NCBI RefSeq assembly: GCF_004785955.1
Contig: NZ_ML214300.1
Span: 361,223-425,222 of the forward strand
Direction: 5' to 3'
DNA from: Halostella litorea
GTDB taxonomy: Archaea; Halobacteriota; Halobacteria; Halobacteriales; Natronoarchaeaceae
Length of the DNA: 64,000 nt
Made by a program: the position numbers and the translations under genes. Below the pieces are notes generated by a model. That model did not search any database, was not told the origin of the DNA, and saw only the letters and a program-made list of their open reading frames with translations. Every line of letters starts with the position of its first letter. Position 1 is the stretch's first letter. Positions 1 through 64,000 of the stretch are shown here, in pieces.

Positions 1-956
1 TCGGGCACGCGCTCGCCGTCGGCGACGACGCTCTCGCCGTCCGTGATCCGCCCGACGTCCGCGGCCGTCAGCCCCTCGCCCCGGAGCGCGTCGAGGACCC
101 GGTCGGCGGCGTCCGGCGGGGCCGTCACCAGCAGCGTGCCGGAACTCGTCGCGCGCCACGGATCGAAGTCCAGCGCGTCCGCGACCGCCCGCACGTCGTC
201 GGGGAGCGGCACGGCGTCGCGCTCGAACTCGACCCCGACGCCCGCCGCGCCCGCGAGTTCGTGGAGCGCGCCGTGGAGGCCGCCCTCCGTCGCGTCGTGC
301 ATCGCGGTCACGGGCCCGGCGGCGGCCGCGGCGACGGCCCCCCGGACGTGTTCGACGCCGGGGAGCCGCGCGGCCGCGGCGTCCAGCGCCGCCTTGTCGG
401 CCGGGATCTGATCGGGATACAGCGAGGCGAACAGGCTGGCGGCCTCGACGCCCGCGCCGGTCGTCACGAGCAGGCGGTCGCCCGGCCGCGCGCCGTCCGG
501 GCGCACGACTGCGTCGTGGTCGCCCACCGCCATCGCCGTCGCGCCGCCGACCCAGGGGAACGAACAGCCCGCGTACCGCGCGGTGTGGCCCGTGACGACG
601 GCGGTGCCCAGTTCCGCGAGTGCGTCGTCCATCGCGCCCCAGACGGCGGCGAACGACTCGTCGGCCATCCCCGGCGGGAGGTGGAAGGCGACCGAGAGAT
701 GCGACGGCGCGAGGCCGGAGACGGCAACGTCCGCGAGCACGACCCCCAGCGCGAACCGGGCGGCGCGCTCCCACCCGAGGCCGGGCAGGATCGAGAGGGG
801 GTCAGTCGCGGTCACGACGGCCGTCCCGTCGGCGTCGATCACGCCGAAGTCGACGCCGTGGCGCGGGCCGAGCGCGACGTCCGCCCGGTCCGCGCCGAGG
901 CGCGGGTAGATGTACTCCTCGAAGAACTCGCGGTCGACCTTCCCGGCGTCGGCCAT
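1..956 (-). CDS. AIR synthase-related (PurM/HypE/ThiL-like) protein, 3' part cut by window edge
   Basis: The frame opens at an ATG (956) and stays open to the window edge, about 318 codons, so the C-terminus is missing. The protein looks like the PurM superfamily that includes ThiL, HypE and SelD: an N-terminal stretch with TDPLS followed by a LGWERAARFALGVVLADVA helix, and a central HDATEGG signature, both of which contribute to the ATP/Mg site in that superfamily. Haloarchaeal members are annotated only as AIR synthase-related, and the substrate is unknown. No hyp or thi genes lie nearby to specify it. It is divergent from the gene at 1075 with about 118 bp between them. Family assignment is good; function is open. 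Confidence 0.8.
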   Translation of the reverse strand, partial: MADAGKVDREFFEEYIYPRLGADRADVALGPRHGVDFGVIDADGTAVVTATDPLSILPGLGWERAARFALGVVLADVAVSGLAPSHLSVAFHLPPGMADESFAAVWGAMDDALAELGTAVVTGHTARYAGCSFPWVGGATAMAVGDHDAVVRPDGARPGDRLLVTTGAGVEAASLFASLYPDQIPADKAALDAAAARLPGVEHVRGAVAAAAAGPVTAMHDATEGGLHGALHELAGAAGVGVEFERDAVPLPDDVRAVADALDFDPWRATSSGTLLVTAPPDAADRVLDALRGEGLTAADVGRITDGESVVADGERVP

Positions 957-1074
957 ACCGGCGGTGGGGTCGGCGGCGACAAAGGGATGCTGGTCGGCGC
1001 GCGGTGCCGGGGCTTCCGTCCCGCCGCCGGGGCGGTTCAGGTTTAAGTACGGGGACGCGCCCACCTCGGGGTCC

Positions 1075-1635
1075 GTGGCCCACCGCGCCCTCGTCGCCTA
1101 CGAACGCCCCGACGGCGACTACGACCTCCACCGCTCGCGCTGGGGCGGGGCGGACCTCTCGCTGGCCCGCCGCATCACCGCACGGACGCCGTTCGGCGGC
1201 CCCGGTGCCGCCTGGACCGGCAGGAGCCCGACCCCGCCCGCGGAACTCCCGCCCGAAGCCGGCTCCCGGCCGGTCGAGACCCGACCGACCGCCGTCGGCC
1301 TGGACTTCGACGACGTGGTTGCCGCCGTCAACCCGCGCGAACACGAGGCGCTGTTCGTTGTCGCGCCGGACTACGACGTGACGGCGTACCTGCCGCTGTG
1401 GTTCGGGCTGCCCGGCGTCGCGCCGGACGTGACCGCCGGCGCGCTCGTCGCCGCCGACCCGGACGGCGGTCCGTACGGCGGCCCGCGGCTCCGGCGCTGG
1501 TTCCGCGCCACGAAGGGAGTCGTCGCCGACCTGACCGCCCGCGGCGCGCTCACCCGCGACGAGGCCGTGGCCTACCTCGCCGACCGCGTCCAGCGCCGGG
1601 TCGGCGACCGCCGGGAGGTGATCCCGGTGGCGTAG
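1075..1635 (+). CDS. Haloarchaeal conserved hypothetical protein (DUF6735-like)
   Basis: A 186-residue protein starting at a GTG (1075), VAHRALVAYERPDGDYDLH. The start is chosen because a TATA-like TTTAAGTA lies at 1042-1049, about 26 nt upstream, giving a leaderless transcript; the in-frame ATG at 910 would lie before this promoter. It opens with a haloarchaeal pattern (ALVAYERPDGDYDLHRSRWG) that I associate with the DUF6735 family, and it has no signal peptide or membrane segment. The C-terminal third is helical and Arg-rich. No enzymatic motif is visible. It precedes nucS by 40 bp on the same strand and may be co-transcribed with it. Confidence 0.75.
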   Translation: MAHRALVAYERPDGDYDLHRSRWGGADLSLARRITARTPFGGPGAAWTGRSPTPPAELPPEAGSRPVETRPTAVGLDFDDVVAAVNPREHEALFVVAPDYDVTAYLPLWFGLPGVAPDVTAGALVAADPDGGPYGGPRLRRWFRATKGVVADLTARGALTRDEAVAYLADRVQRRVGDRREVIPVA

Positions 1636-1675
1636 CCCGAACGCGGGCCGCTTTTGGTCGCCCGCGCCCTACCCC

Positions 1676-2422
1676 GTGGTAGTGACCGCAAGCGGCCGAC
1701 GCTCCACGGACGTGACGCTCCGGAACCCGAGCGCCGAGGAGGCGCTGTCGACCGTCGAGGACGGCGTGGCGGCCGGCGCGCTCGTCACCCTGTTCGGCCG
1801 GTGTACCGTCGACTACGACGGCCGCGCCGCCAGCCAGCTCGGCCCCGGCGACCGCCACGTCATGCTCAAGCCCGACGGCACCATCCTCGTCCACACCGAC
1901 GAGGGACAGAAACCCGTCAACTGGCAGCCGCCGGGCTGTACGCACGAGCCGTCGCTTACGGACGCCGGCGACCTCCGGGTCCGGAGCGTCCGCTCGTCGC
2001 CCGACGAGGAGCTGGTCGTCACGTTCGAGCGCGTCGACCAGGTGTCGGCGTTCGACCTGACCGACGGCCACGATCTGGCCGTCGAGGGGACCGAGGAGGA
2101 CCTGCGCCAGCGGATCCTCGCCGACCCGTCGCTCGTCGAGGACGGCTTCACGCCGCTGGCGACCGAGCGCGAGACGCCCGCCGGCGCGGTCGACATCTAC
2201 GGCGAGGACGCCGCCGGCCGGACCGTCGTCGTCGAACTCAAGCGCCGCCGCGTCGGCCCGGACGCTGTCGGCCAACTCGACCGCTACGTCGGGGCGCTGG
2301 AGCGCTCGCTCCACGCCGACGCGAGCGTCCGCGGGCTGCTGATCGCGCCCTCCGTGACGCAGAGAGCGGAGCGGCTGCTGGAGAAGAAGGGCCTCGAGTT
2401 CGTCGCGCTATCGCCGCCATAA
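1676..2422 (+). CDS. nucS: Mismatch-specific endonuclease NucS (EndoMS)
   Basis: A 248-residue protein whose family cleaves both strands at mismatches and starts a MutS-independent mismatch repair. The N-terminal half is the beta-rich dimerisation/DNA-binding domain. The C-terminal half is a RecB-like nuclease with the expected catalytic constellation: D173 in GAVDIYG, and E187 and K189 in VVVELKRR, followed by Q200. The start is a GTG at 1676; another GTG at 1682 is possible. I see no clear PCNA-interaction box at the C-terminus (ending LEFVALSPP), so PCNA docking may be weak or use a different motif. A mutS gene lies 1.2 kb away on the other strand. Identification is firm. Confidence 0.93.
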   Translation: MVVTASGRRSTDVTLRNPSAEEALSTVEDGVAAGALVTLFGRCTVDYDGRAASQLGPGDRHVMLKPDGTILVHTDEGQKPVNWQPPGCTHEPSLTDAGDLRVRSVRSSPDEELVVTFERVDQVSAFDLTDGHDLAVEGTEEDLRQRILADPSLVEDGFTPLATERETPAGAVDIYGEDAAGRTVVVELKRRRVGPDAVGQLDRYVGALERSLHADASVRGLLIAPSVTQRAERLLEKKGLEFVALSPP

Positions 2423-2578
2423 CCGTCTGCCCGTCTGGGGGTCCCGTCTACTAGCTGTACTAACCAACCAGTCCGCTACCGGAGTCAGTGGGTTGTTGAG
2501 TTCAGAACCGAATGGGTAGTAAAAACGCCAGCCCTAGCTGAGAGAAAGCATATACCACTCAAACTGCGTCCTGTTCAT

Positions 2579-2968
2579 ATGTACCGCAGAACCGTCTTGG
2601 CTACCTGTTCGATCGGTGTAGTTGGGCTCTCGGGTTGTGTGTTTGGGGACCGAGCCAATGAGACCGAGAGGACGTTCGGAGACCGAGTCAACGATGGGGA
2701 GATAAAAATGAATGCCACGGAAACCGACTGTAACAACGAGTCGGTTGACGTGAACTTCGATGAGAGGAACACTACAGATGCTGTCGATGAGAAATTGGAT
2801 ACGATCGTACACTCCGACACATATGTGGAAGAACCGGAGTATTCATCGGGAATACTCGAAATCTTCAGCACGTTAAATGAGGTCCGTATGGACTCGGAGT
2901 ATCGTCCAACTATCGTCCATAGAGGGAATTGCTATAGAGTGAGTCTGAGAATGTTATCTGATGATTGA
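2579..2968 (+). CDS. Small secreted lipoprotein of unknown function
   Basis: 129 residues. The N-terminus (MYRRTVLATC) has a twin arginine, then a short hydrophobic stretch and a lipobox LSGC with the lipidated Cys at residue 20, so it is probably a Tat-exported membrane-anchored lipoprotein, as is common in haloarchaea. The mature part is acidic with two further cysteines (about residues 60 and 117) that could form a disulfide. A TATA-like CATATAC at 2550-2556 sits 23-29 nt before the ATG. Base composition differs sharply from the neighbours: 27 of 60 bases are G or C at 2701-2760, against nearly 80% in nearby genes. This suggests recent acquisition. No family is recognised. Confidence 0.7.
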   Translation: MYRRTVLATCSIGVVGLSGCVFGDRANETERTFGDRVNDGEIKMNATETDCNNESVDVNFDERNTTDAVDEKLDTIVHSDTYVEEPEYSSGILEIFSTLNEVRMDSEYRPTIVHRGNCYRVSLRMLSDD

Positions 2969-3103
2969 TGTCAACAGGAGTATTCAGTAATATAATCGCC
3001 GTTTTACGCCCCATGGACTTCCCAACGGAGTGATACCAGCAGTCCCAACCTCGTGCTGGCATGTGCCAGTTACGGGACAGTCCCCGAAATACAATAGTCC
3101 GTA

Positions 3104-3505
3104 TCAGTACCCCTCCTCGGCGGGGCTGACGTCGAGCACTTCCAAGCCGCCCAGCGAGAGCGCGTTCGGGTGGTGACCGTCGAGCGGGTCGCGGTACCCG
3201 GTCGGCTCCAGCACCGCGGCGACGACGGCCTGGTCCTCGGCGAGCGTCGGCATCGCGTCCACGACGGCGTCGACGCCGTGACGGCGGCAGTAGACGCCGA
3301 CGGGTTCCCAGGTGTGGCCCTCGTAGCGGCGGAACGCGACGGTGACCTCGTCGTCGGCGGTGAGCAGTCCGTCCGCGCCGTCGTCGGAGCCGTCGTCCGG
3401 CCGACACCGCGCGCAGGGGACGCTCCCCCGGGCGTAGTCGGGGTCGACGCCGAGGCCGCCCGCGACCGTGCCGGTGAGTTCTCGGGCCACGTCGTCGGGA
3501 TTCAC
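3104..3505 (-). CDS. Haloarchaeal hypothetical protein with CxxC and C..H pairs
   Basis: 133 residues starting MNPDDVARELTG. It contains CARC (about residue 31) and YCRRH (about residue 73), which together could bind a metal, plus a conserved-looking stretch GYRDPLDGHHPNALSLGGLE near the end. It lies 71 bp downstream of mutS on the same strand and may be transcribed with it. It is not MutL, which is what often follows mutS. The antisense frames are Arg/Val-rich shadows. I do not recognise the family and assign no function. Confidence 0.65.
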   Translation of the reverse strand: MNPDDVARELTGTVAGGLGVDPDYARGSVPCARCRPDDGSDDGADGLLTADDEVTVAFRRYEGHTWEPVGVYCRRHGVDAVVDAMPTLAEDQAVVAAVLEPTGYRDPLDGHHPNALSLGGLEVLDVSPAEEGY

Positions 3506-3576
3506 GGGGTTCTGTCAGGGCGGCGGGGTCAAGTGGCTGTCGGACGGCACAGTGGCGCCCCCGTCCCCCCGGGCGG

Positions 3577-6273
3577 CTACTCCAGTTCGCGCTGGAGTTC
3601 GTCGAGCAGCCGCAGTGCCTCCATCGGCGTCGTGTCGGCGATGCTGGTCGCGCGCAGGCGCTCGGCGACCGACAGCGGCACATCCGGGTCGCCGTCGGTC
3701 GCGACGGCGGGTCGACCCTCGCCCGCGTCGACCTGCGGCAAGTCTGTAGGTCGGCCACGGGCGTCCGTCGGGTCCGGATCGGCCGTGCCCGCGCCGCGAC
3801 CGCTCGCCGCGTCCGCCGCGTCGTCGAGTAGGTCCCGCGCCCGGTCCACGACATCGCCCGGCACGCCGGCCATGCTGGCGACCTCGGCGCCGTAGGAGGC
3901 CGTCGCCGCCCCCGGCCGTATCTCGTGGCTGAACGTCACCTCGCGGTCGTCGGCTCCGTCCGTGGCGTCGCCGTCCCCCACGCGCTCGGCGGCGAAGTGG
4001 CGGTTGAACGCGCCGGGCAGGTCCGCGGCAACCTCGGTCAGGTCGTGGTGGTGGGTGGCGAACAGCGTCGTCGCGCCGACCTCGTCGTGGAGGTACTCCG
4101 TGACCGCCCGCGCGATGGCGTAGCCGTCGGTCGTGCTCGTGCCGCGGCCCACCTCGTCCAGAAGCACCAGCGAGTCCGGCGTGGCGGCGCGGAGTATCTC
4201 CGACAGTTCGGTCATCTCGACCATGAACGTGGACTGGCCGCCCGCGATGTCGTCGCTCGCGCCGACGCGGGTGAACACGCGGTCGACGATCCGGAGCTCT
4301 GCCGACTCGGCCGGGACGAAGCTCCCGACCTGCGCGAGCACGGCGATCAGCGCCACCTGGCGCATGTACGTCGACTTGCCGCTCATGTTCGGGCCGGTGA
4401 CGACCGCGACGCGCGACTCGCGGTCGAAGGCGGCGTCGTTCGGGACGAACGACTCCTGGGTGCGCTCGACGACGGGGTGCCGGCCGGCCTCGATCCGGAT
4501 CCGGTCGTCGGCCAGTTCGGGGCGGACGTAGCCGTACCGCGCGGCCACCTCGGCGAGCGAGACGAGCGCGTCGAGTTCGGCGACGGCGTCCGCGAGCCGC
4601 TGGATCCGCTCGGACTCGGCGGCCACGTCGCTGCGCACCTCGGTGAACAGTTCGTACTCCAGTTCGTCGGCGCGCTGCTCGGCGCGGATGATCTCGTCCT
4701 CGCGCTCCTTCAGTTCGGGCGTGTAGTACCGCTCGGCGTTCTTCAGCGTCTGCCGGCGCGTGTAGTCGTCCGGGACGCGGTCGAGGTTGGCGTCGGTCAC
4801 CTCGATGTAGTAGCCGTGCACCGAGTTGTGGCCGACCTTCAGCGAGTCGATGCCGGTGCGCTCGCGCTCGCCTTCCTCCAGGTCGTCGACCCACGCCTTC
4901 CCCGAGCGCTCGGTCTCGCGCAGGTCGTCGAGTTCGTCGTCGTACCCCTCGCGGATCAGCTCGCCCTCCGTGATCTCTGCGGGCGGGTTCGCCCGGATCG
5001 CGTCGCCGATCAGGGTGCGAACGTCGTCGAGTTCGTCCATCTCCTCGCGGAGTTCGCGGAGGGGCTCGCAGTCGGCGTCCGCGAGGCGTTCCTTCAGGTC
5101 CGGGATCGCGTCCAGCGTCTCCTTCAGGGAGCGCAGGTCCCGCGCGTTCGCCCGGCCGCGGGAGATCCGGCCGACGAGGCGCTCGACGTCGTACACGTCC
5201 CGCAGGCGCTCGTGGAGCGCCTCGCGGGTCCGGACCCGCTCAGTGAGTTCGCCGACGGCGTCGTGGCGCGCCTCGATCCGGTCGCGCTCGATCAGCGGCC
5301 GGCGGAGCCAGTCCTTCAGCTTCCGGCTGCCGACGGCGCTCGCCGTCTCGTCCAGCACGTCGACCAGCGTCGCCCCCTCCGCGCCGTGGACGCCGCGGCG
5401 CTCGAACAGTTCGAGGCTGCGCAGGGCCACGGCGTCCATGAGCATGTACTCCCGCGGGTCGTACCGCGTCAGGTGGTTGAGGTAATCGAGGCGGCCATTC
5501 TGCCCGCCGCGCGCGTACTCGGCGTACGCGAGCAGCGCGCCGCAGGCCCGGATCTCCGCGTCCGAGGCCAGCAGGCGGTCCGGCGACCCGAAGTAGTCGG
5601 CGACCGTCTCGCGGGCGGCGTCGCCACCGAAGGCAGCCTCGTCGTACGGCGTCACCATGCAGTCCGCGTCGAACGCCTCCGCCGCGCCGGTCCGGACGTT
5701 CGGGCCGACGATGGCCTCCGGCGGGGCGAAGCGGCTCACCTCGTCGGCGACCGTCGCGGTCGAGTCGGCCCCGGTGACGTAGAAGTCGCCGGTCGACACG
5801 TCGAGCAGGGCGAGGCCGTACCGCTCGCCGTCGACCGACTCCGTCAGGCAGGCGACGAAGTTGTTGTCGTCGGTCTCCAGCAGTTCGTCCTCGGTTATCG
5901 TGCCGGGCGTGACGATGCGGGTGACCGCGCGGTCGACGACGCCGGTGGTCTCCGACGGGTCCTGCACCTGGTCGGCGACGGCGACGCGGTAGCCCGCGTC
6001 CAGCAGCGTCTCGATGTACGACTCCGCGTTGTCGATCGGGATGCCGGACATCGCGTAGGTGCCGGTGCTGTCCTCGCGCTCGGTGAGGGTGATCTCCAGC
6101 AGGCGGGCGGTCGTCTCGGCGGCCTCGCAGAACGTCTCGTAGAAGTCCCCGACCTGAAACAGGACGAGCGAGTCGTCGTAGCGCGCACAGAGGTCGTGGT
6201 ACTGGCGCATCATCGGCGTCAGGTCCTCGACCCGCTCGGCCATCTTTTCGGGGGGTCCCAGCGCCGGGTCCAT
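3577..6273 (-). CDS. mutS: DNA mismatch repair protein MutS
   Basis: An 898-residue MutS1-type mismatch sensor. The start is the ATG at 6273 ([10 protein letters not shown]); the frame extends upstream but that extension is Arg/Pro-rich and without an ATG near a promoter. Features in order: mismatch-wedging F-x-E (F44, E46 in GDFYETF), connector and core helical domains, clamp, then ATPase domain with Walker [10 protein letters not shown] (about 626-634), Walker [13 protein letters not shown] (about 700) and a C-terminal helix-turn-helix dimerisation region ([20 protein letters not shown]). All residues needed for activity appear present. It is divergent from the thioredoxin gene with a 152 bp shared upstream region. 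No mutL is adjacent in this window. Confidence 0.96.
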
Positions 6274-6425
6274 GGCGGATCGCCGTGCCTCCGTGGGGAT
6301 ATACCTCTCGGAACCGCGGCCGGTTCGAGCGGTCGGCCGGGGCCGGCGGCCCCCGGGACCGCCGCCGTGCGCGGCCACCGCACGCCCCCGAAACCGGAAA
6401 AGGGTCGCGTCGCCTACGGTCGGTG

Positions 6426-6809
6426 ATGACCGACACCGCCGCGCCGGCCGATGGCGAGTTCGACACGCCCGTCAGCGTCGACACCGGGGACGAACTCGAC
6501 GCGCTCCTCGCCGAGCACGACCTCGTCCTCGTGGACTTCTACACGAAGGGCTGTACGCTGTGTCAGGCCGTCGAGCCCGTCGTCGGCACCGTCGCCCGCG
6601 CGACCGACGCCGTCGTGGCCACGTGCAACCCGCGAACCGACCTCGCCCTCGTCGACGAGTACGACGTGCGCAGCGTCCCGACGCTCGTCCTGTTCGCCGA
6701 CGGCGAGGAGGTCGCCCGCCACGCCGACGGGTTCGTCGGGGCCGAGGAACTCGTCGGAACGGTCGAGGAACACGCCCCACCGGCCGCGACCGAGCCGCGG
6801 CGGCGGTGA
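6426..6809 (+). CDS. Thioredoxin-fold protein with CxxC active site CTLC
   Basis: 127 residues with a typical thioredoxin fold: strand [11 protein letters not shown], active site C-T-L-C in place of the canonical CGPC, the cis-proline motif [11 protein letters not shown], and a final helix. A 24-residue acidic N-terminal extension precedes the fold, and there is no signal peptide, so it is cytoplasmic. It probably reduces disulfides in cytosolic partners; the missing Gly-Pro between the cysteines should alter its redox potential. A second CxxC protein (DsbA family) begins 61 bp downstream on the same strand, so the two may form a transcription unit. Confidence 0.88.
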
Positions 6810-6870
6810 TGCGCCCGCCGCTCACACCCGGGACGCGCTCTTGTGTCGCCGCCGGCTACGTCGGGGCACA

Positions 6871-7512
6871 ATGAGCGACGCGCAGGACGCCGAAGTCGTC
6901 ACCGTCTACTCCGACTACGTCTGCCCGTTCTGTTACCTCGGGCGCAAGTCGCTGGAGCAGTACCGCGAGGGGCGGGACGGCGACATCGCGGTCGACTGGC
7001 ACCCGTTCGACCTCCGTGCCGGCGAGCGCGGCCCCGACGGGGAGATCGATAGCTCGGTCGACAACGGCAAGGACGAGGACTACTACGCGGAGGCCCGACG
7101 GAACGTCGAGCGCCTGCAGGAGCAGTACGGCGTCGAGATGGCGACGGAGATGGCCACCGATGTGGACTCGCTGGACGCGCAGGTCGCCTCGTACTACGTG
7201 AAGGAACACTACCCGCAGGGGACGTGGCTGACGTTCGACTGGGCGATATTCGACGCGCTCTGGCAGGACGAGCGGGACATCGGCGACGTGGACGTCCTCG
7301 CTGAACTGGCCGACGACGCCGGGGTCGACCCCGACGAGGTCCGGTCGGCTATCTCCGACGACCGGCTCCGGGAGACGGTCGGCGAACTGTTCGACGCGGC
7401 GCGGCGGCAGGGGGTCACGGGCGTCCCGACGTTCGTTTACAAGGAACACGCCGCGCGCGGCGCAGTCCCGCCGGAACAGCTGAAACGGCTCGTCGAGGGC
7501 ACGACGGCGTAA
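6871..7512 (+). CDS. DsbA-family / FrnE-like thiol oxidoreductase
   Basis: 213 residues. The N-terminus reads VTVYSDYVCPFCYLGRKSLEQY, the CPFC active site and following helix of the DsbA family, then the helical insertion domain, and near the end GVTGVPTFVY with the cis-proline loop and a terminal helix. This matches cytoplasmic FrnE-like dithiol oxidoreductases (2-hydroxychromene isomerase superfamily). There is no signal peptide, which argues against a role in extracellular disulfide formation. It follows the CTLC thioredoxin, a possible electron donor or acceptor. The substrate is unknown. Confidence 0.88.
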   Translation: MSDAQDAEVVTVYSDYVCPFCYLGRKSLEQYREGRDGDIAVDWHPFDLRAGERGPDGEIDSSVDNGKDEDYYAEARRNVERLQEQYGVEMATEMATDVDSLDAQVASYYVKEHYPQGTWLTFDWAIFDALWQDERDIGDVDVLAELADDAGVDPDEVRSAISDDRLRETVGELFDAARRQGVTGVPTFVYKEHAARGAVPPEQLKRLVEGTTA

Positions 7513-7531
7513 CTGGACGGCCGGTCCCGGC

Positions 7532-8482
7532 TCACGACGGCGCGCTGAGCGCGTACGTGACGCCGGTCGCCTCGCGCGAGACCTCCCAGAGGCGGCGCGC
7601 GGTCGACTCGTCGTACGACCGGTCGCTGGACCGCTGTTTCTCCGGAGGGCCGCGCATGTTCATGAGGCCGCCCGGGCCGACGTAGTCGCCGCCGTCGACG
7701 TCCGGCGCGGTGGCGGCGTACAGCATCGGGAGCGCGCCGTCCTCGGGCGACTGCGCGAGGACGGCGTTCGCCGCCTTCATCAGCCACAGGCGGATCCGCG
7801 AGCCCGCCATCTCCGGGCCGCGCCGCTGGAGGTTCGTGTCGGCGTAGCCGGGGTGGCAGGCGACGCTGCGCACGTCGGCGCTGTCGGCGTCGCCGCCGAG
7901 CCGGCGGTCGAGTTCGTACGCGAACAGCACGTTGGCGAGCTTGCTCTGTGCGTAGGCGTCCCACTTGTCGTACGACGCCTCGCCGTGCAGGTCGTCGAAG
8001 TCGATCCGGCCCCGCTCGTGGACGCCGCTGCTCTGGGTGACCACCCGGGTCTCCCCCGACGTCTCCCGGAGGTGCGGGAGGAGCAGCCCGGTCAGCGCGA
8101 AGTGGCCGAGGTGGTTGACGCCGAACTGCTGCTCGAACCCGTCGGCTGTCTCGCGCCGCGGGATCGCCATCACGCCGGCGTTGTTACAGAGGACGTGCAG
8201 CGGGAGGTCCCGCCCGCCGAACCACTCGGCGAACGACCGCACCGATCCCAGGTCGCCGAGGTCGAGTTCGCCGACGGTCAGCGACGCCGCGGGCACGTCC
8301 TCGCGGACCTCCGCCTTCGCCGCCTCGCCGCGCTCGACGCTCCGGCAGGCCATGACGACGTGTGCGCCCTTCCGGGCGAACGCCCGCGTCGCTTCGAGGC
8401 CGACGCCGCTGTTCGCGCCGGTGACGACCACGGTCTTCCCGGACTGGTCCGGCATCGATGACGCGTCCCACGACTCGCTCAT
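7532..8482 (-). CDS. Short-chain dehydrogenase/reductase, retinol dehydrogenase-like
   Basis: 316 residues. It has the classical SDR signature set: TGANSGVG cofactor loop (about 21-28), CNNAGV, QSSGVHE (active-site Ser region) and YAQSK (catalytic Tyr and Lys). The arginine after the second beta strand (ACRS) suggests preference for NADP(H). Length and the FGVNHLGHF motif fit the retinol dehydrogenase/WWOX-like group that haloarchaea carry in several copies. The native substrate is not predictable. It is convergent with the DsbA-family gene, with 19 bp between the stops. A downstream Met at codon 10 is an alternative start. Confidence 0.9.
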   Translation of the reverse strand: MSESWDASSMPDQSGKTVVVTGANSGVGLEATRAFARKGAHVVMACRSVERGEAAKAEVREDVPAASLTVGELDLGDLGSVRSFAEWFGGRDLPLHVLCNNAGVMAIPRRETADGFEQQFGVNHLGHFALTGLLLPHLRETSGETRVVTQSSGVHERGRIDFDDLHGEASYDKWDAYAQSKLANVLFAYELDRRLGGDADSADVRSVACHPGYADTNLQRRGPEMAGSRIRLWLMKAANAVLAQSPEDGALPMLYAATAPDVDGGDYVGPGGLMNMRGPPEKQRSSDRSYDESTARRLWEVSREATGVTYALSAPS

Positions 8483-8690
8483 ACGGGCGCTTCGAGCCGA
8501 GAAACAATCGTTCTAACGCTCGCGGAACCCGTCGTCGCGGCGACCGACGCCGTCGCCCGCCCGGACTGCGGCGCGGAGAACGAACTCGGACACCGGTTCC
8601 GTCGGGGGTGCGTCGCGGAACTGCCCGGGGCCGCGCGGCCGCCGGCGGAACGCCGGCGAATCTGCGGCCCATCTAACCGTTCGGTCAGCC

Positions 8691-8891
8691 CTAGTCCGGG
8701 CGGTAGTCGACACTGTCGGCGGCCCGCCCGGTGCGGTCACCGCCGAACAGGCGGTCGAACACCCACAGCACGGCGAGGAAAGGGAGCAGGGGCAGCATCA
8801 GCAGCGCCGTCCCCGCCCCGAGCAGGTACCCGATGAGGCTCATTTCCGTGTTCTGTTCCCACCCGGAGAGTTCGGTCACGGTTCGGGGCAT
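8691..8891 (-). CDS. Small haloarchaeal membrane protein
   Basis: 66 residues with one long hydrophobic stretch (IGYLLGAGTALLMLPLLPFL followed by AVLWVF), enough for one or two closely spaced membrane helices, then a charged C-terminus. The start at 8891 is supported by a TATA-like TTATTA about 30 nt upstream on this strand (near 8918-8923), which gives a leaderless mRNA. An internal Met at codon 17 would give a shorter protein. No family is recognised and it stands alone between the SDR gene and a divergent gene. Confidence 0.6.
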   Translation of the reverse strand: MPRTVTELSGWEQNTEMSLIGYLLGAGTALLMLPLLPFLAVLWVFDRLFGGDRTGRAADSVDYRPD

Positions 8892-9054
8892 ACAGTCGAG
8901 CTTACGAACCGGTTAGTAATAACGTTCACGCGCCGGCCGGATCGGCCGTCGGGACGCACCGCGGCGGACTTGTCGGCGACGGCCGTCCCGGCCGTGCCCC
9001 AACGTTTTTGCTGATACGGGCGTGAACTCGAAATCGATTAGCCAGTTTCAGACT

Positions 9055-9552
9055 ATGTCAGACGACGATAGCCGCGACCGCGGCGTACTCACGCCGGCCG
9101 ACAGGGCGTACCTCCGCGGGGAGGCGACGCTCCGGAGCGAACAGTCAGCCTACGACGCCCGGTACCGGATCCGGCGGCGGCTCAGAAACGCGGTGCTCGA
9201 CTTCGCCCTGCTGTTCGAGGAACTGGAGTCGCGGGACCGCGAGCGGGTGTTCGCGGACGACGACCTCGACGACGCGCTGGTGGACGCGATCGCCCTCCTC
9301 TATCTCGGCGTCGGCGACGGCGACCGCTCGCGCCGGGCGACGTTCGTGGAGGCGGTCCACCGCGCCGAGCGCAAGTGTGGCGCGACCGCGGTCAGCGCGA
9401 CGTTCGACGTGGAGCGGACGACCGCCTCCGTCGACGAGACCGTCGAGAAGATCGTGCGGGGCGCGTACAGCGACCTCACCGAGGAGGAGTTGCGCGCGTT
9501 CGCACATCACTGCGGCGAGCGCGAGGACGTGGACGTCGAGGAACTCAGATGA
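9055..9552 (+). CDS. Conserved haloarchaeal domain protein of unknown function
   Basis: 165 residues, soluble, helical and strongly acidic. The N-terminal text LTPADRAYLRGEATLRSEQSAYDARYRIRRR is of a kind seen repeatedly at the start of haloarchaeal hypothetical proteins, with a basic RIRRRLRN patch that could contact nucleic acid or membrane. The ATG at 9055 is preferred over an in-frame GTG at 9022. The last 8 bases overlap the end of psmB on the opposite strand. No catalytic motif is visible and no function is assigned. Confidence 0.75.
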   Translation: MSDDDSRDRGVLTPADRAYLRGEATLRSEQSAYDARYRIRRRLRNAVLDFALLFEELESRDRERVFADDDLDDALVDAIALLYLGVGDGDRSRRATFVEAVHRAERKCGATAVSATFDVERTTASVDETVEKIVRGAYSDLTEEELRAFAHHCGEREDVDVEELR

Positions 9553-10258
9553 CTTCGTCGAAGTCGGAGTGGCCGTGGATGTCGACGCCCTCGTCGGTGA
9601 TTTCGGCGAGGAACACGCCGTTGCCCGAGCCGGTGTCGCGCTCGGCGGCGCTCTTGACGGCGCGGGCGGCGACGGTCTTGGCTTCCTCGTTCGAGAGGCC
9701 CTCTTCGTACTCCTGTTCGAGGACGCCGTAGGCCAGTTGCATGCCAGAGCCGGTGACGGTGTAGTCGTCGGCCATGACGCCGCCGGCGGGGTCGATGCTG
9801 TAGACGTGGTGGCCTTCCTCGTCGACGCCCCCCAGGATGGGGTTGATCGCGAAGAACGGACCGCCACGGGCGAAGTTGCCCGCCAGCGTCGCCAGCGCGT
9901 TGATGCTCATCGACTCGCCACGGCGCGCCTCGTAGAGGTTCGCCTCAGCCCGCAGGCTCTTGATGAACGACTGCGCACCGCCGACCGAGCCGACCAGCGT
10001 CAGCGCCGCGGTGTCGTGGATCTGTTCGACCTTCTGGACGTTCTTGTTCGAGACGAACCGCCCGCCCAGACTGGCGCGCATGTCCGTCGCGATCACCACG
10101 CCGTCCGCGGTGACCAGGCCGACCGTCGTCGTCCCCGTCTTGTTTACGTTGTCCAGGTCCTCCGCGGACAGGTCGTTCGTCGGGATCTGCCCGACTTCGG
10201 GGTCGGTCGGTCCGGGCCGTCCGCCGTCGATGCCGTCGGTAGTGAAATCGTCGTGCAT
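9545..10258 (-). CDS. psmB: 20S proteasome subunit beta
   Basis: 237-residue precursor. The N-terminal propeptide ends at Gly42 and the mature chain would begin at Thr43 (TTTVGLVT), the N-terminal nucleophile. The usual supporting residues follow: D and K in the TDMRAS and NKNVQK segments, and SDGSG-like GSGM and SGNG loops near the end. It builds the two inner catalytic rings that degrade unfolded or tagged proteins handed over by PAN-type ATPases. It starts 2 bp after the psmA stop, so both subunits come from one mRNA and can be made in matched amounts. The stop overlaps the convergent gene at 9552. Confidence 0.97.
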   Translation of the reverse strand: MHDDFTTDGIDGGRPGPTDPEVGQIPTNDLSAEDLDNVNKTGTTTVGLVTADGVVIATDMRASLGGRFVSNKNVQKVEQIHDTAALTLVGSVGGAQSFIKSLRAEANLYEARRGESMSINALATLAGNFARGGPFFAINPILGGVDEEGHHVYSIDPAGGVMADDYTVTGSGMQLAYGVLEQEYEEGLSNEEAKTVAARAVKSAAERDTGSGNGVFLAEITDEGVDIHGHSDFDEVI

Positions 10259-10260
10259 GG

Positions 10261-10998
10261 TTACTCCTCCGTCAGGAGGTCGAGTTCAGCGAGGTGCGAT
10301 TCGACGCGGTCCTCGTCGAGTTCGTCGTACTGCTCGGTCTCGACGTCGACCGTCGCGACGCCGACGCCGCTGGGCTCGAAGCCGTCGTCGGCCACGGAGC
10401 CAAGCGCCTCAAGCGCGAGGTCGATGCCGGCGTCGAGGTCGGCCTCCTCCTCGTAGTTGTCCTCCAGGTACTCCTGGATCTCGCCGCGGTCGCGGCCGAC
10501 GGCCAGCGCCTTCCACTCGTTGGGCGTGCCGCTGGGGTCGGTCTCGAACAGGCGCGGCTGGCCGTCGTCGACGCCGGCGATCAGCAGCGCGACGCCGAAC
10601 GGGCGCGCGCCGCCCGTCTGGGTGTACTGCTGGATGTGGTCCGTGACGCGCTTGGTCAGCGTCTCGACGCCGACCGGCTCGCCGTAGCGGATCTGCTCGA
10701 CCTGCGCCTGCTGGCGCGCGAAGTCGATCAACTGGCGCGCGTCGGCGACGTGGCCCGCGCTGGCGATGCCGACGTGGTCGTCGGCCTTGTGCAGTTTCTC
10801 GATGCTGTTTGGCTCCATCAGCTCCGAGCGGAGCTGTTTGTCCACCGCGAGGACGACGCCCTCGCTCGTCCGTACGCCGATGCTTGCCGTCCCGCGCTTG
10901 ACCGCCTCGCGGGCGTACTCCACCTGGTACAGGCGGCCGTCCGGCGAGAAGATAGTGATCCCGCGGTCGTACGCCTGCTGTTGCGATTGTCCTTGCAT
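10261..10998 (-). CDS. psmA: 20S proteasome subunit alpha
   Basis: 245 residues. The start is set at the ATG giving MQGQSQQQAYDRG, which matches the conserved haloarchaeal alpha N-terminus; the open frame extends 8 codons further but those residues are not conserved. The N-terminal gate segment YDRGITIFSPDG and the VEYAREAVKRG helix are diagnostic of alpha subunits, which form the outer rings, gate the pore and bind regulatory ATPases. A promoter-like TACTTGAAT lies about 45 nt upstream. It is immediately followed by psmB. Confidence 0.97.
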   Translation of the reverse strand: MQGQSQQQAYDRGITIFSPDGRLYQVEYAREAVKRGTASIGVRTSEGVVLAVDKQLRSELMEPNSIEKLHKADDHVGIASAGHVADARQLIDFARQQAQVEQIRYGEPVGVETLTKRVTDHIQQYTQTGGARPFGVALLIAGVDDGQPRLFETDPSGTPNEWKALAVGRDRGEIQEYLEDNYEEEADLDAGIDLALEALGSVADDGFEPSGVGVATVDVETEQYDELDEDRVESHLAELDLLTEE

Positions 10999-11235
10999 GA
11001 TGGAAAGCCGTTTGACCTTCACCTCGGGTAACGGTTGCGCTATTCAAGTACCTTTTGCCCAAGTTGGCTAACTTCGGCCCGTTCTTAGTCCGCTTTCGGC
11101 TAACCCGAGCGTGCGGTCGTCGGACTACCCGTTTTAGGGGCCGGACGGACAAAAGGCCGTTTCTGGCTGCAAGGTTGGCCGATTGGTGGCGCGGCGGGCA
11201 CGCCGCTTTTCCGCCGGCGCGTGGACACGCGGTCG

Positions 11236-11505
11236 ATGCTCGAACTGTACCAGGCCGAGGGCTGTCCGCACAGCGAAACGGTTCGGGAGAAACTCACCGA
11301 TCTGGGGCTCTCCTACGTCGCACACAACCCGCGCCGCCCGGGCGAGAATCCGGCCGTGCTCAACGAACAAGTCCACGCGGAACTGCGGGCGGTCGCCGGC
11401 GAGGACACCATCCCGGTGCTCGTCGACCACGACCGCGGCGAGGTCGTAACCGAGAGCGACCGCATCGAGTCGTATCTCGGCGAACACTACGGCGACCTGC
11501 GCTGA
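11236..11505 (+). CDS. Glutaredoxin-like protein (CPHS active site)
   Basis: 89 residues: beta-alpha-beta glutaredoxin/GST-N-terminal fold. MLELYQAEGCPHSETV carries a CPHS motif with a single redox cysteine, followed by DTIPVLVDHDRGEVVTESDRI, which is the cis-proline strand and the S-D glutathione-side motif of glutaredoxins. The ATG at 11236 is preferred to the GTG at 11221, because a TATA-like CTTTTC stretch at about 11206-11211 sits 25-30 nt upstream. Monothiol chemistry with a low-molecular-weight thiol (gamma-glutamylcysteine in haloarchaea) is plausible but not shown. Confidence 0.87.
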   Translation: MLELYQAEGCPHSETVREKLTDLGLSYVAHNPRRPGENPAVLNEQVHAELRAVAGEDTIPVLVDHDRGEVVTESDRIESYLGEHYGDLR

Positions 11506-11704
11506 GCGGTCCCGGGCCGGCCGCACGCGGGCCGTCGCCGCCTCGCGGATCGCCAGCGTCGGCCCGAAAGCTCGGTCTATAAGTTATGAGGATAATCTGC
11601 ATTGGGCAAAAAGAACCACGGTGTTATCGACAGGGCGGTTCCGAGTGTGTTGGCTGAACTGCACGGGGATAAGATTTTAGTGGAAATCCGTCGTACGATC
11701 CGCT

Positions 11705-11712
11705 GGAGGTGA
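11705..11712 (+). promoter_or_regulatory. Strong Shine-Dalgarno sequence before the 11720 gene
   Basis: GGAGGTGA ends 7 nt before the ATG at 11720 and is a near-perfect complement to the 3' end of archaeal 16S rRNA. A TATA-like ATTTTAG at 11674-11680 puts the transcript start near 11703, so this gene has a short 5' leader with a real ribosome binding site. That contrasts with the mostly leaderless genes of this window. Confidence 0.7.
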
Positions 11713-11719
11713 GAGTGAG

Positions 11720-11950
11720 ATGAGCGTGAAACGTGACGGACGAACGTTCGCGGCCACGCGGTCGCTCCCGGTATCGCGCTACGACATCCTGCTTGCGGTC
11801 ATTCCGGCGGCGATGGTCTGTGCGCTGGTCGTCGGTCGCCTGCTCTCGCTCTCGCCACGCGTGACCCTCGTCGCCGGCGCGGCGGTCGGACTGCTCGCCA
11901 TGGTCGACGGGCTGTTCCGACATCCGCCCGACGCCGGCGACGCCGACTGA
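11720..11950 (+). CDS. Small two-helix membrane protein
   Basis: 76 residues. After a basic cytoplasmic N-terminus (MSVKRDGRTFAATR) there are two predicted membrane helices (about 22-42 and 46-64) and a short acidic tail. The start is fixed by a strong Shine-Dalgarno sequence 7 nt upstream. It is convergent with the transglutaminase gene, with 38 bp between the stops. No family is recognised. Confidence 0.65.
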   Translation: MSVKRDGRTFAATRSLPVSRYDILLAVIPAAMVCALVVGRLLSLSPRVTLVAGAAVGLLAMVDGLFRHPPDAGDAD

Positions 11951-11988
11951 CGCCGTTCTCCCGCGCGTAGTTGCGAGACCGCCAGCGC

Positions 11989-14262
11989 CTACGGTAGCCG
12001 CCGGATCCTTCCGAGCAGCGGCGTCCGCTCGGCGACGAGGTCGTCGACCAGTTTGATGGCTTCGTCGGCCTCCTCGCGGGAGACGCCGTCGCCGTAGCGG
12101 GCGCGTTCGCGGATCCGGGCGACCCGGTGCGCCCGGTCGTCGAGGCCGGCAAGCGACAGCGACTCGACGTACTCCCGCGGCGTCTCGCCGGGGCGACGGG
12201 GGCGGTACTCGCGCGCGAGCAGCGCGTCGAGGCGCTCCCCGGCGCGCTCCGCGTCGGCGGCCGGCGTGTCCGCGTCGCCCTGCCAGTGGAGCCGCAGGGC
12301 GCCGTACGCCCGGCCCGTCACGCCGGCGCGGTGTGCCCCAGCGACGAGGCCGACCCCGACGAACAGCGCCCAGGCGACCGTCTCGGGGGACGGCAGGTCC
12401 GGGGACGACGGTCCGGCGTCGCCGCCGCCCGCGTCGTTCGACGGCGACGAGCCGCCGGCCGTCGTGTTGGGGGCGTCCGTCGCGGCGAGCGTGCCGTTTA
12501 CCGTTCCCTCGGGCAGTTCGGGCATGTTCGCCCGGCGGTCGACGGTCCCCCGCTCCCCGGGCTGGGACCCGTTCGTCAGCCCCGGGTCGTCGGGCGCTGT
12601 GGTCGTCTCGACCAGCGGCTCCCCGGCGCTCTCGTCGGTGTCGACGCCGTCGGCGCCGTCCTCGCGGGCCTCCTGGACCGTCTCGGTCTCCGAGTCGGAC
12701 CGGTCGCCGCTCGGCGTCGGGTCGAACCGCACCCAGCCGTTGTCCGGGAAGTACACCTCGACCCAGGCGTGGGCGTCGACCCCGCGGACGACGTACGTGT
12801 CGTTGCCGACGTCCTGCCCGGGCGTGTAGCCCGTGACCATCCGGGCGGGGATACCCTGCGACCGCAGCATTGCGGTCATCGTCGTCGCGTAGTACGTGCA
12901 GTAGCCGGCGTCCATCTCGAAGAGGAACGCGTCGGCGACGTTGCCGTCCGGCCGGTCGACGTCCAGCGAGTACTCCTTGTTCGCCTCCAGGTACTCCTCG
13001 ATGGCGACCGCCTTGTCGTAGGGGTTCGTCTCGTCCCCCGCTATCTCCGCGGTCCGCTCGCCGAGCCGGGCGGGCGTGTCGTCCGGCAGCTGGGTGTAGT
13101 CGCGCTGCCGGACGTAGTCGGGGTACTCGGTGCCCGCGCGGCGCAGCTCCCCGGGCGTCGTCGTGAGCACCTCGCTCTCGACGGTGTACGTCGCGCCGGG
13201 CGCCAGCCGGCCGCCGGTCGCGAGCCCGCCGTGGTCGGTGACGAGCGCGTCGCCGGCGGCGTCGCCGCGCACGGCGACCGGGCTGGCGGCGGCCGGCATC
13301 GCCCGCATCGGCGACTCGACGGTGACGCGCTGCTCGACCGTCCGCGTCGGCCCGGGCGGTTCGAGGAGCTGTCCGTCGTACGGCTCGGACTTGCCCGACC
13401 GGATCCAGCCGTCGCCGGTGTAGCGGTCGTACGTGGCGACCCGCCAGTACTCGGCGCGCTCGCTCTCGACGGTGAACCGGACCGTCGGCGACAGCTCGGT
13501 CTCGCCCTGTATCGTCATGCGGTCGGTCGCCTCGGCCAGCCCGCCGCCCGCCGCCGCGCTCCCGCCGCCGGGCACCAGGAACAGCGGCTTGCTCCCGTCG
13601 CCGCCGACCGCCGGGACCCACAGCGAGGCGACGGCCATCGCCACGACGAGCACGACGACGACGTCCGCCTGTTCGACGCTCCCGCCGCGGCGGTCGAGTT
13701 CGCCGAAGCCGACCGCGGCGACGCCGCCGAGCACCCCCAGCAGCGTGATCTCGATCCCGGCGTCGCCGGTCAGGACGAGGACGAGGAGGGCGGCCCCGCC
13801 GGCCGCGACGGCGGGGACGTACCGCCGCCTGACGGCGAAGTACCACGAGAGGAAGACGGGGGCCGGCGCGAAGCCGAGCGACCACACGTCGGCCATCGTC
13901 AGCCGGAGCACGGAGTACCCCGTCAGCAGCGCCACGACGTCGGAGATGATCCGGTCGGTCGCGTTCAGGAGGACCTCCAGCCCCCCCGGCGTCACGAGGA
14001 GGTAGTAGCCGTAGCCCACGGCCCCGAGACACGCCGCGAGCGTCGCCGCCGCCCGCTCCCCGAGCGACCGGGCGACCGCGGCCCCCAGCAGCGCCGACCC
14101 GGCGACGACCGGCAGGAGGAGGCTGCTGTCGCCGACTATCGTCGCCAGGTCGTGCAACACGGCGACGTACGACGCGGTGAGCGCGGCGACGCCCCCGAGC
14201 GCGAGCAGGCGGTACCCCCGCCCCGACCCCTCGACGGCCGAGGCGGCGGTACGGGCGCTCAC
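11989..14262 (-). CDS. TgpA-like membrane transglutaminase-domain protein
   Basis: 757 residues. The N-terminal third has six or so hydrophobic helices, followed by an extracytoplasmic transglutaminase-like domain with Cys (about 454, GYCTYYATTM), His (about 497, DAHAWVEVYF) and Asp (about 513, FDPTPSG), the complete papain-like triad. Then come a Ser/Thr/Gly-rich linker, one more membrane helix (about 640) and a cytoplasmic helical tail. It is the last gene of a MoxR-DUF58-TgpA operon and overlaps the DUF58 gene by 4 nt. This trio is widespread in prokaryotes and is thought to act on membrane or envelope proteins; the substrate is unknown. Confidence 0.92.
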   Translation of the reverse strand: MSARTAASAVEGSGRGYRLLALGGVAALTASYVAVLHDLATIVGDSSLLLPVVAGSALLGAAVARSLGERAAATLAACLGAVGYGYYLLVTPGGLEVLLNATDRIISDVVALLTGYSVLRLTMADVWSLGFAPAPVFLSWYFAVRRRYVPAVAAGGAALLVLVLTGDAGIEITLLGVLGGVAAVGFGELDRRGGSVEQADVVVVLVVAMAVASLWVPAVGGDGSKPLFLVPGGGSAAAGGGLAEATDRMTIQGETELSPTVRFTVESERAEYWRVATYDRYTGDGWIRSGKSEPYDGQLLEPPGPTRTVEQRVTVESPMRAMPAAASPVAVRGDAAGDALVTDHGGLATGGRLAPGATYTVESEVLTTTPGELRRAGTEYPDYVRQRDYTQLPDDTPARLGERTAEIAGDETNPYDKAVAIEEYLEANKEYSLDVDRPDGNVADAFLFEMDAGYCTYYATTMTAMLRSQGIPARMVTGYTPGQDVGNDTYVVRGVDAHAWVEVYFPDNGWVRFDPTPSGDRSDSETETVQEAREDGADGVDTDESAGEPLVETTTAPDDPGLTNGSQPGERGTVDRRANMPELPEGTVNGTLAATDAPNTTAGGSSPSNDAGGGDAGPSSPDLPSPETVAWALFVGVGLVAGAHRAGVTGRAYGALRLHWQGDADTPAADAERAGERLDALLAREYRPRRPGETPREYVESLSLAGLDDRAHRVARIRERARYGDGVSREEADEAIKLVDDLVAERTPLLGRIRRLP

Positions 14263-15263
14263 GGCGTCACCTCCGCCTCGGCGGCGCGTTCCGTCGGCTC
14301 CCCGGCGACGAGGGCGTCGAACGTCGTCCGGCGGTCGGCGAACGCGACGTCGACGCCGCCGTCGGTCGCGGTGACGACGACGTCGGCGTCCCGCCGCCGG
14401 TCGGCCGGGACAGACCCCGGACCGGTCCGGGCCAGCAGCGAGAGGACCGCGGTCCGGTGGTCGGGGCCGTCGCCCGCCGGGACGTTCCCCGCGGGGGCGT
14501 CGACCGCGACCGGCACCCCGCGGTCGAGCAGGCCGAGCGAGACGCTCGCCGCGGCCGTCGCCATCGCGTCCGCCTGCGGCCGGGCGTCGTCCGCCGTCTC
14601 GGCGACGACGCTGACGGCGTCGGGTTCGTCCCCGACGAACTCCCGGACGAGCAACTCGTCGTCCGGCCGCTTCGCGCTCGACTTCCAGTGGACGTCGCCG
14701 GTCGAATCGCCGCGGTCGTACTCCCGGAGGTGGTCGAACTCCTCGCGGCCGCCGGCCGTCGCGGCGGCACCGTACGGGAGCGACCCGCGGGTCAGCCCGT
14801 ACACCGGCGGGTACGCGAGCAGGGTGTCCGTGTCGCGGTAGTCGAAGGCCCGCCGCGCCAGCCCGAGCACGTCGGTGACGGCGACCGAGGCGGGGCCGAG
14901 GCGGTGCTCGCCGCGCGCTTCGAGCGTCACGTCGTAGGAGACGGTCCCGCCGACCGTCGTCTCGCGGGTGACCGTCCCGCCGCCGAGGCCCGCGTCGAGG
15001 CGGTCGGTGACGACGCCGGCGGCGGCCGCGTCGGCGGCCACGTCGACCGTAACCGTCCGGCGCTCGCCGACGAAGCCGTCCGCGGGGACGCCGCGGGTCA
15101 CCGACGGCCTGTCGGCCCGGGCGACCTGAACGACGGCGGCGACCAGCGCGATCAGTCCGGGCACCATGACGGCGTTGAGCGAGCGCGCGCCGTACGCCGT
15201 CGCCATCGCCAGGCAGCCGACGACGACCCCGAGCAGCCCCCAGCCGCGTCGCGTGAGCATCAT
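14259..15263 (-). CDS. DUF58 domain protein of MoxR operon
   Basis: 334 residues. Two short N-terminal membrane helices (about 6-24 and 30-48), a beta-rich middle, then the DUF58 signature around residue 190: FDHLREYDRGDSTGDVHWK, followed by a VWA-like region. DUF58 proteins are partners of MoxR ATPases. Overlaps of 4 nt with both the upstream moxR stop and the downstream TgpA-like start indicate translational coupling. Two adjacent ATG codons (15263, 15260) open the gene; the first gives the ATGA overlap. Confidence 0.92.
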   Translation of the reverse strand: MMLTRRGWGLLGVVVGCLAMATAYGARSLNAVMVPGLIALVAAVVQVARADRPSVTRGVPADGFVGERRTVTVDVAADAAAAGVVTDRLDAGLGGGTVTRETTVGGTVSYDVTLEARGEHRLGPASVAVTDVLGLARRAFDYRDTDTLLAYPPVYGLTRGSLPYGAAATAGGREEFDHLREYDRGDSTGDVHWKSSAKRPDDELLVREFVGDEPDAVSVVAETADDARPQADAMATAAASVSLGLLDRGVPVAVDAPAGNVPAGDGPDHRTAVLSLLARTGPGSVPADRRRDADVVVTATDGGVDVAFADRRTTFDALVAGEPTERAAEAEVTP

Positions 15264-16246
15264 TCGACCGGGACGGACTCCAGCGCCTCCCGGACGACGC
15301 GAGCGCCGGCGTCCGGGTCGCCGTCGGCCGTCCGGATCCGGTGGGCGAGGACGGTCGGCGCTTCGGCTTGCACGTCGTCCGGCACCACGTAGTCCCGGCC
15401 GGCGAGCACGGCCCGGGCCTGCGCCGAGCGCAGGAGGGCGATGGAGCCGCGCGGGCTCACGCCGAGGCTCGCGTGGTCGCGGGTGTAGCCGGCGATCCGG
15501 CTCGCGTACGCCCGGACCGGTTCGCTGACCGTCACGGCCGACGCCGTCGCCCGCGCCCGGCGGACCGTCTCGACGTCGGTGACGGCCTCCAGTTCCTCTA
15601 TCGGGTGGCCGCCGACGACGCGGTCGAGCATCCGCGCCTCCTCGTCCTGGTCCGGGTAGCCGAGGTGGATCTTCTTCGTGAAGCGGTCGACCTCCGCCAT
15701 CGGCAGTTCGTACGTCCGGCCGCCCTCGACGGTGTTTTGCGTGGCGACGACGGTGAAGGGGTCGGGGAGCGGGCGGGTGTCGCCGTCGACGGTGACCTGG
15801 CGCTCGGCCATCGCCTCAAGCAGCGCGCTCTGGGCCTTCGGCGGCGCGCGGTTTATCTCGTCGCCGAGGACGAAGTTGGCGAAGACGGGGCCGGGCTGGA
15901 ACTCGAACTCGCGGGTCTTCTGGTTGAACACGTTGACGCCGGTGATGTCGGAGGGCAGGAGGTCCGGCGTGAACTGTACCCGGCTGAACGAGCAGTCGAT
16001 GGAGCGCGACAGCGCCCGGGCGAGCATCGTCTTGCCGACGCCGGGCACGTCCTCGACCAGCACGTGGCCGTCGGCGAGGACGGCGGTGAGGACGTGCTCG
16101 ATCTCGTCGTGGTGCCCGACGATCACCTCCTTGACGTTGTCGATGATCGCGTTGCCCGCACGGGCGGCGGCGTCGACCGAGAGCGGGGTCGGGTCGGCCT
16201 CCCGGTTCGACGGTCCTGCCGTCTCCGGTCCGTGTGTGTCGGTCAT
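15260..16246 (-). CDS. moxR: MoxR-family AAA+ ATPase
   Basis: 328 residues. Walker A in VEDVPGVGKTMLARAL (about 66-81), Walker B FVLGDEINRAPPKAQ, sensor 1 TQNTVEGG and sensor 2 in the SPRGS motif all match MoxR ATPases, which act as chaperone-like remodelers for VWA/DUF58 partners. The ATG at 16246 (MTDTHGPETAG) is taken as start; an upstream GTG would add about ten residues. It is the first gene of the three-gene operon that continues into DUF58 and TgpA-like genes. Confidence 0.94.
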   Translation of the reverse strand: MTDTHGPETAGPSNREADPTPLSVDAAARAGNAIIDNVKEVIVGHHDEIEHVLTAVLADGHVLVEDVPGVGKTMLARALSRSIDCSFSRVQFTPDLLPSDITGVNVFNQKTREFEFQPGPVFANFVLGDEINRAPPKAQSALLEAMAERQVTVDGDTRPLPDPFTVVATQNTVEGGRTYELPMAEVDRFTKKIHLGYPDQDEEARMLDRVVGGHPIEELEAVTDVETVRRARATASAVTVSEPVRAYASRIAGYTRDHASLGVSPRGSIALLRSAQARAVLAGRDYVVPDDVQAEAPTVLAHRIRTADGDPDAGARVVREALESVPVE

Positions 16247-16349
16247 GGTGGTGGCGGCGGGCGGCGCGTCGGACACGGGGGACCGCCCGGTGTGGTGTCG
16301 TTCTCTAGCGCGGCGAGGCTTGTAACGTTGCTGTTCGGCCCGGTCGACA

Positions 16350-16631
16350 TTACCACGCCTTGCAGTCGGCACAGACGAGCCGGTCGCCGTCGCGCCAGCG
16401 GCGCTCGACGGTCCGCCCGCACTCGGGACAGGGTTCGCCGTCGGGGGACCAGCCGTAGGTCGAAGTGGCGGGAGCCGGCTCGTCGGTGGGGTCGTCGGCC
16501 TCCACGTCGCCGGCCTCCGCTCCGTCCGGGTTCGCGTCGTCCGCCGTCGCGTCGCTCGCCGGGTCGGCCGGGTCCGCGTCGCCCGACTCCGTGCCGTCCG
16601 CGAAGTCGGTCAGGGAAGCGTCCTCGGTCAC
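16350..16631 (-). CDS. Small acidic protein with C-terminal zinc ribbon (DUF7573-like)
   Basis: 93 residues from a GTG start (VTEDASLTDFADG). A disordered Asp/Ala-rich middle leads to a C-terminal zinc ribbon: CPECG...ERRWRDGDRLVCADCKAW, four cysteines in two CxxC pairs. A TATA-like TCTAAGAG about 27 nt upstream (16656-16662) supports this start over the longer open frame. The pattern (SLTDF at the N-terminus, zinc ribbon ending in W) recurs in haloarchaeal proteins that I associate with DUF7573. Function unknown; protein or nucleic-acid binding is possible. Confidence 0.75.
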   Translation of the reverse strand: MTEDASLTDFADGTESGDADPADPASDATADDANPDGAEAGDVEADDPTDEPAPATSTYGWSPDGEPCPECGRTVERRWRDGDRLVCADCKAW

Positions 16632-16710
16632 GGGACGCGGTTCGGCCCGGGCGCTCTTAGAGGTGCGGGAAGCCGAACCACACAAGTAGGGCCGTTCCGA
16701 ACGGTCGGGC

Positions 16711-16917
16711 ATGGTTTCGATCGTCGAGAACCTCTCCACGATGGTCTCGCTGTTCAGCGACGTCGCGACGTCGGACCCGCTCTCCGCGGCCTTGGTCGCG
16801 GTCGGCGCGCTGTTCGTCGTCGCCCCGTCCGCCGCCCTCGCCTACCTCACGGCGGGCGCGGTCGTCGACCTGATCATCCCCGAGTCGCTCGGTCGAGCGC
16901 CGCCCCGGCAAGGCTGA
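16711..16917 (+). CDS. Small membrane protein, one or two helices
   Basis: 68 residues. MVSIVENLSTMVSLFSDVATS is amphipathic, then a hydrophobic segment of about 35 residues (ALVAVGALFVVAPSAALAYL and beyond) that could span the membrane once or twice. The last 44 bases overlap the 3' end of the mer-like gene on the other strand, an unusually long convergent overlap for this window. No family is recognised. Confidence 0.6.
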   Translation: MVSIVENLSTMVSLFSDVATSDPLSAALVAVGALFVVAPSAALAYLTAGAVVDLIIPESLGRAPPRQG

Positions 16918-17854
16918 CGGCGGTCTCTAACTCCGGCCCCAGCGGCGCGCCGACGACGACGCCGTCGGCGTACTCCAGTATCTCCGCCAGCCGCTCGGCT
17001 ACCGACTCCTCCGTCCCGGCGACCGAGAACGCGTCTATCATCGCGGGCGTCACCGCCGCGAACGCCTCGCGGAACTCGCCGGCCTCGATCGACGCGCCGA
17101 TATCGCCGGCCAGTTCCTCGTCGATCCCGTGGCGCTGCAACACCGGCGGGGCCGCGCCGCCGGCGATGAACGCGACCGGCGGGCGGGCGGCCTCCCGGGC
17201 CGCCGCCTCGTCCTCGGCGACGCTGACGCTCGCGTACGCCGTGAAGTCGAACTCGCCGCGGTCGGCCGGGCGCTCGGCCAGCCCCTCCTCGACGCGCTCG
17301 GCCGCCCACGCGAAGTCGTCCGGGTGGGAGGCGTTCAGCAGGACGCCGTCGGCGTGTTTCGCGCTCATCCGGACCATGTGTGGCCCCTGCGCGCCGACGT
17401 AGACGGGGATGTCGCCGGCGTCGTAGTTCAGCGCGGCGTCGGTCGCCTCGAACGTTCCGTCGTGGGTGACGGTCTCCCCGTCCCAGAGCCGCTGTGCGAC
17501 CTTGAACGCCTCCAGCACGCGCCGGAGCGGCCGGTCGGAGTCGTAGCCGAGGTTCGCGAGCGTCGACCGGTCGCCGGCCGCGACCCCGAACACGCCGCGG
17601 CCGTCGCTGACCTCGTCGACGGTGGCGACCGCTGACGCCAGCTTCACGGGGTGGGTGTCGTACGGGTTCGCCGCGGCGGGGCCGACCGCCACGTCGTCGG
17701 TGGCGGCGGCGATCCGCGACAGCGCGACGAACGGGTCGCGGTTGTTGTAGTGACAACTCGCCAGCACGGCCTCGAACCCCGCGGCCTCGGCGCGCGCCGC
17801 CAGGTCCGCGACGCGGTCGAGCGAGTGCTCGGGGGTGAGTTCGATCCCGATCAC
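16874..17854 (-). CDS. mer: Mer-like F420-dependent LLM oxidoreductase (5,10-methylenetetrahydromethanopterin reductase family)
   Basis: 326 residues from a GTG (VIGIELTPEHSLDRV). The TIM-barrel pattern of luciferase-like monooxygenases is visible: an N-terminal strand, GPAAANPYDTHPVKLASAVATVDE, GRGVFGVAAGDRS, and IPVYVGAQGPHMVRMSAKHADG. This matches the family of methylenetetrahydromethanopterin reductase, which uses reduced F420. Haloarchaea are not methanogens, so the real substrate may be a folate or another compound. The start overlaps the cofE stop by 4 nt (GTGA), a strong link to F420 biosynthesis. Confidence 0.87.
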   Translation of the reverse strand: MIGIELTPEHSLDRVADLAARAEAAGFEAVLASCHYNNRDPFVALSRIAAATDDVAVGPAAANPYDTHPVKLASAVATVDEVSDGRGVFGVAAGDRSTLANLGYDSDRPLRRVLEAFKVAQRLWDGETVTHDGTFEATDAALNYDAGDIPVYVGAQGPHMVRMSAKHADGVLLNASHPDDFAWAAERVEEGLAERPADRGEFDFTAYASVSVAEDEAAAREAARPPVAFIAGGAAPPVLQRHGIDEELAGDIGASIEAGEFREAFAAVTPAMIDAFSVAGTEESVAERLAEILEYADGVVVGAPLGPELETAVSLAGAALDRATRG

Positions 17855-18609
17855 GGCTCGTACTCCCACGCCTCCAGCGCCTGGCGCACGAGGTCCGCCT
17901 CGCGGTCGCGGAACAGTTCGTCGCTGCCGCCGTGGTCGCCGAACTCCCAGTCCCGGACGACCGCGACGGGTTTGCCGCCGTCGCCCTCGCCGGTGACGAG
18001 GTTGGCCGCCGCGGCCAGTTCGTCGACGACCGACTCGACGGTGGCCTCCAGTTCGTGGCCGTCGCGGTCGGTCTCGCCGCGCCAGTCGCGGCTGGCCGGC
18101 ATCCCGGCGTAGCCGACGGCGACGCCGCGCTGCCCGTGACGGAACGGCCGCCCGCTGGTGTCGGTGACGACGACCGCGGCGTCGGCCGAGAGGTTCGCCC
18201 GGATCCGCTCGGCGCTCGCGTCGGGGTCCTCGGGGAGCAAGAGCAGGTCCGCGTCGGGCACGTTCGACCGGTCGATCCCCGCGTTGACGCCGACGTGGCC
18301 GAAGCGCGTCTTCGCGAGCAGGAACGGGGCCTCCGTGAGCAGCGCCTCGCTCTCCTCGATGACGGCCTGTGCGAAGCGCGGGTCCTTCTCCTCGCCGGTG
18401 ATCGACGCCAGGCGCTCGGCGATAGCCTCGGCGCGGTCGCCGGCCGGGAACGCCGACAGGTCGGCGGCCCGGCCCTCCGCCTTCGAGACGACGGTGCTTG
18501 CGACCACGACCACGTCGTCGTCCCGGACGTCCATCCGGTCCTCGATCAGCGCGGCGAGGTCGTCGCCCCGCCGCACCTCCGGGAGTCCCGGGACAGCGAA
18601 CACTTCCAT
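17851..18609 (-). CDS. cofE: Coenzyme F420-0:L-glutamate ligase
   Basis: 252 residues. It adds glutamates to F420-0 in a GTP-dependent step. Recognisable blocks: N-terminal VFAVPGLPEVRRGDDLAALI, VVASTVVSKAEGR, GVNAGIDRSNVPDADLLLLPEDPD, VVVTDTSGRPFRHGQRGVAVGYAG, and the dimerisation region with DELAAAANLVTGEG. Length is typical for the stand-alone archaeal CofE. It sits upstream of and overlaps the mer-like gene, forming a two-gene F420 synthesis/use unit. Confidence 0.95.
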   Translation of the reverse strand: MEVFAVPGLPEVRRGDDLAALIEDRMDVRDDDVVVVASTVVSKAEGRAADLSAFPAGDRAEAIAERLASITGEEKDPRFAQAVIEESEALLTEAPFLLAKTRFGHVGVNAGIDRSNVPDADLLLLPEDPDASAERIRANLSADAAVVVTDTSGRPFRHGQRGVAVGYAGMPASRDWRGETDRDGHELEATVESVVDELAAAANLVTGEGDGGKPVAVVRDWEFGDHGGSDELFRDREADLVRQALEAWEYEP

Positions 18610-18711
18610 GGCGGTGCCTCGGCCCGTCGCGGTAAAAAGCGCGCGGATGCTGGCAGGTACCCCCGGCGTCGGCGACGGCGCGCGGCGGGAGGAGCGGCGA
18701 ACGCCCCCGCG

Positions 18712-19233
18712 TCAGGGGCGGCGCACGGTCGCGTCCACCTCGCCGTCGTCGACCGCGACGGTCAGCATCGTCGCCTCGCTCGCCGGGTCGGCACCCGTCG
18801 CGCTGCCGGGGTTGAGCAGGCGGACCGTCCGCCCGTTCGCCTCGACGCGCTCGTCCATGACCCGGTGGGTGTGCCCCGCGACCCCGACCACCGGCGGCGC
18901 GGCCGCCGCGCTCTCGGCCTCGTCGGCGACGATGCCGGCGACGCGCTCGCGGTAGTTCCGCACCGCCCCGGTACCGTGGACGACGACGAACGTCGCGCCG
19001 CCGAGTTCGACGGTCGCAACGTCCGGCAGGTCGAGGGTGACCGGGTCCATGTTCCCGGCGACGGCGGTGAGGTCGGCCGCCAGGGCCGCCACCTCGTCGT
19101 ACGCCTCCGCCGAGTCGAAGTCGCCCGCGTGGACGACGTGGTCGGCCGCCCCCATCCGCTCGCGGACCCACTCCGGGATCGTATCGGCCCGCGTCGGCAC
19201 GTGCGTGTCGCTGACGACGGCTACTTCGGGCAT
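18712..19233 (-). CDS. YfcE/MJ0936-type metallophosphoesterase
   Basis: 173 residues with the calcineurin-like metal-binding motifs: SDTHV (residues 8-12), HAGDFDS, GNMD, VVHG, and GHTHRVMD. This is the small phosphodiesterase family typified by YfcE and MJ0936, with broad activity on phosphodiesters in vitro and no settled physiological substrate. It lies about 100 bp upstream of cofE on the same strand and is divergent from the Nudix-eIF2B-like gene, with 58 bp between starts. Confidence 0.93.
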   Translation of the reverse strand: MPEVAVVSDTHVPTRADTIPEWVRERMGAADHVVHAGDFDSAEAYDEVAALAADLTAVAGNMDPVTLDLPDVATVELGGATFVVVHGTGAVRNYRERVAGIVADEAESAAAAPPVVGVAGHTHRVMDERVEANGRTVRLLNPGSATGADPASEATMLTVAVDDGEVDATVRRP

Positions 19234-19291
19234 GTTCGCACTTCGGCCCGAACCCCGAAAGAAGTTCCCGGTGGCGCGAGTACGCCGGCGT

Positions 19292-20533
19292 ATGCCCGAC
19301 GCGTTCGCGTGTTTCCTCCGGAACGACGGCGAGGTACTGCTGTGTCGACGCGGCGACGACCCCGAGACCGGTGACGGGCCGACCGCGGAGTCCGCCGAGT
19401 GGGACGTGCCGCGCGCGCCGGCCGGCGACGACCCGGAAGCGGTGGCCACCGCCCTCGCGGAGCGCGCCGCGGGCGACGCGACGCTCGTGCGGAGCGGCCG
19501 TGCCGTCGACGCCGGGGGCGAGTCGGTCCGCCCCTTCCTGTTCGACTGCGCGGACCGGTCGGTCGACTCGGCGGCGCTCCCCGGCGACCCCGCGGAGACG
19601 GCGTGGGCGACGCCGACGGAACTGCTCCGGCGCGACGCCGGGCCGGGCGCGTGGCGGGCGTACGAGGTCGTCGCGCCGACGGTGCGCTCGGTCGCGGCGG
19701 ACGACGAACACGGGTCGGCGTACCTCTCGGTGCGTGCGCTGGAGGTCCTGCGCGACCGCGCCGCCGTGGTCGCCGACGAGGGCGCGGCCGACGACGCCGA
19801 ACTCCGGGACCTGGCGGCCCGCCTGCGCCGCGCCCGGCCGAGCATGGCCGCGCTCCACAACCGCGTCAACCGCGCCGTCGCCGAGGCCGACGGGACGCCG
19901 GCCGGCGTCGAGGCCAGCGCCGACGGCGGTATCGACCGCGCCATCCGGGCCGACGAGGGGGCCGCGAGCGCCGCCGCCGACCGCGTCCGCGGCGAGCACG
20001 CGCTGACGCTCTCCCGCTCGGGCACCGTCCTCGCGGCGCTGCGCGAGGGGCCGCCCGCCGCGCTGTTCGTCGCGGAGTCCCGCCCCGGGAACGAGGGCGT
20101 CGGCGTCGCCGAGACGCTGGCCGACGGGACGAGCGTGACGCTCCACACGGACGCCGCGGCCGCGCACGTGCTGGCGACGGCGGACGTCGACGCCGTCCTC
20201 GTCGGCGCGGACACCGTCCTGCCCGACGGAAGCGTCGTGAACAAGACCGGCACCCGCGCCGTCGCGCTCGCCGCGGCGCGGGAGGGCGTCCCGCTGTACG
20301 CCGCCGCCGCCAGCGACAAGGTAGCGACCGACGAGGAGGTGCCCCTGGAGTCGGGCGACCGCGCGGCGGTGTACGACGGCGACGCGCCGGTCGACGTGCG
20401 CAACCCCACGTTCGACGTGACGCCGCCGGACCTGGTCGAGGCCGTCGTCACCGAGCGCGGCGCGCTGTCGCCCGACGACGTGGCCGACGTCGCCGAGGAA
20501 CTGCGGGAACTGGCCGAGCGCGCGGACGAGTAA
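19292..20533 (+). CDS. Fusion of degenerate Nudix domain with eIF2B alpha/beta/delta-like domain
   Basis: 413 residues. Residues 1-130 resemble a Nudix fold (FACFLRNDGEVLLCRRG, EWDVPRAPAGDDP), but the catalytic Nudix box REUXEE is not retained: the equivalent helix reads ALAERAAGD. From about 150 to the end is an eIF2B/ribose-1,5-bisphosphate isomerase-like domain: VFVAESRPGNEG-like text, VLVGADTVLPDGSVVNKTGT, and VPLYAAAASDKV. The conserved NK.GT loop of that superfamily is present. Whether it acts on eIF2, on a sugar phosphate or on a nucleotide-derived ligand cannot be decided from the sequence. The fusion occurs in other haloarchaea as far as I recall. Confidence 0.85.
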   Translation: MPDAFACFLRNDGEVLLCRRGDDPETGDGPTAESAEWDVPRAPAGDDPEAVATALAERAAGDATLVRSGRAVDAGGESVRPFLFDCADRSVDSAALPGDPAETAWATPTELLRRDAGPGAWRAYEVVAPTVRSVAADDEHGSAYLSVRALEVLRDRAAVVADEGAADDAELRDLAARLRRARPSMAALHNRVNRAVAEADGTPAGVEASADGGIDRAIRADEGAASAAADRVRGEHALTLSRSGTVLAALREGPPAALFVAESRPGNEGVGVAETLADGTSVTLHTDAAAAHVLATADVDAVLVGADTVLPDGSVVNKTGTRAVALAAAREGVPLYAAAASDKVATDEEVPLESGDRAAVYDGDAPVDVRNPTFDVTPPDLVEAVVTERGALSPDDVADVAEELRELAERADE

Positions 20534-20648
20534 CCCGCAGACGCTCCAGTACGCGGGCATTTTCGCGGCGTAGCGGCGACTTTCCGCGTCCTTGCTGCCT
20601 GACCACCCCGCCAGCGACGCATTCCTCTCCGATCGCTTATACGAAACC

Positions 20649-20683
20649 TTATATTAGCACAGTCTAATATTAGCACGAGCTAA
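20649..20683 (+). promoter_or_regulatory. arsR promoter with overlapping operator repeats
   Basis: A TATA-like TTATATTA at 20649-20656 lies about 30 nt before the arsR ATG (20685). The same stretch holds a direct repeat ATATTAGCAC (20651-20660 and 20667-20676, 16 bp apart), and the second copy is part of a perfect inverted repeat TTAGC-N4-GCTAA (20670-20683) next to the start codon. This fits an ArsR-type repressor that blocks the TATA box and the transcription start. The operator role is inferred from position. Confidence 0.7.
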
Positions 20684-20684
20684 A

Positions 20685-21068
20685 ATGACGCAACAGCGAT
20701 CCGAGGGCCGGGCGGCCGAGGGACAGGACCAGCAGTCCGCGGGCTGCTGTTCGGGGCCGCACGCGCACTCCCTCCCCGAGTCGGCGGTGGCCGCCGACGT
20801 GGACGTGCTCGCGACGCTCGGGAACGACACGCGGTACGAGGCGCTCCGGGTCATCGCCGAGGGCGACGACGACGGCGTCTGCGTCTGCGAGATAGAGCCC
20901 GCGCTCGGCGTCAGCCAGGGCGCGGTGAGCCAGGCGCTCTCGCGGCTGTTCAGCGCCGGGCTGGTCGAGCGGCGAAAGGAGGGGCGCTGGCGGTACTACA
21001 CGCCGACGCCCCGGGCGGAGCGCCTGCTCCGCGTCCTCGACGACACGAGGTCGGTCGATGATGAGTGA
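20685..21068 (+). CDS. arsR: ArsR-family metalloregulatory repressor
   Basis: 127 residues. Winged-helix domain with the ArsR recognition helix (GVSQGAVSQALSRLFSAGLV), a wing (KEGRWRYYTP), and a metal-sensing C66-V-C68 motif in the alpha-3 region (GVCVCEIE), like the ELCVCDL of arsenic sensors. The N-terminal extension carries a second possible metal site, C21-C22 with H26 and H28. It probably represses its own operon until As(III) binds. The stop overlaps the arsM start by 8-11 nt. Confidence 0.93.
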   Translation: MTQQRSEGRAAEGQDQQSAGCCSGPHAHSLPESAVAADVDVLATLGNDTRYEALRVIAEGDDDGVCVCEIEPALGVSQGAVSQALSRLFSAGLVERRKEGRWRYYTPTPRAERLLRVLDDTRSVDDE

Positions 21069-21906
21069 CGGCGGTTCCGCCGACGCGGGCGGCGACGGCC
21101 TCTCCGCCGCGGAGCAGCGGTCGGCCGTCCGCGAGCGCTACGCCAGCATCGCCGAAGAGGGGTCGACGTGTTGCGGCGACGGAGCGGCGTCGACCGGCGG
21201 CGGGGGTGACGACGGCCCGCGCGACGCCGCCGCGCGGTCGCGCGCGGTGGGCTACGGGGCCGACGACGTCGACGCCGTCGACGGGGACGCGAATCTGGGC
21301 CTCGGCTGTGGCAACCCGACCGCTATCGCCGGCCTCGAGGCGGGCGAGACCGTCCTCGACCTCGGCTCCGGCGGGGGGTTCGACTGCTTCCTCGCGGCCC
21401 GGGAGGTCGGCGAGGACGGCCGCGTCGTCGGCGTCGACATGACCCCCGAGATGGTCGAGACGGCCCGCGAGAACGTCGCCGAAAACGACGCCGGCAACGT
21501 CGAGTTCAGGCTCGGCGAGATCGAACACCTCCCGGTCGCCGACGGGAGCGTCGACGTGATCCTCTCGAACTGCGTGATCAACCTCTCGCCGGACAAGCCG
21601 CAGGTGTTCCGCGAGGCGTACCGCGTGCTCCGACCGGGCGGCCGCCTGGCCGTCTCGGACGTCGTCATGACCGCCGACGTCCCGGCCGACCTGCGCGACG
21701 ACCCGACGTCGGTCGCCGCCTGCGTCGCCGGCGCGGCGACGGTGCCGGAACTGGAGGCGATGCTCGCCGACGCCGGCTTCGCCGACGTGGCCGTCGAGCC
21801 GAAGGCCGAGAGCGAGGCGTTCGTCCGCGAATGGGACCCCGACCGCGACCTGAGCGAGTACGTCGCGTCGGCGCGAATAGCCGCGGAGAAACCAGCAGAC
21901 GACTGA
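21058..21906 (+). CDS. arsM: Arsenite S-adenosylmethionine methyltransferase
   Basis: 282 residues (two adjacent ATGs at 21058 and 21061). SAM-binding motif VLDLGSGGGFDCFLAA and VVGVDMTPEMV, then SNCVINLSPDKPQVFREAYRVL and the arsenic-binding cysteines typical of ArsM: an N-terminal CC (about 38-39), LGCGNP, SNC and AACVAGA. The enzyme methylates As(III) to mono-, di- and trimethyl arsenicals, with release as volatile or oxidised products. It is co-transcribed with arsR. There is no arsenite pump (ArsB, Acr3) or arsenate reductase in the window, so methylation appears to be the local detoxification route. Confidence 0.95.
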   Translation: MMSDGGSADAGGDGLSAAEQRSAVRERYASIAEEGSTCCGDGAASTGGGGDDGPRDAAARSRAVGYGADDVDAVDGDANLGLGCGNPTAIAGLEAGETVLDLGSGGGFDCFLAAREVGEDGRVVGVDMTPEMVETARENVAENDAGNVEFRLGEIEHLPVADGSVDVILSNCVINLSPDKPQVFREAYRVLRPGGRLAVSDVVMTADVPADLRDDPTSVAACVAGAATVPELEAMLADAGFADVAVEPKAESEAFVREWDPDRDLSEYVASARIAAEKPADD

Positions 21907-21914
21907 ACCCCACC

Positions 21915-22205
21915 ATGTTTCGACCACCACTCGACCCCCGAGACCGTCCGCTCGTAGAACAACCGACCTGGCGGGACGTCGCCGGCAGCTATGGCCTGAT
22001 CGCCGCGGTGCCGTTCCTGCTCTGGTTCGGTGCCAACCCGTTGGCCGGAACGGCCCTGCTGGCCGCGCTCGTCGGCGCGGCCGCCGTCGTGCGGAGCGCC
22101 CACAGGCTGGTCCGGTGCCTCCGGAACTGCCGGCGGATCGCCTTCGACGTGGGCGACACGGCGCGGATCACGATCCGGCGACCCCCCGCCGACGAGACCT
22201 GCTGA
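21915..22205 (+). CDS. Small membrane protein within the arsenic cassette
   Basis: 96 residues between arsM and the acetyltransferase, with 8 bp and 6 bp spacings, so clearly in the same operon. Two hydrophobic segments (about 27-42 and 46-62) flank short loops; the C-terminal half has a Cys-rich basic stretch (RLVRCLRNCRRIAF) and ends in Cys. The cysteines could bind As(III) at the membrane face, but that is speculation. No family recognised. Confidence 0.7.
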   Translation: MFRPPLDPRDRPLVEQPTWRDVAGSYGLIAAVPFLLWFGANPLAGTALLAALVGAAAVVRSAHRLVRCLRNCRRIAFDVGDTARITIRRPPADETC

Positions 22206-22211
22206 CCGACG

Positions 22212-22655
22212 ATGACCGACCCATCGATCACGCTCCGGGACGCCGACGGGGACGACCTCGCGCGCGTCGAATCCCTGCTGGCGGCGAACGGGCTCCCGAG
22301 CGGGGACGTGCGGACGAAGCCGGAGTGTTTCCACGTCGCCCGCGCCGACGGCGCGCTCGTCGGCGTCGGCGGCGTCGAAGTCCACGGCTCGAACGGGCTC
22401 CTCCGGTCGGTCGTCGTCCCGGAGCCCCACCGCGGGCAGGGGTACGGTCGGGCGCTGTGCGACGCGCTGGAGGCGCGGGCGCGCGACGCCGGGGTCGGGA
22501 CGCTGTTCCTGCTGACGACGACCGCGGCCGACTTCTTCCGCCGGCGGGGCTACGAGGCGGTCGACCGGGACGGCGTCCCACCGGCCATCGCGGGGACGAC
22601 CGAGTTCGCGGACCTGTGCCCCAACGCCGCGACCTGCATGCGGAAGCGGCTGTGA
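22212..22655 (+). CDS. arsN2: Arsenic-operon GNAT N-acetyltransferase (ArsN2-like)
   Basis: 147 residues with the GNAT fold: acetyl-CoA loop PEPHRGQGYGRALCDAL and a C-terminal FRRRGYEAVDR. The ending, with EFADLCPNAATCMRKRL, is characteristic of the ArsN2 group found in arsenic operons. ArsN-type enzymes acetylate organoarsenicals such as arsinothricin, although the substrate of ArsN2 itself is not well established. It is the last gene of the cassette; a hairpin-forming inverted repeat follows the stop. Confidence 0.83.
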   Translation: MTDPSITLRDADGDDLARVESLLAANGLPSGDVRTKPECFHVARADGALVGVGGVEVHGSNGLLRSVVVPEPHRGQGYGRALCDALEARARDAGVGTLFLLTTTAADFFRRRGYEAVDRDGVPPAIAGTTEFADLCPNAATCMRKRL

Positions 22656-22686
22656 CGGAGGGCAGCCCGCCGACCCACCGCCGCCG

Positions 22687-22722
22687 CGGTTGCGGACGCT
22701 TTTGTACCTGCACCCGCAACCG
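22687..22722. terminator. Inverted repeat after the arsenic cassette
   Basis: CGGTTGCGG at 22687-22695 is perfectly complementary to CCGCAACCG at 22714-22722, with an 18-nt loop containing TTTT. It lies 31 bp after the arsN2 stop and could terminate the operon or act on the downstream transcription unit. The T-tract is inside the loop, so a classical terminator shape is not present. Confidence 0.4.
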
Positions 22723-22871
22723 TCGCCCGGTGGCGATGAAGACAGTTACCCCCTCCGAGCCCCTTGTGACGAGGCCTTCACCCGAGCCACCGTCCGACGC
22801 GTAGCGACCGTTTCTCGGCAGCGTCGCCCTTCGGCGCAAGATTGAACCCCGATATCCGCGAATGGGTGGCC

Positions 22872-23801
22872 ATGCAACTCCGTCGCCTCGGAATCGACGA
22901 CTCCGTCAGCGTCATCTTCCCGCCGGACAGGCTCGCCGCCGAACTGTCGGACGTGGGCGTCGAGGTCACCGTCGGCGAGGACCCCGGCGACCTCGCGGAA
23001 TGCGACGCCGTCGTCACGTTCGCCCACCGCGGCGACTACCTCGAAACCGCCGACTGGGTCCACTCGATACAGGCCGGCTACGACCGCTTCCCGCTTGCGG
23101 AGTTCGAGGCGCGGGACGTCGCGCTGACCAACAGCACGGGCGTCCACTACGACAGCGTCGGCGAGACGGTGGCGAGCTACGTGCTCGCGTTCGCCCGCCG
23201 GCTGCACGACGCCGTCGCCGCCCAGCAGCGCCGGGCGTGGGACCGCCCCGAGTGGCACGAACCGTTCACCGTCGCCGGCGAGTCGATATGCGTCGTCGGC
23301 CTCGGCGCGCTGGGCCGGGGCATCGCCGACCGCGCGGCCGGCCTCGGGATGGACGTGACCGGCGTCAAGCGAACGCCCGAGGACGTGCCGGGCGTCGGCG
23401 AGGTGTACCCCAGCGACGAGTACCGGGACGCCATCGCGGACGCCCGCTTCGTCGCGCTCGCGGTGCCGCTGACCGACGAGACCGAGGGGATGATCGGCGA
23501 GGCGGAACTCGACGCGATGCGCGACGACGCGTACCTCCTGAACGTCGCCCGCGGCGACGTGGTCGACCAGGACGCGCTGGTCGCCGCGCTGGAGGCCGAC
23601 CGGATCGCGGGCGCGGCGCTCGACGTGTTCGAGGAGGAGCCCCTGCCCGAGAACTCGCCGCTGTGGGGGATGGACGAGGTGATCGTCACGCCCCACACCG
23701 CGGGGGCGACGCGGGACTACGCGGGCAACGTGGCCGAACTGGTCCGGGAGAACGCCGGCCGGATCGCCGACGGCGAGGAGCTACACAACCGCGTCGTCTG
23801 A
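22872..23801 (+). CDS. D-2-hydroxyacid dehydrogenase (NAD-dependent)
   Basis: 309 residues. Rossmann motif CVVGLGALGRGIADRAAGLG, catalytic Arg in LNVARGDVVD, Glu in LDVFEEEPLPE and His in VTPHTAG: the full Arg-Glu-His set of D-2-hydroxyacid dehydrogenases. The ATG at 22872 is preferred over the upstream TTG of the same frame. Substrate specificity (glyoxylate, hydroxypyruvate, branched 2-oxoacids) cannot be read from the sequence. It is convergent with the nucleoside hydrolase gene, 33 bp apart. Confidence 0.92.
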   Translation: MQLRRLGIDDSVSVIFPPDRLAAELSDVGVEVTVGEDPGDLAECDAVVTFAHRGDYLETADWVHSIQAGYDRFPLAEFEARDVALTNSTGVHYDSVGETVASYVLAFARRLHDAVAAQQRRAWDRPEWHEPFTVAGESICVVGLGALGRGIADRAAGLGMDVTGVKRTPEDVPGVGEVYPSDEYRDAIADARFVALAVPLTDETEGMIGEAELDAMRDDAYLLNVARGDVVDQDALVAALEADRIAGAALDVFEEEPLPENSPLWGMDEVIVTPHTAGATRDYAGNVAELVRENAGRIADGEELHNRVV

Positions 23802-23834
23802 GCCGCCGGGGCCGGCGAGCGACCCGCTCGGCGC

Positions 23835-24749
23835 TCAGAGCGACTCGACGAGGTCGGAGACGACTTCGCGGTACGCCTCGACGTCTACCGCGGTCGCCAC
23901 GGCGGCGTTCGGCGGCTCCTTGTTCTCGGCCTCGTCGCGGGTGTCGGCGATGGTCGCGCCGCGGCTCGGCCCGTGGGACGTGTCGACCGCCAGCGGGAGG
24001 TCCTCGAACTCCAGCACGTCGCCGATCATGTGCGCGCCGACGACGGCGTCGGGCACGGAGTAGCCGCCGTCGTGTTTGAGCTTGTCCGGGTAATTGCACC
24101 ACTCGCCGACGGTCGCCAGCGGCTCGGCGGATGAACGCCACCGCTCGACCGTCTCCTCCCGGATGATCGCCGGCTCCGTGACGCCGAGGCCGACCATCTT
24201 CGGGGTCGCGTCCTGCACGACCCGGCTGGCCGCAATGGGGTCGGCGAGCGCGTTGAACTCCGCGGCGGGCGTCGCGTTGCCGCTGGTCAGCGCCGCGCCG
24301 CCCATGAAGTAGAGGTCGCCGACCCGGTCGGCGAAGGTCGGGTCCCGGGCCAGCGCCACCGCGACGTTCGTCAGCGGCCCGACGGCGGCGACAGTGAGAT
24401 CCTCGCCGTACTCGCGTGCGGTCTCCAGCATGAAGTCCGAGGCCTCCGCCTCCACCGGTTCCGCGCTCGGCTCCGGGAGGTCGCCGCGGATGCCGTCCGG
24501 CCCGTGGACCCACTCCGCGTCCTCGTGTTCGTCGACGAGCGGCCGGTGTGCGCCCCGCGCGACCGGCACGTCCGTCCGGTCCAGGAACTCCAGTATCGAG
24601 AGGGCGTTGTGCGTGGTCTTCCCGACTGTCGCGTTGCCGGCGACGGTGGTGATCCCCACCACGTCCCAGTCGTCGGCTTCGAGCAGCATCGCCAGCAGGA
24701 GAGCGTCGTCCGTCCCCGGATCGACGTCCAGCAGAACTTTCTGCGCCAT
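23835..24749 (-). CDS. Inosine-uridine-preferring nucleoside hydrolase family protein
   Basis: 304 residues with the calcium-binding signature DVDPGTDDALLLAML (residues 8-22), GNATVGKTTHNAL, GPLTNVAVAL, MGG, FNALADPIAA and a C-terminal VDTSHGPSRG that resembles the catalytic His/Asp region. The family cleaves the N-glycosidic bond of nucleosides to free base and ribose for salvage. Exact base preference is unknown. It is the only purine/pyrimidine gene in this part of the window; a phosphoribosyltransferase and MTAP lie at 43-44 kb. Confidence 0.93.
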   Translation of the reverse strand: MAQKVLLDVDPGTDDALLLAMLLEADDWDVVGITTVAGNATVGKTTHNALSILEFLDRTDVPVARGAHRPLVDEHEDAEWVHGPDGIRGDLPEPSAEPVEAEASDFMLETAREYGEDLTVAAVGPLTNVAVALARDPTFADRVGDLYFMGGAALTSGNATPAAEFNALADPIAASRVVQDATPKMVGLGVTEPAIIREETVERWRSSAEPLATVGEWCNYPDKLKHDGGYSVPDAVVGAHMIGDVLEFEDLPLAVDTSHGPSRGATIADTRDEAENKEPPNAAVATAVDVEAYREVVSDLVESL

Positions 24750-24873
24750 TCTTCCCTCTTCTACGGTGTGTCAGTTAAAACGCCCGGCCGGACACAGCCG
24801 AAACGGCGGTCCGCCGCCTCGACGGGCGGCCGACCGGTAGCTATTTTTCCAGCTCGTACCACATGAAACCCGG

Positions 24874-25047
24874 ATGAGCGACGCTGCCCTGCGAACGCGC
24901 CTCGACGCCGCCCTCGTGTTGCTGGCCGTGAACTGCGCCCTCCTGGTCGGGATCGGGCTCCGGTACGCCACCGAGACCACGGTCGGCGTCGTGGTGCTCG
25001 CGGCGCTCCTCGGCTACGGGTTCCTGACCGGCGACGGCGAAGAGTGA
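24874..25047 (+). CDS. 57-residue two-helix membrane protein
   Basis: Reading frame MSDAALRTRLDAALVLLAVN..., 57 residues, with two hydrophobic segments (about 13-28 and 34-49) and an acidic end (GDGEE). A T-rich TATA-like CTATTTTT at 24841-24848 lies about 28 nt upstream, so a leaderless start at 24874 is plausible; an earlier ATG at 24863 hits a stop within four codons. It fits an otherwise empty gap, and codon use looks like that of neighbouring genes. No family recognised. Confidence 0.55.
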   Translation: MSDAALRTRLDAALVLLAVNCALLVGIGLRYATETTVGVVVLAALLGYGFLTGDGEE

Positions 25048-25120
25048 GGACTGTTACCGCCGGCTAGCGCGATGTCAACGGGCCGAACGAGCCAGTCGGA
25101 AGCCGACTCGCGGAGAACGG

Positions 25121-26089
25121 TTACGCCAGGCCGAGGCTCTCCTCGGCTTCCAGCAGTTCGTGGTAGCGGTTGCGGATGGTGACCTCGCTGATGTCGGCCA
25201 CCTCGCTGACCGCGGCCTGAGTCGTCTTCTCGTTGGTGAGCAAGGCCGCGGCGTAGACGGCGGCGGCGGCGAGGCCGACCGGCGACTTCCCGCTGTGGAC
25301 GCCCTTCTCCTTGGCGTTCTGCAGGAGCTTGCGCGCGCGGTGTTCGGCCTCGTCCGAGAGGCCGAGCCCGGAGGCAAAGCGGGGCACGTAGCTCTCGGGG
25401 TCGGCGGGCTGGACCTCGAGGCCTAGTTCGCGGACGACGTAGCGGTACGTCCGGGCGACCTCGTTTTTCTCGACGCGGCTCACCTCGGATATCTCGTCGA
25501 GGCTGCGCGGCACGCCGGCCTGGCGGGCGGCGGCGTAGACGCAGGCCGTCGAGACGCCCTCGATGGAGCGGCCGGGCAGGAGGTCCTCCTCTAGCGCGCG
25601 GCGGTAGATGACGCTGGCGGTCTCCCGAACGTTCTCGGGGAGGCCGAGCGCGGAGGCCATCCGGTCGATCTCGCCCAGCGCCTGCTTCAGGTTGCGCTCC
25701 TTGCTGTCGCGGGTGCGGAAGCGCTCGTTCCACTTGCGCAGGCGCTGCATCTTCTCGCGCTGGCGGGAGCCAAGCGAGTTGCCGTAGGCGTCCTTGTTGC
25801 GCCAGTCGATGTTCGTCGACAGGCCCTTGTCGTGCATCGTGTTCGTCGTGGGCGCGCCGACGCGGCTCTTCTGGTTTTTCTCCTGTGCGTCGAAGGCCCG
25901 CCACTCGGGGCCGCGGTCGACGGAGTCCTCCTCGACGACGAGCCCGCAGTCCTGACAGACCGTCTCGCCGTGTTCCTCGTCGTTGACGAGCTGGCCACCG
26001 CATTCGGGACAGGAGAGCGTTTCGTCCGTCTGCTCGGTCTCGCGTTCGTCCTCTGAGCTGCGTACGCGCGTTCGTGTGTTCTCGGTCAT
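25121..26089 (-). CDS. tfb: Transcription initiation factor B (TFB)
   Basis: 322 residues. N-terminal zinc ribbon CPECGGQLVND...CQDCGLVV (residues 27-50), B-reader/B-linker segment with RVGAPTTNTMHDKGLSTNIDW, then two cyclin-like repeats, each ending with a helix-turn-helix (PRSLDEISEVSRV, and KTTQAAVSEVADISEVTIRNRY) that contacts the BRE. It recruits RNA polymerase with TBP. Haloarchaea keep several TFB paralogues with partial specialisation; this one has a complete zinc ribbon and looks like a general factor. A strong TATA box lies about 90 nt upstream of the ATG, giving an unusually long 5' leader. Confidence 0.97.
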   Translation of the reverse strand: MTENTRTRVRSSEDERETEQTDETLSCPECGGQLVNDEEHGETVCQDCGLVVEEDSVDRGPEWRAFDAQEKNQKSRVGAPTTNTMHDKGLSTNIDWRNKDAYGNSLGSRQREKMQRLRKWNERFRTRDSKERNLKQALGEIDRMASALGLPENVRETASVIYRRALEEDLLPGRSIEGVSTACVYAAARQAGVPRSLDEISEVSRVEKNEVARTYRYVVRELGLEVQPADPESYVPRFASGLGLSDEAEHRARKLLQNAKEKGVHSGKSPVGLAAAAVYAAALLTNEKTTQAAVSEVADISEVTIRNRYHELLEAEESLGLA

Positions 26090-26174
26090 TGTACGAGAGG
26101 GCGGAAGCTGCCCGGGTGATCGCTCGGAAAAATCCCGGAGATGGTTCCTTACCTTCGTTATCCGTCAGCGCAGC

Positions 26175-26184
26175 ATTTATATTC
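26175..26184 (-). promoter_or_regulatory. Strong TATA box upstream of tfb
   Basis: On the minus strand the bases read GAATATAAATGC, close to the ideal archaeal TATA box, about 90 nt before the tfb ATG at 26089. The implied transcript start near 26150 leaves a leader of roughly 60 nt, so tfb is not leaderless. The sequence is partly symmetrical and could also function towards 26319. Confidence 0.65.
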
Positions 26185-26318
26185 TTCGGTCCGGGAATCC
26201 GATCCCGGCGAAAACGGCCGACGCTGGCCGGTCTCGCACCCGCGGGGAGAAAGATTCAATACGGATACCTGATCGGGCGAGCGCCAGCTTTCTTGCCCCC
26301 GGGTTCGAACCGGCGGCC

Positions 26319-26831
26319 ATGCGAGTCGGAGTCGGCAGCGGCAACCCGGTGAAGGCGACGGCCACCGAGCGCGCGCTCGCGGGGCGGGACGCGACGGTCG
26401 AAGCGGTCCCGGTCGAGTCGGGCGTGAGCGAACAGCCGCGGGGACGCGCCGAGACCGTCGAGGGCGCGGAGAACCGCGCGCGGCGAGCGCTCGCCGCCGG
26501 GGAGTTCGACCTCGGGGTGGGCATCGAGGGCGGCGTGGCGACGCTTTCGGGCGTCGGCGGCCGCTTCCTGATCATGTGGGCCGCGGTCACCGACGGCGAT
26601 CGGACGGGTCGCGGCGGCGGGCCGAGCCTCCGCCTACCCGATGACATCGCGGCGCGCGTCGACGCCGGCGAGGAACTCGGCCCGGTGATGGACGACGTGT
26701 TGGACAGGGAGGGCGTGGCGCGCGAGGGCGGCGCGGCGGGGGCGCTCACCGACGGGGCGGTCGACCGCGAAGCGGCGCTTTCGAGCGCGGTCGCCGGGGC
26801 GCTGGGCCCGTTCGTCGCCGACCTGTACTAG
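26319..26831 (+). CDS. Inosine/xanthosine triphosphatase (YjjX/DUF84 family)
   Basis: 170 residues. N-terminal VGSGNPVKATATERAL, VESGVSEQPRGRAETVEGAENRAR and DLGVGIEGGV are the conserved blocks of the DUF84 house-cleaning NTPases, which hydrolyse ITP and XTP to keep damaged purines out of RNA and DNA. The start is the ATG at 26319 with a TATA-like CTTTCTT about 28 nt upstream. The last four bases overlap the AglD-like gene on the opposite strand. Confidence 0.9.
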   Translation: MRVGVGSGNPVKATATERALAGRDATVEAVPVESGVSEQPRGRAETVEGAENRARRALAAGEFDLGVGIEGGVATLSGVGGRFLIMWAAVTDGDRTGRGGGPSLRLPDDIAARVDAGEELGPVMDDVLDREGVAREGGAAGALTDGAVDREAALSSAVAGALGPFVADLY

Positions 26832-28651
26832 TCCGTATCGACCGCGGCCGTCTCGCGCGCGTCGGCGCTCTCCTCGACGGCCGTGGTCAGCGAGACGTTT
26901 AGCAGGAGCATCGAGACGACGCCCCCGACGACCGTGACGACGTTTTTCACGGCGTGGTCGACGATGGCGGCGGCGAGCGCGACGCTCCAGCCGACCGGCG
27001 TGAGGCCGACGACCAGCGCCGTGAACGCGCCCTCGTAGAGGCCGACGCCGCCCGGCGACAGCGGCAGCACCTTCGCGAGGTTGCCGACGCTGACCGCGAA
27101 GAAGCCCACCGCGAGCAGCGTCGGGAGCGCCAGGTCGACGCCGTCGAAGGCGACCAGCACGACGATGGCGGTCACCACGTCCAGCGCCCAGATGAGGAGG
27201 CTGCTCGCGCCGACCCGGGCGAAGGCCCGGCCGTCCCCGGCGACGGCCTGCACGTCGCCGGCGAACTGCTCGACGACGCCCGCGACGTACTCGGCGTAGC
27301 TGTCCGAGCTGAGCCGCGTGACGCCCTCGCGGACGAAGTTCCGGTCGGAGCGGGCCGTGGCGACGATGAGCGCCACCGCGGCGATGGCGGCGGCGCCGAC
27401 CCCCGCGGCGACGGTGACCGCATAGCGCCCGCTCTGGCCCGCCTCGCGGCCGCTCCCGAACAGCGCCGACTCCAGGCCCGCGGTCCCGCCGGTCGCCGCG
27501 AGGCCGAGGAACACCGCCCCGGCGAGTGCGGCTATCGTCAGCAGGTCGAAGACGCGCTCTATCGCCAGCGATGCGAAGCCCGTCGGGTACGGGATCGACC
27601 GCCGCGCCTTGACGACGTACGCCCGGACGGCGTCGCCGGCCCGGGCGGGGAACACGAGGTTGCCGGTCTGGCTGATGAACACCGCGCCGGTGAGAAAGCC
27701 CACCCGCTCGTCGTACCCGAGTTCCGCGAGGATGTCGCGGTAGCGCGCGCCCCGCAGCGGCCAGGAGAGCAGGTAGATCAGCCCGGAGAGCGCGACCAGC
27801 CCCCGGTCGGCCCCGGCCATGCTGTCGACGACGCGTTGGGGGTCGAGGTACTGCGTCATCAGCGCCAGCGCGACGACGACGAGCAGCGTGCCCGCGCCCA
27901 GCGTGACCCGGCGGTCGATCCGCGGGGAGACGGCGACCTGCCACCAGGTGCGGAGGATCGCCGACCCCATGCCGAACACGTCGCGGACGAGGTCGACCTT
28001 CGTGTCGCCCTTCGGCGTCCAGTCGACCGGGAACTCCTTGACGCGGTAGCCCGCCCGCTGGGCGCGGACGAGCACCTCCGTGTCCCAGAACCAGTGGTCG
28101 TCGTCGACGTCGTCCAGCAGCGTCTCCAGCGCCTCGCGGTCGAACGCCTTGAATCCGCACTGGTGGTCGCGCAGCGACGAGCGCAGGAACAGGCGCACGA
28201 GGGCGTTGAACCCCCGGCTCGGCACGCCGCGTTTGGCCGGGCGATCGGCCTCGCGGCCCTCGATCCAGCGCGACCCCGTCGCCACGTCGTACTCGCCGGA
28301 GCGGACGCTCTCGACGAGTTCCTCCAGGTGGCGCATGTCCGTCGCCATGTCCGTGTCGAAGTAGACGAGCGTGTCGCCGTGGGCGGCCGCGAACGCGCGC
28401 TCCAGCGCGCCGCCGCGGCCGAGGCGCTCGTCGCTGTGGACGTGGCGCACGCGCTCGTCGGCGGCGGCGAGTTCGTCGGCTATCTCCGGCGTGCGGTCCT
28501 CGCAGCCGTCCTCGGCGACGAGCACCTCGAAGCTTCCCGCCGGCAGGAACGCCGCGAGGGTGGAAAGGGTCGTCTCGACCGTATCTCGGATCGTCGCCTC
28601 CTCGTTGTACGCGGGGAGGACGACGCTGACCTCGACCGCCGGGGGACTCAT
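26828..28651 (-). CDS. aglD: AglD-like glycosyltransferase with flippase-like membrane domain
   Basis: 607 residues. Residues 1-230 are a GT-A family 2 glycosyltransferase (EVSVVLPAYNEEATI, VAEDGCEDRT, GRGGALERAF, and a DxD metal site D99-x-D101 in YFDTDMATD). The rest carries about eight membrane helices of the lysylphosphatidylglycerol synthase TM/UPF0104 type (SWPLRGARYRDIL, GNLVFPARAGDAVRAY, LSPGGVGLYEGAF). This two-part architecture and length match Haloferax AglD, which charges a dolichol phosphate with the last sugar of the S-layer N-glycan. No other agl genes are nearby, so the exact sugar and role are inferred. Confidence 0.8.
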   Translation of the reverse strand: MSPPAVEVSVVLPAYNEEATIRDTVETTLSTLAAFLPAGSFEVLVAEDGCEDRTPEIADELAAADERVRHVHSDERLGRGGALERAFAAAHGDTLVYFDTDMATDMRHLEELVESVRSGEYDVATGSRWIEGREADRPAKRGVPSRGFNALVRLFLRSSLRDHQCGFKAFDREALETLLDDVDDDHWFWDTEVLVRAQRAGYRVKEFPVDWTPKGDTKVDLVRDVFGMGSAILRTWWQVAVSPRIDRRVTLGAGTLLVVVALALMTQYLDPQRVVDSMAGADRGLVALSGLIYLLSWPLRGARYRDILAELGYDERVGFLTGAVFISQTGNLVFPARAGDAVRAYVVKARRSIPYPTGFASLAIERVFDLLTIAALAGAVFLGLAATGGTAGLESALFGSGREAGQSGRYAVTVAAGVGAAAIAAVALIVATARSDRNFVREGVTRLSSDSYAEYVAGVVEQFAGDVQAVAGDGRAFARVGASSLLIWALDVVTAIVVLVAFDGVDLALPTLLAVGFFAVSVGNLAKVLPLSPGGVGLYEGAFTALVVGLTPVGWSVALAAAIVDHAVKNVVTVVGGVVSMLLLNVSLTTAVEESADARETAAVDTD

Positions 28652-28906
28652 TGGTGGTCATCGAAACCGCGCGTGTAAGAATTTTCTGGATGCGGTCCCG
28701 GTCCGACCGGCGGACGGCCAACCGCGCCGGCCGCCCCACGTGGTGGCCACCCCCGCCCCCGCCGGTAAGCCGACGTTTCCCGGCCGTACCAACCCGCAAA
28801 CCCACCCGCCCGAGAACCGGATCTCGGCCCCCGGTAATCGCAAGGAAGCGACGGATTAACCTGCTGTACCAAACCCCCTAAGGTGGTCTCGGTCCTCCCT
28901 ACCAGT

Positions 28907-29149
28907 ATGAGCACCACAGCAACGTCGACCGCCCCCGACCTCACCGACAAGCAGGAGCGCATCCTCGACTACCTCCGCGAGAACGCCGACACGAAGACCT
29001 ACTTCAAGTCGCGGCTCATCGGCGAGGACCTGAACATGACCGCGAAGGAAGTGGGCACCAACATGACGGCGATCCAGAACGGCGACGCGGACGTCGACGT
29101 GGAGAAGTGGGGCTACTCCTCCAGCACGACGTGGAAAGTGACCGCGTAG
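28907..29149 (+). CDS. Small helix-turn-helix-like haloarchaeal protein (DUF7123-like)
   Basis: 80 residues from the ATG at 28907 (MSTTATSTAPDLTDKQERIL). The body reads DYLRENADTKTYFKSRLIGEDLNMTAKEVGTNMTAIQNG and ends with WGYSSSTTWKVTA, a highly conserved haloarchaeal pattern that I associate with DUF7123. The arrangement of three helices suggests a compact winged-helix DNA- or RNA-binding module. It is convergent with the regulator that follows (1 bp between stops). Confidence 0.78.
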   Translation: MSTTATSTAPDLTDKQERILDYLRENADTKTYFKSRLIGEDLNMTAKEVGTNMTAIQNGDADVDVEKWGYSSSTTWKVTA

Positions 29150-29150
29150 C

Positions 29151-29768
29151 TCAGGGGTCGAACCGGATCAGCCCGTCGGCGTCCGCCGCGAGCGCGGCGG
29201 CGTCCGGGCCGAACGAGTCGGCGTACCGAACCAGCAGCGTCAGCACGGTTTCGGGCTCCTCGACCGCGTAACCGTCCTCCCGGGAGAGCAGTCCGACCTC
29301 CTCTAGCTCGCCCGCGTACTTGCTGATCGTCGGCCGCGACACGTCGAGTGCGTCCGCCAGGTCCGAGCCGGTCGCGTCGGGGTCCCGGAGGAGTTCGACG
29401 AGCATCCCGCGGGGCGTCTCCCGACGCAGGTAGCCCAGCGCGACCTGTTCGAACCCGGAGAACCGCCCGGCCGGGAAGAAGCGGCGGTAGTCGCCGTCCT
29501 TCCGGCTCACGACCGCGCCGGCCGACTCCAGCTGGCGGAGGTGGTGCTGTGTCTCGCCGGTGCCGAGCTGCAGGTCGTCGCGGAGCTTCGAGAAGTGTGC
29601 GCCCGGCGTCGTCGTCACGTAGCCCGAGATGGCGTCGCGCGCGTCGCTGTCCTGCTCGGGCTCGTCGTCCCCGTCCCGCAGCCGGGTGAGCGGGCTCGCC
29701 GCTCCGACGGCAGCGAAGCGCCGGAGCGTCGCACGTTTGCTCTCGTCGACGTCGCGGGGACCGTCCAT
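29151..29768 (-). CDS. Double winged-helix transcriptional regulator
   Basis: 205 residues. The N-terminus has a short hydrophobic or linker region, then a first winged helix (PGAHFSKLRDDLQLGTGETQHHLRQLESAGAVV) and a second one (GMLVELLRDPDATGSDLADALDVSRPTISKYAGELEEVGLL), both with recognisable recognition helices. The arrangement resembles archaeal MarR/ArsR-like tandem wHTH regulators. No ligand domain is visible and the target genes are unknown. Confidence 0.82.
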   Translation of the reverse strand: MDGPRDVDESKRATLRRFAAVGAASPLTRLRDGDDEPEQDSDARDAISGYVTTTPGAHFSKLRDDLQLGTGETQHHLRQLESAGAVVSRKDGDYRRFFPAGRFSGFEQVALGYLRRETPRGMLVELLRDPDATGSDLADALDVSRPTISKYAGELEEVGLLSREDGYAVEEPETVLTLLVRYADSFGPDAAALAADADGLIRFDP

Positions 29769-29806
29769 TGGAGTGGGGTTACGCGGTGGAACCTAAAACC
29801 CCTTCG

Positions 29807-30988
29807 CTAGTCGGAGTTCGTTTCGCCGTCGGCGTCGCCGCCCTCCGGAGGCGCCTCGCCGTCCGTGCCGCCGTCGGCGTTGAAGTTCCCGTCCATGTCC
29901 TCGATGACCTCGTCGGGGTCGCGGATGTTGGCCGAATCCTCCCCCTGCTTTATCGCCTCGGCCTCCTGCTCCATCGCCTCGATGTCCATCTGGGCCTCCT
30001 CGTCGATCTGGCCGAGGATCTCGTCGATGTCGTCGAGGCCGAGCATCTGCCGGGTCTCGGAGTCGAACTCGAGGCTGTTCAGGTCGTCGCCGTTGTCCCG
30101 CACGTCGCTGCCGGTGAGGTGCTTGCCGTACCGGCCGAGCATCGAGGAAAGCTCCTGTGGCAGGACGAACGTCGTCGACTCGCCCTGACCGATGGCCTCC
30201 AGCGTCTCCATTCCCTTGTCGATGACCGCGCGCTCGCCCATCGACTCGGCGGACTTCGCGCGCAGGACCGTGGAGATGGCGTCACCCTGCGCTTCGAGGA
30301 TCTGGCTCTGTTTCTCCCCCTGCGCGCGGATGATGTTGGACTGCTTGTCACCCTCGGCCTTCTCGACGGCGCTGCGGCGTTCACCCTGCGCTTCGAGGAT
30401 CATGGCGCGGCGGCGACGCTCCGCGGACGTCTGTTGCTCCATCGCCTGCTGGACGTCCTTCGAGGGGTTGACCTCGCGGACCTCGACGCTCTCGACGCGG
30501 ATCCCCCACTCGTCGGTGGGTTCGTCGAGTTCCATGCGGATCTTCGAGTTGATCTGCTGGCGTTTGTTGAGCGTGTCGTCGAGTTCCATGTCGCCCAGGA
30601 CGGCACGCAGCGTCGTCTGTGCGAGGTTCGAGACGGCGCGCTTGTAGTTCTCGACCTCGAGGAACGCCTTCTTGGCGTCCATCACTTTGATGTAGACGAC
30701 GGCGTCGGCCGTCACCGGGGAGTTGTCGCGCGTGATCGCTTCCTGGCGGGGAACGTCCAGGGTCTGGGTCCGCATGTCGAAGCGGTGCGTGTTGCTGACG
30801 AACGGCGGGACGATGTTGATACCCGGTTCGAGCAGTTTCCGGTACTCGCCGAACACCGTCAACGCGCGCTTCTCGGTCGCGTCGACGATCTCGACCATGC
30901 TGTACACGGTCACGACGGCAAGTACCAGGAACAGCAACGCCACGACCGTCAACGTCGGTGTCACCTGGAGGATGGTGTGATACCACAT
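29807..30988 (-). CDS. SPFH/Band 7 (stomatin-like) membrane protein
   Basis: 393 residues from the ATG at 30988. One N-terminal membrane helix (TLTVVALLFLVLAVVTVYSM), the Band 7 domain (about 30-195, with MVEIVDATEKRALTVFGEYRKLLEPG), a long Ala/Glu/Gln-rich coiled coil (AERRRRAMILEAQGERRSAVEKAEGDKQ and onwards), then a disordered acidic tail. A TATA-like element at 31011-31017 places the transcript start between the two candidate ATGs, so the upper ATG (31006) is rejected. It stands next to an NfeD gene, the standard partner in stomatin operons, suggesting a membrane-microdomain scaffold. Confidence 0.93.
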   Translation of the reverse strand: MWYHTILQVTPTLTVVALLFLVLAVVTVYSMVEIVDATEKRALTVFGEYRKLLEPGINIVPPFVSNTHRFDMRTQTLDVPRQEAITRDNSPVTADAVVYIKVMDAKKAFLEVENYKRAVSNLAQTTLRAVLGDMELDDTLNKRQQINSKIRMELDEPTDEWGIRVESVEVREVNPSKDVQQAMEQQTSAERRRRAMILEAQGERRSAVEKAEGDKQSNIIRAQGEKQSQILEAQGDAISTVLRAKSAESMGERAVIDKGMETLEAIGQGESTTFVLPQELSSMLGRYGKHLTGSDVRDNGDDLNSLEFDSETRQMLGLDDIDEILGQIDEEAQMDIEAMEQEAEAIKQGEDSANIRDPDEVIEDMDGNFNADGGTDGEAPPEGGDADGETNSD

Positions 30989-31010
30989 AACCTTCCCTTG
31001 GGGCACTGAT

Positions 31011-31017
31011 GTAAAAA
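31011..31017 (-). promoter_or_regulatory. TATA-like element fixing the SPFH gene start
   Basis: Minus-strand CGCTTTTTACATC sits 25-30 nt upstream of the ATG at 30988. An mRNA starting about 25 nt downstream of it would not include the alternative ATG at 31006, which decides the start. The motif is a weak TATA match. Confidence 0.5.
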
Positions 31018-31041
31018 GCGTTCCCGTGTGTGCGGTCGTGG

Positions 31042-31713
31042 TCAGCCCGTCGGCTCGGTCTCGGTGTCCGTGTTCGTGTCGTCCCCCGCCGCGTCCGTCG
31101 CCGTGTCGTCCACCGTGCCGGTATCGCCGTCGGCGTCGGCCGCGTCCTGGCCGTTCCCGTCCGGCGCGGTTCGCTCGGCGGGGTCCGACCGCTCACGGGC
31201 GAGTTCCCGGTCGATGTCGTCGCGGTGGTCGGCTTCCAGCGACTGGACGGTGACGACGTTGCCGCCGCCGGGGTCGACGACGATCACCTCCTCGCCCTCC
31301 GCGATCTCCCCGTCAAGGCTCCGGGCCTGGTAGTAGGGGTTGAAGCCGGCGTCCTGCAGTTTCACCTCGCCGCCGGTCTCGGTGACGCGCGCGGTGACGC
31401 GGCCGACCTTGCCCGACAGCGAGTCCGAGTCGCTGGTCCGGCCGGCCTCCTTCCCGCCGTAGAAGTCGAACTCCCGGTAGACGAAAAGCGTCACCGCGCC
31501 GACGCCGAACACCAGCCCCGCGAGCACGAGCGGCGTCGCGAGGCTCCCCAGCGCGAGCCCGAGCAACCCCGCGACGAGCAGGGCAACGCCGAGAACGATG
31601 AAGTGAGCGCCCGGGGCGAACGCCTCGAGGATGACGAGGGCGAACCCGGCGACCGTCAGGAGCAGCGGGAGGCTGCCCCCGTCGCCGAGGAGCTGCAGTA
31701 GCGTGAGAGCCAT
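31042..31713 (-). CDS. NfeD-family membrane protein
   Basis: 223 residues. Four hydrophobic helices in the first 85 residues (LVILEAFAPGAHFIVLGVAL is typical NfeD text), then a beta-barrel OB-like domain (LSGKVGRVTARV, GEEVIVVDPGGGNVVTVQSLE) and a disordered Thr/Asp-rich tail. NfeD proteins work with SPFH partners, here the next gene on the same strand 53 bp downstream. It probably lacks a protease domain; this is the short form. Confidence 0.92.
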   Translation of the reverse strand: MALTLLQLLGDGGSLPLLLTVAGFALVILEAFAPGAHFIVLGVALLVAGLLGLALGSLATPLVLAGLVFGVGAVTLFVYREFDFYGGKEAGRTSDSDSLSGKVGRVTARVTETGGEVKLQDAGFNPYYQARSLDGEIAEGEEVIVVDPGGGNVVTVQSLEADHRDDIDRELARERSDPAERTAPDGNGQDAADADGDTGTVDDTATDAAGDDTNTDTETEPTG

Positions 31714-31788
31714 GTGGGGTGGTATGGCTCGTGACTGATTAACATTTTTGCAGGCGGCGCGGGCGCCGTCGACATGCGGCGTCGCCGG

Positions 31789-32061
31789 TCAGGGGGCGAA
31801 CACCATCACCACGCGGGCGATGACCCCGAGCGTGACGAGCGCGCCCAACAGCACGAAGGCGGCGTTTTCCAGCGACACCGCCTCCGGTTCGATCGGGTCG
31901 CGGTCGTCGACGACGCCGTCCTCGCTGACCTCGTCCACCCCGAACCGCCACTCGTCATCGTCGGGGGCCGCATTCATCCGGTCCTCGCCGTCCGGCGCTC
32001 GTTCGCCGGGCTCGGGCGACCCGTCCCCGTCGTCGCGCTCCGAAGCGCGGTCGTCGACCAT
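31789..32061 (-). CDS. Small tail-anchored membrane protein (DUF7312-like)
   Basis: 90 residues. A disordered, strongly acidic N-terminus, a short DEWRFGVDEV motif (about 36-45), then one C-terminal helix (ENAAFVLLGALVTLGVIARVVMVF) that would anchor it in the membrane. The motif order is recurrent in haloarchaea and I associate it with DUF7312. It lies 54 bp upstream of the pyk stop, on the same strand, and also follows the NfeD gene region. Function unknown. Confidence 0.72.
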   Translation of the reverse strand: MVDDRASERDDGDGSPEPGERAPDGEDRMNAAPDDDEWRFGVDEVSEDGVVDDRDPIEPEAVSLENAAFVLLGALVTLGVIARVVMVFAP

Positions 32062-32115
32062 AGGGGTAGTCGGTCACGGGAACGCAAAAATCCGCCGGTC
32101 GGGTCGGCGGCCGTC

Positions 32116-33870
32116 TCAGCGCGGCCGGTCGGCCTGGGCCGCCTCGACGTCGCCCTCGTAGACGACGCCGCGCTCGGCGTCCAGCGTCACGAGCGTCCCG
32201 TCGTCGACCGACAGCGACGCGGCGCTTATCATCGGGATGCCGAGTTCCCGGGCCACCATCGCCGGGTAGCCGGTCATCCCGGGCGCGGCGTCGACGATGC
32301 CGCCGAGCTTCGCGGCGTCGCCGTCGAACTCGCCGTCGAAGCCCTCGCCGAGCGAGAGGATCGCGCCCTCGGGCACCTCGGAGAGGTCGCCGTCAGCGGA
32401 GTGGGCGACCGGCCCGGCGACGCGCCCGCCGACGACGCTCCGGCCCGTCACGAGCGTCTCGGCCGCGACGTGGACCTTCAGCATGTTGGTCGTGCTCGCG
32501 CCCTCCAGTTCGGTCATCATCCCCGAGAGGACGACGACGGTGTCCCCGCTCTCGGCGACGCCCGCCGACAGCGCCGAGCCGACGGCGTTCTCGATGACGG
32601 CGTCCGCGCCCTCGTCGACGAGGGGCGCGTACTGTGGGTTGACGCCCCACGACAGCGCGAGTTGCCGGCGGACGCGGTCGTTCGGCGTCGACGCGACGAC
32701 CGGGACGCCCGGGCGGAACTTCGCGGTCTTGAGCGCGGTGTAGCCGGACTCGCTGGCCGCGACGATGGCGCTCGCGCCGATGTCACGCGCGAGGTAGCGC
32801 GCCGACCGCGCCAGCGCGTCGGTGCGGGCGTCGGCGGCGGTCGGGACGCGTTGCTCGCGCACCTCGGCGTACTCCTCGCTTCGCTCGACCTGCCGGACGA
32901 TGCGGTCCATCGCCTCGACGACGCGGACGGGGTGGTCGCCGATCGCCGTCTCGCCGGAGAGCATCACGCCGTCGGTGCCGTCGAGGACGGCGTTGGCGAC
33001 GTCGGAGGCCTCCGCGCGGGTCGGCCGCCGCTCGTGGACCATCGAGTCAAGCATCTCGGTCGCCGTGATCACCGGGACGCCCGCGTTCCGGCAGGTCCGG
33101 ATGATGCGCTTCTGGATCATCGGCACGTCCTCCATCGGGCACTCCACGCCGAGGTCGCCCCGGGCGACCATGACGCCGTAGGCCGCGTCGACGATCTCCT
33201 CCAAGTTCTCGACCGCGCCGGCCCGCTCTATCTTCGCGATGATCGGGATGTCGGCGTTCAGTTCCTCCAGGACCTCGCTCACCTCGTACACGTCCTCGGC
33301 GTCGCGGACGAACGAGGCGGCGACGAAGTCGGCGTTCTTCTCGGCCGCCAGTTCGAGGTCCTTCCGGTCGTTTTCGGTGACGACATCGAGGTCCAGGTCG
33401 ACGCCGGGGATGTTGACGCCCTTCCGGCCGGGGAGTTCGCCGCCGTCGTCGACGCGCGCGATGACGGCGTCGCCCTCCGTCCGCAGCACGGTCGTCTGGA
33501 TCCGCCCGTCGTCGAGCAGGATACGGTCGCCCTCGCCGACGCCCTGGATGGGCAGGGAGAGGCCGACCTCCTCGGGGGTCGCGTGGTCCCCCTCGACGAA
33601 GCGCACCTCGGTGTCCTCGGCGAGGTGGATCGCGTCGTCGAGCGGCGCGGTGCGGATCTCCGGGCCCTGCAGGTCGACCATCGCGGCGAGGGGGTCCGCG
33701 GTCGCGTCGTCGACCTGCCGGATGCGGTCGATGACCGACGCGCGGTCCTCCCGCGAGCCGTGGCTCGCGTTCAGGCGCGCGACGGACATCCCCGCGTCGG
33801 CCAGTTCACGGATCGTAGACCGGGTCTCGGAGGCCGGGCCGAGGGTACAGACGATCTTCGCGTTTCGCAT
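32116..33870 (-). CDS. pyk: Pyruvate kinase with C-terminal swivel domain
   Basis: 584 residues, starting at the ATG of MRNAKIVCTLGPAS (the frame goes a little further upstream). Motifs in order: VARLNASHGS (active-site Arg and Asn), MVDLQGPEIRT, AKIERAGAVENLEEI (catalytic Lys), VMVARGDLGVECP (Mg-binding), VITATEMLDSM and the C-domain GDTVVVLSGMM. After about residue 480 there is an extra PEP-utiliser mobile domain (GIVDAAPGMTGYPAMVARELGIP), similar to the phosphohistidine swivel of PEP synthase but without an obvious phosphorylatable His in the TSHAA position. It makes pyruvate and ATP from PEP. Confidence 0.96.
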   Translation of the reverse strand: MRNAKIVCTLGPASETRSTIRELADAGMSVARLNASHGSREDRASVIDRIRQVDDATADPLAAMVDLQGPEIRTAPLDDAIHLAEDTEVRFVEGDHATPEEVGLSLPIQGVGEGDRILLDDGRIQTTVLRTEGDAVIARVDDGGELPGRKGVNIPGVDLDLDVVTENDRKDLELAAEKNADFVAASFVRDAEDVYEVSEVLEELNADIPIIAKIERAGAVENLEEIVDAAYGVMVARGDLGVECPMEDVPMIQKRIIRTCRNAGVPVITATEMLDSMVHERRPTRAEASDVANAVLDGTDGVMLSGETAIGDHPVRVVEAMDRIVRQVERSEEYAEVREQRVPTAADARTDALARSARYLARDIGASAIVAASESGYTALKTAKFRPGVPVVASTPNDRVRRQLALSWGVNPQYAPLVDEGADAVIENAVGSALSAGVAESGDTVVVLSGMMTELEGASTTNMLKVHVAAETLVTGRSVVGGRVAGPVAHSADGDLSEVPEGAILSLGEGFDGEFDGDAAKLGGIVDAAPGMTGYPAMVARELGIPMISAASLSVDDGTLVTLDAERGVVYEGDVEAAQADRPR

Positions 33871-33962
33871 GCGTTTCGGTACGCCTGTCCGCGCCAAAAA
33901 GCACGGTGTTCCGCCCGCGCCGTCGGGCGAACCGTTTTGCCGGTCGCCGTTGCAGGGCGGAC

Positions 33963-34250
33963 ATGCCGCAGTTCGCCGTCCTCGTCACCGTCGACGACGC
34001 GGAGTTCCAGAACGTCCAGGACCTCGCGACGCTGTGGGGGGAGATCCGGACCGAGATAGGGGAGCGCGACGTCGAACTCGCTGAGTCGTACGCGGCGCTC
34101 GGCGAGTACGACTTCCTCGTCACGATAGACGCGGCGGACCGCGACGCCGCCTACCGGACGGCGCTCGCGATCGGCCGCCACGGCCTCCGGACCGAGACGA
34201 TCCCCATCGAGGAAACGGAGAAGTTCGCCGACCTGGTCGACGACATCTGA
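33963..34250 (+). CDS. GYD domain protein
   Basis: 95 residues: a ferredoxin-like alpha/beta fold with MPQFAVLVTVDDAEFQNVQDL, ELAESYAALGEYDFLVTIDAAD and RTETIPIEETEKFADLVDDI. The GEYDFLV stretch is the eponymous GYD motif. The domain is thought to bind small ligands or to form oligomers like Lrp ligand-binding domains; no function is established. It sits between two convergently arranged minus-strand genes, 38 bp upstream of the MetRS stop. Confidence 0.83.
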   Translation: MPQFAVLVTVDDAEFQNVQDLATLWGEIRTEIGERDVELAESYAALGEYDFLVTIDAADRDAAYRTALAIGRHGLRTETIPIEETEKFADLVDDI

Positions 34251-34287
34251 GCGCTCGTCGGGGCCGGCGGCGGTCGCGTTCCCCGAC

Positions 34288-36354
34288 CTACCGGATCGTC
34301 GTGCCCGGTTCGGCGTCCTCGTGGGTCGTGAGCAGGTCGGCTTGGTCGCCGGCGGCAAGCACCATGCCGTTGCTCTCGACCCCGAACAGCTCCGCCTTCT
34401 CCAGGTTGACGAGGACGACCACCTTCGTCCCGGGCAGGGCGTCGACGTCGTGGAGCTGTTTCAGCCCGGCGACGATCTGGCGGGTCTCCGTCCCCACGTC
34501 GACCTCCAGACGGACGAGTTCGTCCGCCCCGTCGATACCCTCGGCGCTTTCGATGCGGCCGACGCGCATGTCCAGTTCCTGGAACTCCTCGAAGCCGATG
34601 CGCTCGTCGGCCAGCGGTTCGACCTCGGCGTCGTCGTCGCTCATGTCGTCGCCTTCGGCGGCCTCCCCCTCGTCGCTTTCGGTCGCCGCCTCCACGCGAG
34701 CTTCGAGCTTCTCGTTCAGTTCGTCGACCCGCTCGTCCTCGATGGACTCGAACAGCTCCGCGGGCTCCGCGAACTCGTCGGCCGGCGGTTCGAGCGCGGC
34801 CTCGACGGTGGCCTCGCCGACGTCGCCGTCCTCGCCGAGCTGGTCCCAGAGCGCCTCAGCCTTGCTGGGCGTGAACGGCTGCATGAGGAGGCCGACGGCC
34901 TTGGCGACCTGGACGCAGTCGCGGATCACCTGGGCCGCCTCGTCGGGCGCGTCGTCGACGAGCTTCCAGGGCTCGTTGCGCTGGATGTACTCGTTGCCAA
35001 AGCGCGCCAGGTCGACGGCGGCCTCGCTCGCCTCCCGCGGCGAGTAGTCGTTGACGGCCGCGCCGAACTCGTCGACGGCGTCCTCGATGCGGTCGCGGAC
35101 CTCCCCGGAGAGGTCGGCGTCGGGCGTGCCGCCGTAGTTCCGGTGGGCAAACAGCATGCTCCGGTACCAGAAGTTGCCGACGGTGCCGACGAGTTCGCCG
35201 TTGACCCGGTCCCGGAACTTCTCCCAAGAGAAGTCGACGTCCTGCTGGAACCCGCCGTTCGTGGCGAGGTAGTACCGCAGGAGGTCCTCGTGGAACCCCT
35301 CGTCGAGATACTCACGGGCCCACACCGCGCGGTTCCGGGAGGTGGAGAAGCCGTCGCCGTTCAGCGTCATGAAGCCGCTCGCCATGACCGCGCGGGGCTC
35401 CTGGTACTCGGCGACGCGGAGCATCGCCGGCCAGAAGATGGTGTGGTGCTGGATGATGTCGCGGCCGATCACGTGGACGATCTCGCCCGACTCCTGCCAG
35501 ACCTCCTCCCAGTCGTACTCGTCGGCCCCGACGCGGTCACTGTACTGCTTGGTCGAGGCGACGTACTCGATGGGCGCGTCGACCCAGACGTACAGGACGA
35601 GGTCGTCGTCGCCCGGGTAGTCGATCCCCCAGTCCAGGTCGCGGGTGATACACCAGTCCTGGAGGCCGTCCTCGATCCACTGGCGGGGCTGGTTGCGGGC
35701 GTTGTCCGTGCCCTCCAGCCGGTCGAGGAACCCGGAGAGGTAGTCGGACAGCTCCGAGACGCGGAAGAACTTGTGGGTCCGGTCCCGGTACTCCGCCGGG
35801 TTGCCGGTGATCGTGCTCGTCGGGTCCTCTATCTCGCCCGGTTCGAGGTGGCGGCCACAGCCCTCGTCGCACTCGTCGCCGCGGGCCGTCGCGCCGCAGT
35901 ACGGGCAGGTCCCCTCGACGTACCGGTCCGGGAGGGGCTGGTCCTCCTCGGGGTCCCAGGCGACCTTGATCTCCTTCTCGTACACGTACCCTTCCTCGTC
36001 GAGCTTCTCGACGATGTCGAGGGTCAACTCGGTGTTCGTCTCGTCGTGGGTGTGGCCGTAGTTGTCGAAGTCGATGGCGAACTTGGGGAACGTCTCGGCG
36101 TACTGCTCGTGCCAGTCGAGCGCGAACGACTCGGGGTCGACGCCCTCCTGCTCGGCGTTGACGACGATCGGCGTGCCGTGCATGTCCGAGCCGCTGACGA
36201 GCGCGGTCTCCTGGCCGAGCTTTTCGAGGGAGCGCGCGAACGCGTCGCCCCCGACGTACGTCCGCAGGTGACCGATGTGCAGGTCGCCGTTGGCGTACGG
36301 CAGCCCGCAGGTCACCACCGCGGGGTCGTCCGTTGGGAACTGCTCGTGACTCAT
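34288..36354 (-). CDS. metG: Methionyl-tRNA synthetase
   Basis: 688 residues. Class I signature HIGH (residues 26-29, GDLHIGHLRTY), connective peptide with a zinc knuckle (CPYCGATARGDECDEGCGRH), and the second signature in the archaeal form FSTSR in place of KMSKS (DGFSTSRNRAVW). The anticodon-binding helical domain is followed by an acidic linker and a C-terminal tRNA-binding OB domain (FQELDMRVGRIESAEGIDGAD to the end), the Trbp111/EMAP-like module that dimerises the enzyme. It charges tRNA-Met, initiator included. Confidence 0.97.
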   Translation of the reverse strand: MSHEQFPTDDPAVVTCGLPYANGDLHIGHLRTYVGGDAFARSLEKLGQETALVSGSDMHGTPIVVNAEQEGVDPESFALDWHEQYAETFPKFAIDFDNYGHTHDETNTELTLDIVEKLDEEGYVYEKEIKVAWDPEEDQPLPDRYVEGTCPYCGATARGDECDEGCGRHLEPGEIEDPTSTITGNPAEYRDRTHKFFRVSELSDYLSGFLDRLEGTDNARNQPRQWIEDGLQDWCITRDLDWGIDYPGDDDLVLYVWVDAPIEYVASTKQYSDRVGADEYDWEEVWQESGEIVHVIGRDIIQHHTIFWPAMLRVAEYQEPRAVMASGFMTLNGDGFSTSRNRAVWAREYLDEGFHEDLLRYYLATNGGFQQDVDFSWEKFRDRVNGELVGTVGNFWYRSMLFAHRNYGGTPDADLSGEVRDRIEDAVDEFGAAVNDYSPREASEAAVDLARFGNEYIQRNEPWKLVDDAPDEAAQVIRDCVQVAKAVGLLMQPFTPSKAEALWDQLGEDGDVGEATVEAALEPPADEFAEPAELFESIEDERVDELNEKLEARVEAATESDEGEAAEGDDMSDDDAEVEPLADERIGFEEFQELDMRVGRIESAEGIDGADELVRLEVDVGTETRQIVAGLKQLHDVDALPGTKVVVLVNLEKAELFGVESNGMVLAAGDQADLLTTHEDAEPGTTIR

Positions 36355-36649
36355 ACTATGCCCTCTCTCCGGTGCGGGTGTAAAACCCGCCGATCTCGGT
36401 CGTGTGCATGGGTATCGGTGACGGCGTCGCTACGCGGGCGGTGCGGTCGCGGTCGCGGGTTTGCGCGCCGCGCGGCGGCCGCATGACCGGCCCGAGCGCG
36501 GCGGTCCACCCGGCGTCCCCGCTACGGAGGCATGGAACGAGGCCGACGGCGGGCCGTTCGGAACACGCCCGCCGGTTGGCCCAGCGGCGGAATAAGCGCT
36601 TTGGAGCGCGGGGGCAGGACGGACGGCGTCCGCCCGTCTGGACCGCCGG

Positions 36650-37261
36650 TCACAGCCCGAGGACGGAGGTGCCGACGCCGATACCGCCCATCGTGACGAG
36701 CAGGCGGCCGACGCTCCCGGCGAACGTGGCCAGCGCGAAGCGGTAGTAGTCGCGTTCGAGCACGGCGAAGGCGTAGATCGAGATGGTGTCGGGGAAGCCG
36801 GGGACACAGAGCGCCAGCGCCAGCCCCGCGTAGCCGTACTCGCGGGCGAGTTCGACCGTCCGCTTCTCCGACCACGACACCACGTCGAACCGGGAGTTCC
36901 GGAGGAACCGGATCACCGGCCCGGACTGCTTGGCCTCCTGCCCGAGGTGGAAGGCGAGGACGCTCCCCGCGGCCTTGCCGACGCCGCTGATGAAGATGAG
37001 CAGCCCGAACTCGACGGCGTCGGGCACCATGAGCCCCATCCCCGCGTAGCCGGGGATGAGCACGATCTCGCTGGGCAGCGGGAGCACGAACGCGATGAGA
37101 AACGAGTAGACGAGGATCAGAACCAGCCCGCTCACGCCGGTCGCGGTCTCGACGGCGGCCCTGAACGCGCTGAAGTCCGGGCCGAACAGTTCGGAGGCGA
37201 TGCCGGCCGCGGGGACCGCGGTCGCGCCGGCGGGGGACGCCGTGGGGACCAGTCCAGTCAC
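36650..37261 (-). CDS. VTT/DedA-like membrane protein
   Basis: 203 residues with five to six hydrophobic segments and the DedA/YqaA-like re-entrant motif F[VI]LPLPSEIVLIPGYAGMG, then GKAAGSVLAFHLGQEAK and a CVPGFPDTISIYAFAVLERD loop. Family members are candidate lipid scramblases or transporters. The gene is 25 bp upstream of the mfnA-like stop and on the same strand, which may be a transcription unit by chance. Confidence 0.88.
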   Translation of the reverse strand: MTGLVPTASPAGATAVPAAGIASELFGPDFSAFRAAVETATGVSGLVLILVYSFLIAFVLPLPSEIVLIPGYAGMGLMVPDAVEFGLLIFISGVGKAAGSVLAFHLGQEAKQSGPVIRFLRNSRFDVVSWSEKRTVELAREYGYAGLALALCVPGFPDTISIYAFAVLERDYYRFALATFAGSVGRLLVTMGGIGVGTSVLGL

Positions 37262-37285
37262 GGTCGACCCCTCGTACGTAGCACC

Positions 37286-38359
37286 CTAAGTGTTGACGTT
37301 TCGTCGCCGCCGAACCGCGTCGACATCCGCGACGAACGACTCCAGGGCCTCCCGGGTGACGTGGGGCATGCAGACGACGCGGAGTTCGCCGCTCCCGGTC
37401 CGGGATATCCGCCACCCCTCATCGCGGAGGGCGGCGAACTCCGGTTCGGGCACGTCCGCGGCGACGAGGGGCAGCGTCGGGTCGACCACGTCGTACCCCC
37501 GGTCGGCGAGCGCGTCGGCCAGCCACTCCGCGTCGGCCATCGCCCGCTCGTACCCCTCGCGGTAGCCGTCGGGCCACAGTTCGTCCATCGCGGCCGCCGC
37601 GCTGGCGACGCCCGCGCCGCTACGGGTCCCCGTCAGGGTGGCCTGCCCGGTCGACTCCAGGTACGGCGTATCGACGGCAAGCGCGTCGAGCAGCGATTCG
37701 TCGCGGGCGAGGAAACCGCCCGCGGGGATCGCCGCCCGCCCGACCTTGTGGGGGTCTATCGTCATCGTGTCGACGGGCGCGTCCGCGAAGCTCCACGCGC
37801 GGTCGGTAAACGGGAGGAAGAAGCCGCCCCACGCCGCGTCGACGTGGAACAGGGCGTCGTGGTCCCGGGCGACGGCCCCGAGTTCCGGGACCGGGTCGAC
37901 CCGGCCGTACTCGGTCGTGCCGGCGACGCCGACGACCAGCGCCGTGTCGCCGTCGGCCAGTTCGCGGACCGCGTCGACGTCGGCCCGGTAGTCGTCGCCG
38001 AGCGGCGCGAGTCGGAGTTCGACGTCGAGCACGCCCGCGGCCTTCCGGAACGAGAAGTGGACGCTCTCGGGGGCGACGACGTTCGGGTCGTCGGTGGCGG
38101 CGAGGTTCCGGGCCGCCCGCACGGCCTGGATGTTCGCCTCGGTGCCGCCGCTGGCGACGTAGCCGGCGGGGTCGTCCAGCCCGGCGATCACCCCGAGGTC
38201 GTCGACGACGCGCTCCTCCAGACGGGCGACCGTCTCGTACGTCCCGGGGTCGCCGGGGTTCGTCGCCAGGAAGCGCTCGGCGGCCTCACGGGCGGCCGGA
38301 TGCGGCTCGGTACACATCGAGGAGAGCACCCGGCCGAAGTCCTGCGGCTCGGCTCGCAT
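37286..38359 (-). CDS. mfnA: MfnA-like PLP-dependent decarboxylase (tyrosine/aspartate type)
   Basis: 357 residues from the ATG of [18 protein letters not shown] lysine in [15 protein letters not shown], with [11 protein letters not shown] and [15 protein letters not shown] as cofactor-binding blocks: the group II decarboxylase fold. In methanogens MfnA decarboxylates tyrosine for methanofuran; in other archaea related enzymes make beta-alanine from aspartate for CoA. Haloarchaea lack methanofuran, so beta-alanine for pantothenate is the more likely role here. A TATA-like ATAAACC sits about 25-28 nt upstream (38382-38388), which fixes the start and rejects the longer frame. Confidence 0.87.
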
Positions 38360-38491
38360 GCCGTAGCGTATCACCGACGCCGGTTTATCGGTTGCCCTTT
38401 CGGTCGGGGCAGGTGTTGCACCACGCCGCCGGCGACCGGTCGCGCCAGCCACCCGCCGCGGGGACACCGCGTGCCCCGTCGCCGCGGTCGG

Positions 38492-40831
38492 TTACCGCAC
38501 CGACTCCAGCATCAGCTTCTGCTCGACGCGCTTGACCTCGTGTTGCACGTCCCGTACGGCGTCGATGTTCGCGGAGATGGAGCTGACGCCCTCGTCGACG
38601 AGGAATCGGACCATCTCCGGCTTCGAGCCGGCCTGCCCGCAGATGCTCGTGTCGACGTCGTGTTCGCGGCACGTCTCGATGGTCTTGCCGATGAGTTCGA
38701 GCACGGCGGGGTGGAGTTCGTCGAACCGGTCGGCGACGTTGCCGTTGTTGCGGTCGACCGCCAGCGTGTACTGGGTGAGGTCGTTCGTGCCGAAGCTGGC
38801 GAAGTCGATGCCGGCCTCGGCCATCCGATCGACGCCGAGCGCGGAGGCGGGCGTCTCGATCATCACGCCCCACCGCCGCTTGTCGGGGTCGATCCCGGCC
38901 TCCTCCATCAGGCGCTTCGTGCGGAGCACGTCCTCGGCGTCGTTGACGAGGGGGAACATGATCTCGATGTTGTCGTACCCCATCTCGTACAGCCGCCGGA
39001 ACGCCGCCAGTTCGTGCGCGAACACGTCCGGCGTGTCGAGGCTGCGGCGGATGCCCCGGTAGCCGAGCATCGGGTTGTGCTCCTCCGGTTCGTCCTCGCC
39101 GCCCTCCAGTTCGCGGAACTCGTCGGTCGGGGCGTCAAGCGTCCGCACGCGGACGGGCCGCGGGTAGAACTCGTCGGCGACCGTCTGCACGCCGTCGACG
39201 ATCTCGTCGACGTAGGCGCGCTCGCCGTTGTCGGCGACGTACTTCTTCGGGGTCTTCCCGAGCGAGAGGATCATGTGCTCGATCCGGAGCAGCCCGACGC
39301 CGTCGGCCCCGGTCGCCGCGGCGCGCTCGGCGGCCTCCGGGATGGAGACGTTCACCTTGACCTCCGTCGCGGTCATGGGCTTGACGGGGGTCTCCGGGCG
39401 GGCGTCCTCGATCGGCTCGCGCTCGGGCTCGGACGTGTCGCGGCCCTCGCGGACCGCCCCCTTGTCGCCGTCGAGGGTCACCTGCTGGCCGTCCGACAGC
39501 ACCGTCGTCGCGTTGCCGGCGCCGACGACCGCCGGCACGCCGAGTTCCCGGGAGACGATGGCGGCGTGGCTCGTCATCCCGCCCTCGTCGGTGACGATGC
39601 CGTCGGCCCGCTTCATCGCCGGCACCATGTCCGGCGTCGTCATCTCGGTGACGATGATGTCGCCCTCGCCGACCTTGTCCAGTTCGTCCAGCTTGCCGAC
39701 GATCCGGACCGCGCCGGTGGCCGTGCCGGGACTGGACCCGAGCCCCTGGACGAGGACGCCGCCGGCGTCCGCCCCATCGTCGTCGCTCTTGCCCTCGACG
39801 ACGCCGCTCCCGTCGGTCGCCTGCGCCTCGGAGGCGGACCCGACGGGATCGTCCATCCGGGAGCCGTCGGTCTCGCCGATCTCGCCGTCGTCGATGGTGG
39901 TGATCGGCCGGGACTGGAGCATGTACACCTCGCCGTCGTAGATTGCCCACTCCACGTCCTGCGGGGTGCCGTAGTGGCCCTCGACGCGCTCGCCGATCTC
40001 CCGGAGGCGGTCGAGTTCCTCGTCCGAGAGCACCCGCTGCTCGCGGCGGTCGTCGGGCACCGCGCGCTCGACGGTCTCGCCCGTCTCGTCGTCGCGGACG
40101 TGCATCACCTTCTTCTCGGCGACGGTGACCTCCTCGACGGCCTCGCTCTCCCTGTCGACGACGTAGTTGTCGGGCGACACGGAACCGGAGACGACCGCCT
40201 CGCCGAGCCCCCACGCGGACTCGATTATCATGCGCGGGTCGCCGGTCGAGGGGTGGCTGGTGAACATGACGCCGCTCTTCTCGGCGTCGACCATCCGCTG
40301 GACGACCACGGCAATGTTCACCGCGGAGTGGTCGAAGCCCTGCTTCTGCCGGTAGTAGATCGCACGCTGGGTGAAAAGCGACGCCCAGCACTCGCGGATG
40401 CGCTCCAGCAGCGCCTCGCCGGTGACGTTGAGGAACGTCTCCTGCTGGCCGGCGAAACTCGCGTCCGGGAGGTCCTCGGCGGTCGCCGAGGAGCGGACGG
40501 CGACGAACGCCTCGCCGTCACCGAGCCCGTCGTAGGCCTGGAGAACCTCCGACCGGAGGGAGTCGGGGAACGCGGCGTTCAGGATCAGTTCCTGTGCGCG
40601 GTCGGCCGCCGCCGAGAGCGCGGCCGAGTCCTCCACGTCCACGTCGACCGCCTCGAACAGTTCCTCGTCGATCCCGGCCTCCTCGATGAACGTCCGATAA
40701 GTGCCCGCAGTGACCACGAACCCCGGCGGGACGGGGAGCCCCGCGCCCGTCAGTTCGCCGAGCGACGCGCCCTTGCCGCCGACGGTGTCGACGTCGCCCG
40801 CCCCGATCGCCTCCAGAGACAGTACTGGCAT
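38492..40831 (-). CDS. ppsA: Phosphoenolpyruvate synthase
   Basis: 779 residues from the ATG of MPVLSLEAIGAGDVDTVGGKGASLGEL. N-terminal nucleotide-binding domain (VRSSATAEDLPDASFAGQQET), central swivel with the phosphorylated His (about 421, GGMTSHAAIVSRELG), and C-terminal TIM barrel (NPMLGYRGIRRSL, FGTNDLTQYTLAVDRNNG, ICGQAGSKPEMVRFLVDEG). It makes PEP from pyruvate and ATP at the start of gluconeogenesis; pyruvate kinase at 32-34 kb catalyses the reverse glycolytic step. A long antisense open frame over it is a shadow. The start is supported by a TATA-like AAGTACTTT about 32-38 nt upstream. Confidence 0.96.
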   Translation of the reverse strand: MPVLSLEAIGAGDVDTVGGKGASLGELTGAGLPVPPGFVVTAGTYRTFIEEAGIDEELFEAVDVDVEDSAALSAAADRAQELILNAAFPDSLRSEVLQAYDGLGDGEAFVAVRSSATAEDLPDASFAGQQETFLNVTGEALLERIRECWASLFTQRAIYYRQKQGFDHSAVNIAVVVQRMVDAEKSGVMFTSHPSTGDPRMIIESAWGLGEAVVSGSVSPDNYVVDRESEAVEEVTVAEKKVMHVRDDETGETVERAVPDDRREQRVLSDEELDRLREIGERVEGHYGTPQDVEWAIYDGEVYMLQSRPITTIDDGEIGETDGSRMDDPVGSASEAQATDGSGVVEGKSDDDGADAGGVLVQGLGSSPGTATGAVRIVGKLDELDKVGEGDIIVTEMTTPDMVPAMKRADGIVTDEGGMTSHAAIVSRELGVPAVVGAGNATTVLSDGQQVTLDGDKGAVREGRDTSEPEREPIEDARPETPVKPMTATEVKVNVSIPEAAERAAATGADGVGLLRIEHMILSLGKTPKKYVADNGERAYVDEIVDGVQTVADEFYPRPVRVRTLDAPTDEFRELEGGEDEPEEHNPMLGYRGIRRSLDTPDVFAHELAAFRRLYEMGYDNIEIMFPLVNDAEDVLRTKRLMEEAGIDPDKRRWGVMIETPASALGVDRMAEAGIDFASFGTNDLTQYTLAVDRNNGNVADRFDELHPAVLELIGKTIETCREHDVDTSICGQAGSKPEMVRFLVDEGVSSISANIDAVRDVQHEVKRVEQKLMLESVR

Positions 40832-40981
40832 GCTGTACCCGGAGAGTCCACGACTGTGCCAAAGTACTTTGCGAACGTGGGTGAAAAATTCCAACTCGGA
40901 TCCGAGTACAAGACGGGGTCGAGGCCGCCCGCGACGCCGTCGCCAAAGATGCTTTAACTGATGAATACTGTCACAGGGAGT

Positions 40982-41815
40982 ATGGAAGCGAAACGAGCGG
41001 TTCGGTGGGCCGCGTACTACCGGGGCATCGCGACGCTGTCGTTCATCGTCGGCATGGGAATCACCGCGTACGGGTTCTCCGCGGGGCTCGGCGAGACGAT
41101 AGACATCCTCATCAACAACTACCCCGCACAGCAACAGGAGGCCGAGGCGGCGGCGAACGTCCCGCTCGCGGCCGGGTCGGTCGTCGTCGGCGTGCTCGTC
41201 TGGCAGGTCGGGAAGTCGATCGGGTTCTACTGGACGCTGGCGTCGGCCGTCGACGACGCGACCGAGACGGACGGTGCGCCCGCTGCCGCGCCGGCACGGG
41301 AGCCGACCGACCCCGATCCGCGGCCGGCCGCGACCGCCGGCGCATCGCGGGCGACGGGGCGGGACACGGCCGGGCCGGCCGACGAGTCCGCCGCTCCGAC
41401 CGACGACCCGACGACCACCGGGACGGCCGCGGGCCGGCGTGACGAACCGGGCCGCCCCGGCACCGGGCGAGACACGACCGCGGAGGCCGGCGGCGACGAG
41501 AGCGAGTCGACGCCCGACGCGGGGACGCGCACCGGCACCCCGACCGCGGGCGACGAGGGGGCGGCCCGCACCGGGACGGCCCCCTCCGAGGAGGCGGACG
41601 ACCAGCGGGCGAGCGCGGACGCGGAGTCCGACGATTCGGCTGCGGCCGCATCGCGGTCCGACGAATCGACGGCGGCCGCGTCGGTCCCCGACGACGACAC
41701 GGGCGCGGACGACGCCGGGGCAGAGGACACGCCCGACGGCGTCGCCTGTCCAGACTGCGGCTACCCGAACAAGGAGGACGTCTCCTTCTGCATGAACTGC
41801 GGAGCCGAACTGTAG
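40982..41815 (+). CDS. Membrane protein with long disordered linker and C-terminal zinc ribbon
   Basis: 277 residues from MEAKRAVRWAAYYRG. Two N-terminal membrane helices (about 20-38 and 70-88), then about 150 residues of Asp/Ala/Thr/Gly low-complexity, then a terminal zinc ribbon CPDCGYPNKEDVSFCMNCG. The ATG at 40982 is chosen because TTTAACTG at about 40953-40960 sits 25 nt upstream; the ATG at 40961 lies almost on that element. A zinc ribbon on a long tether suggests recruitment of a partner to the membrane. Function unknown. Confidence 0.75.
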   Translation: MEAKRAVRWAAYYRGIATLSFIVGMGITAYGFSAGLGETIDILINNYPAQQQEAEAAANVPLAAGSVVVGVLVWQVGKSIGFYWTLASAVDDATETDGAPAAAPAREPTDPDPRPAATAGASRATGRDTAGPADESAAPTDDPTTTGTAAGRRDEPGRPGTGRDTTAEAGGDESESTPDAGTRTGTPTAGDEGAARTGTAPSEEADDQRASADAESDDSAAAASRSDESTAAASVPDDDTGADDAGAEDTPDGVACPDCGYPNKEDVSFCMNCGAEL

Positions 41816-41839
41816 CGTCGCCGGCTCCCCCGGCGGGCG

Positions 41840-42742
41840 CTACGCCTCCAGTATCTCGTCCTCGTCGGCCGGCGGTATCGACAGCGTCCCGTCCAGCGCC
41901 GTGGCCGCCTCGCCGCCGACGCACACCTCGTCGTCGACGCGCACCCGGACGTGTCCGGGGCGGTCGACGAAGTGACCCTGTTCGAACAGCATCTCCTCGG
42001 GGAGGTCGCCGTCGAACGCGGCCACCTCGCGGAGGTACGCGCCGGCCGCGCCGCTGGCCGTGCCGGTGACCGGGTCCTCGGGGACGCCCGCCCCGGGCGC
42101 GAACATCCGGGCGTGCAGCGTCGCGTCGGCCGACAGCGCGTCGAACGTGAACATGTAGACCCCCGTCGCGTCGTACTCGTCACAGACCGCCTCGACCGCG
42201 GCCATGTCCGGGTCGGCGTCGCCGACGTGCTGGAGGAAGTTCACCGGGACCACGAGGAACGGCAGTCCGGTCGAGGCGACGGCGGTCGGCAGGTCCGCGC
42301 CCACGTCCTGCAGCGCGCCGACGGGCACGCCCAGCGCGTCCGCGAGCCGGTCGTAGGCGACGTCGACCGGCCGGACGGTCGGGGCGTCCTGGGTCATCCA
42401 GACGGTTCCCTCGTCGGTCACCTCGATGTCGAGCACGCCGACCGCCGTCTCCAGCGTGTGCGTGCCGGCGTCGATCACGCCGTCGGCGCGGAGGTGAGCG
42501 TGGGACGCGACCGTCGCGTGCCCGCAGAGGTCGACCTCCTGGGTCGGCGTGAAGTACCTGACCGCGCGGTCGGCGTCGTCGCTCGGGAGGAGAAACGCCG
42601 TCTCGCTCACCGCGAGTTCGCGGGCGACCGCGAGCATCTGCGCCTCGGTCAGCCCCGCGGCGTCGGGGACGACCCCGGCCGCGTTGCCCGTCAGCGGCTC
42701 GTCGGTGAACGCGTCGACCTGCAGCGCACGAACGGTGTCCAT
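41840..42742 (-). CDS. PhzF-family isomerase-like protein
   Basis: 300 residues from the ATG of MDTVRALQVDAFT. Family motifs: DAFTDEPLTGNAAGVV near the N-terminus, ELAVSETAFLLPSDDADRAVRYFTPTQEVDLCGHATVASHA (catalytic Glu and the GHAT loop) and the C-terminal EDPVTGTASGAAGAYL. The fold is a pair of hotdog-like halves related to diaminopimelate epimerase. PhzF proper acts in phenazine synthesis; outside that pathway the activity is unknown. It is convergent with the membrane zinc-ribbon gene. Confidence 0.92.
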   Translation of the reverse strand: MDTVRALQVDAFTDEPLTGNAAGVVPDAAGLTEAQMLAVARELAVSETAFLLPSDDADRAVRYFTPTQEVDLCGHATVASHAHLRADGVIDAGTHTLETAVGVLDIEVTDEGTVWMTQDAPTVRPVDVAYDRLADALGVPVGALQDVGADLPTAVASTGLPFLVVPVNFLQHVGDADPDMAAVEAVCDEYDATGVYMFTFDALSADATLHARMFAPGAGVPEDPVTGTASGAAGAYLREVAAFDGDLPEEMLFEQGHFVDRPGHVRVRVDDEVCVGGEAATALDGTLSIPPADEDEILEA

Positions 42743-42869
42743 GCCCGTCCAGTCGCCCGCCCGCGGCATGAATCTGGCGCGCGTTCGAGGGGTCTTCCCA
42801 CGCGGCCGGCGACGGCGGGGACCGCGGGGAGATGAAACGGTTAAGTGCCGACGCGCGCGACACGTCCCC

Positions 42870-43565
42870 ATGAGCGACCTGCCGGAGGACTTCGACTGTA
42901 CGATCACCAACTGGGAGTACATCTACGGGCTCTGTCGCGACGTGAGCAGGGAGGTCCGCGAGGACGAGTTCGAGCCGGACGTGATCGTGGCGCTGGCCCG
43001 CGGCGGGTGGTTCGCGGGACGTTGCATCTGTGACTTCCTCGGGCTGGACGACCTGACCAGCCTGAAGATGGAACACTACGTCGGCACCGCCCAGAAGGCC
43101 GACGAGCCGCAGGTCCGCTACCCGATGCCCGAGGGGAGCGTCGAGGGCAAGGACGTGCTCATCATCGACGACATCGCCGACACCGGCGGGTCGATCAAGC
43201 GCGCCTACGAGTACGTCAACGAGCGCGACCCCGGCCAGGTCCGCACGGCGACGCTCCAGTTGCTCCAGACCAGCGAGTTCGAACCGGACCACGTCGGCGA
43301 GCGCCTGGAGCAGTGGACGTGGGTCGTCTACCCGTGGAACTTCATCGAGGACATGATAGACCTGACCGCCGGCGTCATGGAGAAGGCCGACGCCGAGCGG
43401 TTCGACCGCGAGGACGTGCGCCACTACCTCGCGGAGTACCACGACGTCCAGCGTATCGAGATGGAGATCGCCCAGCCCGACCGCCTCGACGAGGTGCTGT
43501 CCGAGATGGAGCGCCGCGGCGTGATAGCGGGCGAGGACGGCGCGTGGACGCTCACGGACGACTGA
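42870..43565 (+). CDS. Purine-type phosphoribosyltransferase
   Basis: 231 residues from MSDLPEDFDCTITNWEYIY. The PRPP loop is VLIIDDIADTGGSIKRAYEY, preceded by VIVALARGGWFAGR (the pyrophosphate-binding cis-peptide region) and an N-terminal domain typical of XPRT/HPRT-like archaeal enzymes. It probably recovers a free purine base using PRPP; the acceptor (hypoxanthine, guanine, xanthine) is not resolved. TATA-like GGTTAAGT (42839-42846) gives a leaderless start. MTAP, which releases adenine, follows on the same strand. Confidence 0.9.
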   Translation: MSDLPEDFDCTITNWEYIYGLCRDVSREVREDEFEPDVIVALARGGWFAGRCICDFLGLDDLTSLKMEHYVGTAQKADEPQVRYPMPEGSVEGKDVLIIDDIADTGGSIKRAYEYVNERDPGQVRTATLQLLQTSEFEPDHVGERLEQWTWVVYPWNFIEDMIDLTAGVMEKADAERFDREDVRHYLAEYHDVQRIEMEIAQPDRLDEVLSEMERRGVIAGEDGAWTLTDD

Positions 43566-43639
43566 CGTCGCCGGCCAGTAGGCGCCCCGCGGCCCGGCAG
43601 TGATCCCCTTTTAAGACCGCACGGCCCGCAGTCGCCCCC

Positions 43640-44485
43640 ATGATAGGCTTCATGGGCGGTTCCGGCATCTACGACGCGCTCCCGCTGGAGAACGTGCGCG
43701 AGGAGGACGTGACGACGCCATTCGGCGACCCGAGCGCCCCGGTCACGGTCGGCGAACTCGCCGGCGAGGAGGTCGCGTTCCTGCCCCGGCACGGCCGGAA
43801 CCACCAGTTCTCGCCGACGGAGGTGCCGTACCGCGCCAACATCCACGCGCTGAAGCAGGTCGGCGTCGAGCGCGTGCTGTCGAGCAACGCGGTCGGCAGC
43901 CTGCGCGAGGACCTGCCGCCACAGACCTTGGTCGTCCCGGACCAGACGTTCGACCGCACGAAGCACCGCGAACCGACGTTCTTCGGCGACGGCCTGGTGT
44001 CACACATGGAGTTCGCGGAGCCGTACTGCCCGCACATGGCCGACCACCTCGTCGAGTCGGGCGAGGCGGCCGACGCCGACGTCGAGCAGGGCGGGACGTA
44101 CGTCTGCATCGAGGGCCCGCAGTACTCCACGAAGGCCGAGAGCGAGTTCTACAAGGCCCAGGGGTGGGACGTCATCGGGATGACGACGATCCCCGAGGCG
44201 AAACTCGCCCGCGAGGCCGAACTGTGCTACGCGACGATCACGGGCGTCACCGACTGGGGCGTCTGGAAGGGCGAGACCGACGACCGCCTCGCGGAGGTGC
44301 TGGAGAACGCCGCGGCCAACGAGGAGGCGATCAAGGCCATCGTGGAGCACGCCGTCCGAACGCTCCCCGACGAGCGCGACTGCGACTGCGGGTCGGCGCT
44401 CGAGGGCACGCTCAACACGCCCGCCGAGGCGGTCCCCGACGAGACGCGCGAGCGGCTCGACCTGCTCGTCGACGGCTACCTGTAG
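43640..44485 (+). CDS. mtaP: S-methyl-5'-thioadenosine phosphorylase
   Basis: 281 residues. Phosphate- and nucleoside-binding blocks MIGFMGGSGIY, FLPRHGRNHQFSPTEVPYRAN, SSNAVGSLREDLPP, CIEGPQYSTKAES and GMTTIPEAKLAREAEL. A C-terminal CXC (C248-D-C250) matches a disulfide-type motif described in hyperthermophilic archaeal MTAPs. It splits methylthioadenosine from polyamine-type reactions into adenine and methylthioribose-1-phosphate. A clear TATA (CTTTTAAG, 43608-43615) sits 25 nt upstream, indicating a leaderless mRNA. Confidence 0.95.
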   Translation: MIGFMGGSGIYDALPLENVREEDVTTPFGDPSAPVTVGELAGEEVAFLPRHGRNHQFSPTEVPYRANIHALKQVGVERVLSSNAVGSLREDLPPQTLVVPDQTFDRTKHREPTFFGDGLVSHMEFAEPYCPHMADHLVESGEAADADVEQGGTYVCIEGPQYSTKAESEFYKAQGWDVIGMTTIPEAKLAREAELCYATITGVTDWGVWKGETDDRLAEVLENAAANEEAIKAIVEHAVRTLPDERDCDCGSALEGTLNTPAEAVPDETRERLDLLVDGYL

Positions 44486-44563
44486 ACGCCTCGCGAAACG
44501 GACGCTTACGCGATGAGAAGGTTCATAGTGACCGTCGCCAACCCTCGGAAAGAGACGCTTACT

Positions 44564-44812
44564 ATGTCCGGCTCCGAACTGTTAGCGTTCGTCCGCGCCG
44601 ACCCCGGCCGCGCGTTCACGTACTCCGTCCTCCCGGTGCTCGTCGCCGTCGCACAGCTCGCGAACAGCCTCGTCCACGGCGTCCCCGCGCTGTACCCGGG
44701 GCTGTTCGCCCTCGCGCTCGTCGCGTTCGCCGCCGTCGCCACGCAGTATCACCTGGCGGCGCACCGCGTCGACGAGGCGTGGTCGCCGACGAGCGACCAG
44801 CCCGCGGACTGA
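44564..44812 (+). CDS. Small two-helix membrane protein
   Basis: 82 residues starting MSGSELLAFVRADPG, with two predicted helices (about 20-40 and 46-65). An in-frame ATG at 44513 would add 17 residues of poor composition; the internal start is preferred, with modest confidence. It lies between mtaP and the SPW protein. No recognised family. Confidence 0.6.
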   Translation: MSGSELLAFVRADPGRAFTYSVLPVLVAVAQLANSLVHGVPALYPGLFALALVAFAAVATQYHLAAHRVDEAWSPTSDQPAD

Positions 44813-44848
44813 GCCACCGGGGCGCGGATCGGCGGGCGAGTCGGGTCG

Positions 44849-45334
44849 TCAGGTCGTCCGCGCGGTCGTCCGGCGGTCGCTCGCCTGCCGCCCCTTGTAG
44901 GCGTTGTACGCACCGATCGCCGCCACGACCAGCCCGCTGATCGCCGTGCTCGACAGCAACTCGAAAGTCGTGTCGAAGGCGACGAACGGCGCGACGACGA
45001 GCCAGAGGCCAAGCAGGGCGACGAGGCCGGCCGCGGCCTCGCTCACGTTCAGCCCCTTCGACATCCGGTAGTAGTTGTAGCCCGCGACGAGGAATATCGC
45101 CGCGCCCACGATCACGTTGTTCCAGCCGAGCGCGTCGAGCGTGTCCCCGGATACGTCCCCGTAGATGAACGGGGCGATAACGACCCAGAGCCCGATGAGC
45201 GACGCGAGTCCGGCCAGCAGTTTCGACCCGCTCAGGTCGGTCGTTCGGGCGTCGCCGGGGCGGTCCTCGGCCGTTCGCGTGTCTGTCGTTCCGGCGGTCT
45301 CGCCGGTCGTGTCTCTGTTCGGTGAGTCTGCCAT
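44849..45334 (-). CDS. SPW-repeat membrane protein
   Basis: 161 residues. A disordered N-terminus is followed by two copies of a hydrophobic repeat LIGLWVVIAPFIYG (about 47-60) and LLGLWLVVAPFV (about 107-118), the hallmark of the SPW family, each followed by a further helix. Four membrane helices in total. Function unknown; such proteins are common in haloarchaea and often occur singly. Confidence 0.88.
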   Translation of the reverse strand: MADSPNRDTTGETAGTTDTRTAEDRPGDARTTDLSGSKLLAGLASLIGLWVVIAPFIYGDVSGDTLDALGWNNVIVGAAIFLVAGYNYYRMSKGLNVSEAAAGLVALLGLWLVVAPFVAFDTTFELLSSTAISGLVVAAIGAYNAYKGRQASDRRTTARTT

Positions 45335-45426
45335 AGTGTTTCCCCGCTCGCAACGACGCCGCTGACCGGGTAAAAGGAGTCGACCGTTTCTCGCGTTCGC
45401 GCGGGTTGTCGCCGGCTAACGGTGAC

Positions 45427-45546
45427 TTACCGATCCCCCCGGGTGTCCGGGTCCCCGCGGACGTACTGGAGCGCGGAGACGTACTCCTCCGGGTCGACCG
45501 CCCCGTCGGCCTCCGCGAGACGTTCACGAACTTTCGTTGGCGTCAT
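45427..45546 (-). CDS. 39-residue protein with leaderless promoter
   Basis: MTPTKVRERLAEADGAVDPE... , 39 residues, helical and charged, with no membrane segment. Its ATG lies 23-30 nt downstream of a good TATA (minus-strand CATATAGC, 45569-45576), the standard leaderless arrangement, and the open frame upstream is otherwise arginine-rich noise. That promoter has no other obvious target. Small, but better supported than other short frames here. Function unknown. Confidence 0.5.
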   Translation of the reverse strand: MTPTKVRERLAEADGAVDPEEYVSALQYVRGDPDTRGDR

Positions 45547-45623
45547 GGCGTGTCGTACGCCACCGACCGCTATATGTGTTGTGGTACCAAGTAACAATAT
45601 CGACGCGGAACTGCTTCCGGCGC

Positions 45624-46436
45624 TCAGAGCTCGATCCGCTCGACCAGTTGGTCGCCCTCGTCCTTGGTGTTTACCGCGACGATCCGGACGTCGTCCTCCA
45701 GTCCGGACCCCCGGAGCTTCGCCTTCAGGAGGTTGTCGACCTGGTAGACGCCCGCCGCGTTGGTCATCTCGATCTCGACGAGCACCGGACGCTCGTCGCC
45801 GCGCTGGAGCGAGACGCTGCGGATCGCCCGGCTGGAGAGGGTGTTGATGCCGCGGCCGCCCATCTCGTAGGGCATCCGCGACCGGCCCCGCTCCATGTCC
45901 AGCGCGTCGGCGACGCGGATGACGCCCGCCTCGGTGGTGAGCGGGTCCTCCGAGGTGTGGTGACAGAGGATGGCATGGAGCACCTCGCCTTTCATCCGGA
46001 CGGCGTCCGCGGCGTCGTAGAACTCCGGGAGGATGCGGTCGAGGATGTCCGCCGCGAGCGGGATGGAGTAGTACGCGTGGCGGTCGCGGTGGACGACGTG
46101 GCCGATGTCGTGCAGCGTGGCGGCGAGCGCGACGATGACCGACTCGTCGCGCTCCTCCAGCCCCTGGTCGGCCGCGCCGTTGAACGCGACGCCCGCCTCC
46201 TTCAGCAGGTCGTAGAGGCAGAGCGCGCGGTTGCGGACGATGCTGATGTGTTTCGCCCCGTGGTCGTTGTACCCCTTCCGCTTGACGGGGTTGACGTTCT
46301 GTGCGTCGAGGTACACCTGCACCTCGGGGTCGTCGTCGAGGAACGACAGAACCGCGTTGAGCCTGTCGTCGGGGAAGGCGTGGTCGGCCTCGGGGGCGTA
46401 CGTGCGACCGTTTCCGTCGCTCGCTGAGTCGGCCAT
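45624..46436 (-). CDS. HD-domain phosphohydrolase
   Basis: 270 residues from the ATG of MADSASDGNGRTYAPEAD. Metal motifs H...HD...H: NDHGAKHISIVRNRAL (first His), TLHDIGHVVHRD (the HD pair with a following His), LCHHTSE and VADALDME (last Asp). This is the full set of HD-superfamily metal ligands, so it is probably an active nucleotide or second-messenger phosphohydrolase. The C-terminal domain (about 190-270, beta-rich) is not known to me. Substrate unresolved. Confidence 0.9.
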   Translation of the reverse strand: MADSASDGNGRTYAPEADHAFPDDRLNAVLSFLDDDPEVQVYLDAQNVNPVKRKGYNDHGAKHISIVRNRALCLYDLLKEAGVAFNGAADQGLEERDESVIVALAATLHDIGHVVHRDRHAYYSIPLAADILDRILPEFYDAADAVRMKGEVLHAILCHHTSEDPLTTEAGVIRVADALDMERGRSRMPYEMGGRGINTLSSRAIRSVSLQRGDERPVLVEIEMTNAAGVYQVDNLLKAKLRGSGLEDDVRIVAVNTKDEGDQLVERIEL

Positions 46437-46505
46437 ACGGTCGCCGTTCGTCGAGCGGCGGCAAAAGGGCACCGGCAACGCGGGCCGGCCCGCGGCGTCC
46501 CGCGC

Positions 46506-46982
46506 TCAGGCCGCGTCCTCGGCCGCGGCCGCGACCTCGGCGTAATCCGGCTCGACGCCGGGGTCGTCGCTGACCCACTTGTAGGCGACCGCGCCGTCGG
46601 TGTTGACCACGAACACGGCGCGCTTGGCGACGCCGCGGACGCCGAGGTCGGCGAAGTCCATGCGCACGTCGTAGGCGTCGATGATCTCCTTGTCGATGTC
46701 GCTGACGAGCCCGAAGTTCAGGCCGTTCTGCTCGCGGAACTCGTTGAGCGCGAACGGGGAGTCGACGCTGACGCCGTACACGTCCGCGCCGACCGTCTCG
46801 AACTCGGAAAGCTGGTCGCGGAACGTGCACATCTCGTCGGTGCAGACGCTGGTGAACGCGCCGGGGAAGAAAGCGAGCACGACGGGGCCGTCGTCGAGCG
46901 CCGCCGAGAGGGTGAACTCGTCGACGTCGCCGTTCGCGAGCGGTGCGGTGAAGTCGGGTGCGTCGTCGCCGGTTTCGACCAT
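46506..46982 (-). CDS. Peroxiredoxin (AhpC/TSA family)
   Basis: 158 residues from MVETGDDAPDFTAPLANG. The peroxidatic cysteine is in FFPGAFTSVCTDEMCTF with the supporting Pro, Thr and Arg (KRAVFVV) of the redoxin fold. The second Cys five residues on (CTDEMC) could form an intramolecular disulfide. A GTG eight codons upstream is an alternative start. It reduces hydroperoxides; the reductant is unknown but thioredoxin-like proteins are at 6-7 kb. Divergent from tatA. Confidence 0.93.
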   Translation of the reverse strand: MVETGDDAPDFTAPLANGDVDEFTLSAALDDGPVVLAFFPGAFTSVCTDEMCTFRDQLSEFETVGADVYGVSVDSPFALNEFREQNGLNFGLVSDIDKEIIDAYDVRMDFADLGVRGVAKRAVFVVNTDGAVAYKWVSDDPGVEPDYAEVAAAAEDAA

Positions 46983-47090
46983 AGCGTCCGACCGTTCCGA
47001 CACCACGTGGAAGTGAATTTCGCTTTTCCGACCGACACGTCTCCTATTTCGGACCTATCAGTCCGCTCGACGGGCTTCCCGAGCAAAAAG

Positions 47091-47097
47091 ACTATAA
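47091..47097 (+). promoter_or_regulatory. tatA TATA box
   Basis: GACTATAATTG at 47090-47100 lies about 27-33 nt before the tatA ATG (47125). It fits a short-leader or leaderless start for this gene. Confidence 0.55.
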
Positions 47098-47124
47098 TTG
47101 CCAGCGGGTAAGCACCGGGTAGAG

Positions 47125-47445
47125 ATGGCACTTGTAACCGCACCGGCGTTCGTCGGGGGGCTGCCCGGCGGGCCCGAACTCGTCGTTATCCTCCTGATCG
47201 CCGTGCTGCTGTTCGGGGCGAACAAGATCCCGAAGCTGGCGCGGTCGACCGGCGAGGCGATGGGCGAGTTCCAGAAGGGCCGCGAGGAGGTCGAACAGGA
47301 ACTCGAGGAGATGCGAGATGGAAGTACGTCCGGGGACTCGACGTCCGACACCGCCGACGACGTCGGCACCGACGACAGCGACTTCGTCGACACCGAACCC
47401 GTGACGAGCGAGGACACCGACACCGATACCGAGACCACGCAGTAA
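47125..47445 (+). CDS. tatA: Twin-arginine translocase subunit TatA
   Basis: 106 residues. One N-terminal membrane helix (GPELVVILLIAVLLFGANKIP) followed by the amphipathic helix KLARSTGEAMGEFQKGREE, the classic TatA/E pattern with the FG hinge and the conserved F in GEFQKG. The rest is a disordered acidic tail, longer than in bacterial TatA as in other haloarchaea. It forms the pore-like assembly for folded proteins, a major export route in haloarchaea, and supports the Tat-type lipoprotein at 2.6 kb. No tatC is adjacent. Confidence 0.93.
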   Translation: MALVTAPAFVGGLPGGPELVVILLIAVLLFGANKIPKLARSTGEAMGEFQKGREEVEQELEEMRDGSTSGDSTSDTADDVGTDDSDFVDTEPVTSEDTDTDTETTQ

Positions 47446-47450
47446 CGCGA

Positions 47451-47462
47451 CTGGTTTTTCTT
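47451..47462 (+). terminator. T-tract after tatA
   Basis: CTGGTTTTTCTT starts 6 nt after the tatA stop. Archaeal RNA polymerase terminates at T-rich tracts, so this probably ends the tatA transcript before the tRNA that begins at 47468; it might also serve as a poor promoter element for the tRNA. Confidence 0.4.
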
Positions 47463-47467
47463 CCGGC

Positions 47468-47541
47468 GGACGTGTGGCCTAGTGGATCAGGGCGGGAGGT
47501 TCCTAACCTCCAGAGCGTGGGTTCGAATCCCGCCACGTCCG
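47468..47541 (+). tRNA. tRNA-Arg(CCU)
   Basis: 74 nt, no encoded CCA. Acceptor GGACGTG (47468-47474) pairs fully with CACGTCC (47534-47540); discriminator G. Anticodon stem GGAGG (47495-47499) with CCTCC-type partner (47507-47511); loop TTCCTAA gives anticodon CCU at 47502-47504, reading AGG. T-arm with TTCGAAT loop (47522-47528). The D-stem is GCCT/GGGC with one wobble. This is a rare-codon tRNA in a high-GC genome. A degenerate copy of its end lies just downstream. Confidence 0.95.
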
Positions 47542-47576
47542 TTCGTCGCTGCGCTCCTCAGGCCGTGGCGTAGCTC

Positions 47577-47595
47577 GCGAACGCAAAGCGTTCGC
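47577..47595. repeat. Perfect inverted repeat, hairpin
   Basis: GCGAACGC-AAA-GCGTTCGC, 8 bp arms with a 3-nt loop. It lies in the intergenic stretch between the tRNA-Arg gene and the pilus operon and is not part of a gene I can see. It could be a processing or termination structure or part of a mobile-element end. Confidence 0.6.
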
Positions 47596-47605
47596 TCACT
47601 CCCAC

Positions 47606-47635
47606 CACGTCCGTTGCGCGTTGCGAACGGACGTG
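47606..47635. repeat. Inverted repeat built from the tRNA-Arg 3' end
   Basis: CACGTCCGTT (47606-47615) also occurs at the 3' end of tRNA-Arg with its flank (47534-47543), and its exact reverse complement AACGGACGTG is at 47626-47635, with a 10-nt spacer. Thus one direct and one inverted copy of the tRNA terminus lie about 70-100 bp after the tRNA, the type of trace left by repeated site-specific integration and excision. Confidence 0.55.
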
Positions 47636-47675
47636 AGCGACCGCGAGGCGTGGGATGCGAATCCCGGCCACGCCC
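47629..47675 (+). pseudogene. Degenerate tRNA-Arg fragment
   Basis: The piece begins with GGACGTG (identical to the tRNA-Arg acceptor strand) and ends with a T-arm-like GCGTGGG, GCGAATCCC and CACGCCC (47649-47675), which resembles the end of tRNA-Arg with two or three small changes and insertions. The D-arm and anticodon arm are missing, so it cannot be a functional tRNA. The 5' match also belongs to the inverted repeat, so chance similarity at that end is possible. Confidence 0.45.
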
Positions 47676-47846
47676 ACTCACCGGCGAACGTCAGTGAGCC
47701 GTGTAAGCGGCGCGGGATTCAGCCGGCCGGGCACGCGCCGGTTCAGCCCGAGCAGACGGCCGTCATTGTGGACCGGAGACATCTTCAATCGTCCCCTATC
47801 CGACCCGGTCCGTCCGGGTGAACTCCCGTCCGGCGTTCCGTCTAAA

Positions 47847-47880
47847 TTATCGGATATGATAACTGGTAAAAGGTTTTTTG
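47847..47880 (+). promoter_or_regulatory. Pilus operon promoter with palindromic operator
   Basis: An inverted repeat TTATC-N6-GATAA (47847-47862) lies upstream of a TATA-like T-run GGTTTTTTGA (47872-47880), which is itself about 26-34 nt before the ATG at 47906. A palindrome of this size upstream of the TATA box would suit an activator or repressor dimer. The position is the evidence; the protein that binds is unknown. Confidence 0.5.
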
Positions 47881-47905
47881 ACTAGTCGCCCAGAGTGAGT
47901 ATCCA

Positions 47906-50900
47906 ATGGCTATCGACGACGCCGACAAGTCGGATCCGAGTCAACTCGAGGGGGAGGTGGACGAGTCGGCATCCGATCCGGGGGGGTCCGAGGAGGGGGA
48001 CGGGTCGACGGCCCGCCAGGACGAGGAGGAGCGGCCCGACGAGACGGGCGGCGGCGAGGCCGACGCCGGCCCCCGCGTCGCGGTCGGGGAGTACACGTGG
48101 GCCGACTTCATGGAGGAGTACGGGTACGGCCACGAGGTGAGCAGCGTCTACCCGACGAACGCGACGACCGACTCCGGCGGCTCGCTCGGCCTCGACAGCA
48201 AGGAGGACGAGCAGGTCGGCCCGCCGACCGGCGACGACTGGGACGGCGTCGAGTTCGAGCCCGAGGAATACCTCGGGTTTCACCCCGACGACCTGGCCGA
48301 GCGGATCACCGAGGAGGCCGCCCCGCCGGCCAAGCGGCTCTGGACCGACTTCAAGGAGGACATCCGGTCCACGCCGGTCGTCAAGGACGAGTACTGGTGG
48401 GAACACTACAAGTGGGACTTCTACTACGAGGAAGACGGCGACCTCCCGCGGGACGCCGACGGCGAGGTCGTCGAGTTCGACCGCGAGGAGGCGCTTGGCC
48501 ACGACCCCGAGGAGATAGAGGGGCTGTTGAGCCAGGGCCAGGACTTCGCCGACGAGCTGCACGACCTCGTCGAGGAGCGGACGGTCAACGTCCGGCTCGA
48601 ACCCGAGGCCGAGGACGACTTCTTCAGCACGCAGGAGGGCCACACGACGGTCGCGAACCGCTACGACCTGGAGAAGGAGGTGCCACAGAAAAAGAAGTCC
48701 CACTTCCGCGAGGAGGACCGGTACTGGGTCAACAAGCCCTACTCCTTCGTCATCCTGTTTCACTCCGAGAAGGAAAACGAGAAGAAGTACTACGCGGTCG
48801 AGCCGTACCTGACCGAGATCGAGGAGGACCTCCAGGAGTTTCTCACCGGCAAGCTCCGGACCGCGATCAAGTACGCCGACGAGGAGGTCACCGTCGAGGG
48901 CGGCGAGGAGGGTCGGAAGGCGGTCATCGAGAAGGAGACCCGCCGGCTGCTCGAACGCTACGACCTGTTCGACGAGCCGGCAAGCGGCGACGGCGGCTCG
49001 TTCGTCGACCAGATCAAGGAACTCGTCGGCATGGGCGAAGCGGCCGCCAGCAACGAGACCGAGGGCGGCCTCGACGGCATCGCCGTCCGCCCCGAGCCGG
49101 CGATCCTGGCGGACGACCCGGACAGGCTGAACGAGTATCAGGTCGAGAAGCTGCTGTACCTGCTCAAACGGGACTTCATCGGGTACGAGCGGATCGACCC
49201 GATCAAACACGACATCAACGTCGAGGACATCTCCTGTAACGGCTACCACTCGCCGGTGTTCGTCTACCACACCGACTACGAGCAGATCATCTCCAACATC
49301 TACCACGGCGAAGAGGAACTCGACGACTTCGTCGTCAAGCTCGCCCAGCGGTCCGGGAAGGGTATCAGCAAGCGGCGGCCGCAGGTCGACGCGACGCTGC
49401 CGGACGGGTCGCGGTCGCAGCTCACCCTCGGGCGCGAGGTGTCCGACCACGGGACGAACTACACAATCCGCCAGTTCAAGGACGTGCCGTTCACGCCGGT
49501 CGACCTCATCAACTGGAACACGTTCTCGCTGGACGAGATGGCGTTCCTCTGGCTCTGCATCGAGAACCACAAGAGCCTGATCTTCGCGGGCGGTACTGCG
49601 TCCGGGAAGACGACGAGCCTGAACGCCATCTCGCTTTTCATCCCGTCGAACACGAAGATCGTCTCCATCGAGGACACCCGCGAGGTGGAACTGCCACAGC
49701 GCAACTGGATCGCCTCCGTCACCCGCCCGTCCTTCTCCGACGACAGCCAGGGTGACGTCGACGAGTTCGACCTGCTGGAGGCCGCGCTCCGCCAGCGCCC
49801 GGACTACATCGTCATGGGCGAGATCCGCGGGGAGGAGGGCCGGACGCTGTTCCAGGTCATGTCAACCGGCCACACCACCTACACCACGTTCCACGCCGAC
49901 TCCGTGGGCGAGGTGCTCAAGCGGTTCACGACCGACCCGATCAACGTCTCGAAGACGATGTTCACGGCGCTGGACCTGGTCTCCATCCAGACCCAGACGC
50001 GGGTGCAGGGCAACAAGGTCCGCCGGAACAAGTCCCTGACCGAGATCAACCACTACGACGCGGAGAACGACGAGATCAACGTCCAGGACGTCTACCAGTG
50101 GCAGGCCGAGACCGACGAGTTCCTGAAGATGGGGGACTCGAACACGCTGGACGAGATCCAGTTCGACCGCGGGTGGAGCCGCGACAAACTGGACGACGAA
50201 CTGTTCAAGCGCCGGGTGATCCTCGCCTATCTCATCAAGAACGGCCTCAACGAGTACACGAAGGTCGCCGCGACGGTCCAGGCGTTCATCAACGACCCGG
50301 AGACGATCCTCACGCTGATCGCAAACGAGCAACTGGAGGAGAGCCTGGAGGACCTCCGCGAGATGGAGTCCGTGCTGATCGACGTCGACCCGGAGAAGGA
50401 GGCGCTGGTCCCGCGTCCCGACGCCGGCGACGAGATATACAACGAGGCGACCGACATCCTCGAACGCGCCGAGGGGCGCATCTTCGAGGAGTTCCGCGGG
50501 AAGGTGCCGAGCGGCCTCGGCAGCGCGCTGTCGGGCGTCAGCGGCGAGGAGGAGCCGACGATCACGGCCGACAGCGCCGACGCGGACGAGTTCGAGTTCG
50601 GCGGCGACCTCGGCGACGCCGACGCCGACTTCGGGCTTGGCGACGAGGACGACTTCACCTTCGGCACGGATGCCGACGACGACGAGGCGGTCGGGGACGA
50701 GGGGCCGGAGTGGCTCAGCGACGACGGTTTCGCGGACGAGTCGGACGGCGAGACGGCCGACGCCGCCGCGGAGCCGGACGACGCCGAACCGGCGGACGGC
50801 GACCGGCCGGCTATCGAAGCGGGGGACCCCGACGACGGGGACGGGTCGAGCGACGACGAACTCCCCGCCCTCGCGGCGGCCGACGAGGAAACCGGCCCCG

Positions 50901-51844
50901 AGGCGGACGCATCGAGCGCCGAGGCGGACGCGGCGACGCCGCCCGCCGACGCGGACGCGGGCACCGAAGCACCGGTGGCCGACACGGAGGCCGAACCGGC
51001 GGACAGCGAACCGGCGGACGACGGGACGGACGCCACGTTCAGCGACCCCACGGACGACGGGACGGGAGTCGACGCGTCGCCCGCCCCGGCGGACGGCGCG
51101 CCCGGCGACGGCGATTCGGACGAGGGCGTCGTGTTCAGCGACCCCTCGGACGGCGGGTCGTCGCCCGCTGAGCCGGCGTCCGACGACGCCGGGCCGAGCG
51201 ACCGCACGGACGCCGCCGAGAAGGCCCCCGACGGAACCGAAACCGGTACCGGCGGCGGAAGCGCCGACGGGCCGGGTGACGGGGTAGCGACCGAACAGCC
51301 GGACGACGGGCCAGTGACCGACCAACCGGCCGACGAGACGGCGACCGACCAACCAGATGACGGGTCGGCGACCAGCCAGTCGGACGACGGGGCGACCACG
51401 GACGACCCCGATACGCCCGGCGACGAGGGCGGCGACGCGTCGCCGTTCGGAGCCGACGGCGAGTCGATATTCGACGACGAGGACGGCTCCGGGGACGCCG
51501 ACCACAGCGACGACGGCGGCGACGGCGGGTCGATGTTCGGCGGTGGCAGCGGGGACTCGATCTTCGGCGACGACGATGGTTCCGAGGACGACGGCGATTC
51601 GATCTTCGGTGGCGACGGGGACGAAGGTGGGGACTCGATCTTCGGGGACGACGACGGCGGTGGCGGCGGTGACGAGGGACCGGTCTTCGACGAGAGCGAC
51701 GACGGGGGCGACGGCTCGCTGTTCGAGGACGACGGGGAGTCGATCTTCGGCGAGAGCGACGGGGAGTCGATATTCAGTCCGGACGACGCCGACGAGGACG
51801 ACGACTCGATCTTCGGCGGCGAAACGGGCGGTGACGAGGAATGA
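47906..51844 (+). CDS. pilB: Type IV pilus/T2SS-type secretion ATPase with long acidic repeat tail (PilB-like)
   Basis: 1312 residues. Residues 1-400 are an acidic N-terminal region, about 440-820 the GspE/VirB11-like ATPase: Walker A FAGGTASGKTTS (about 562-570), the Asp box TKIVSIEDTREVELP, Walker B YIVMGEIRGEEG and the His box TGHTTYTTFHADS. Residues about 870-1312 form a disordered Asp/Glu/Gly-rich tail absent from ordinary ATPases of this family; it ends in at least nine xS(I/M/L)F units (51460-51820), mostly DSIFG or ESIF. It powers pilin assembly or retraction. The last 4 bases overlap the next gene (ATGA). Family is certain; the tail role is unknown. Confidence 0.93.
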   Translation: MAIDDADKSDPSQLEGEVDESASDPGGSEEGDGSTARQDEEERPDETGGGEADAGPRVAVGEYTWADFMEEYGYGHEVSSVYPTNATTDSGGSLGLDSKEDEQVGPPTGDDWDGVEFEPEEYLGFHPDDLAERITEEAAPPAKRLWTDFKEDIRSTPVVKDEYWWEHYKWDFYYEEDGDLPRDADGEVVEFDREEALGHDPEEIEGLLSQGQDFADELHDLVEERTVNVRLEPEAEDDFFSTQEGHTTVANRYDLEKEVPQKKKSHFREEDRYWVNKPYSFVILFHSEKENEKKYYAVEPYLTEIEEDLQEFLTGKLRTAIKYADEEVTVEGGEEGRKAVIEKETRRLLERYDLFDEPASGDGGSFVDQIKELVGMGEAAASNETEGGLDGIAVRPEPAILADDPDRLNEYQVEKLLYLLKRDFIGYERIDPIKHDINVEDISCNGYHSPVFVYHTDYEQIISNIYHGEEELDDFVVKLAQRSGKGISKRRPQVDATLPDGSRSQLTLGREVSDHGTNYTIRQFKDVPFTPVDLINWNTFSLDEMAFLWLCIENHKSLIFAGGTASGKTTSLNAISLFIPSNTKIVSIEDTREVELPQRNWIASVTRPSFSDDSQGDVDEFDLLEAALRQRPDYIVMGEIRGEEGRTLFQVMSTGHTTYTTFHADSVGEVLKRFTTDPINVSKTMFTALDLVSIQTQTRVQGNKVRRNKSLTEINHYDAENDEINVQDVYQWQAETDEFLKMGDSNTLDEIQFDRGWSRDKLDDELFKRRVILAYLIKNGLNEYTKVAATVQAFINDPETILTLIANEQLEESLEDLREMESVLIDVDPEKEALVPRPDAGDEIYNEATDILERAEGRIFEEFRGKVPSGLGSALSGVSGEEEPTITADSADADEFEFGGDLGDADADFGLGDEDDFTFGTDADDDEAVGDEGPEWLSDDGFADESDGETADAAAEPDDAEPADGDRPAIEAGDPDDGDGSSDDELPALAAADEETGPEADASSAEADAATPPADADAGTEAPVADTEAEPADSEPADDGTDATFSDPTDDGTGVDASPAPADGAPGDGDSDEGVVFSDPSDGGSSPAEPASDDAGPSDRTDAAEKAPDGTETGTGGGSADGPGDGVATEQPDDGPVTDQPADETATDQPDDGSATSQSDDGATTDDPDTPGDEGGDASPFGADGESIFDDEDGSGDADHSDDGGDGGSMFGGGSGDSIFGDDDGSEDDGDSIFGGDGDEGGDSIFGDDDGGGGGDEGPVFDESDDGGDGSLFEDDGESIFGESDGESIFSPDDADEDDDSIFGGETGGDEE

Positions 51845-53916
51845 GCCTGGACACGAGGTCGGGCGGGGACGGCGGGTTCGGCACGAGCGACGACCCGCTC
51901 GGCGACGCGTTCTACCCGCTGTACACCACGCTGTTCGACGAGAACAGTAACTTCGTCAGCGGGGTCGAGACGAAACTCGCGCAGGCGCGGATGACCGACC
52001 CCGTGGAGATGTACCTCTCCCGCGCGCTCGGTATCGGCGTGCTTGCCGGCGGGTTCCTCTGGCTGATCGGTACGCTGCTCGGCTACGTGCTGTTCGCGAC
52101 GGGCGTCGTCGAGGTCGGACTGCTCCTCGGCGCGCGGATCCCCAACGAGACGCTGCTGACGATCGTCCAGACGCTGAAGATACCGGCGCTCATCGGCGTC
52201 ACCGGGCTCGTCCTCGGCACGATCGGCTTCGGGATGGGCTTTGGCGCGTTCGTCGCGGTGCCGTACTCCCGGGCGTCGTCCCGCAAGCGCGAGATCAACA
52301 TGCTGCTGCCCGACGCCGTCTCCTTCATGTACGCGCTGTCGGTCGGCGGCCTGAACCAACTGGAGATCCTGGAGGCGATGGCCGAAGCCGAGGACACGTA
52401 CGGCGAGGTGGCCTACGAGTTCAAGAACATCGTCCAGGAGACCGAGTACTTCGACACCGACTACCGGACCGCGCTGCGCACGCAGTCGATGGAGACGCCG
52501 AGCGACGAACTGAGCCAGTTCCTCACGGACATGCTCTCGATCGTCAGCAGCGGCGGTGACATGCAGTCGTTCCTCGACGAGAAGAAGGACAAGCACATGC
52601 GGACGGCGAAGCAGCAACAGGAGATGACCCTGGAGACCCTGGAGCTGTTCGGCGAGATGTACATGACGCTGTCGCTGTTCCCGCTGTTGCTCATCATCAT
52701 CCTCGTCATCATGGGCATCATGGGGCAGGCGCGGGACCAGATGCTGTACGCGACCGTCTACGGGCTGATCCCTATCACCGGCGTCGGCTTTCTGGTGATG
52801 GTGTCGACGGTGAAGCAGGACGAGGTCGGCGACGGCTACCTCGAACCGTCCGGCAGCAGCGAGCGGCTGAAGAACGCCCGGGACGGCGGCCTGCTTGACC
52901 TGGGTCTGATCGAGGCCTTCACCGGCGAACACAGCGTGTTCGACCGCATCAAGAACAAGGAGGGGACCCACGAGACGAAGAAGGTGCTCCAGCGGCCGCA
53001 CATCTTCTTCCGCGACAACCCGCTGTACACGCTCGCACTGACGGTGCCGGCCGCCCTGGTGATCCTCGTGACTGCGGTCGCCTCGGGCTCCGCACCCACG
53101 TCGATCGACGGATTGATGAACCAACCGGTGTGGGGGACGTTCATCTACGTGTACATGCCGACGTACGTCGTGTTGACGCCGCTTACCATCTTCCGCGAGT
53201 GGAACATCCGCTCGCGGAGCGCGATCACGTCCGACATCTCCGACAACCTCCGGAAGCTATCGAGCGCGAACGACACGGGGTTGACCCTCCTGGAGTCGTT
53301 CCAGACGGTCGCGAACACCACGTCCGGGAAACTCGCCCACGAGTTCGAGCAGATCCACGCCAAGGTGAACTACGGAATGAGCCTCCGGGCCGCGCTGGTC
53401 GAGTTCAACAACAAGTACCACCTGCCGCGGCTGGCCCGGACGGTCAAGCTGATCAGCAAGTCCCAGGAGGCCTCCAGCCAGATCACCGACGTGCTGTCGA
53501 CGGCCGCCCAAGCCAGCGAGAACCAGGACGACATCATGCGGGAGCGAAAGTCCCGGACCCGGATGCAGATGGTCATCATCATCATGACGTATCTGACGCT
53601 GCTTGCGGTGATGGCAATCCTCAAGACCCAGTTCCTCGACGTGATGGCCGGGCTCGGCGGGCAGGCGAGTTCCGGCGGCGGCGCGGCCGCCGGGGCCGGG
53701 GCCGGTGGCGGCGGAGGCGGTGCCGGTGCCGCGAGCCTCAGCGAGGGGGTCGACACCGACCAGCTGTCGCTGCTGTTCTTCCACGCGGTGACCATGCAGG
53801 CGATCCTCTCGGGCATGATCAGCGGCTACATGCGCGAGGCGGACCTGATGGGCGGGCTGAAGTTCGTCATCGTCCTCCAGACCATCGCCCTGGCGGTGTG
53901 GACGGTGGTAGGATGA
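51841..53916 (+). CDS. pilC: PilC/TadC-type platform protein (T2SSF, two repeats)
   Basis: 691 residues. Two T2SSF modules (about 150-300 and 470-620), each with helical bundles such as INMLLPDAVSFMYALSVGGLNQLEILEAMAEAEDTYGEVAYEF and SDISDNLRKLSSANDTGLTLLESFQTVANTTSGKLAHEFEQI. About eight membrane helices (near 60-85, 115-140, 275-300, 305-325, 410-430, 440-460, 570-590 and near the end) surround them, and a Gly-rich linker precedes the last helices. This is the membrane platform on which the ATPase acts. It overlaps the ATPase gene by 4 nt and the next gene by 4 nt. Confidence 0.93.
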   Translation: MSLDTRSGGDGGFGTSDDPLGDAFYPLYTTLFDENSNFVSGVETKLAQARMTDPVEMYLSRALGIGVLAGGFLWLIGTLLGYVLFATGVVEVGLLLGARIPNETLLTIVQTLKIPALIGVTGLVLGTIGFGMGFGAFVAVPYSRASSRKREINMLLPDAVSFMYALSVGGLNQLEILEAMAEAEDTYGEVAYEFKNIVQETEYFDTDYRTALRTQSMETPSDELSQFLTDMLSIVSSGGDMQSFLDEKKDKHMRTAKQQQEMTLETLELFGEMYMTLSLFPLLLIIILVIMGIMGQARDQMLYATVYGLIPITGVGFLVMVSTVKQDEVGDGYLEPSGSSERLKNARDGGLLDLGLIEAFTGEHSVFDRIKNKEGTHETKKVLQRPHIFFRDNPLYTLALTVPAALVILVTAVASGSAPTSIDGLMNQPVWGTFIYVYMPTYVVLTPLTIFREWNIRSRSAITSDISDNLRKLSSANDTGLTLLESFQTVANTTSGKLAHEFEQIHAKVNYGMSLRAALVEFNNKYHLPRLARTVKLISKSQEASSQITDVLSTAAQASENQDDIMRERKSRTRMQMVIIIMTYLTLLAVMAILKTQFLDVMAGLGGQASSGGGAAAGAGAGGGGGGAGAASLSEGVDTDQLSLLFFHAVTMQAILSGMISGYMREADLMGGLKFVIVLQTIALAVWTVVG

Positions 53917-54392
53917 GGCTCGGGGGCCGCGGGCAGACCACCCAGGACTTCGCGGTTGGGATCAGCATCTTCCTGCTGACGACCGCGTTCCTGTTCGCGT
54001 TCATCCCGACGATATTCACGCCGTTCGACTCCGACACCGGCGGCAGCGACGAGTCCCGGGCCGACCGGATCGCCGCGACGGTCGTGGAGGACTTCTCGGT
54101 CGACGGGAAACCGGGGACGCTGGATCCAGTCGCCACCCGGTCGTTCTTCGACGCCGGCGGCGACGGCGACGATCTCCGAGAACAGTACAAACTGCCGACC
54201 ACCGCACGGGTCAACGTGACGGTGCGCACCCAGAACGGGTCCGTCATCCGTGAGATCGGTAGCACCCGCCTGAAGCGCGGCGACGCGTACGACGACCAGG
54301 TCTCCGCGAGCAGCAGCCGCGTGATCAGCTTCGATGACCCCTCGAGCGACGTCTGTACACCGACCTGCCGGCTGGTAGTGAGGGTGTGGTAA
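53913..54392 (+). CDS. Pilin-like protein 1 of pilus operon (DUF7287-like)
   Basis: 159 residues. N-terminus MRLGGRGQTTQDFAVGISIFLLTTAF: Arg-Gly before a hydrophobic helix with an acidic residue at the fifth position after Gly (Asp), the layout of type IV pilin and minor pilin signal peptides processed by PibD-type peptidase. The rest is a small soluble domain with two Cys near the end (DVCTPTCRL). The start overlaps the platform gene by 4 nt. I associate this pattern with DUF7287. It may be a minor pilin of the tip or an assembly factor. Confidence 0.78.
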   Translation: MRLGGRGQTTQDFAVGISIFLLTTAFLFAFIPTIFTPFDSDTGGSDESRADRIAATVVEDFSVDGKPGTLDPVATRSFFDAGGDGDDLREQYKLPTTARVNVTVRTQNGSVIREIGSTRLKRGDAYDDQVSASSSRVISFDDPSSDVCTPTCRLVVRVW

Positions 54393-54393
54393 C

Positions 54394-54960
54394 ATGCACG
54401 AAGACGACCGCGGACAGGCGTTCACGCTGGAGGGCTTCATCGGCTCGATGCTGATACTGACGGCCGTGCTGTTCGCGCTCCAGTCGGTCATCATCACCCC
54501 GACGACGTCGGGGACGGTGGACCGCGACGTCCAGTCCGGGATAGAGCGCGAGGCCGAGGACGTGCTCGCACAGCAACGGAACAAGGGGACGCTGAAAGAG
54601 CAGGTCCTGAACGTGTCCGAGGACGGGTACAACGGCGAACCGTCGACCGGCTACGCCCCGTCGAACCCGCCGGGGGACTTCGGGGAGACGCTGAACGGGA
54701 CGTTCTCCCGGCGCGGCCGGGTGTACAACGTCATCGTCGAGTTCCGGAGCGTGTCCAACAAGACGACGAACACGGGGGTGAACAGCGCCGTCAAGAACAT
54801 GGTGTACCGCGGCGTCCCCTCCGACAGCGCCGTCGTCGCGTCCGAGACGGTGACAATCTACGACGACGAGGTGAGCAACCCCGACGACTTCCCCGTCCCG
54901 GATACCGCTCCCGGTAGCCCGGTCTACACCGTCGCGGAGGTGCGACTGGTCGTATGGTAA
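54394..54960 (+). CDS. Pilin-like protein 2 of pilus operon (DUF7288-like)
   Basis: 188 residues, one base after the previous stop. N-terminus MHEDDRGQAFTLEGFIGSMLILTAVLFALQ with Arg-Gly, a hydrophobic helix and Glu at the sixth position after Gly, like pilins. The mature part has a beta-rich head with many Asn-x-Ser/Thr sites (NVS, NGT, NKT), possible N-glycosylation positions. It ends VYTVAEVRLVVW. I associate the N-terminal pattern with DUF7288. Role within the pilus is unknown. Confidence 0.78.
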   Translation: MHEDDRGQAFTLEGFIGSMLILTAVLFALQSVIITPTTSGTVDRDVQSGIEREAEDVLAQQRNKGTLKEQVLNVSEDGYNGEPSTGYAPSNPPGDFGETLNGTFSRRGRVYNVIVEFRSVSNKTTNTGVNSAVKNMVYRGVPSDSAVVASETVTIYDDEVSNPDDFPVPDTAPGSPVYTVAEVRLVVW

Positions 54961-55904
54961 GCGATCGCCGCTGCGGCCGGGACCGCGCACAGTTGGTGCT
55001 CGTCGGCAGCATCGCCATCGCCTTTATCGTCCTCGGGTTGGTCGTCGTGTTCAACACGGTGCTTTTCACCGAGAACATCGCCGCCCGCGGCTCCGTCGAT
55101 GAGGTCGAGGAGGCGACGGAGTTTCAACAGCAGGTCGAGCGGGAGGTCCCGGAACTGATCCGCAGGGTCGAGAACGGGACGGTCTCCAACGGCGAACTCA
55201 CGTCGAACGTCGAGGCGAACGTGTCCGGGACGTACAGCCGCTTGCTCGCCGAGACACACGCCGAATCCGGAACGAAGTACGTCGACGTCGAGTTCGACGA
55301 GAGCGAAAGCACGTTTCAGACGCGGATCACACACACCGAAACGGAGTTCCAGCGGGCGGGCGGAACCGGCGACTGGAGCCCGGTAAACAGCGAACGGAAC
55401 GTGACCGACTTCAGAGCCCAGATGGTCGTCAACCAGTTGAGCGACACCGGACCAGGGACCGAGAACTTCACGGTCCTGCTGGAGAACAGCAGCGACCGAA
55501 TAGAGGTTAGATTCGAAAAGAACCCATCCAACGAGATGGAAATCACGAGTAACTATTCGGGAAATGTAGAAACATGTTCCGTGGGGGATTACAATGAGAA
55601 AGCCTGGGTGAACCTTTCGACAGGGTCATCAGTGAACAAGAGCGGTTGTGATTTCTATGCTCTCGACGACCTCAAGGCACCGTACACGGTGCACTTCCAG
55701 AACCCGGACCGTGTGGAAGGCAACTACACCTTCCTGGCTTCCGGGAGCGGGATCGCCAGTCAACCCGTCTACCACGACCGCGACGGGTCGTCTTCACCGT
55801 ACGCTACCCTCCTTGTCAAGGAGGCGAACCTCGATCTCACCTTCGAAACCGGCACGGTCACGTACGAGGGCAATCGGACCGTCACGGTCCGGGAGGGCCC
55901 ATGA
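54954..55904 (+). CDS. Pilin-like protein 3 of pilus operon, mosaic composition
   Basis: 316 residues. N-terminus has an Arg-rich RRCGRDRAQLVLVGSIAIAFIVLGL, pilin-like, then a large extracellular domain. Five or more NxS/T sequons (NGT, NVS, NVT, NFT, NSS and others) suit S-layer-type glycosylation. Between about 55496 and 55680 base composition drops to 25 of 60 and 27 of 60 G+C in successive lines, while the flanks are near the usual high GC; this patch covers residues about 181-242. Overlaps of 7 and 4 nt link it to its neighbours. Family not named with certainty. Confidence 0.78.
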   Translation: MVSDRRCGRDRAQLVLVGSIAIAFIVLGLVVVFNTVLFTENIAARGSVDEVEEATEFQQQVEREVPELIRRVENGTVSNGELTSNVEANVSGTYSRLLAETHAESGTKYVDVEFDESESTFQTRITHTETEFQRAGGTGDWSPVNSERNVTDFRAQMVVNQLSDTGPGTENFTVLLENSSDRIEVRFEKNPSNEMEITSNYSGNVETCSVGDYNEKAWVNLSTGSSVNKSGCDFYALDDLKAPYTVHFQNPDRVEGNYTFLASGSGIASQPVYHDRDGSSSPYATLLVKEANLDLTFETGTVTYEGNRTVTVREGP

Positions 55905-56404
55905 CCAGTTTCCGCGGCGACGACCGCGCCGTCTCCGTCGCGGTCACGCACGTCCTCGCGACGGGGATCGTGACGATCCTGCTGTCGGGGCTGCTCATCA
56001 CGGCCGGGAACGTGCTGGACAACCAGCAACGGAGTACCGCGCGGGACCAACTCGACACGATCGGCGACCGGGTCTCGGCCGAGATATCGAGCCTCGACCG
56101 GGCGGCCACGCCGGGGGGCGACGAGCGGATCACGGTCGACACCACCCATCCCAGCAGGGTGAGCGGCGCGACGTACACGGTGCGGCTCAGAACGGGGCCC
56201 GACTGTAGCGGCCCCCTGATCGACGACTCGACGACGGACGCCTGCCTGGTGCTGTCGACGTCGATGCTCTCGGACGACCGGGTCGTTCCGGTCGACGTCG
56301 ACCCGAGCAAGGTCGACCCCGGATCCGCCAGCGGCGGTGACATTCGGATCGTGTACGACTCCACGGGGAGCACCCCGACAATAACGATCGAGAGCCAGCC
56401 ATGA
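55901..56404 (+). CDS. Pilin-like protein 4 of pilus operon (DUF7266-like)
   Basis: 167 residues. N-terminus MTSFRGDDRAVSVAVTHVLATGIVTILLSGLL: the DDRAVSxxV pattern is very close to that of archaeal pilins (RAVSPVIG). A short globular domain with two Cys (DCSGPL, DACLVL) follows. Overlaps of 4 nt with both neighbours. I associate it with DUF7266. Possible minor pilin or assembly component. Confidence 0.76.
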   Translation: MTSFRGDDRAVSVAVTHVLATGIVTILLSGLLITAGNVLDNQQRSTARDQLDTIGDRVSAEISSLDRAATPGGDERITVDTTHPSRVSGATYTVRLRTGPDCSGPLIDDSTTDACLVLSTSMLSDDRVVPVDVDPSKVDPGSASGGDIRIVYDSTGSTPTITIESQP

Positions 56405-57183
56405 GAGGGACGGACCGCGGGGTGAGCGACATGATCGCGTTCGTCATCGTGTTCTCGCTCATCATCACGAGCGTCGGGATCACCTACACGTTCGGCTACT
56501 CGACCCTGACCGACTATCAGGAGAACGAGCAAAAGCGCAACGCCGAGCGCGCGTTCGTTGCGCTGTCGGACAACATCGGCGACATCGAATCGACCCACGT
56601 CGAGGCCCGCTCGGGGGAGCTACGCCTCTCCGGCGGGACGCTCTCCGTCGAGAACGAAACGGACGTCACGGTCCACTCGCCGACCTGGAACCTGTCGAAC
56701 GGGTCGAAAAACAGCCTGACGAACCGGTCCGTCGGGTCGTTCGTCTACGAGTACGAGGGAACACAGATATCGTACGAGAACGGGGCCGTCTTCCGGCAGG
56801 ACGGCGACGGCCGCGCAATCATGCTGTCGGAACCGGAGTACCGGTGCGGCGAGTCGTACGCGATGGTGTCGGTCGTCGAGGTCCAGACATCGGGCGGCGC
56901 GCTGAGCGCCGACGGGACGGCACAGATCCGCGCCGAGTCCGGGAAATCGTCGGGCTTGCGCTATCCGGAGAACCGCACCGGGACGAAGAACAACGCGACC
57001 GTCGAGAACGTCAGCGTCACCGTCGAGTCGGACAAACCCGAGGCGTGGAGCGACTACTTCGAGGACGACTGGGACGTGAGCGGGACGGGCAACGAGCGGA
57101 CGTTCACCTGCGAGCCGGACAGTGGGGACACTATCGACGTCTACGTCCGCGTCACGATAATCAACATCGACTACTTCACCTGA
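56401..57183 (+). CDS. Pilin-like protein 5 of pilus operon (DUF7289-like)
   Basis: 260 residues. N-terminus MRGTDRGVSDMIAFVIVFSLIITSVGITYT, again Arg-Gly then a hydrophobic helix, with DRGVSDMIAFVIVFS as a recurring pilin-like string. A large mature region follows with several NxS/T sequons (NET, NLS, NGS, NRS, NRT, NAT, NVS) and a Cys pair. It is the last gene of the operon; a 43 bp gap separates its stop from the convergent rps3ae stop. I associate it with DUF7289. Its size suggests a structural or tip subunit. Confidence 0.77.
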   Translation: MRGTDRGVSDMIAFVIVFSLIITSVGITYTFGYSTLTDYQENEQKRNAERAFVALSDNIGDIESTHVEARSGELRLSGGTLSVENETDVTVHSPTWNLSNGSKNSLTNRSVGSFVYEYEGTQISYENGAVFRQDGDGRAIMLSEPEYRCGESYAMVSVVEVQTSGGALSADGTAQIRAESGKSSGLRYPENRTGTKNNATVENVSVTVESDKPEAWSDYFEDDWDVSGTGNERTFTCEPDSGDTIDVYVRVTIINIDYFT

Positions 57184-57226
57184 CGGGCCCCGTTACGACA
57201 GCGGAAAACGAAACGGATCCGGGGCG

Positions 57227-57862
57227 TTAGACTTCGACGTCCTCGTCCTCGACGTCGACCGCCGTCTCCTCCTCGGCGGCGACCTCCTCCGGACGCGCTT
57301 CGAGGGTCGTCTTCTGGACCTCGACGCGGCGCAGCGGGTAGATGGTCTTGGCCTCGCCGTAGATGGCGCTGGAGAGGCGGCCCTCGACGATGCTGTCGAC
57401 GAGCTGCTCGAACGAGCGCTCGTCGGCGGCCTCGTTGACCAGGTCGATCATCGTCCGGCGGATCGCCTTCTCCTGGCTCGCGTCGGCCTTCTTGGTCGTG
57501 AAGGCGACGGGCTGGACCTGAACGCGGTAGTCGTCGGTCGTCAGTACCGTGATGTTGGCCTCGATCTTCGAGGCCCCGCGGCGCACGAGGCTGCGCAGGT
57601 AGTCCCGCGTGAGTTCATGTTTGATGAACTCGGTGTAGGCCGCGTCGCTGCCGACGTCCGTGATCTTGAACGTCAGCTTGGTGTTGTTCTCGCCGGCGTC
57701 CGACGTGAGGTCGCCGAGCGTCGTCTCGATGGTTCTGCCCTGTACTTTCTCGGGTTCGTCCGCGGGGGTGTCACCGAGCTCCTCCCGGTCGAACTGCTCC
57801 GGGGCGTGGACGGTGTACCACCGCTTCTCCTGTTTCTGCTTGGAGACTGATCGTTCGCTCAT
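57227..57862 (-). CDS. rps3ae: 30S ribosomal protein S3Ae (eS1)
   Basis: 211 residues from MSERSVSKQKQEKRWYTVHAP. The eS1 motifs include KRWYTVHAPEQF, GRTIETTLGDLT, KITDVGSDAAYTEFIKHELTRDYLRSLVRRGASKIE and a late SSAIYGEAKTIYPLRRVEVQKTTLE; the acidic tail is haloarchaeal. It is a component of the small subunit platform near the mRNA exit. Its start overlaps the pcc1 stop by 4 nt, so it is translationally coupled to the KEOPS gene. Confidence 0.96.
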   Translation of the reverse strand: MSERSVSKQKQEKRWYTVHAPEQFDREELGDTPADEPEKVQGRTIETTLGDLTSDAGENNTKLTFKITDVGSDAAYTEFIKHELTRDYLRSLVRRGASKIEANITVLTTDDYRVQVQPVAFTTKKADASQEKAIRRTMIDLVNEAADERSFEQLVDSIVEGRLSSAIYGEAKTIYPLRRVEVQKTTLEARPEEVAAEEETAVDVEDEDVEV

Positions 57863-58095
57863 GATTGTGTGTTGGTGAACTGGTCGGCTGCCTGTGCTAC
57901 CCGGGTGGCGACGTCGACGTTGACGACGTAGTCGTCGACGGTCGACCGGAGCCCGCCGGTCGTCTCGCGTTCGATACGCGTGACGACGGCGTCGCCCTCG
58001 ACGCGGGTGGTCATCTCCGACGTGTTGTCGGGGGTGACCGCCGCGGCCACGAGGGCGGGCCGGTCGAGTTCCGTGCGAATCGTCGCGCGTCTCAT
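57859..58095 (-). CDS. pcc1: KEOPS complex subunit Pcc1
   Basis: 78 residues. A two-helix/three-strand Pcc1 fold with RATIRTELDRPALVAAAVTPDN, MTTRVEGDAVVTRIERE and TVDDYVVNVDVATRVAQAADQF. Pcc1 is the dimerisation core of KEOPS, which makes N6-threonylcarbamoyladenosine (t6A) at tRNA position 37. Genes for Kae1 and Bud32 are not in the window. Overlaps of 4 nt with the RecJ-like gene and rps3ae, in a ribosomal-protein operon. Confidence 0.93.
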   Translation of the reverse strand: MRRATIRTELDRPALVAAAVTPDNTSEMTTRVEGDAVVTRIERETTGGLRSTVDDYVVNVDVATRVAQAADQFTNTQS

Positions 58096-59267
58096 AGCGC
58101 CTCCCTGAACGCCGCGATGAACTCCTTGGTTTCGGGGCTCGCCGCCCCGTCGTCCTGATCCGAGTCGAACCGCACGTAGCCGGTGCGGGCGTCGCCGCCG
58201 GCCTCGCCGCCGACCGCGTCCGCGCCGGCCCGCATCGCCGCGCCGACGCCGCGGTCCTCGACGGCCGCCGCGGCCGCCTCGCCGTCGCCGACGACCAGCG
58301 CGACCGGCTCCGGCGACCGGAAGTCCTGGAGCAGCCGCGCGGTCGTGGCGACCGGCGCGGCGTCGTGGCGGGCGACGAACAGGCCGTCGTACCGGCCGGT
58401 CGTCGCCTCGCGGAGCGCGCGGTGAGCGCGCTCGGCGGCGTCGCGCCACGCGTCGAGCGCGGCGTCGCGGACGTCGTGGCCCAGCGCCGCCGCGACGGCG
58501 GTGCCGGGCGCTGCCTCCGCGGTCGTCGCCAGCACGTCGGCGTAGCCGCTGACGGTGGCGAACGGCGATTCGGGCGTTGCGTACGGGCGAAGCGCCCGCT
58601 CGACCGCCTCGGCCGCGCGGGGTGTCGCCCGCTCGCCGCCGCTGGCCGACAGCGCGACGAGCGAGGCGACGGTGCTGTAGGCCCCGTCGTCGAGGTCGGC
58701 CGGCAGGTCGAGTTCGGCGAGCGCCGCGCCGGCGGCCGTCGGGTCGCCGGAGAAGTCGGCGTGTGCGAGCGTCGTGTGCGCGAGGCCGTCCGCGAGGTCC
58801 GCGACGGGAACGGCGACGCCCGGTCGGCGCTCGACCAGGCCCCGCTCCTCCGCGGCCGCGAGGACGCTCGCGCTCTCGCCCGCTCCGGGGACGCCGCCAG
58901 CCGCGGCGACGCCGGCCAGCGCGAGCACCGGGTCGGCCGACGCGCCCAGTTCACGGGCGACGTCGACAGCGGTGACGCTGGCGGGCGTCTCGCGTCCCGC
59001 GATCGCCGGGCCGTCGGCGTCGTCGCCGACGACCAGCGTCGCGGCCGCGTCGCGTGGCTGCTCGGCGGTGGCGGCGCGGCGCTCGCGCTCGGCCGCGGTC
59101 CGGGTCACGCTGACCTGGAACGGGCAGTCGAGCGCTCGTGCGACGACGCCGGCGGCCGCGACGCTGTCGCCGTCCGCGGCCGCGAGGACCCGAACGAACG
59201 GGGCCTCGCGGAGCGTCGCGGCGAGTGCGTCGGGCGCGGCGGTTGCGGTTCGACCCGTCGTGGACAT
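58092..59267 (-). CDS. RecJ/DHH-like protein with incomplete active site
   Basis: 391 residues. The N-terminal motif I in active RecJ enzymes contains DxD; here it reads AAADGDSVAAAG, and the later DHH signature is missing: the region reads AVDVARELG. The C-terminal half keeps an alpha/beta DHHA1-like pattern (LFVARHDAAPVATTARLL, EPVALVVGDGE). In archaea a RecJ-like gene often sits between rps15 and rps3ae, as here, and some members associate with GINS/CMG. Loss of the metal ligands suggests a non-catalytic role. It is flanked by rps15 (abutting) and pcc1 (4-nt overlap). Confidence 0.82.
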   Translation of the reverse strand: MSTTGRTATAAPDALAATLREAPFVRVLAAADGDSVAAAGVVARALDCPFQVSVTRTAAERERRAATAEQPRDAAATLVVGDDADGPAIAGRETPASVTAVDVARELGASADPVLALAGVAAAGGVPGAGESASVLAAAEERGLVERRPGVAVPVADLADGLAHTTLAHADFSGDPTAAGAALAELDLPADLDDGAYSTVASLVALSASGGERATPRAAEAVERALRPYATPESPFATVSGYADVLATTAEAAPGTAVAAALGHDVRDAALDAWRDAAERAHRALREATTGRYDGLFVARHDAAPVATTARLLQDFRSPEPVALVVGDGEAAAAAVEDRGVGAAMRAGADAVGGEAGGDARTGYVRFDSDQDDGAASPETKEFIAAFREAL

Positions 59268-59732
59268 CTATTCGAGGCGTTCCTTCGCGTCGTCGTACGA
59301 GTACGTGAAGTCCTCGTCGAGCTCGTCGCCGCGGTAGTAGTCCGCGAGGCGGCGAACCTTCGACTCGGTGTTTTGCAGCGCGCGCTTGTTCTGGTGGTCC
59401 TGGGGGTTCTCCTCCATGTGCTCGCGCAGCCGCACTGCGCGCTCCATGAGGTTCCGCAGGTCCTCAGGCAGGTCGGAGTCCGCATCGTTCTCCTCCAAGA
59501 TCTCCGTGACCTTCTTCCCGGTCGCCAGCTTGACGTCCGGGATCGGCGTGCCCTTCACGCCCTCGTCACGCAGTTTCATCCCGATCTGACTCGGGTCGTG
59601 ACCCTGCTCTGCCAGTTCGACGACGCGGGCTTCGATCGCCTCGTCGTCGACGTCACTCCACTCCGGCGGTTCGTCCGCCGCCGGCTTGTCCGAACCGGAC
59701 GAGCCGCGGCGTCGGGTGTGCATTCGTGCCAT
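59268..59732 (-). CDS. rps15: 30S ribosomal protein S15
   Basis: 154 residues from MARMHTRRRGSSGSDKP, the classic archaeal S15 start. The uS15 helices are clear: WSDVDDEAIEARVVELAEQGHDPSQIGMKLRDEGVKGTPIPDVKLATGKKVTEIL and the MERAVRLREHMEENPQDHQNKRALQNTESKVRRLADYYR end. It binds 16S rRNA near the three-way junction and bridges to the 50S. First gene of the rps15-recJ-like-pcc1-rps3ae operon. Confidence 0.96.
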   Translation of the reverse strand: MARMHTRRRGSSGSDKPAADEPPEWSDVDDEAIEARVVELAEQGHDPSQIGMKLRDEGVKGTPIPDVKLATGKKVTEILEENDADSDLPEDLRNLMERAVRLREHMEENPQDHQNKRALQNTESKVRRLADYYRGDELDEDFTYSYDDAKERLE

Positions 59733-59988
59733 AGTTGAGGATAGGAACCGCACAGACCGCTGTAGTCTCGGCGCAACGCGCCTGCACTACCGCAATCCCA
59801 AGCCGCCGCGAAAGCCGCGACGACGCGTCGGATTTGCGGTCGTGCTGTTCCCACCGGTCCTTCCGCGCTGGCGGACTAAAGGGTTTCTACTCCGGCCCGG
59901 GGGCGTACCGTCCTGCGACTCCCTGCCGTACGGCGGGCGATCCGACGGTTTTATCAATACCTGCCGCGCTATCCTCTATTGCGTTCGA

Positions 59989-60060
59989 GGGCTCGTAGAT
60001 CAGTGGTAGATCACTCCCTTGGCATGGGAGAGGCCCCGGGTTCAAATCCCGGCGAGTCCA
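59989..60060 (+). tRNA. tRNA-Ala(GGC)
   Basis: 72 nt, no encoded CCA. Acceptor GGGCTCG pairs with CGAGTCC with one G-U pair; discriminator A. Anticodon stem CTCCC / GGGAG with loop TTGGCAT gives anticodon GGC at 60021-60023, decoding GCC/GCU. T-arm CCGGG-TTCAAAT-CCCGG. The TATA-like GGTTTTATC at 59947-59955 sits about 35 nt upstream. It marks a boundary with a lower-G+C patch that holds the stress-protein gene. Confidence 0.95.
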
Positions 60061-60265
60061 TCCGCTTCTCACCGCCGTGACGATTGTTCGACTGACTGCG
60101 CAGCAAAGGACGAGGACGTGCCCGGCTGAGTTCATAGCCTCCGACGATTTTTAGGCGATTTTCACTGACGTTCTGTTCAGTAGGTAGGCATCTCAAACAA
60201 TCGACCACGGTCATATCCAGCGATCCGAAGTTGGACTACAATTTCCCCTTCTAAACCATGCGACA

Positions 60266-60273
60266 TTTATATC
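60266..60273 (+). promoter_or_regulatory. TATA box of universal stress protein gene
   Basis: CATTTATATCTC contains TTTATATC 21-28 nt before the ATG at 60294, giving a leaderless start. It rejects the ATG at 60258, which lies upstream of the element. Confidence 0.65.
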
Positions 60274-60293
60274 TCGATGATATTTCGTACCCC

Positions 60294-60761
60294 ATGGTCG
60301 TTATCGTACCGTTCGATGGGTCAACACTTTCGAAATCAGCTCTTCTACACGGGTTACGTGCATCCGGCCTCTACCAGGATGACCTGCTCGCTGTCACGGT
60401 TATTCCGGACCGAAACGCGGGATACGCACGAGAGAATGGCTGGCTTACGGACGAGGAGGAGTTCGACAAGGAGCTAATCGTCTCCCGATTGCGCCAGCAG
60501 GTAGCACAGATCGCTCCTGAGGCGGAGTTTAAACATATCACTGTGGATAGATATGCGACATCCGGAACGATTTCGAGCCGCATTCGTCGCCTCGCCCGTG
60601 ACCTCGATACATCCGCTATCTTCATCGGAAGCGAGAACGCAGGCCACAGCTTCCTCGGGCCGGAGAGTGTCGGTGGTCGAGTCGCCTACGAGAACGCCTA
60701 CGACATTGCAATCATTCGGAACCCGATCCCGGAAATAGACTGCGACAAACAAACGACGTAG
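60294..60761 (+). CDS. Universal stress protein (UspA family)
   Basis: 155 residues from MVVIVPFDGSTLSKSALLHGL. The USP fold is visible with the ATP-binding type motif GSENAGHSFLGPESVGGRVA and the final strand DIAIIRNP. Family members bind ATP and respond to stress. Base composition is lower than in the surroundings (32 of 60 G+C at 60481-60540), and the gene lies just after a tRNA, a common landing place of foreign DNA. Role in this cell unknown. Confidence 0.88.
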   Translation: MVVIVPFDGSTLSKSALLHGLRASGLYQDDLLAVTVIPDRNAGYARENGWLTDEEEFDKELIVSRLRQQVAQIAPEAEFKHITVDRYATSGTISSRIRRLARDLDTSAIFIGSENAGHSFLGPESVGGRVAYENAYDIAIIRNPIPEIDCDKQTT

Positions 60762-60845
60762 TTCACGCCAGTATCTCATCTACACTTACCGATCAGCGCA
60801 GTCGTACCACCGGAGTACTTCCGTGACAGGCGCAAACGGCGACGT

Positions 60846-61451
60846 ATGCGGGCAGGAGTCATCATCGCCGGCGGCCGCTCGGCCCGGTTCGGCGACGAGG
60901 ACAAGGCGGTCGCCGACCTCGCGGGGACGCCGATGGTCCGCCGCGTCGCGGACCGGATCGGCGGGGTCGTCGATGAACTCGTCGTCAACTGCCGTGACGA
61001 CCAGGCGGAGGCGGTCGCGGCCGCGTTCGCCGACGGCGCGTTCGACCCGACGCTCGCCCTCGACGAGACGCCGGACCGGGGACCGATGGCCGGCATCGCG
61101 ACGGGCCTGCGCGCGGCCGAGGCCGAGTACGCCGCCGTCGTCGCCTGCGACATGCCGTTCGTCTCTCCGGACCTGATCGACTACCTCTTTTCCCGGGCCG
61201 CCGGCCGCGACGCGGCGGTCCCGAAGCCGGACGAGTGGTTCCAGCCGACGCAGGCCGTCTACCGGACGGCGGCGATGGCCGACGCCTGCGAGCGCACGCT
61301 GGCGCGGGGCGAGCGCAAGGTGGTCGAGGCGGTGCTCGAACTCGACCACGTGGTCGTGGACCGCGCGGAGGTCGAACGGCACGCCCCGCTGCGGACGTTC
61401 AAGAACCTGAACACGCGGGCCGAGTTCGAGGCCGTCGCCGCGGAGTTCTGA
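60846..61451 (+). CDS. mobA: Molybdenum cofactor guanylyltransferase
   Basis: 201 residues. Nucleotidyltransferase signature GVIIAGGRSARFGDEDKAVADLAGTPMV, DRGPMAGIATGL, VVACDMPFVSPDLI and KNLNTRAEFE. It attaches GMP to molybdopterin for Mo enzymes such as nitrate or DMSO reductases, none of which is in view. MOSC-domain protein (downstream 61 bp) is a second Mo-related gene. The G+C is back to the usual high level. Confidence 0.92.
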   Translation: MRAGVIIAGGRSARFGDEDKAVADLAGTPMVRRVADRIGGVVDELVVNCRDDQAEAVAAAFADGAFDPTLALDETPDRGPMAGIATGLRAAEAEYAAVVACDMPFVSPDLIDYLFSRAAGRDAAVPKPDEWFQPTQAVYRTAAMADACERTLARGERKVVEAVLELDHVVVDRAEVERHAPLRTFKNLNTRAEFEAVAAEF

Positions 61452-61512
61452 ACGCTGCCGACGCGCCCGAGGACCGGGGGGTGTTATTACGAGCCAGTAC
61501 GACGACCCCCGC

Positions 61513-61995
61513 ATGGAAGGTCGCGTTCGAGCGATTCACGTCGCCCCGGAGCAGGGTGCGGAGCCGGAACCGGTCGAGGAAGTCGAGGCGGTCGCCGACT
61601 CGGGCCTCCGCGGGGACCGGTACTTCGACGCGGAGGGGACGTTCGCGAACCGCGACGGTGGCGACCTGACGCTCATCGAGGGCGAGGCGCTCGCGGCCGT
61701 CGAACGGGACTACGGGATCGAACTCGCGCCCGGCGTCCACCGCCGGAACGTCACCACCGAGGGCGTGCGGCTCAACCATTTCGTCGACCGTCAGTTCCGG
61801 GTCGGCGACGTGGTGTGTCGCGGGACCGAACTGTGCGAGCCGTGTTCGTACCTGGAGCGCCACCTCGAAAAGCAGGGCGTCCGCGAGGCGCTGGTCCACC
61901 GCGGCGGCCTGCGCTGTCGGATCGTCGACGGCGGCACGCTCCGCGTCGGCGACGGGGTCGGCGCGGCGGGTGACGACGCCGGAACCGATGGATAG
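61513..61995 (+). CDS. MOSC-domain protein
   Basis: 160 residues. Typical MOSC strands VRAIHVAPEQGAEPEPVEEVEAVADSGLRGDRYFDAEGTF, followed by GIELAPGVHRRNVTTEGVRLNHF and the conserved region LCEPCSYLERHL with the likely sulfur-carrying cysteine pair. MOSC domains deliver sulfur to metal-sulfur cofactors and are found in Mo-reductases and pyridoxine-linked enzymes. The stand-alone version here suggests a simple sulfur carrier. Next to mobA. Confidence 0.9.
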   Translation: MEGRVRAIHVAPEQGAEPEPVEEVEAVADSGLRGDRYFDAEGTFANRDGGDLTLIEGEALAAVERDYGIELAPGVHRRNVTTEGVRLNHFVDRQFRVGDVVCRGTELCEPCSYLERHLEKQGVREALVHRGGLRCRIVDGGTLRVGDGVGAAGDDAGTDG

Positions 61996-62022
61996 AAACG
62001 CCCGGAAGCCGGGATTTCGCCC

Positions 62023-62862
62023 ATGAGCGACCGCATCGTCGGCGGGCTCGTGGACCAGTCGACCGTCGCGGACCGCGTCGAAACCGGCGCGGCTCCCGAC
62101 TGGGTCGCCGAACACTGGCACTCCTTTCGCGACGGGCTGCTGGGCGAGCGAAACGGCTCGCCGTTCCCCTGCTACTTCGGGGTCGAGTCCGTCGAGAACG
62201 GCGACCCGCTGTACACGGCGGTACCGTCGATGACCGACAAGGACGCGCTGCTTGACCTCGGGCGAACGCTCCGGCGGTATCTCGACGGGTACCGCGACCG
62301 GCGCGGCAACGCGTCGCTGGTCACCTTCTTCAGGCCGCCCGAGCGGGAACTGTCGGAGGCCGAGTACCACGAGCGCCTCTGGCACATCCTCCAGTTCCTC
62401 CACGTGCACGACCCGAAGCCGTGGCCCGAGGACATCCCCACGGACCCGGACGACCCCTACTGGGAGTTCTCCTTCGCCGGCGAGCCGACGTTCCCGACCT
62501 GCCGCGCGCCGTTCTACGGGACGCGTAAGAGCCGGTACTGCCCGGTCGGGCTGGAGATCACGTTCCAGCCGCGGGCGCTGTTCGAGGACCTCGGCGTGAC
62601 CGCAGACACCGAGGCCGGCCAGCAGGCCAGGGACGCGATCCAGGACCGCCTCGAGGACTACGACGGAGTCTGCCCGCACGCCGACCTCGGCGACTGGGGC
62701 GTGGACGGCGACCGCGAGTGGCCCCAGTACATGCTGTCGTCGGACGGGGACCAGGCCCCCGACGAGTGTCCGATCGCCGTCACGCGGGAGCATCCGAAGT
62801 CCGGCCTGCTGCTCGACGCCGACCGCCCCGACGACTCCCTCCCGGCGGGGAGCGCCGACTGA
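62023..62862 (+). CDS. YqcI/YcgG family protein
   Basis: 279 residues. The blocks [23 protein letters not shown] and [46 protein letters not shown], and the later [19 protein letters not shown], are typical of the YqcI/YcgG family. Function of the family is unknown. The stop (TGA) shares a base with the next start (TGATG), so the two genes are coupled. Confidence 0.85.
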
Positions 62863-63437
62863 TGACGGTCGACCTCGACGGGACGCCGGTCCTCCTGCTC
62901 GTCGACTTCCAGCGCGGGTTCGACGAGCCGGGGTGGGGCGAGCGCAACAACCCCGACGCCGAACGCCGCGCCGAGCGACTGCTCGCCGCCTGGCGCGAAC
63001 ACGACCTGCCCGTCGTCCACGTCCGCCACGACTCGACGGAGGCGACGTCACCGCTCCGCCGCAGCGAACCCGGCTTCCGTTTCAAGGACGGGCTCGAACC
63101 GCGGGACGGCGAGGCCGAGTTCGTCAAGCGCGTCAACGGCGCGTTCGTCGACACCGACCTCGAATCGTGGCTCCGCGAGCGCGGCTCCGAAACGCTCGTC
63201 GTCTGTGGGCTGACGACGGACCACTGCGTGTCGACGACGACGCGGATGGCCGAGAACCGCGGGTTCGACGTCGCGCTCGTCGGGGACGCGTCGGCGACGT
63301 TCGACCGGTCGTTGGACGGCGAAGCGTTCGACCCGGAGACGGTCCACCGAACGGCGCTCGCGCATCTCTCAGGGGAGTTCGCCACGATACTCCGGACCGA
63401 GGCGGCCGTCGACGCGGTGTCGGGCGACCCCGAGTAG
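62862..63437 (+). CDS. Isochorismatase-like cysteine hydrolase
   Basis: 191 residues. Catalytic triad in the family layout: Asp in [17 protein letters not shown], Lys in [14 protein letters not shown], Cys in [24 protein letters not shown]. This is the cysteine hydrolase superfamily of nicotinamidases, N-carbamoylsarcosine amidases and isochorismatases; the substrate cannot be fixed. It is translationally coupled to the YqcI gene by TGATG, which suggests a shared pathway. Confidence 0.92.
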
Positions 63438-63491
63438 CGGCCGCGGTACCGCCACGGAACGACTTATCACCCGGCCGGACGATCCGATCCC

Positions 63492-63881
63492 ATGGAGATA
63501 CAACACGCCGCGGTGCGGGTGTCGGACCTGGAGGCGACGAAGGAGTTCTACGAGGACGGCCTCGGCCTGGAACGCGCCTGGGACTTCCACACCGACGACG
63601 GCGTCCACAACTACTACGTCACAGGCGACGAGTTCGACACGGAGATCCAGTTCGTCCACGACCCGGAGGGCGACGACGAGGTAACCCCCGACGGGATCGC
63701 TCACCTCGCGGTCCTCGTCGACGACGCCGACGCGACGCTCGACCGCCTCGTCGACCGGACCGACTGCGAGGTTCTCAAGGGACCGCTCACGATCGACGCG
63801 GCGAACGCCAGAGCCGCGTTCGTCGAGGACCCGGACGGTTACGAGGTCGAGATCTTCCACCGGATCGAGTCGGAGCGCTAG
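63492..63881 (+). CDS. VOC-family (glyoxalase/bleomycin resistance/dioxygenase) protein
   Basis: 129 residues. Two beta-alpha-beta-beta-beta repeats of the VOC fold: IQHAAVRVSDLEATKEFYEDGLGLERAW with the metal-binding His near the N-terminus, and IAHLAVLVDDADATLDRLVDR, followed by FVEDPDGYEVEIFHRIE with the terminal Glu. The residues fit a metal site, so a dioxygenase, lyase or binding role is possible. No neighbour defines it. Confidence 0.88.
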   Translation: MEIQHAAVRVSDLEATKEFYEDGLGLERAWDFHTDDGVHNYYVTGDEFDTEIQFVHDPEGDDEVTPDGIAHLAVLVDDADATLDRLVDRTDCEVLKGPLTIDAANARAAFVEDPDGYEVEIFHRIESER

Positions 63882-64000
63882 TCGAACCGTCCGCGACGGT
63901 ACCGCCGTCCTTTCGCACTGTTAGATCCCTTTCTCGGATAGAAGTATTCTCGAAACTCAGAACATTTTTAACGGATTACTCCGCGTAACTAATTGCGGAA

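Follow-up and report, generated by a model that had tools for sequence, protein, structure and literature searches.

A haloarchaeal Nudix–eIF2B-fold fusion protein with a degenerate Nudix half and an invariant eIF2B-fold pocket

In a window of 64,000 nucleotides from Halostella litorea, by which we mean the whole stretch of DNA analysed, one gene encodes what we read, with moderate confidence from its sequence, as an HVO_1934-like fusion in which the Nudix half, its hydrolase site lost, persists as a drifting structural remnant, and in which the conserved function lies in the eIF2B half. An earlier note on this DNA had described a degenerate Nudix domain fused to an eIF2B-fold domain, and this was borne out: a single 413-aa gene carries PF01008 in its C-terminal part (160.9 bits in the Pfam search, cut-off 22.4; Table 1). 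The fusion of Nudix-derived and eIF2B-fold halves in one gene is real. The architecture is already annotated and its function unexplained. The available part of PMC8576121 lists HVO_1934 of H. volcanii as a 'NUDIX family hydrolase/eIF-2B domain protein', aIF2Bsu, of 43.2 kDa; judged by description, size and class, not by sequence, HVO_1934 would be an orthologue. In the accessible text of the open-access literature, supplements aside, we found no study on the role of the Nudix half or on its loss.

Table 1. Coordinates of the fusion gene, its parts and its neighbours in the window
Feature	Position	Strand	Basis or remark
CofE-like gene (our assignment), beyond the phosphoesterase	17851..18609	-	homologue upstream in 42/90 loci, adjacent in 24
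Calcineurin-like (Metallophos_2) phosphoesterase, divergent, 58 bp off	18712..19233	-	start by eye; PF12850 E 1.1e-29 on 18712-19257
Whole fusion gene P0001, 413 aa	19292..20533	+	ATG start, no internal stop
Nudix-derived domain without catalytic box, residues 1-118	19292..19645	+	alignment with relatives; AlphaFold2 strand/helix order; no Pfam Nudix match
Site of former Nudix box, residues 37-60; Glu columns are L, R, A	19400..19471	+	
eIF2B/isomerase-fold domain PF01008, residues 139-394	19706..20473	+	E 5e-47
His140 at place of PH0208 Arg22 (1-phosphate site)	19709..19711	+	H in 142/147
LSRSGTV, residues 240-246; Ser241 for catalytic Cys135, Ser243 at 5-phosphate Ser137	20009..20029	+	both 147/147
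ESRPGNEG, residues 262-269; Glu268 for 1-phosphate Gln166	20075..20098	+	E 147/147
GAD, residues 305-307; Asp307 = PH0208 Asp204	20204..20212	+	D 147/147
NKTGT, residues 317-321; Asn317/Lys318 = Asn214/Lys215	20240..20254	+	N, K 147/147
Lys343 = 5-phosphate Lys240	20318..20320	+	K 146/147
D-2-hydroxyacid dehydrogenase, downstream	22842..23801	+	PF02826 E 3.6e-53; homologue downstream on same strand in 54/90 loci

The catalytic Nudix site is absent from the window protein, in which the three Glu columns of the REUXEE motif hold Leu, Arg and Ala. A Pfam search of P0001 at E ≤ 1, with filters that remove most matches above ~0.1, listed no Nudix model, and a PF00293 search of the whole H. litorea genome found 13 Nudix places, none of them at the fusion gene. 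Among relatives, PF00293 matches 24 of the 29 family members (best 5.1e-14), and the model of a Halobacterium relative with an intact box (L023; pLDDT 92.2) superposes over about residues 1-130 on NudI, a putative E. coli Nudix enzyme, YmfB and the NrtR Nudix domain (Z 15.8-16.6; Z 16.6, rmsd 2.4 and 128 aligned residues against 3n77). In the AlphaFold2 model of P0001 itself (mean pLDDT 89.1, pTM 0.89), the N-terminal elements run E E E H E E E E H, which we take to be the Nudix order. Because the aligned relatives match PF00293, L023 superposes on Nudix structures and the P0001 model shows this order, residues 1-118 are a Nudix fold by descent. The former box is the weakest part of the model, residues 21-60 having block pLDDT values of 53-69 (53 at 21-30, 65-69 at 37-60). 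Among the best 50 fold-search matches listed for the window model, the eIF2B half and sugar isomerases are represented and the Nudix half is absent, which is a weak test. In the Halostella pelagica copy (L001 5001-6428), acidic repeats (TREGED...) stand in place of the Nudix box, a striking case of decay.

The earlier description of REUXEE as not conserved holds for the window protein but not for the family. Counted by alignment columns in 149 distinct proteins, all three Glu are kept in 118, two in 3, and one or none in 28; the set is non-random (28 loci, the best-scoring loci, 30 genomes taken for spread and low scores, and 60 stretches at about one to three per genus), and 28 is thus not a class frequency. 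The Arg of REUXEE is kept in 45/149 and replaced in most. Gene starts of relatives were set by rule, loci L174-L183 were left out, and 'lost' denotes fewer than two of the three Glu, by which L122 and L127 count as intact. The common intact form, for example SGFAEGDPDTQVRVEIREETGL in L010, has two residues fewer than NudI ahead of REUXEE, and an eight-sequence profile aligned with NudI has the same two-residue gap, which departs from the canonical spacing of a box that we take to be 23 residues long. This short spacing occurs in most alignment rows; L027 and L028 are longer. Because of the two missing residues ahead of REUXEE, intact boxes are atypical, and hydrolase activity of the relatives that carry them is presumed. 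L027 and L099 share a long branch and have intact REIREE boxes, with a longer loop in L027, and are useful for the ancestral state.

Box state was mapped on a tree of the eIF2B half only, built from 98 family rows and 4 outgroup rows; 49 of the 61 intact Natrialbaceae/f4 rows were thinned from it, and L112, whose frame is split in two, was excluded both from the tree and from the 147 rows used for the pocket below. The box changed state 14 times on this tree (over the bootstrap trees, the 5% point is 12 and the 95% point 14), and at least eight changes are forced by strong branches; a quick tree gave 14 changes, 7 of them forced. None of 200 bootstrap trees, in a bootstrap that is not fully settled, placed the lost rows on one side of a branch. 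Parsimony is blind to gain versus loss, and convergent regain of a three-Glu box would be implausible. By this tree, loss of the box happened repeatedly, including in the window's own family, where all eight distinct fusion rows examined are without it (seven from f1 genomes, and H. pelagica L001, which does not differ from the copy in G002, a genome of the same genus). The dead box is a trait of this and some other lineages; on the alignment, most relatives examined are not dead.

To compare the two halves, Nei-Gojobori rates were computed on disjoint pairs of relatives, which were picked after a first set of 18 partly overlapping pairs had been seen, the direction being equal in both. The 8 lost pairs gave ratios of dN in the Nudix half to dN in the eIF2B half of 0.95, 1.60, 1.61, 1.73, 2.35, 2.46, 2.95 and 2.96, against 0.54-1.52 for the 16 intact ones (one-sided Mann-Whitney test, p = 4e-5); measured against the eIF2B half, the rate of the Nudix half roughly doubles once the box is gone. 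The top intact ratios (1.44, 1.52) approach the lowest accelerated ones (1.60, 1.61), and the lost pair L035/L036, at 0.95, is not accelerated in relative terms. Between the window protein and its nearest relative, L032 (83% identical), the halves differed in dN/dS, with 0.62 for Nudix and 0.20 for eIF2B. Together with the open frame, the latter value ruled out a pseudogene or a sequencing error. Across dead Nudix halves dN/dS stayed below 1 (0.33-0.62 where defined, up to 0.70 in overlapping pairs). The dN ratios of lost and intact pairs show similar constraint on the two halves as long as the box is intact, and relaxed constraint on the Nudix half once the box is lost. Because dN/dS remains below 1 and one pair shows no acceleration, some constraint is left, and the box-less half likely retains a structural role.

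The earlier note had proposed that the dead Nudix fold senses a nucleotide or alarmone and so controls the eIF2B half. Nudix folds are able to act as sensors; in keeping with this, the ADP-ribose-bound Nudix domain of NrtR is among the structural matches of L023 (3gz8, Z 15.8), the weak profile matches of intact Nudix halves include the AraR regulator (E 0.066), and the Nudix-derived half is kept in most box-less relatives under a dN/dS below 1. NrtR does use its Nudix fold for ligand binding, but its partner is a DNA-binding domain whereas that of the window Nudix half has the eIF2B fold, and ligand binding is established for NrtR only. A dead domain recruited as a sensor should hold or acquire a constrained site, and none was seen in the box-less Nudix half, in which 34 of 119 N-terminal positions are identical among four genus members. 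The relaxed evolution (the Nudix half is the faster one in 7/8 box-less pairs), the low confidence of the modelled box region and the apparent lack of any Nudix domain in relatives L111 and L113 all speak against the proposal, which we regard as improbable. Because the Nudix half is faster relative to the eIF2B half after loss, the pattern is better explained by decay to a structural remnant than by a sensor under new constraint.

The fusion is widespread. In a class-wide draw, 232 of 292 Halobacteria genomes and 71 of 77 genera had a match at E ≤ 1e-60, and nearly all fetched matches were full fusions, the exceptions being L111 and L113 (eIF2B part), L107 (part-length) and L112 (split frame). 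The domains might have turned out to be separate genes in most relatives, as the earlier note had allowed; instead, the relatives carry the fusion. In a draw across the phylum, 64 of 392 genomes matched at E ≤ 1e-42, only three of them outside the order and all of one genus; the frames of these three are 314-316 aa long with the full isomerase signature, and the stretches fetched around them gave no Nudix match. Within the limits of this 392-genome draw, the fusion is, by these searches, a haloarchaeal trait. Scores place a fusion-type match in eight of the nine genomes of the window's family, and the ninth (89% complete) has a weak standalone-type match only. The fusion occurs as two adjacent pieces in G049, G072 and G159 (L112), possibly through gene decay or assembly errors. 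Genome G073 has two fusion copies, C1:306658 and C1:1294969; the copy at 1294969 (L090) is box-less.

The eIF2B half, in contrast to the decayed Nudix half, presents a nearly unchanging pocket. Residues of the Pyrococcus isomerase PH0208 were mapped on it by profile alignment (Arg22 by paralogue alignment) and counted over 147 rows; the individual equivalences are given in Table 1, to which Arg65 = Arg182 (140/147) is added. Seven pocket side-chain positions are the same in 147/147: S241, S243, T245, E268, D307, N317 and K318. This agrees with the earlier remark that GAD and the NKTGT loop are conserved. The available text of PMC5789824 reports that in PH0208 Ser137 and Lys240 hold the 5-phosphate, that Asp204, Asn214 and Lys215 hold the sugar, and that Arg22, Arg65, Gln166 and Lys215 hold the 1-phosphate. 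Residues on the sugar and 5-phosphate side are thus retained in the family, and those on the 1-phosphate side are partly altered, the Arg65 and Lys215 positions being kept. With its Nudix-derived half and its S/S/E/D/NK/K pocket, the window protein falls within the HVO_1934-type family, HVO_1934 being taken by description.

Among solved structures, ribose-1,5-bisphosphate (R15P) isomerases come closest, by profile as well as by fold: they are the top structure matches of both the window and the L023 models (window model against 3vm6, Z 31.6, rmsd 2.7, 287 aligned residues), and the first Foldseek match is the substrate-bound C135S mutant. The fold and the Asp, Asn-Lys, Ser and Lys of the sugar/5-phosphate site are shared with PH0208, TK0185 and the haloarchaeal Htur_0571 (PMC9700705, as far as its available text goes), but the window protein differs from PH0208/TK0185 in Ser for Cys, Glu for Gln, His for Arg22 and the fused Nudix half. 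The isomerase activity that the earlier note had put forward is hardly credible on this pocket, because the catalytic Cys is Ser and Gln is Glu in 147/147, and the Cys-to-Ser change inactivates the Pyrococcus enzyme: in the accessible part of PMC5789824, PH0208 C135S is inactive yet binds R15P with a Kd of 13.8 uM, and C135A shows no R15P binding. With 109.8 bits against TIGR00511, the window protein also falls far below the cut-off of 314.1, and R15P isomerase identity was rejected on the pocket (Ser, Glu) and this score. Likely true isomerases keep Cys/Gln/Arg, both in the class (L042, L043, L053) and outside it (L184-L186). The H. litorea genome has two PF01008 genes only, the fusion and a standalone paralogue, and no R15P isomerase above the TIGR00511 cut-off. 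Because Cys and Gln are replaced and the sugar/5-phosphate residues kept, the eIF2B half is probably not an R15P isomerase; binding of a sugar or nucleoside with a 5-phosphate is more likely.

The strict invariance of the pocket could equally mean an enzyme that is uncharacterised. The main rival to our reading is such an undiscovered activity, of an isomerase or another enzyme, in which the Ser/Asp/Glu/Lys pocket acts on a sugar-5-phosphate and the ancestral Nudix half was the upstream enzyme. We consider it unlikely, although the seven positions are invariant with family-specific replacements and the Asp204 and Lys215 positions, by contrast, differ in the standalone haloarchaeal paralogues (L030, L048, L050, L051); Cys-to-Ser inactivates the Pyrococcus isomerase, according to the available text of PMC5789824, and no clear pathway partner is at hand, the sole recurrent same-strand neighbour being the 2-hydroxyacid dehydrogenase (54/90 loci). 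Still less likely is a role as an aIF2B regulatory subunit in translation initiation. The fold is that of eIF2B alpha, beta and delta, and the H. volcanii protein of matching description was studied as 'aIF2Bsu' and co-isolated with RpoB2, an RNA polymerase subunit used as bait (PMC8576121), but in the accessible part of that paper its contacts with other initiation factors number only one or two, and reciprocal co-isolation with the other putative subunits is absent. In the available part of PMC3828320, deletion of HVO_1934, alone or in a double deletion with HVO_2706, has no phenotype, single and double mutants growing like wild type. These reports on a protein matched by description lend little support to the link to translation drawn in the earlier note. 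The standalone paralogues, which have open frames but none of the catalytic Cys, Asp and Lys, are a second unexplained pocket protein.

Our preferred reading, in which the conserved function lies in the eIF2B half, can be stated as a candidate mechanism. The eIF2B half would bind, probably without isomerising it, the 5-phosphate of a pentose or nucleoside. The Nudix half would be active in most relatives, where it would process a nucleotide and possibly supply the 5-phosphate ligand. Hydrolysis of ADP-ribose yields ribose-5-phosphate, and conversion of ADP-ribose to ribose-5-phosphate and AMP would fit the role of the Nudix half. Lineages without the box would obtain the ligand otherwise; the H. 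litorea genome has the 13 other Nudix places. By profile, NudI and other nucleoside triphosphatases are the solved Nudix relatives that come nearest, with no single substrate indicated; the profile of eight intact Nudix halves matches NudI at 5.4e-9, and L023 superposes on it, as noted, but the box loop is two residues shorter in most of the family and the box is missing from the window protein. Some Nudix enzymes are said, in a 2002 report by Fisher, to make ribose-1,5-bisphosphate from PRPP. For one Nudix protein this activity is described as not sufficiently supported in the available text of PMC5389931. A pocket protein for 5-phosphorylated sugars or nucleotides with an optional attached hydrolase is the best-supported reading. 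More tentatively, and with considerable doubt, one may imagine a nucleotide-to-sugar-phosphate relay, in which the 5-phosphate product of the ancestral Nudix half is read by the catalytically silenced pocket of the eIF2B fold, with its family-specific Ser/Glu signature.

The relay, if true, would give archaea a counterpart to the way eIF2B-alpha senses sugar phosphates, with a hydrolase half uncoupled many times independently and with natural 'reader only' versions such as the window protein. Eukaryotic eIF2B-alpha binds sugar phosphates in a pocket of the R15P-isomerase type (PMC8187479, available part) and, according to the accessible text of PMC5789824, lacks the 1-phosphate residues and keeps the rest; the window protein resembles it in a non-Cys pocket with the sugar/5-phosphate residues kept and the 1-phosphate residues changed, but has Asp where we take human Glu198 (PMC8187479) to be the equivalent, and has a Nudix fusion. 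Catalytic eIF2B subunits are not encoded in archaea (PMC8576121, available part), so that sensing of sugar phosphates by the pocket, if it occurs, would bear on the role of eIF2B-like proteins there. The eIF2B half is indicated as the carrier of the conserved function in a widespread, unexplained haloarchaeal fusion. Its natural Cys-to-Ser, Gln-to-Glu pocket is directly testable for 5-phosphate binding, and the repeated Nudix losses offer ready matched pairs with and without the hydrolase site. HVO_1934 shares the two-domain architecture, as described in the accessible part of PMC8576121, and also belongs to Halobacteria, a comparison made by description only; the window copy lacks the catalytic Glu.

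Around the fusion gene, gene order is partly conserved. Of 90 distinct loci, 43 have the phosphoesterase as the adjacent divergent gene, 24 the CofE-like gene and 23 neither; in the window, the phosphoesterase is followed by the gene that we take to be CofE-like and by one that is presumably LLM-like. The dehydrogenase count is within the flank available, which is ~1.5 kb in many of the 90 loci. The neighbourhood is a matter of conserved order, not evidence of function, and the dehydrogenase is a lead only. An operon inference was set aside, the upstream neighbours being divergent and variable. Between the fusion gene and the dehydrogenase at 22842 lie two genes at 20685-21906 (+), which we take to be an ArsR-type regulator and an ArsM-like methyltransferase. 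Because tblastn at E 1e-10 found no match for either gene in loci L001-L028, the pair looks like a local insertion.
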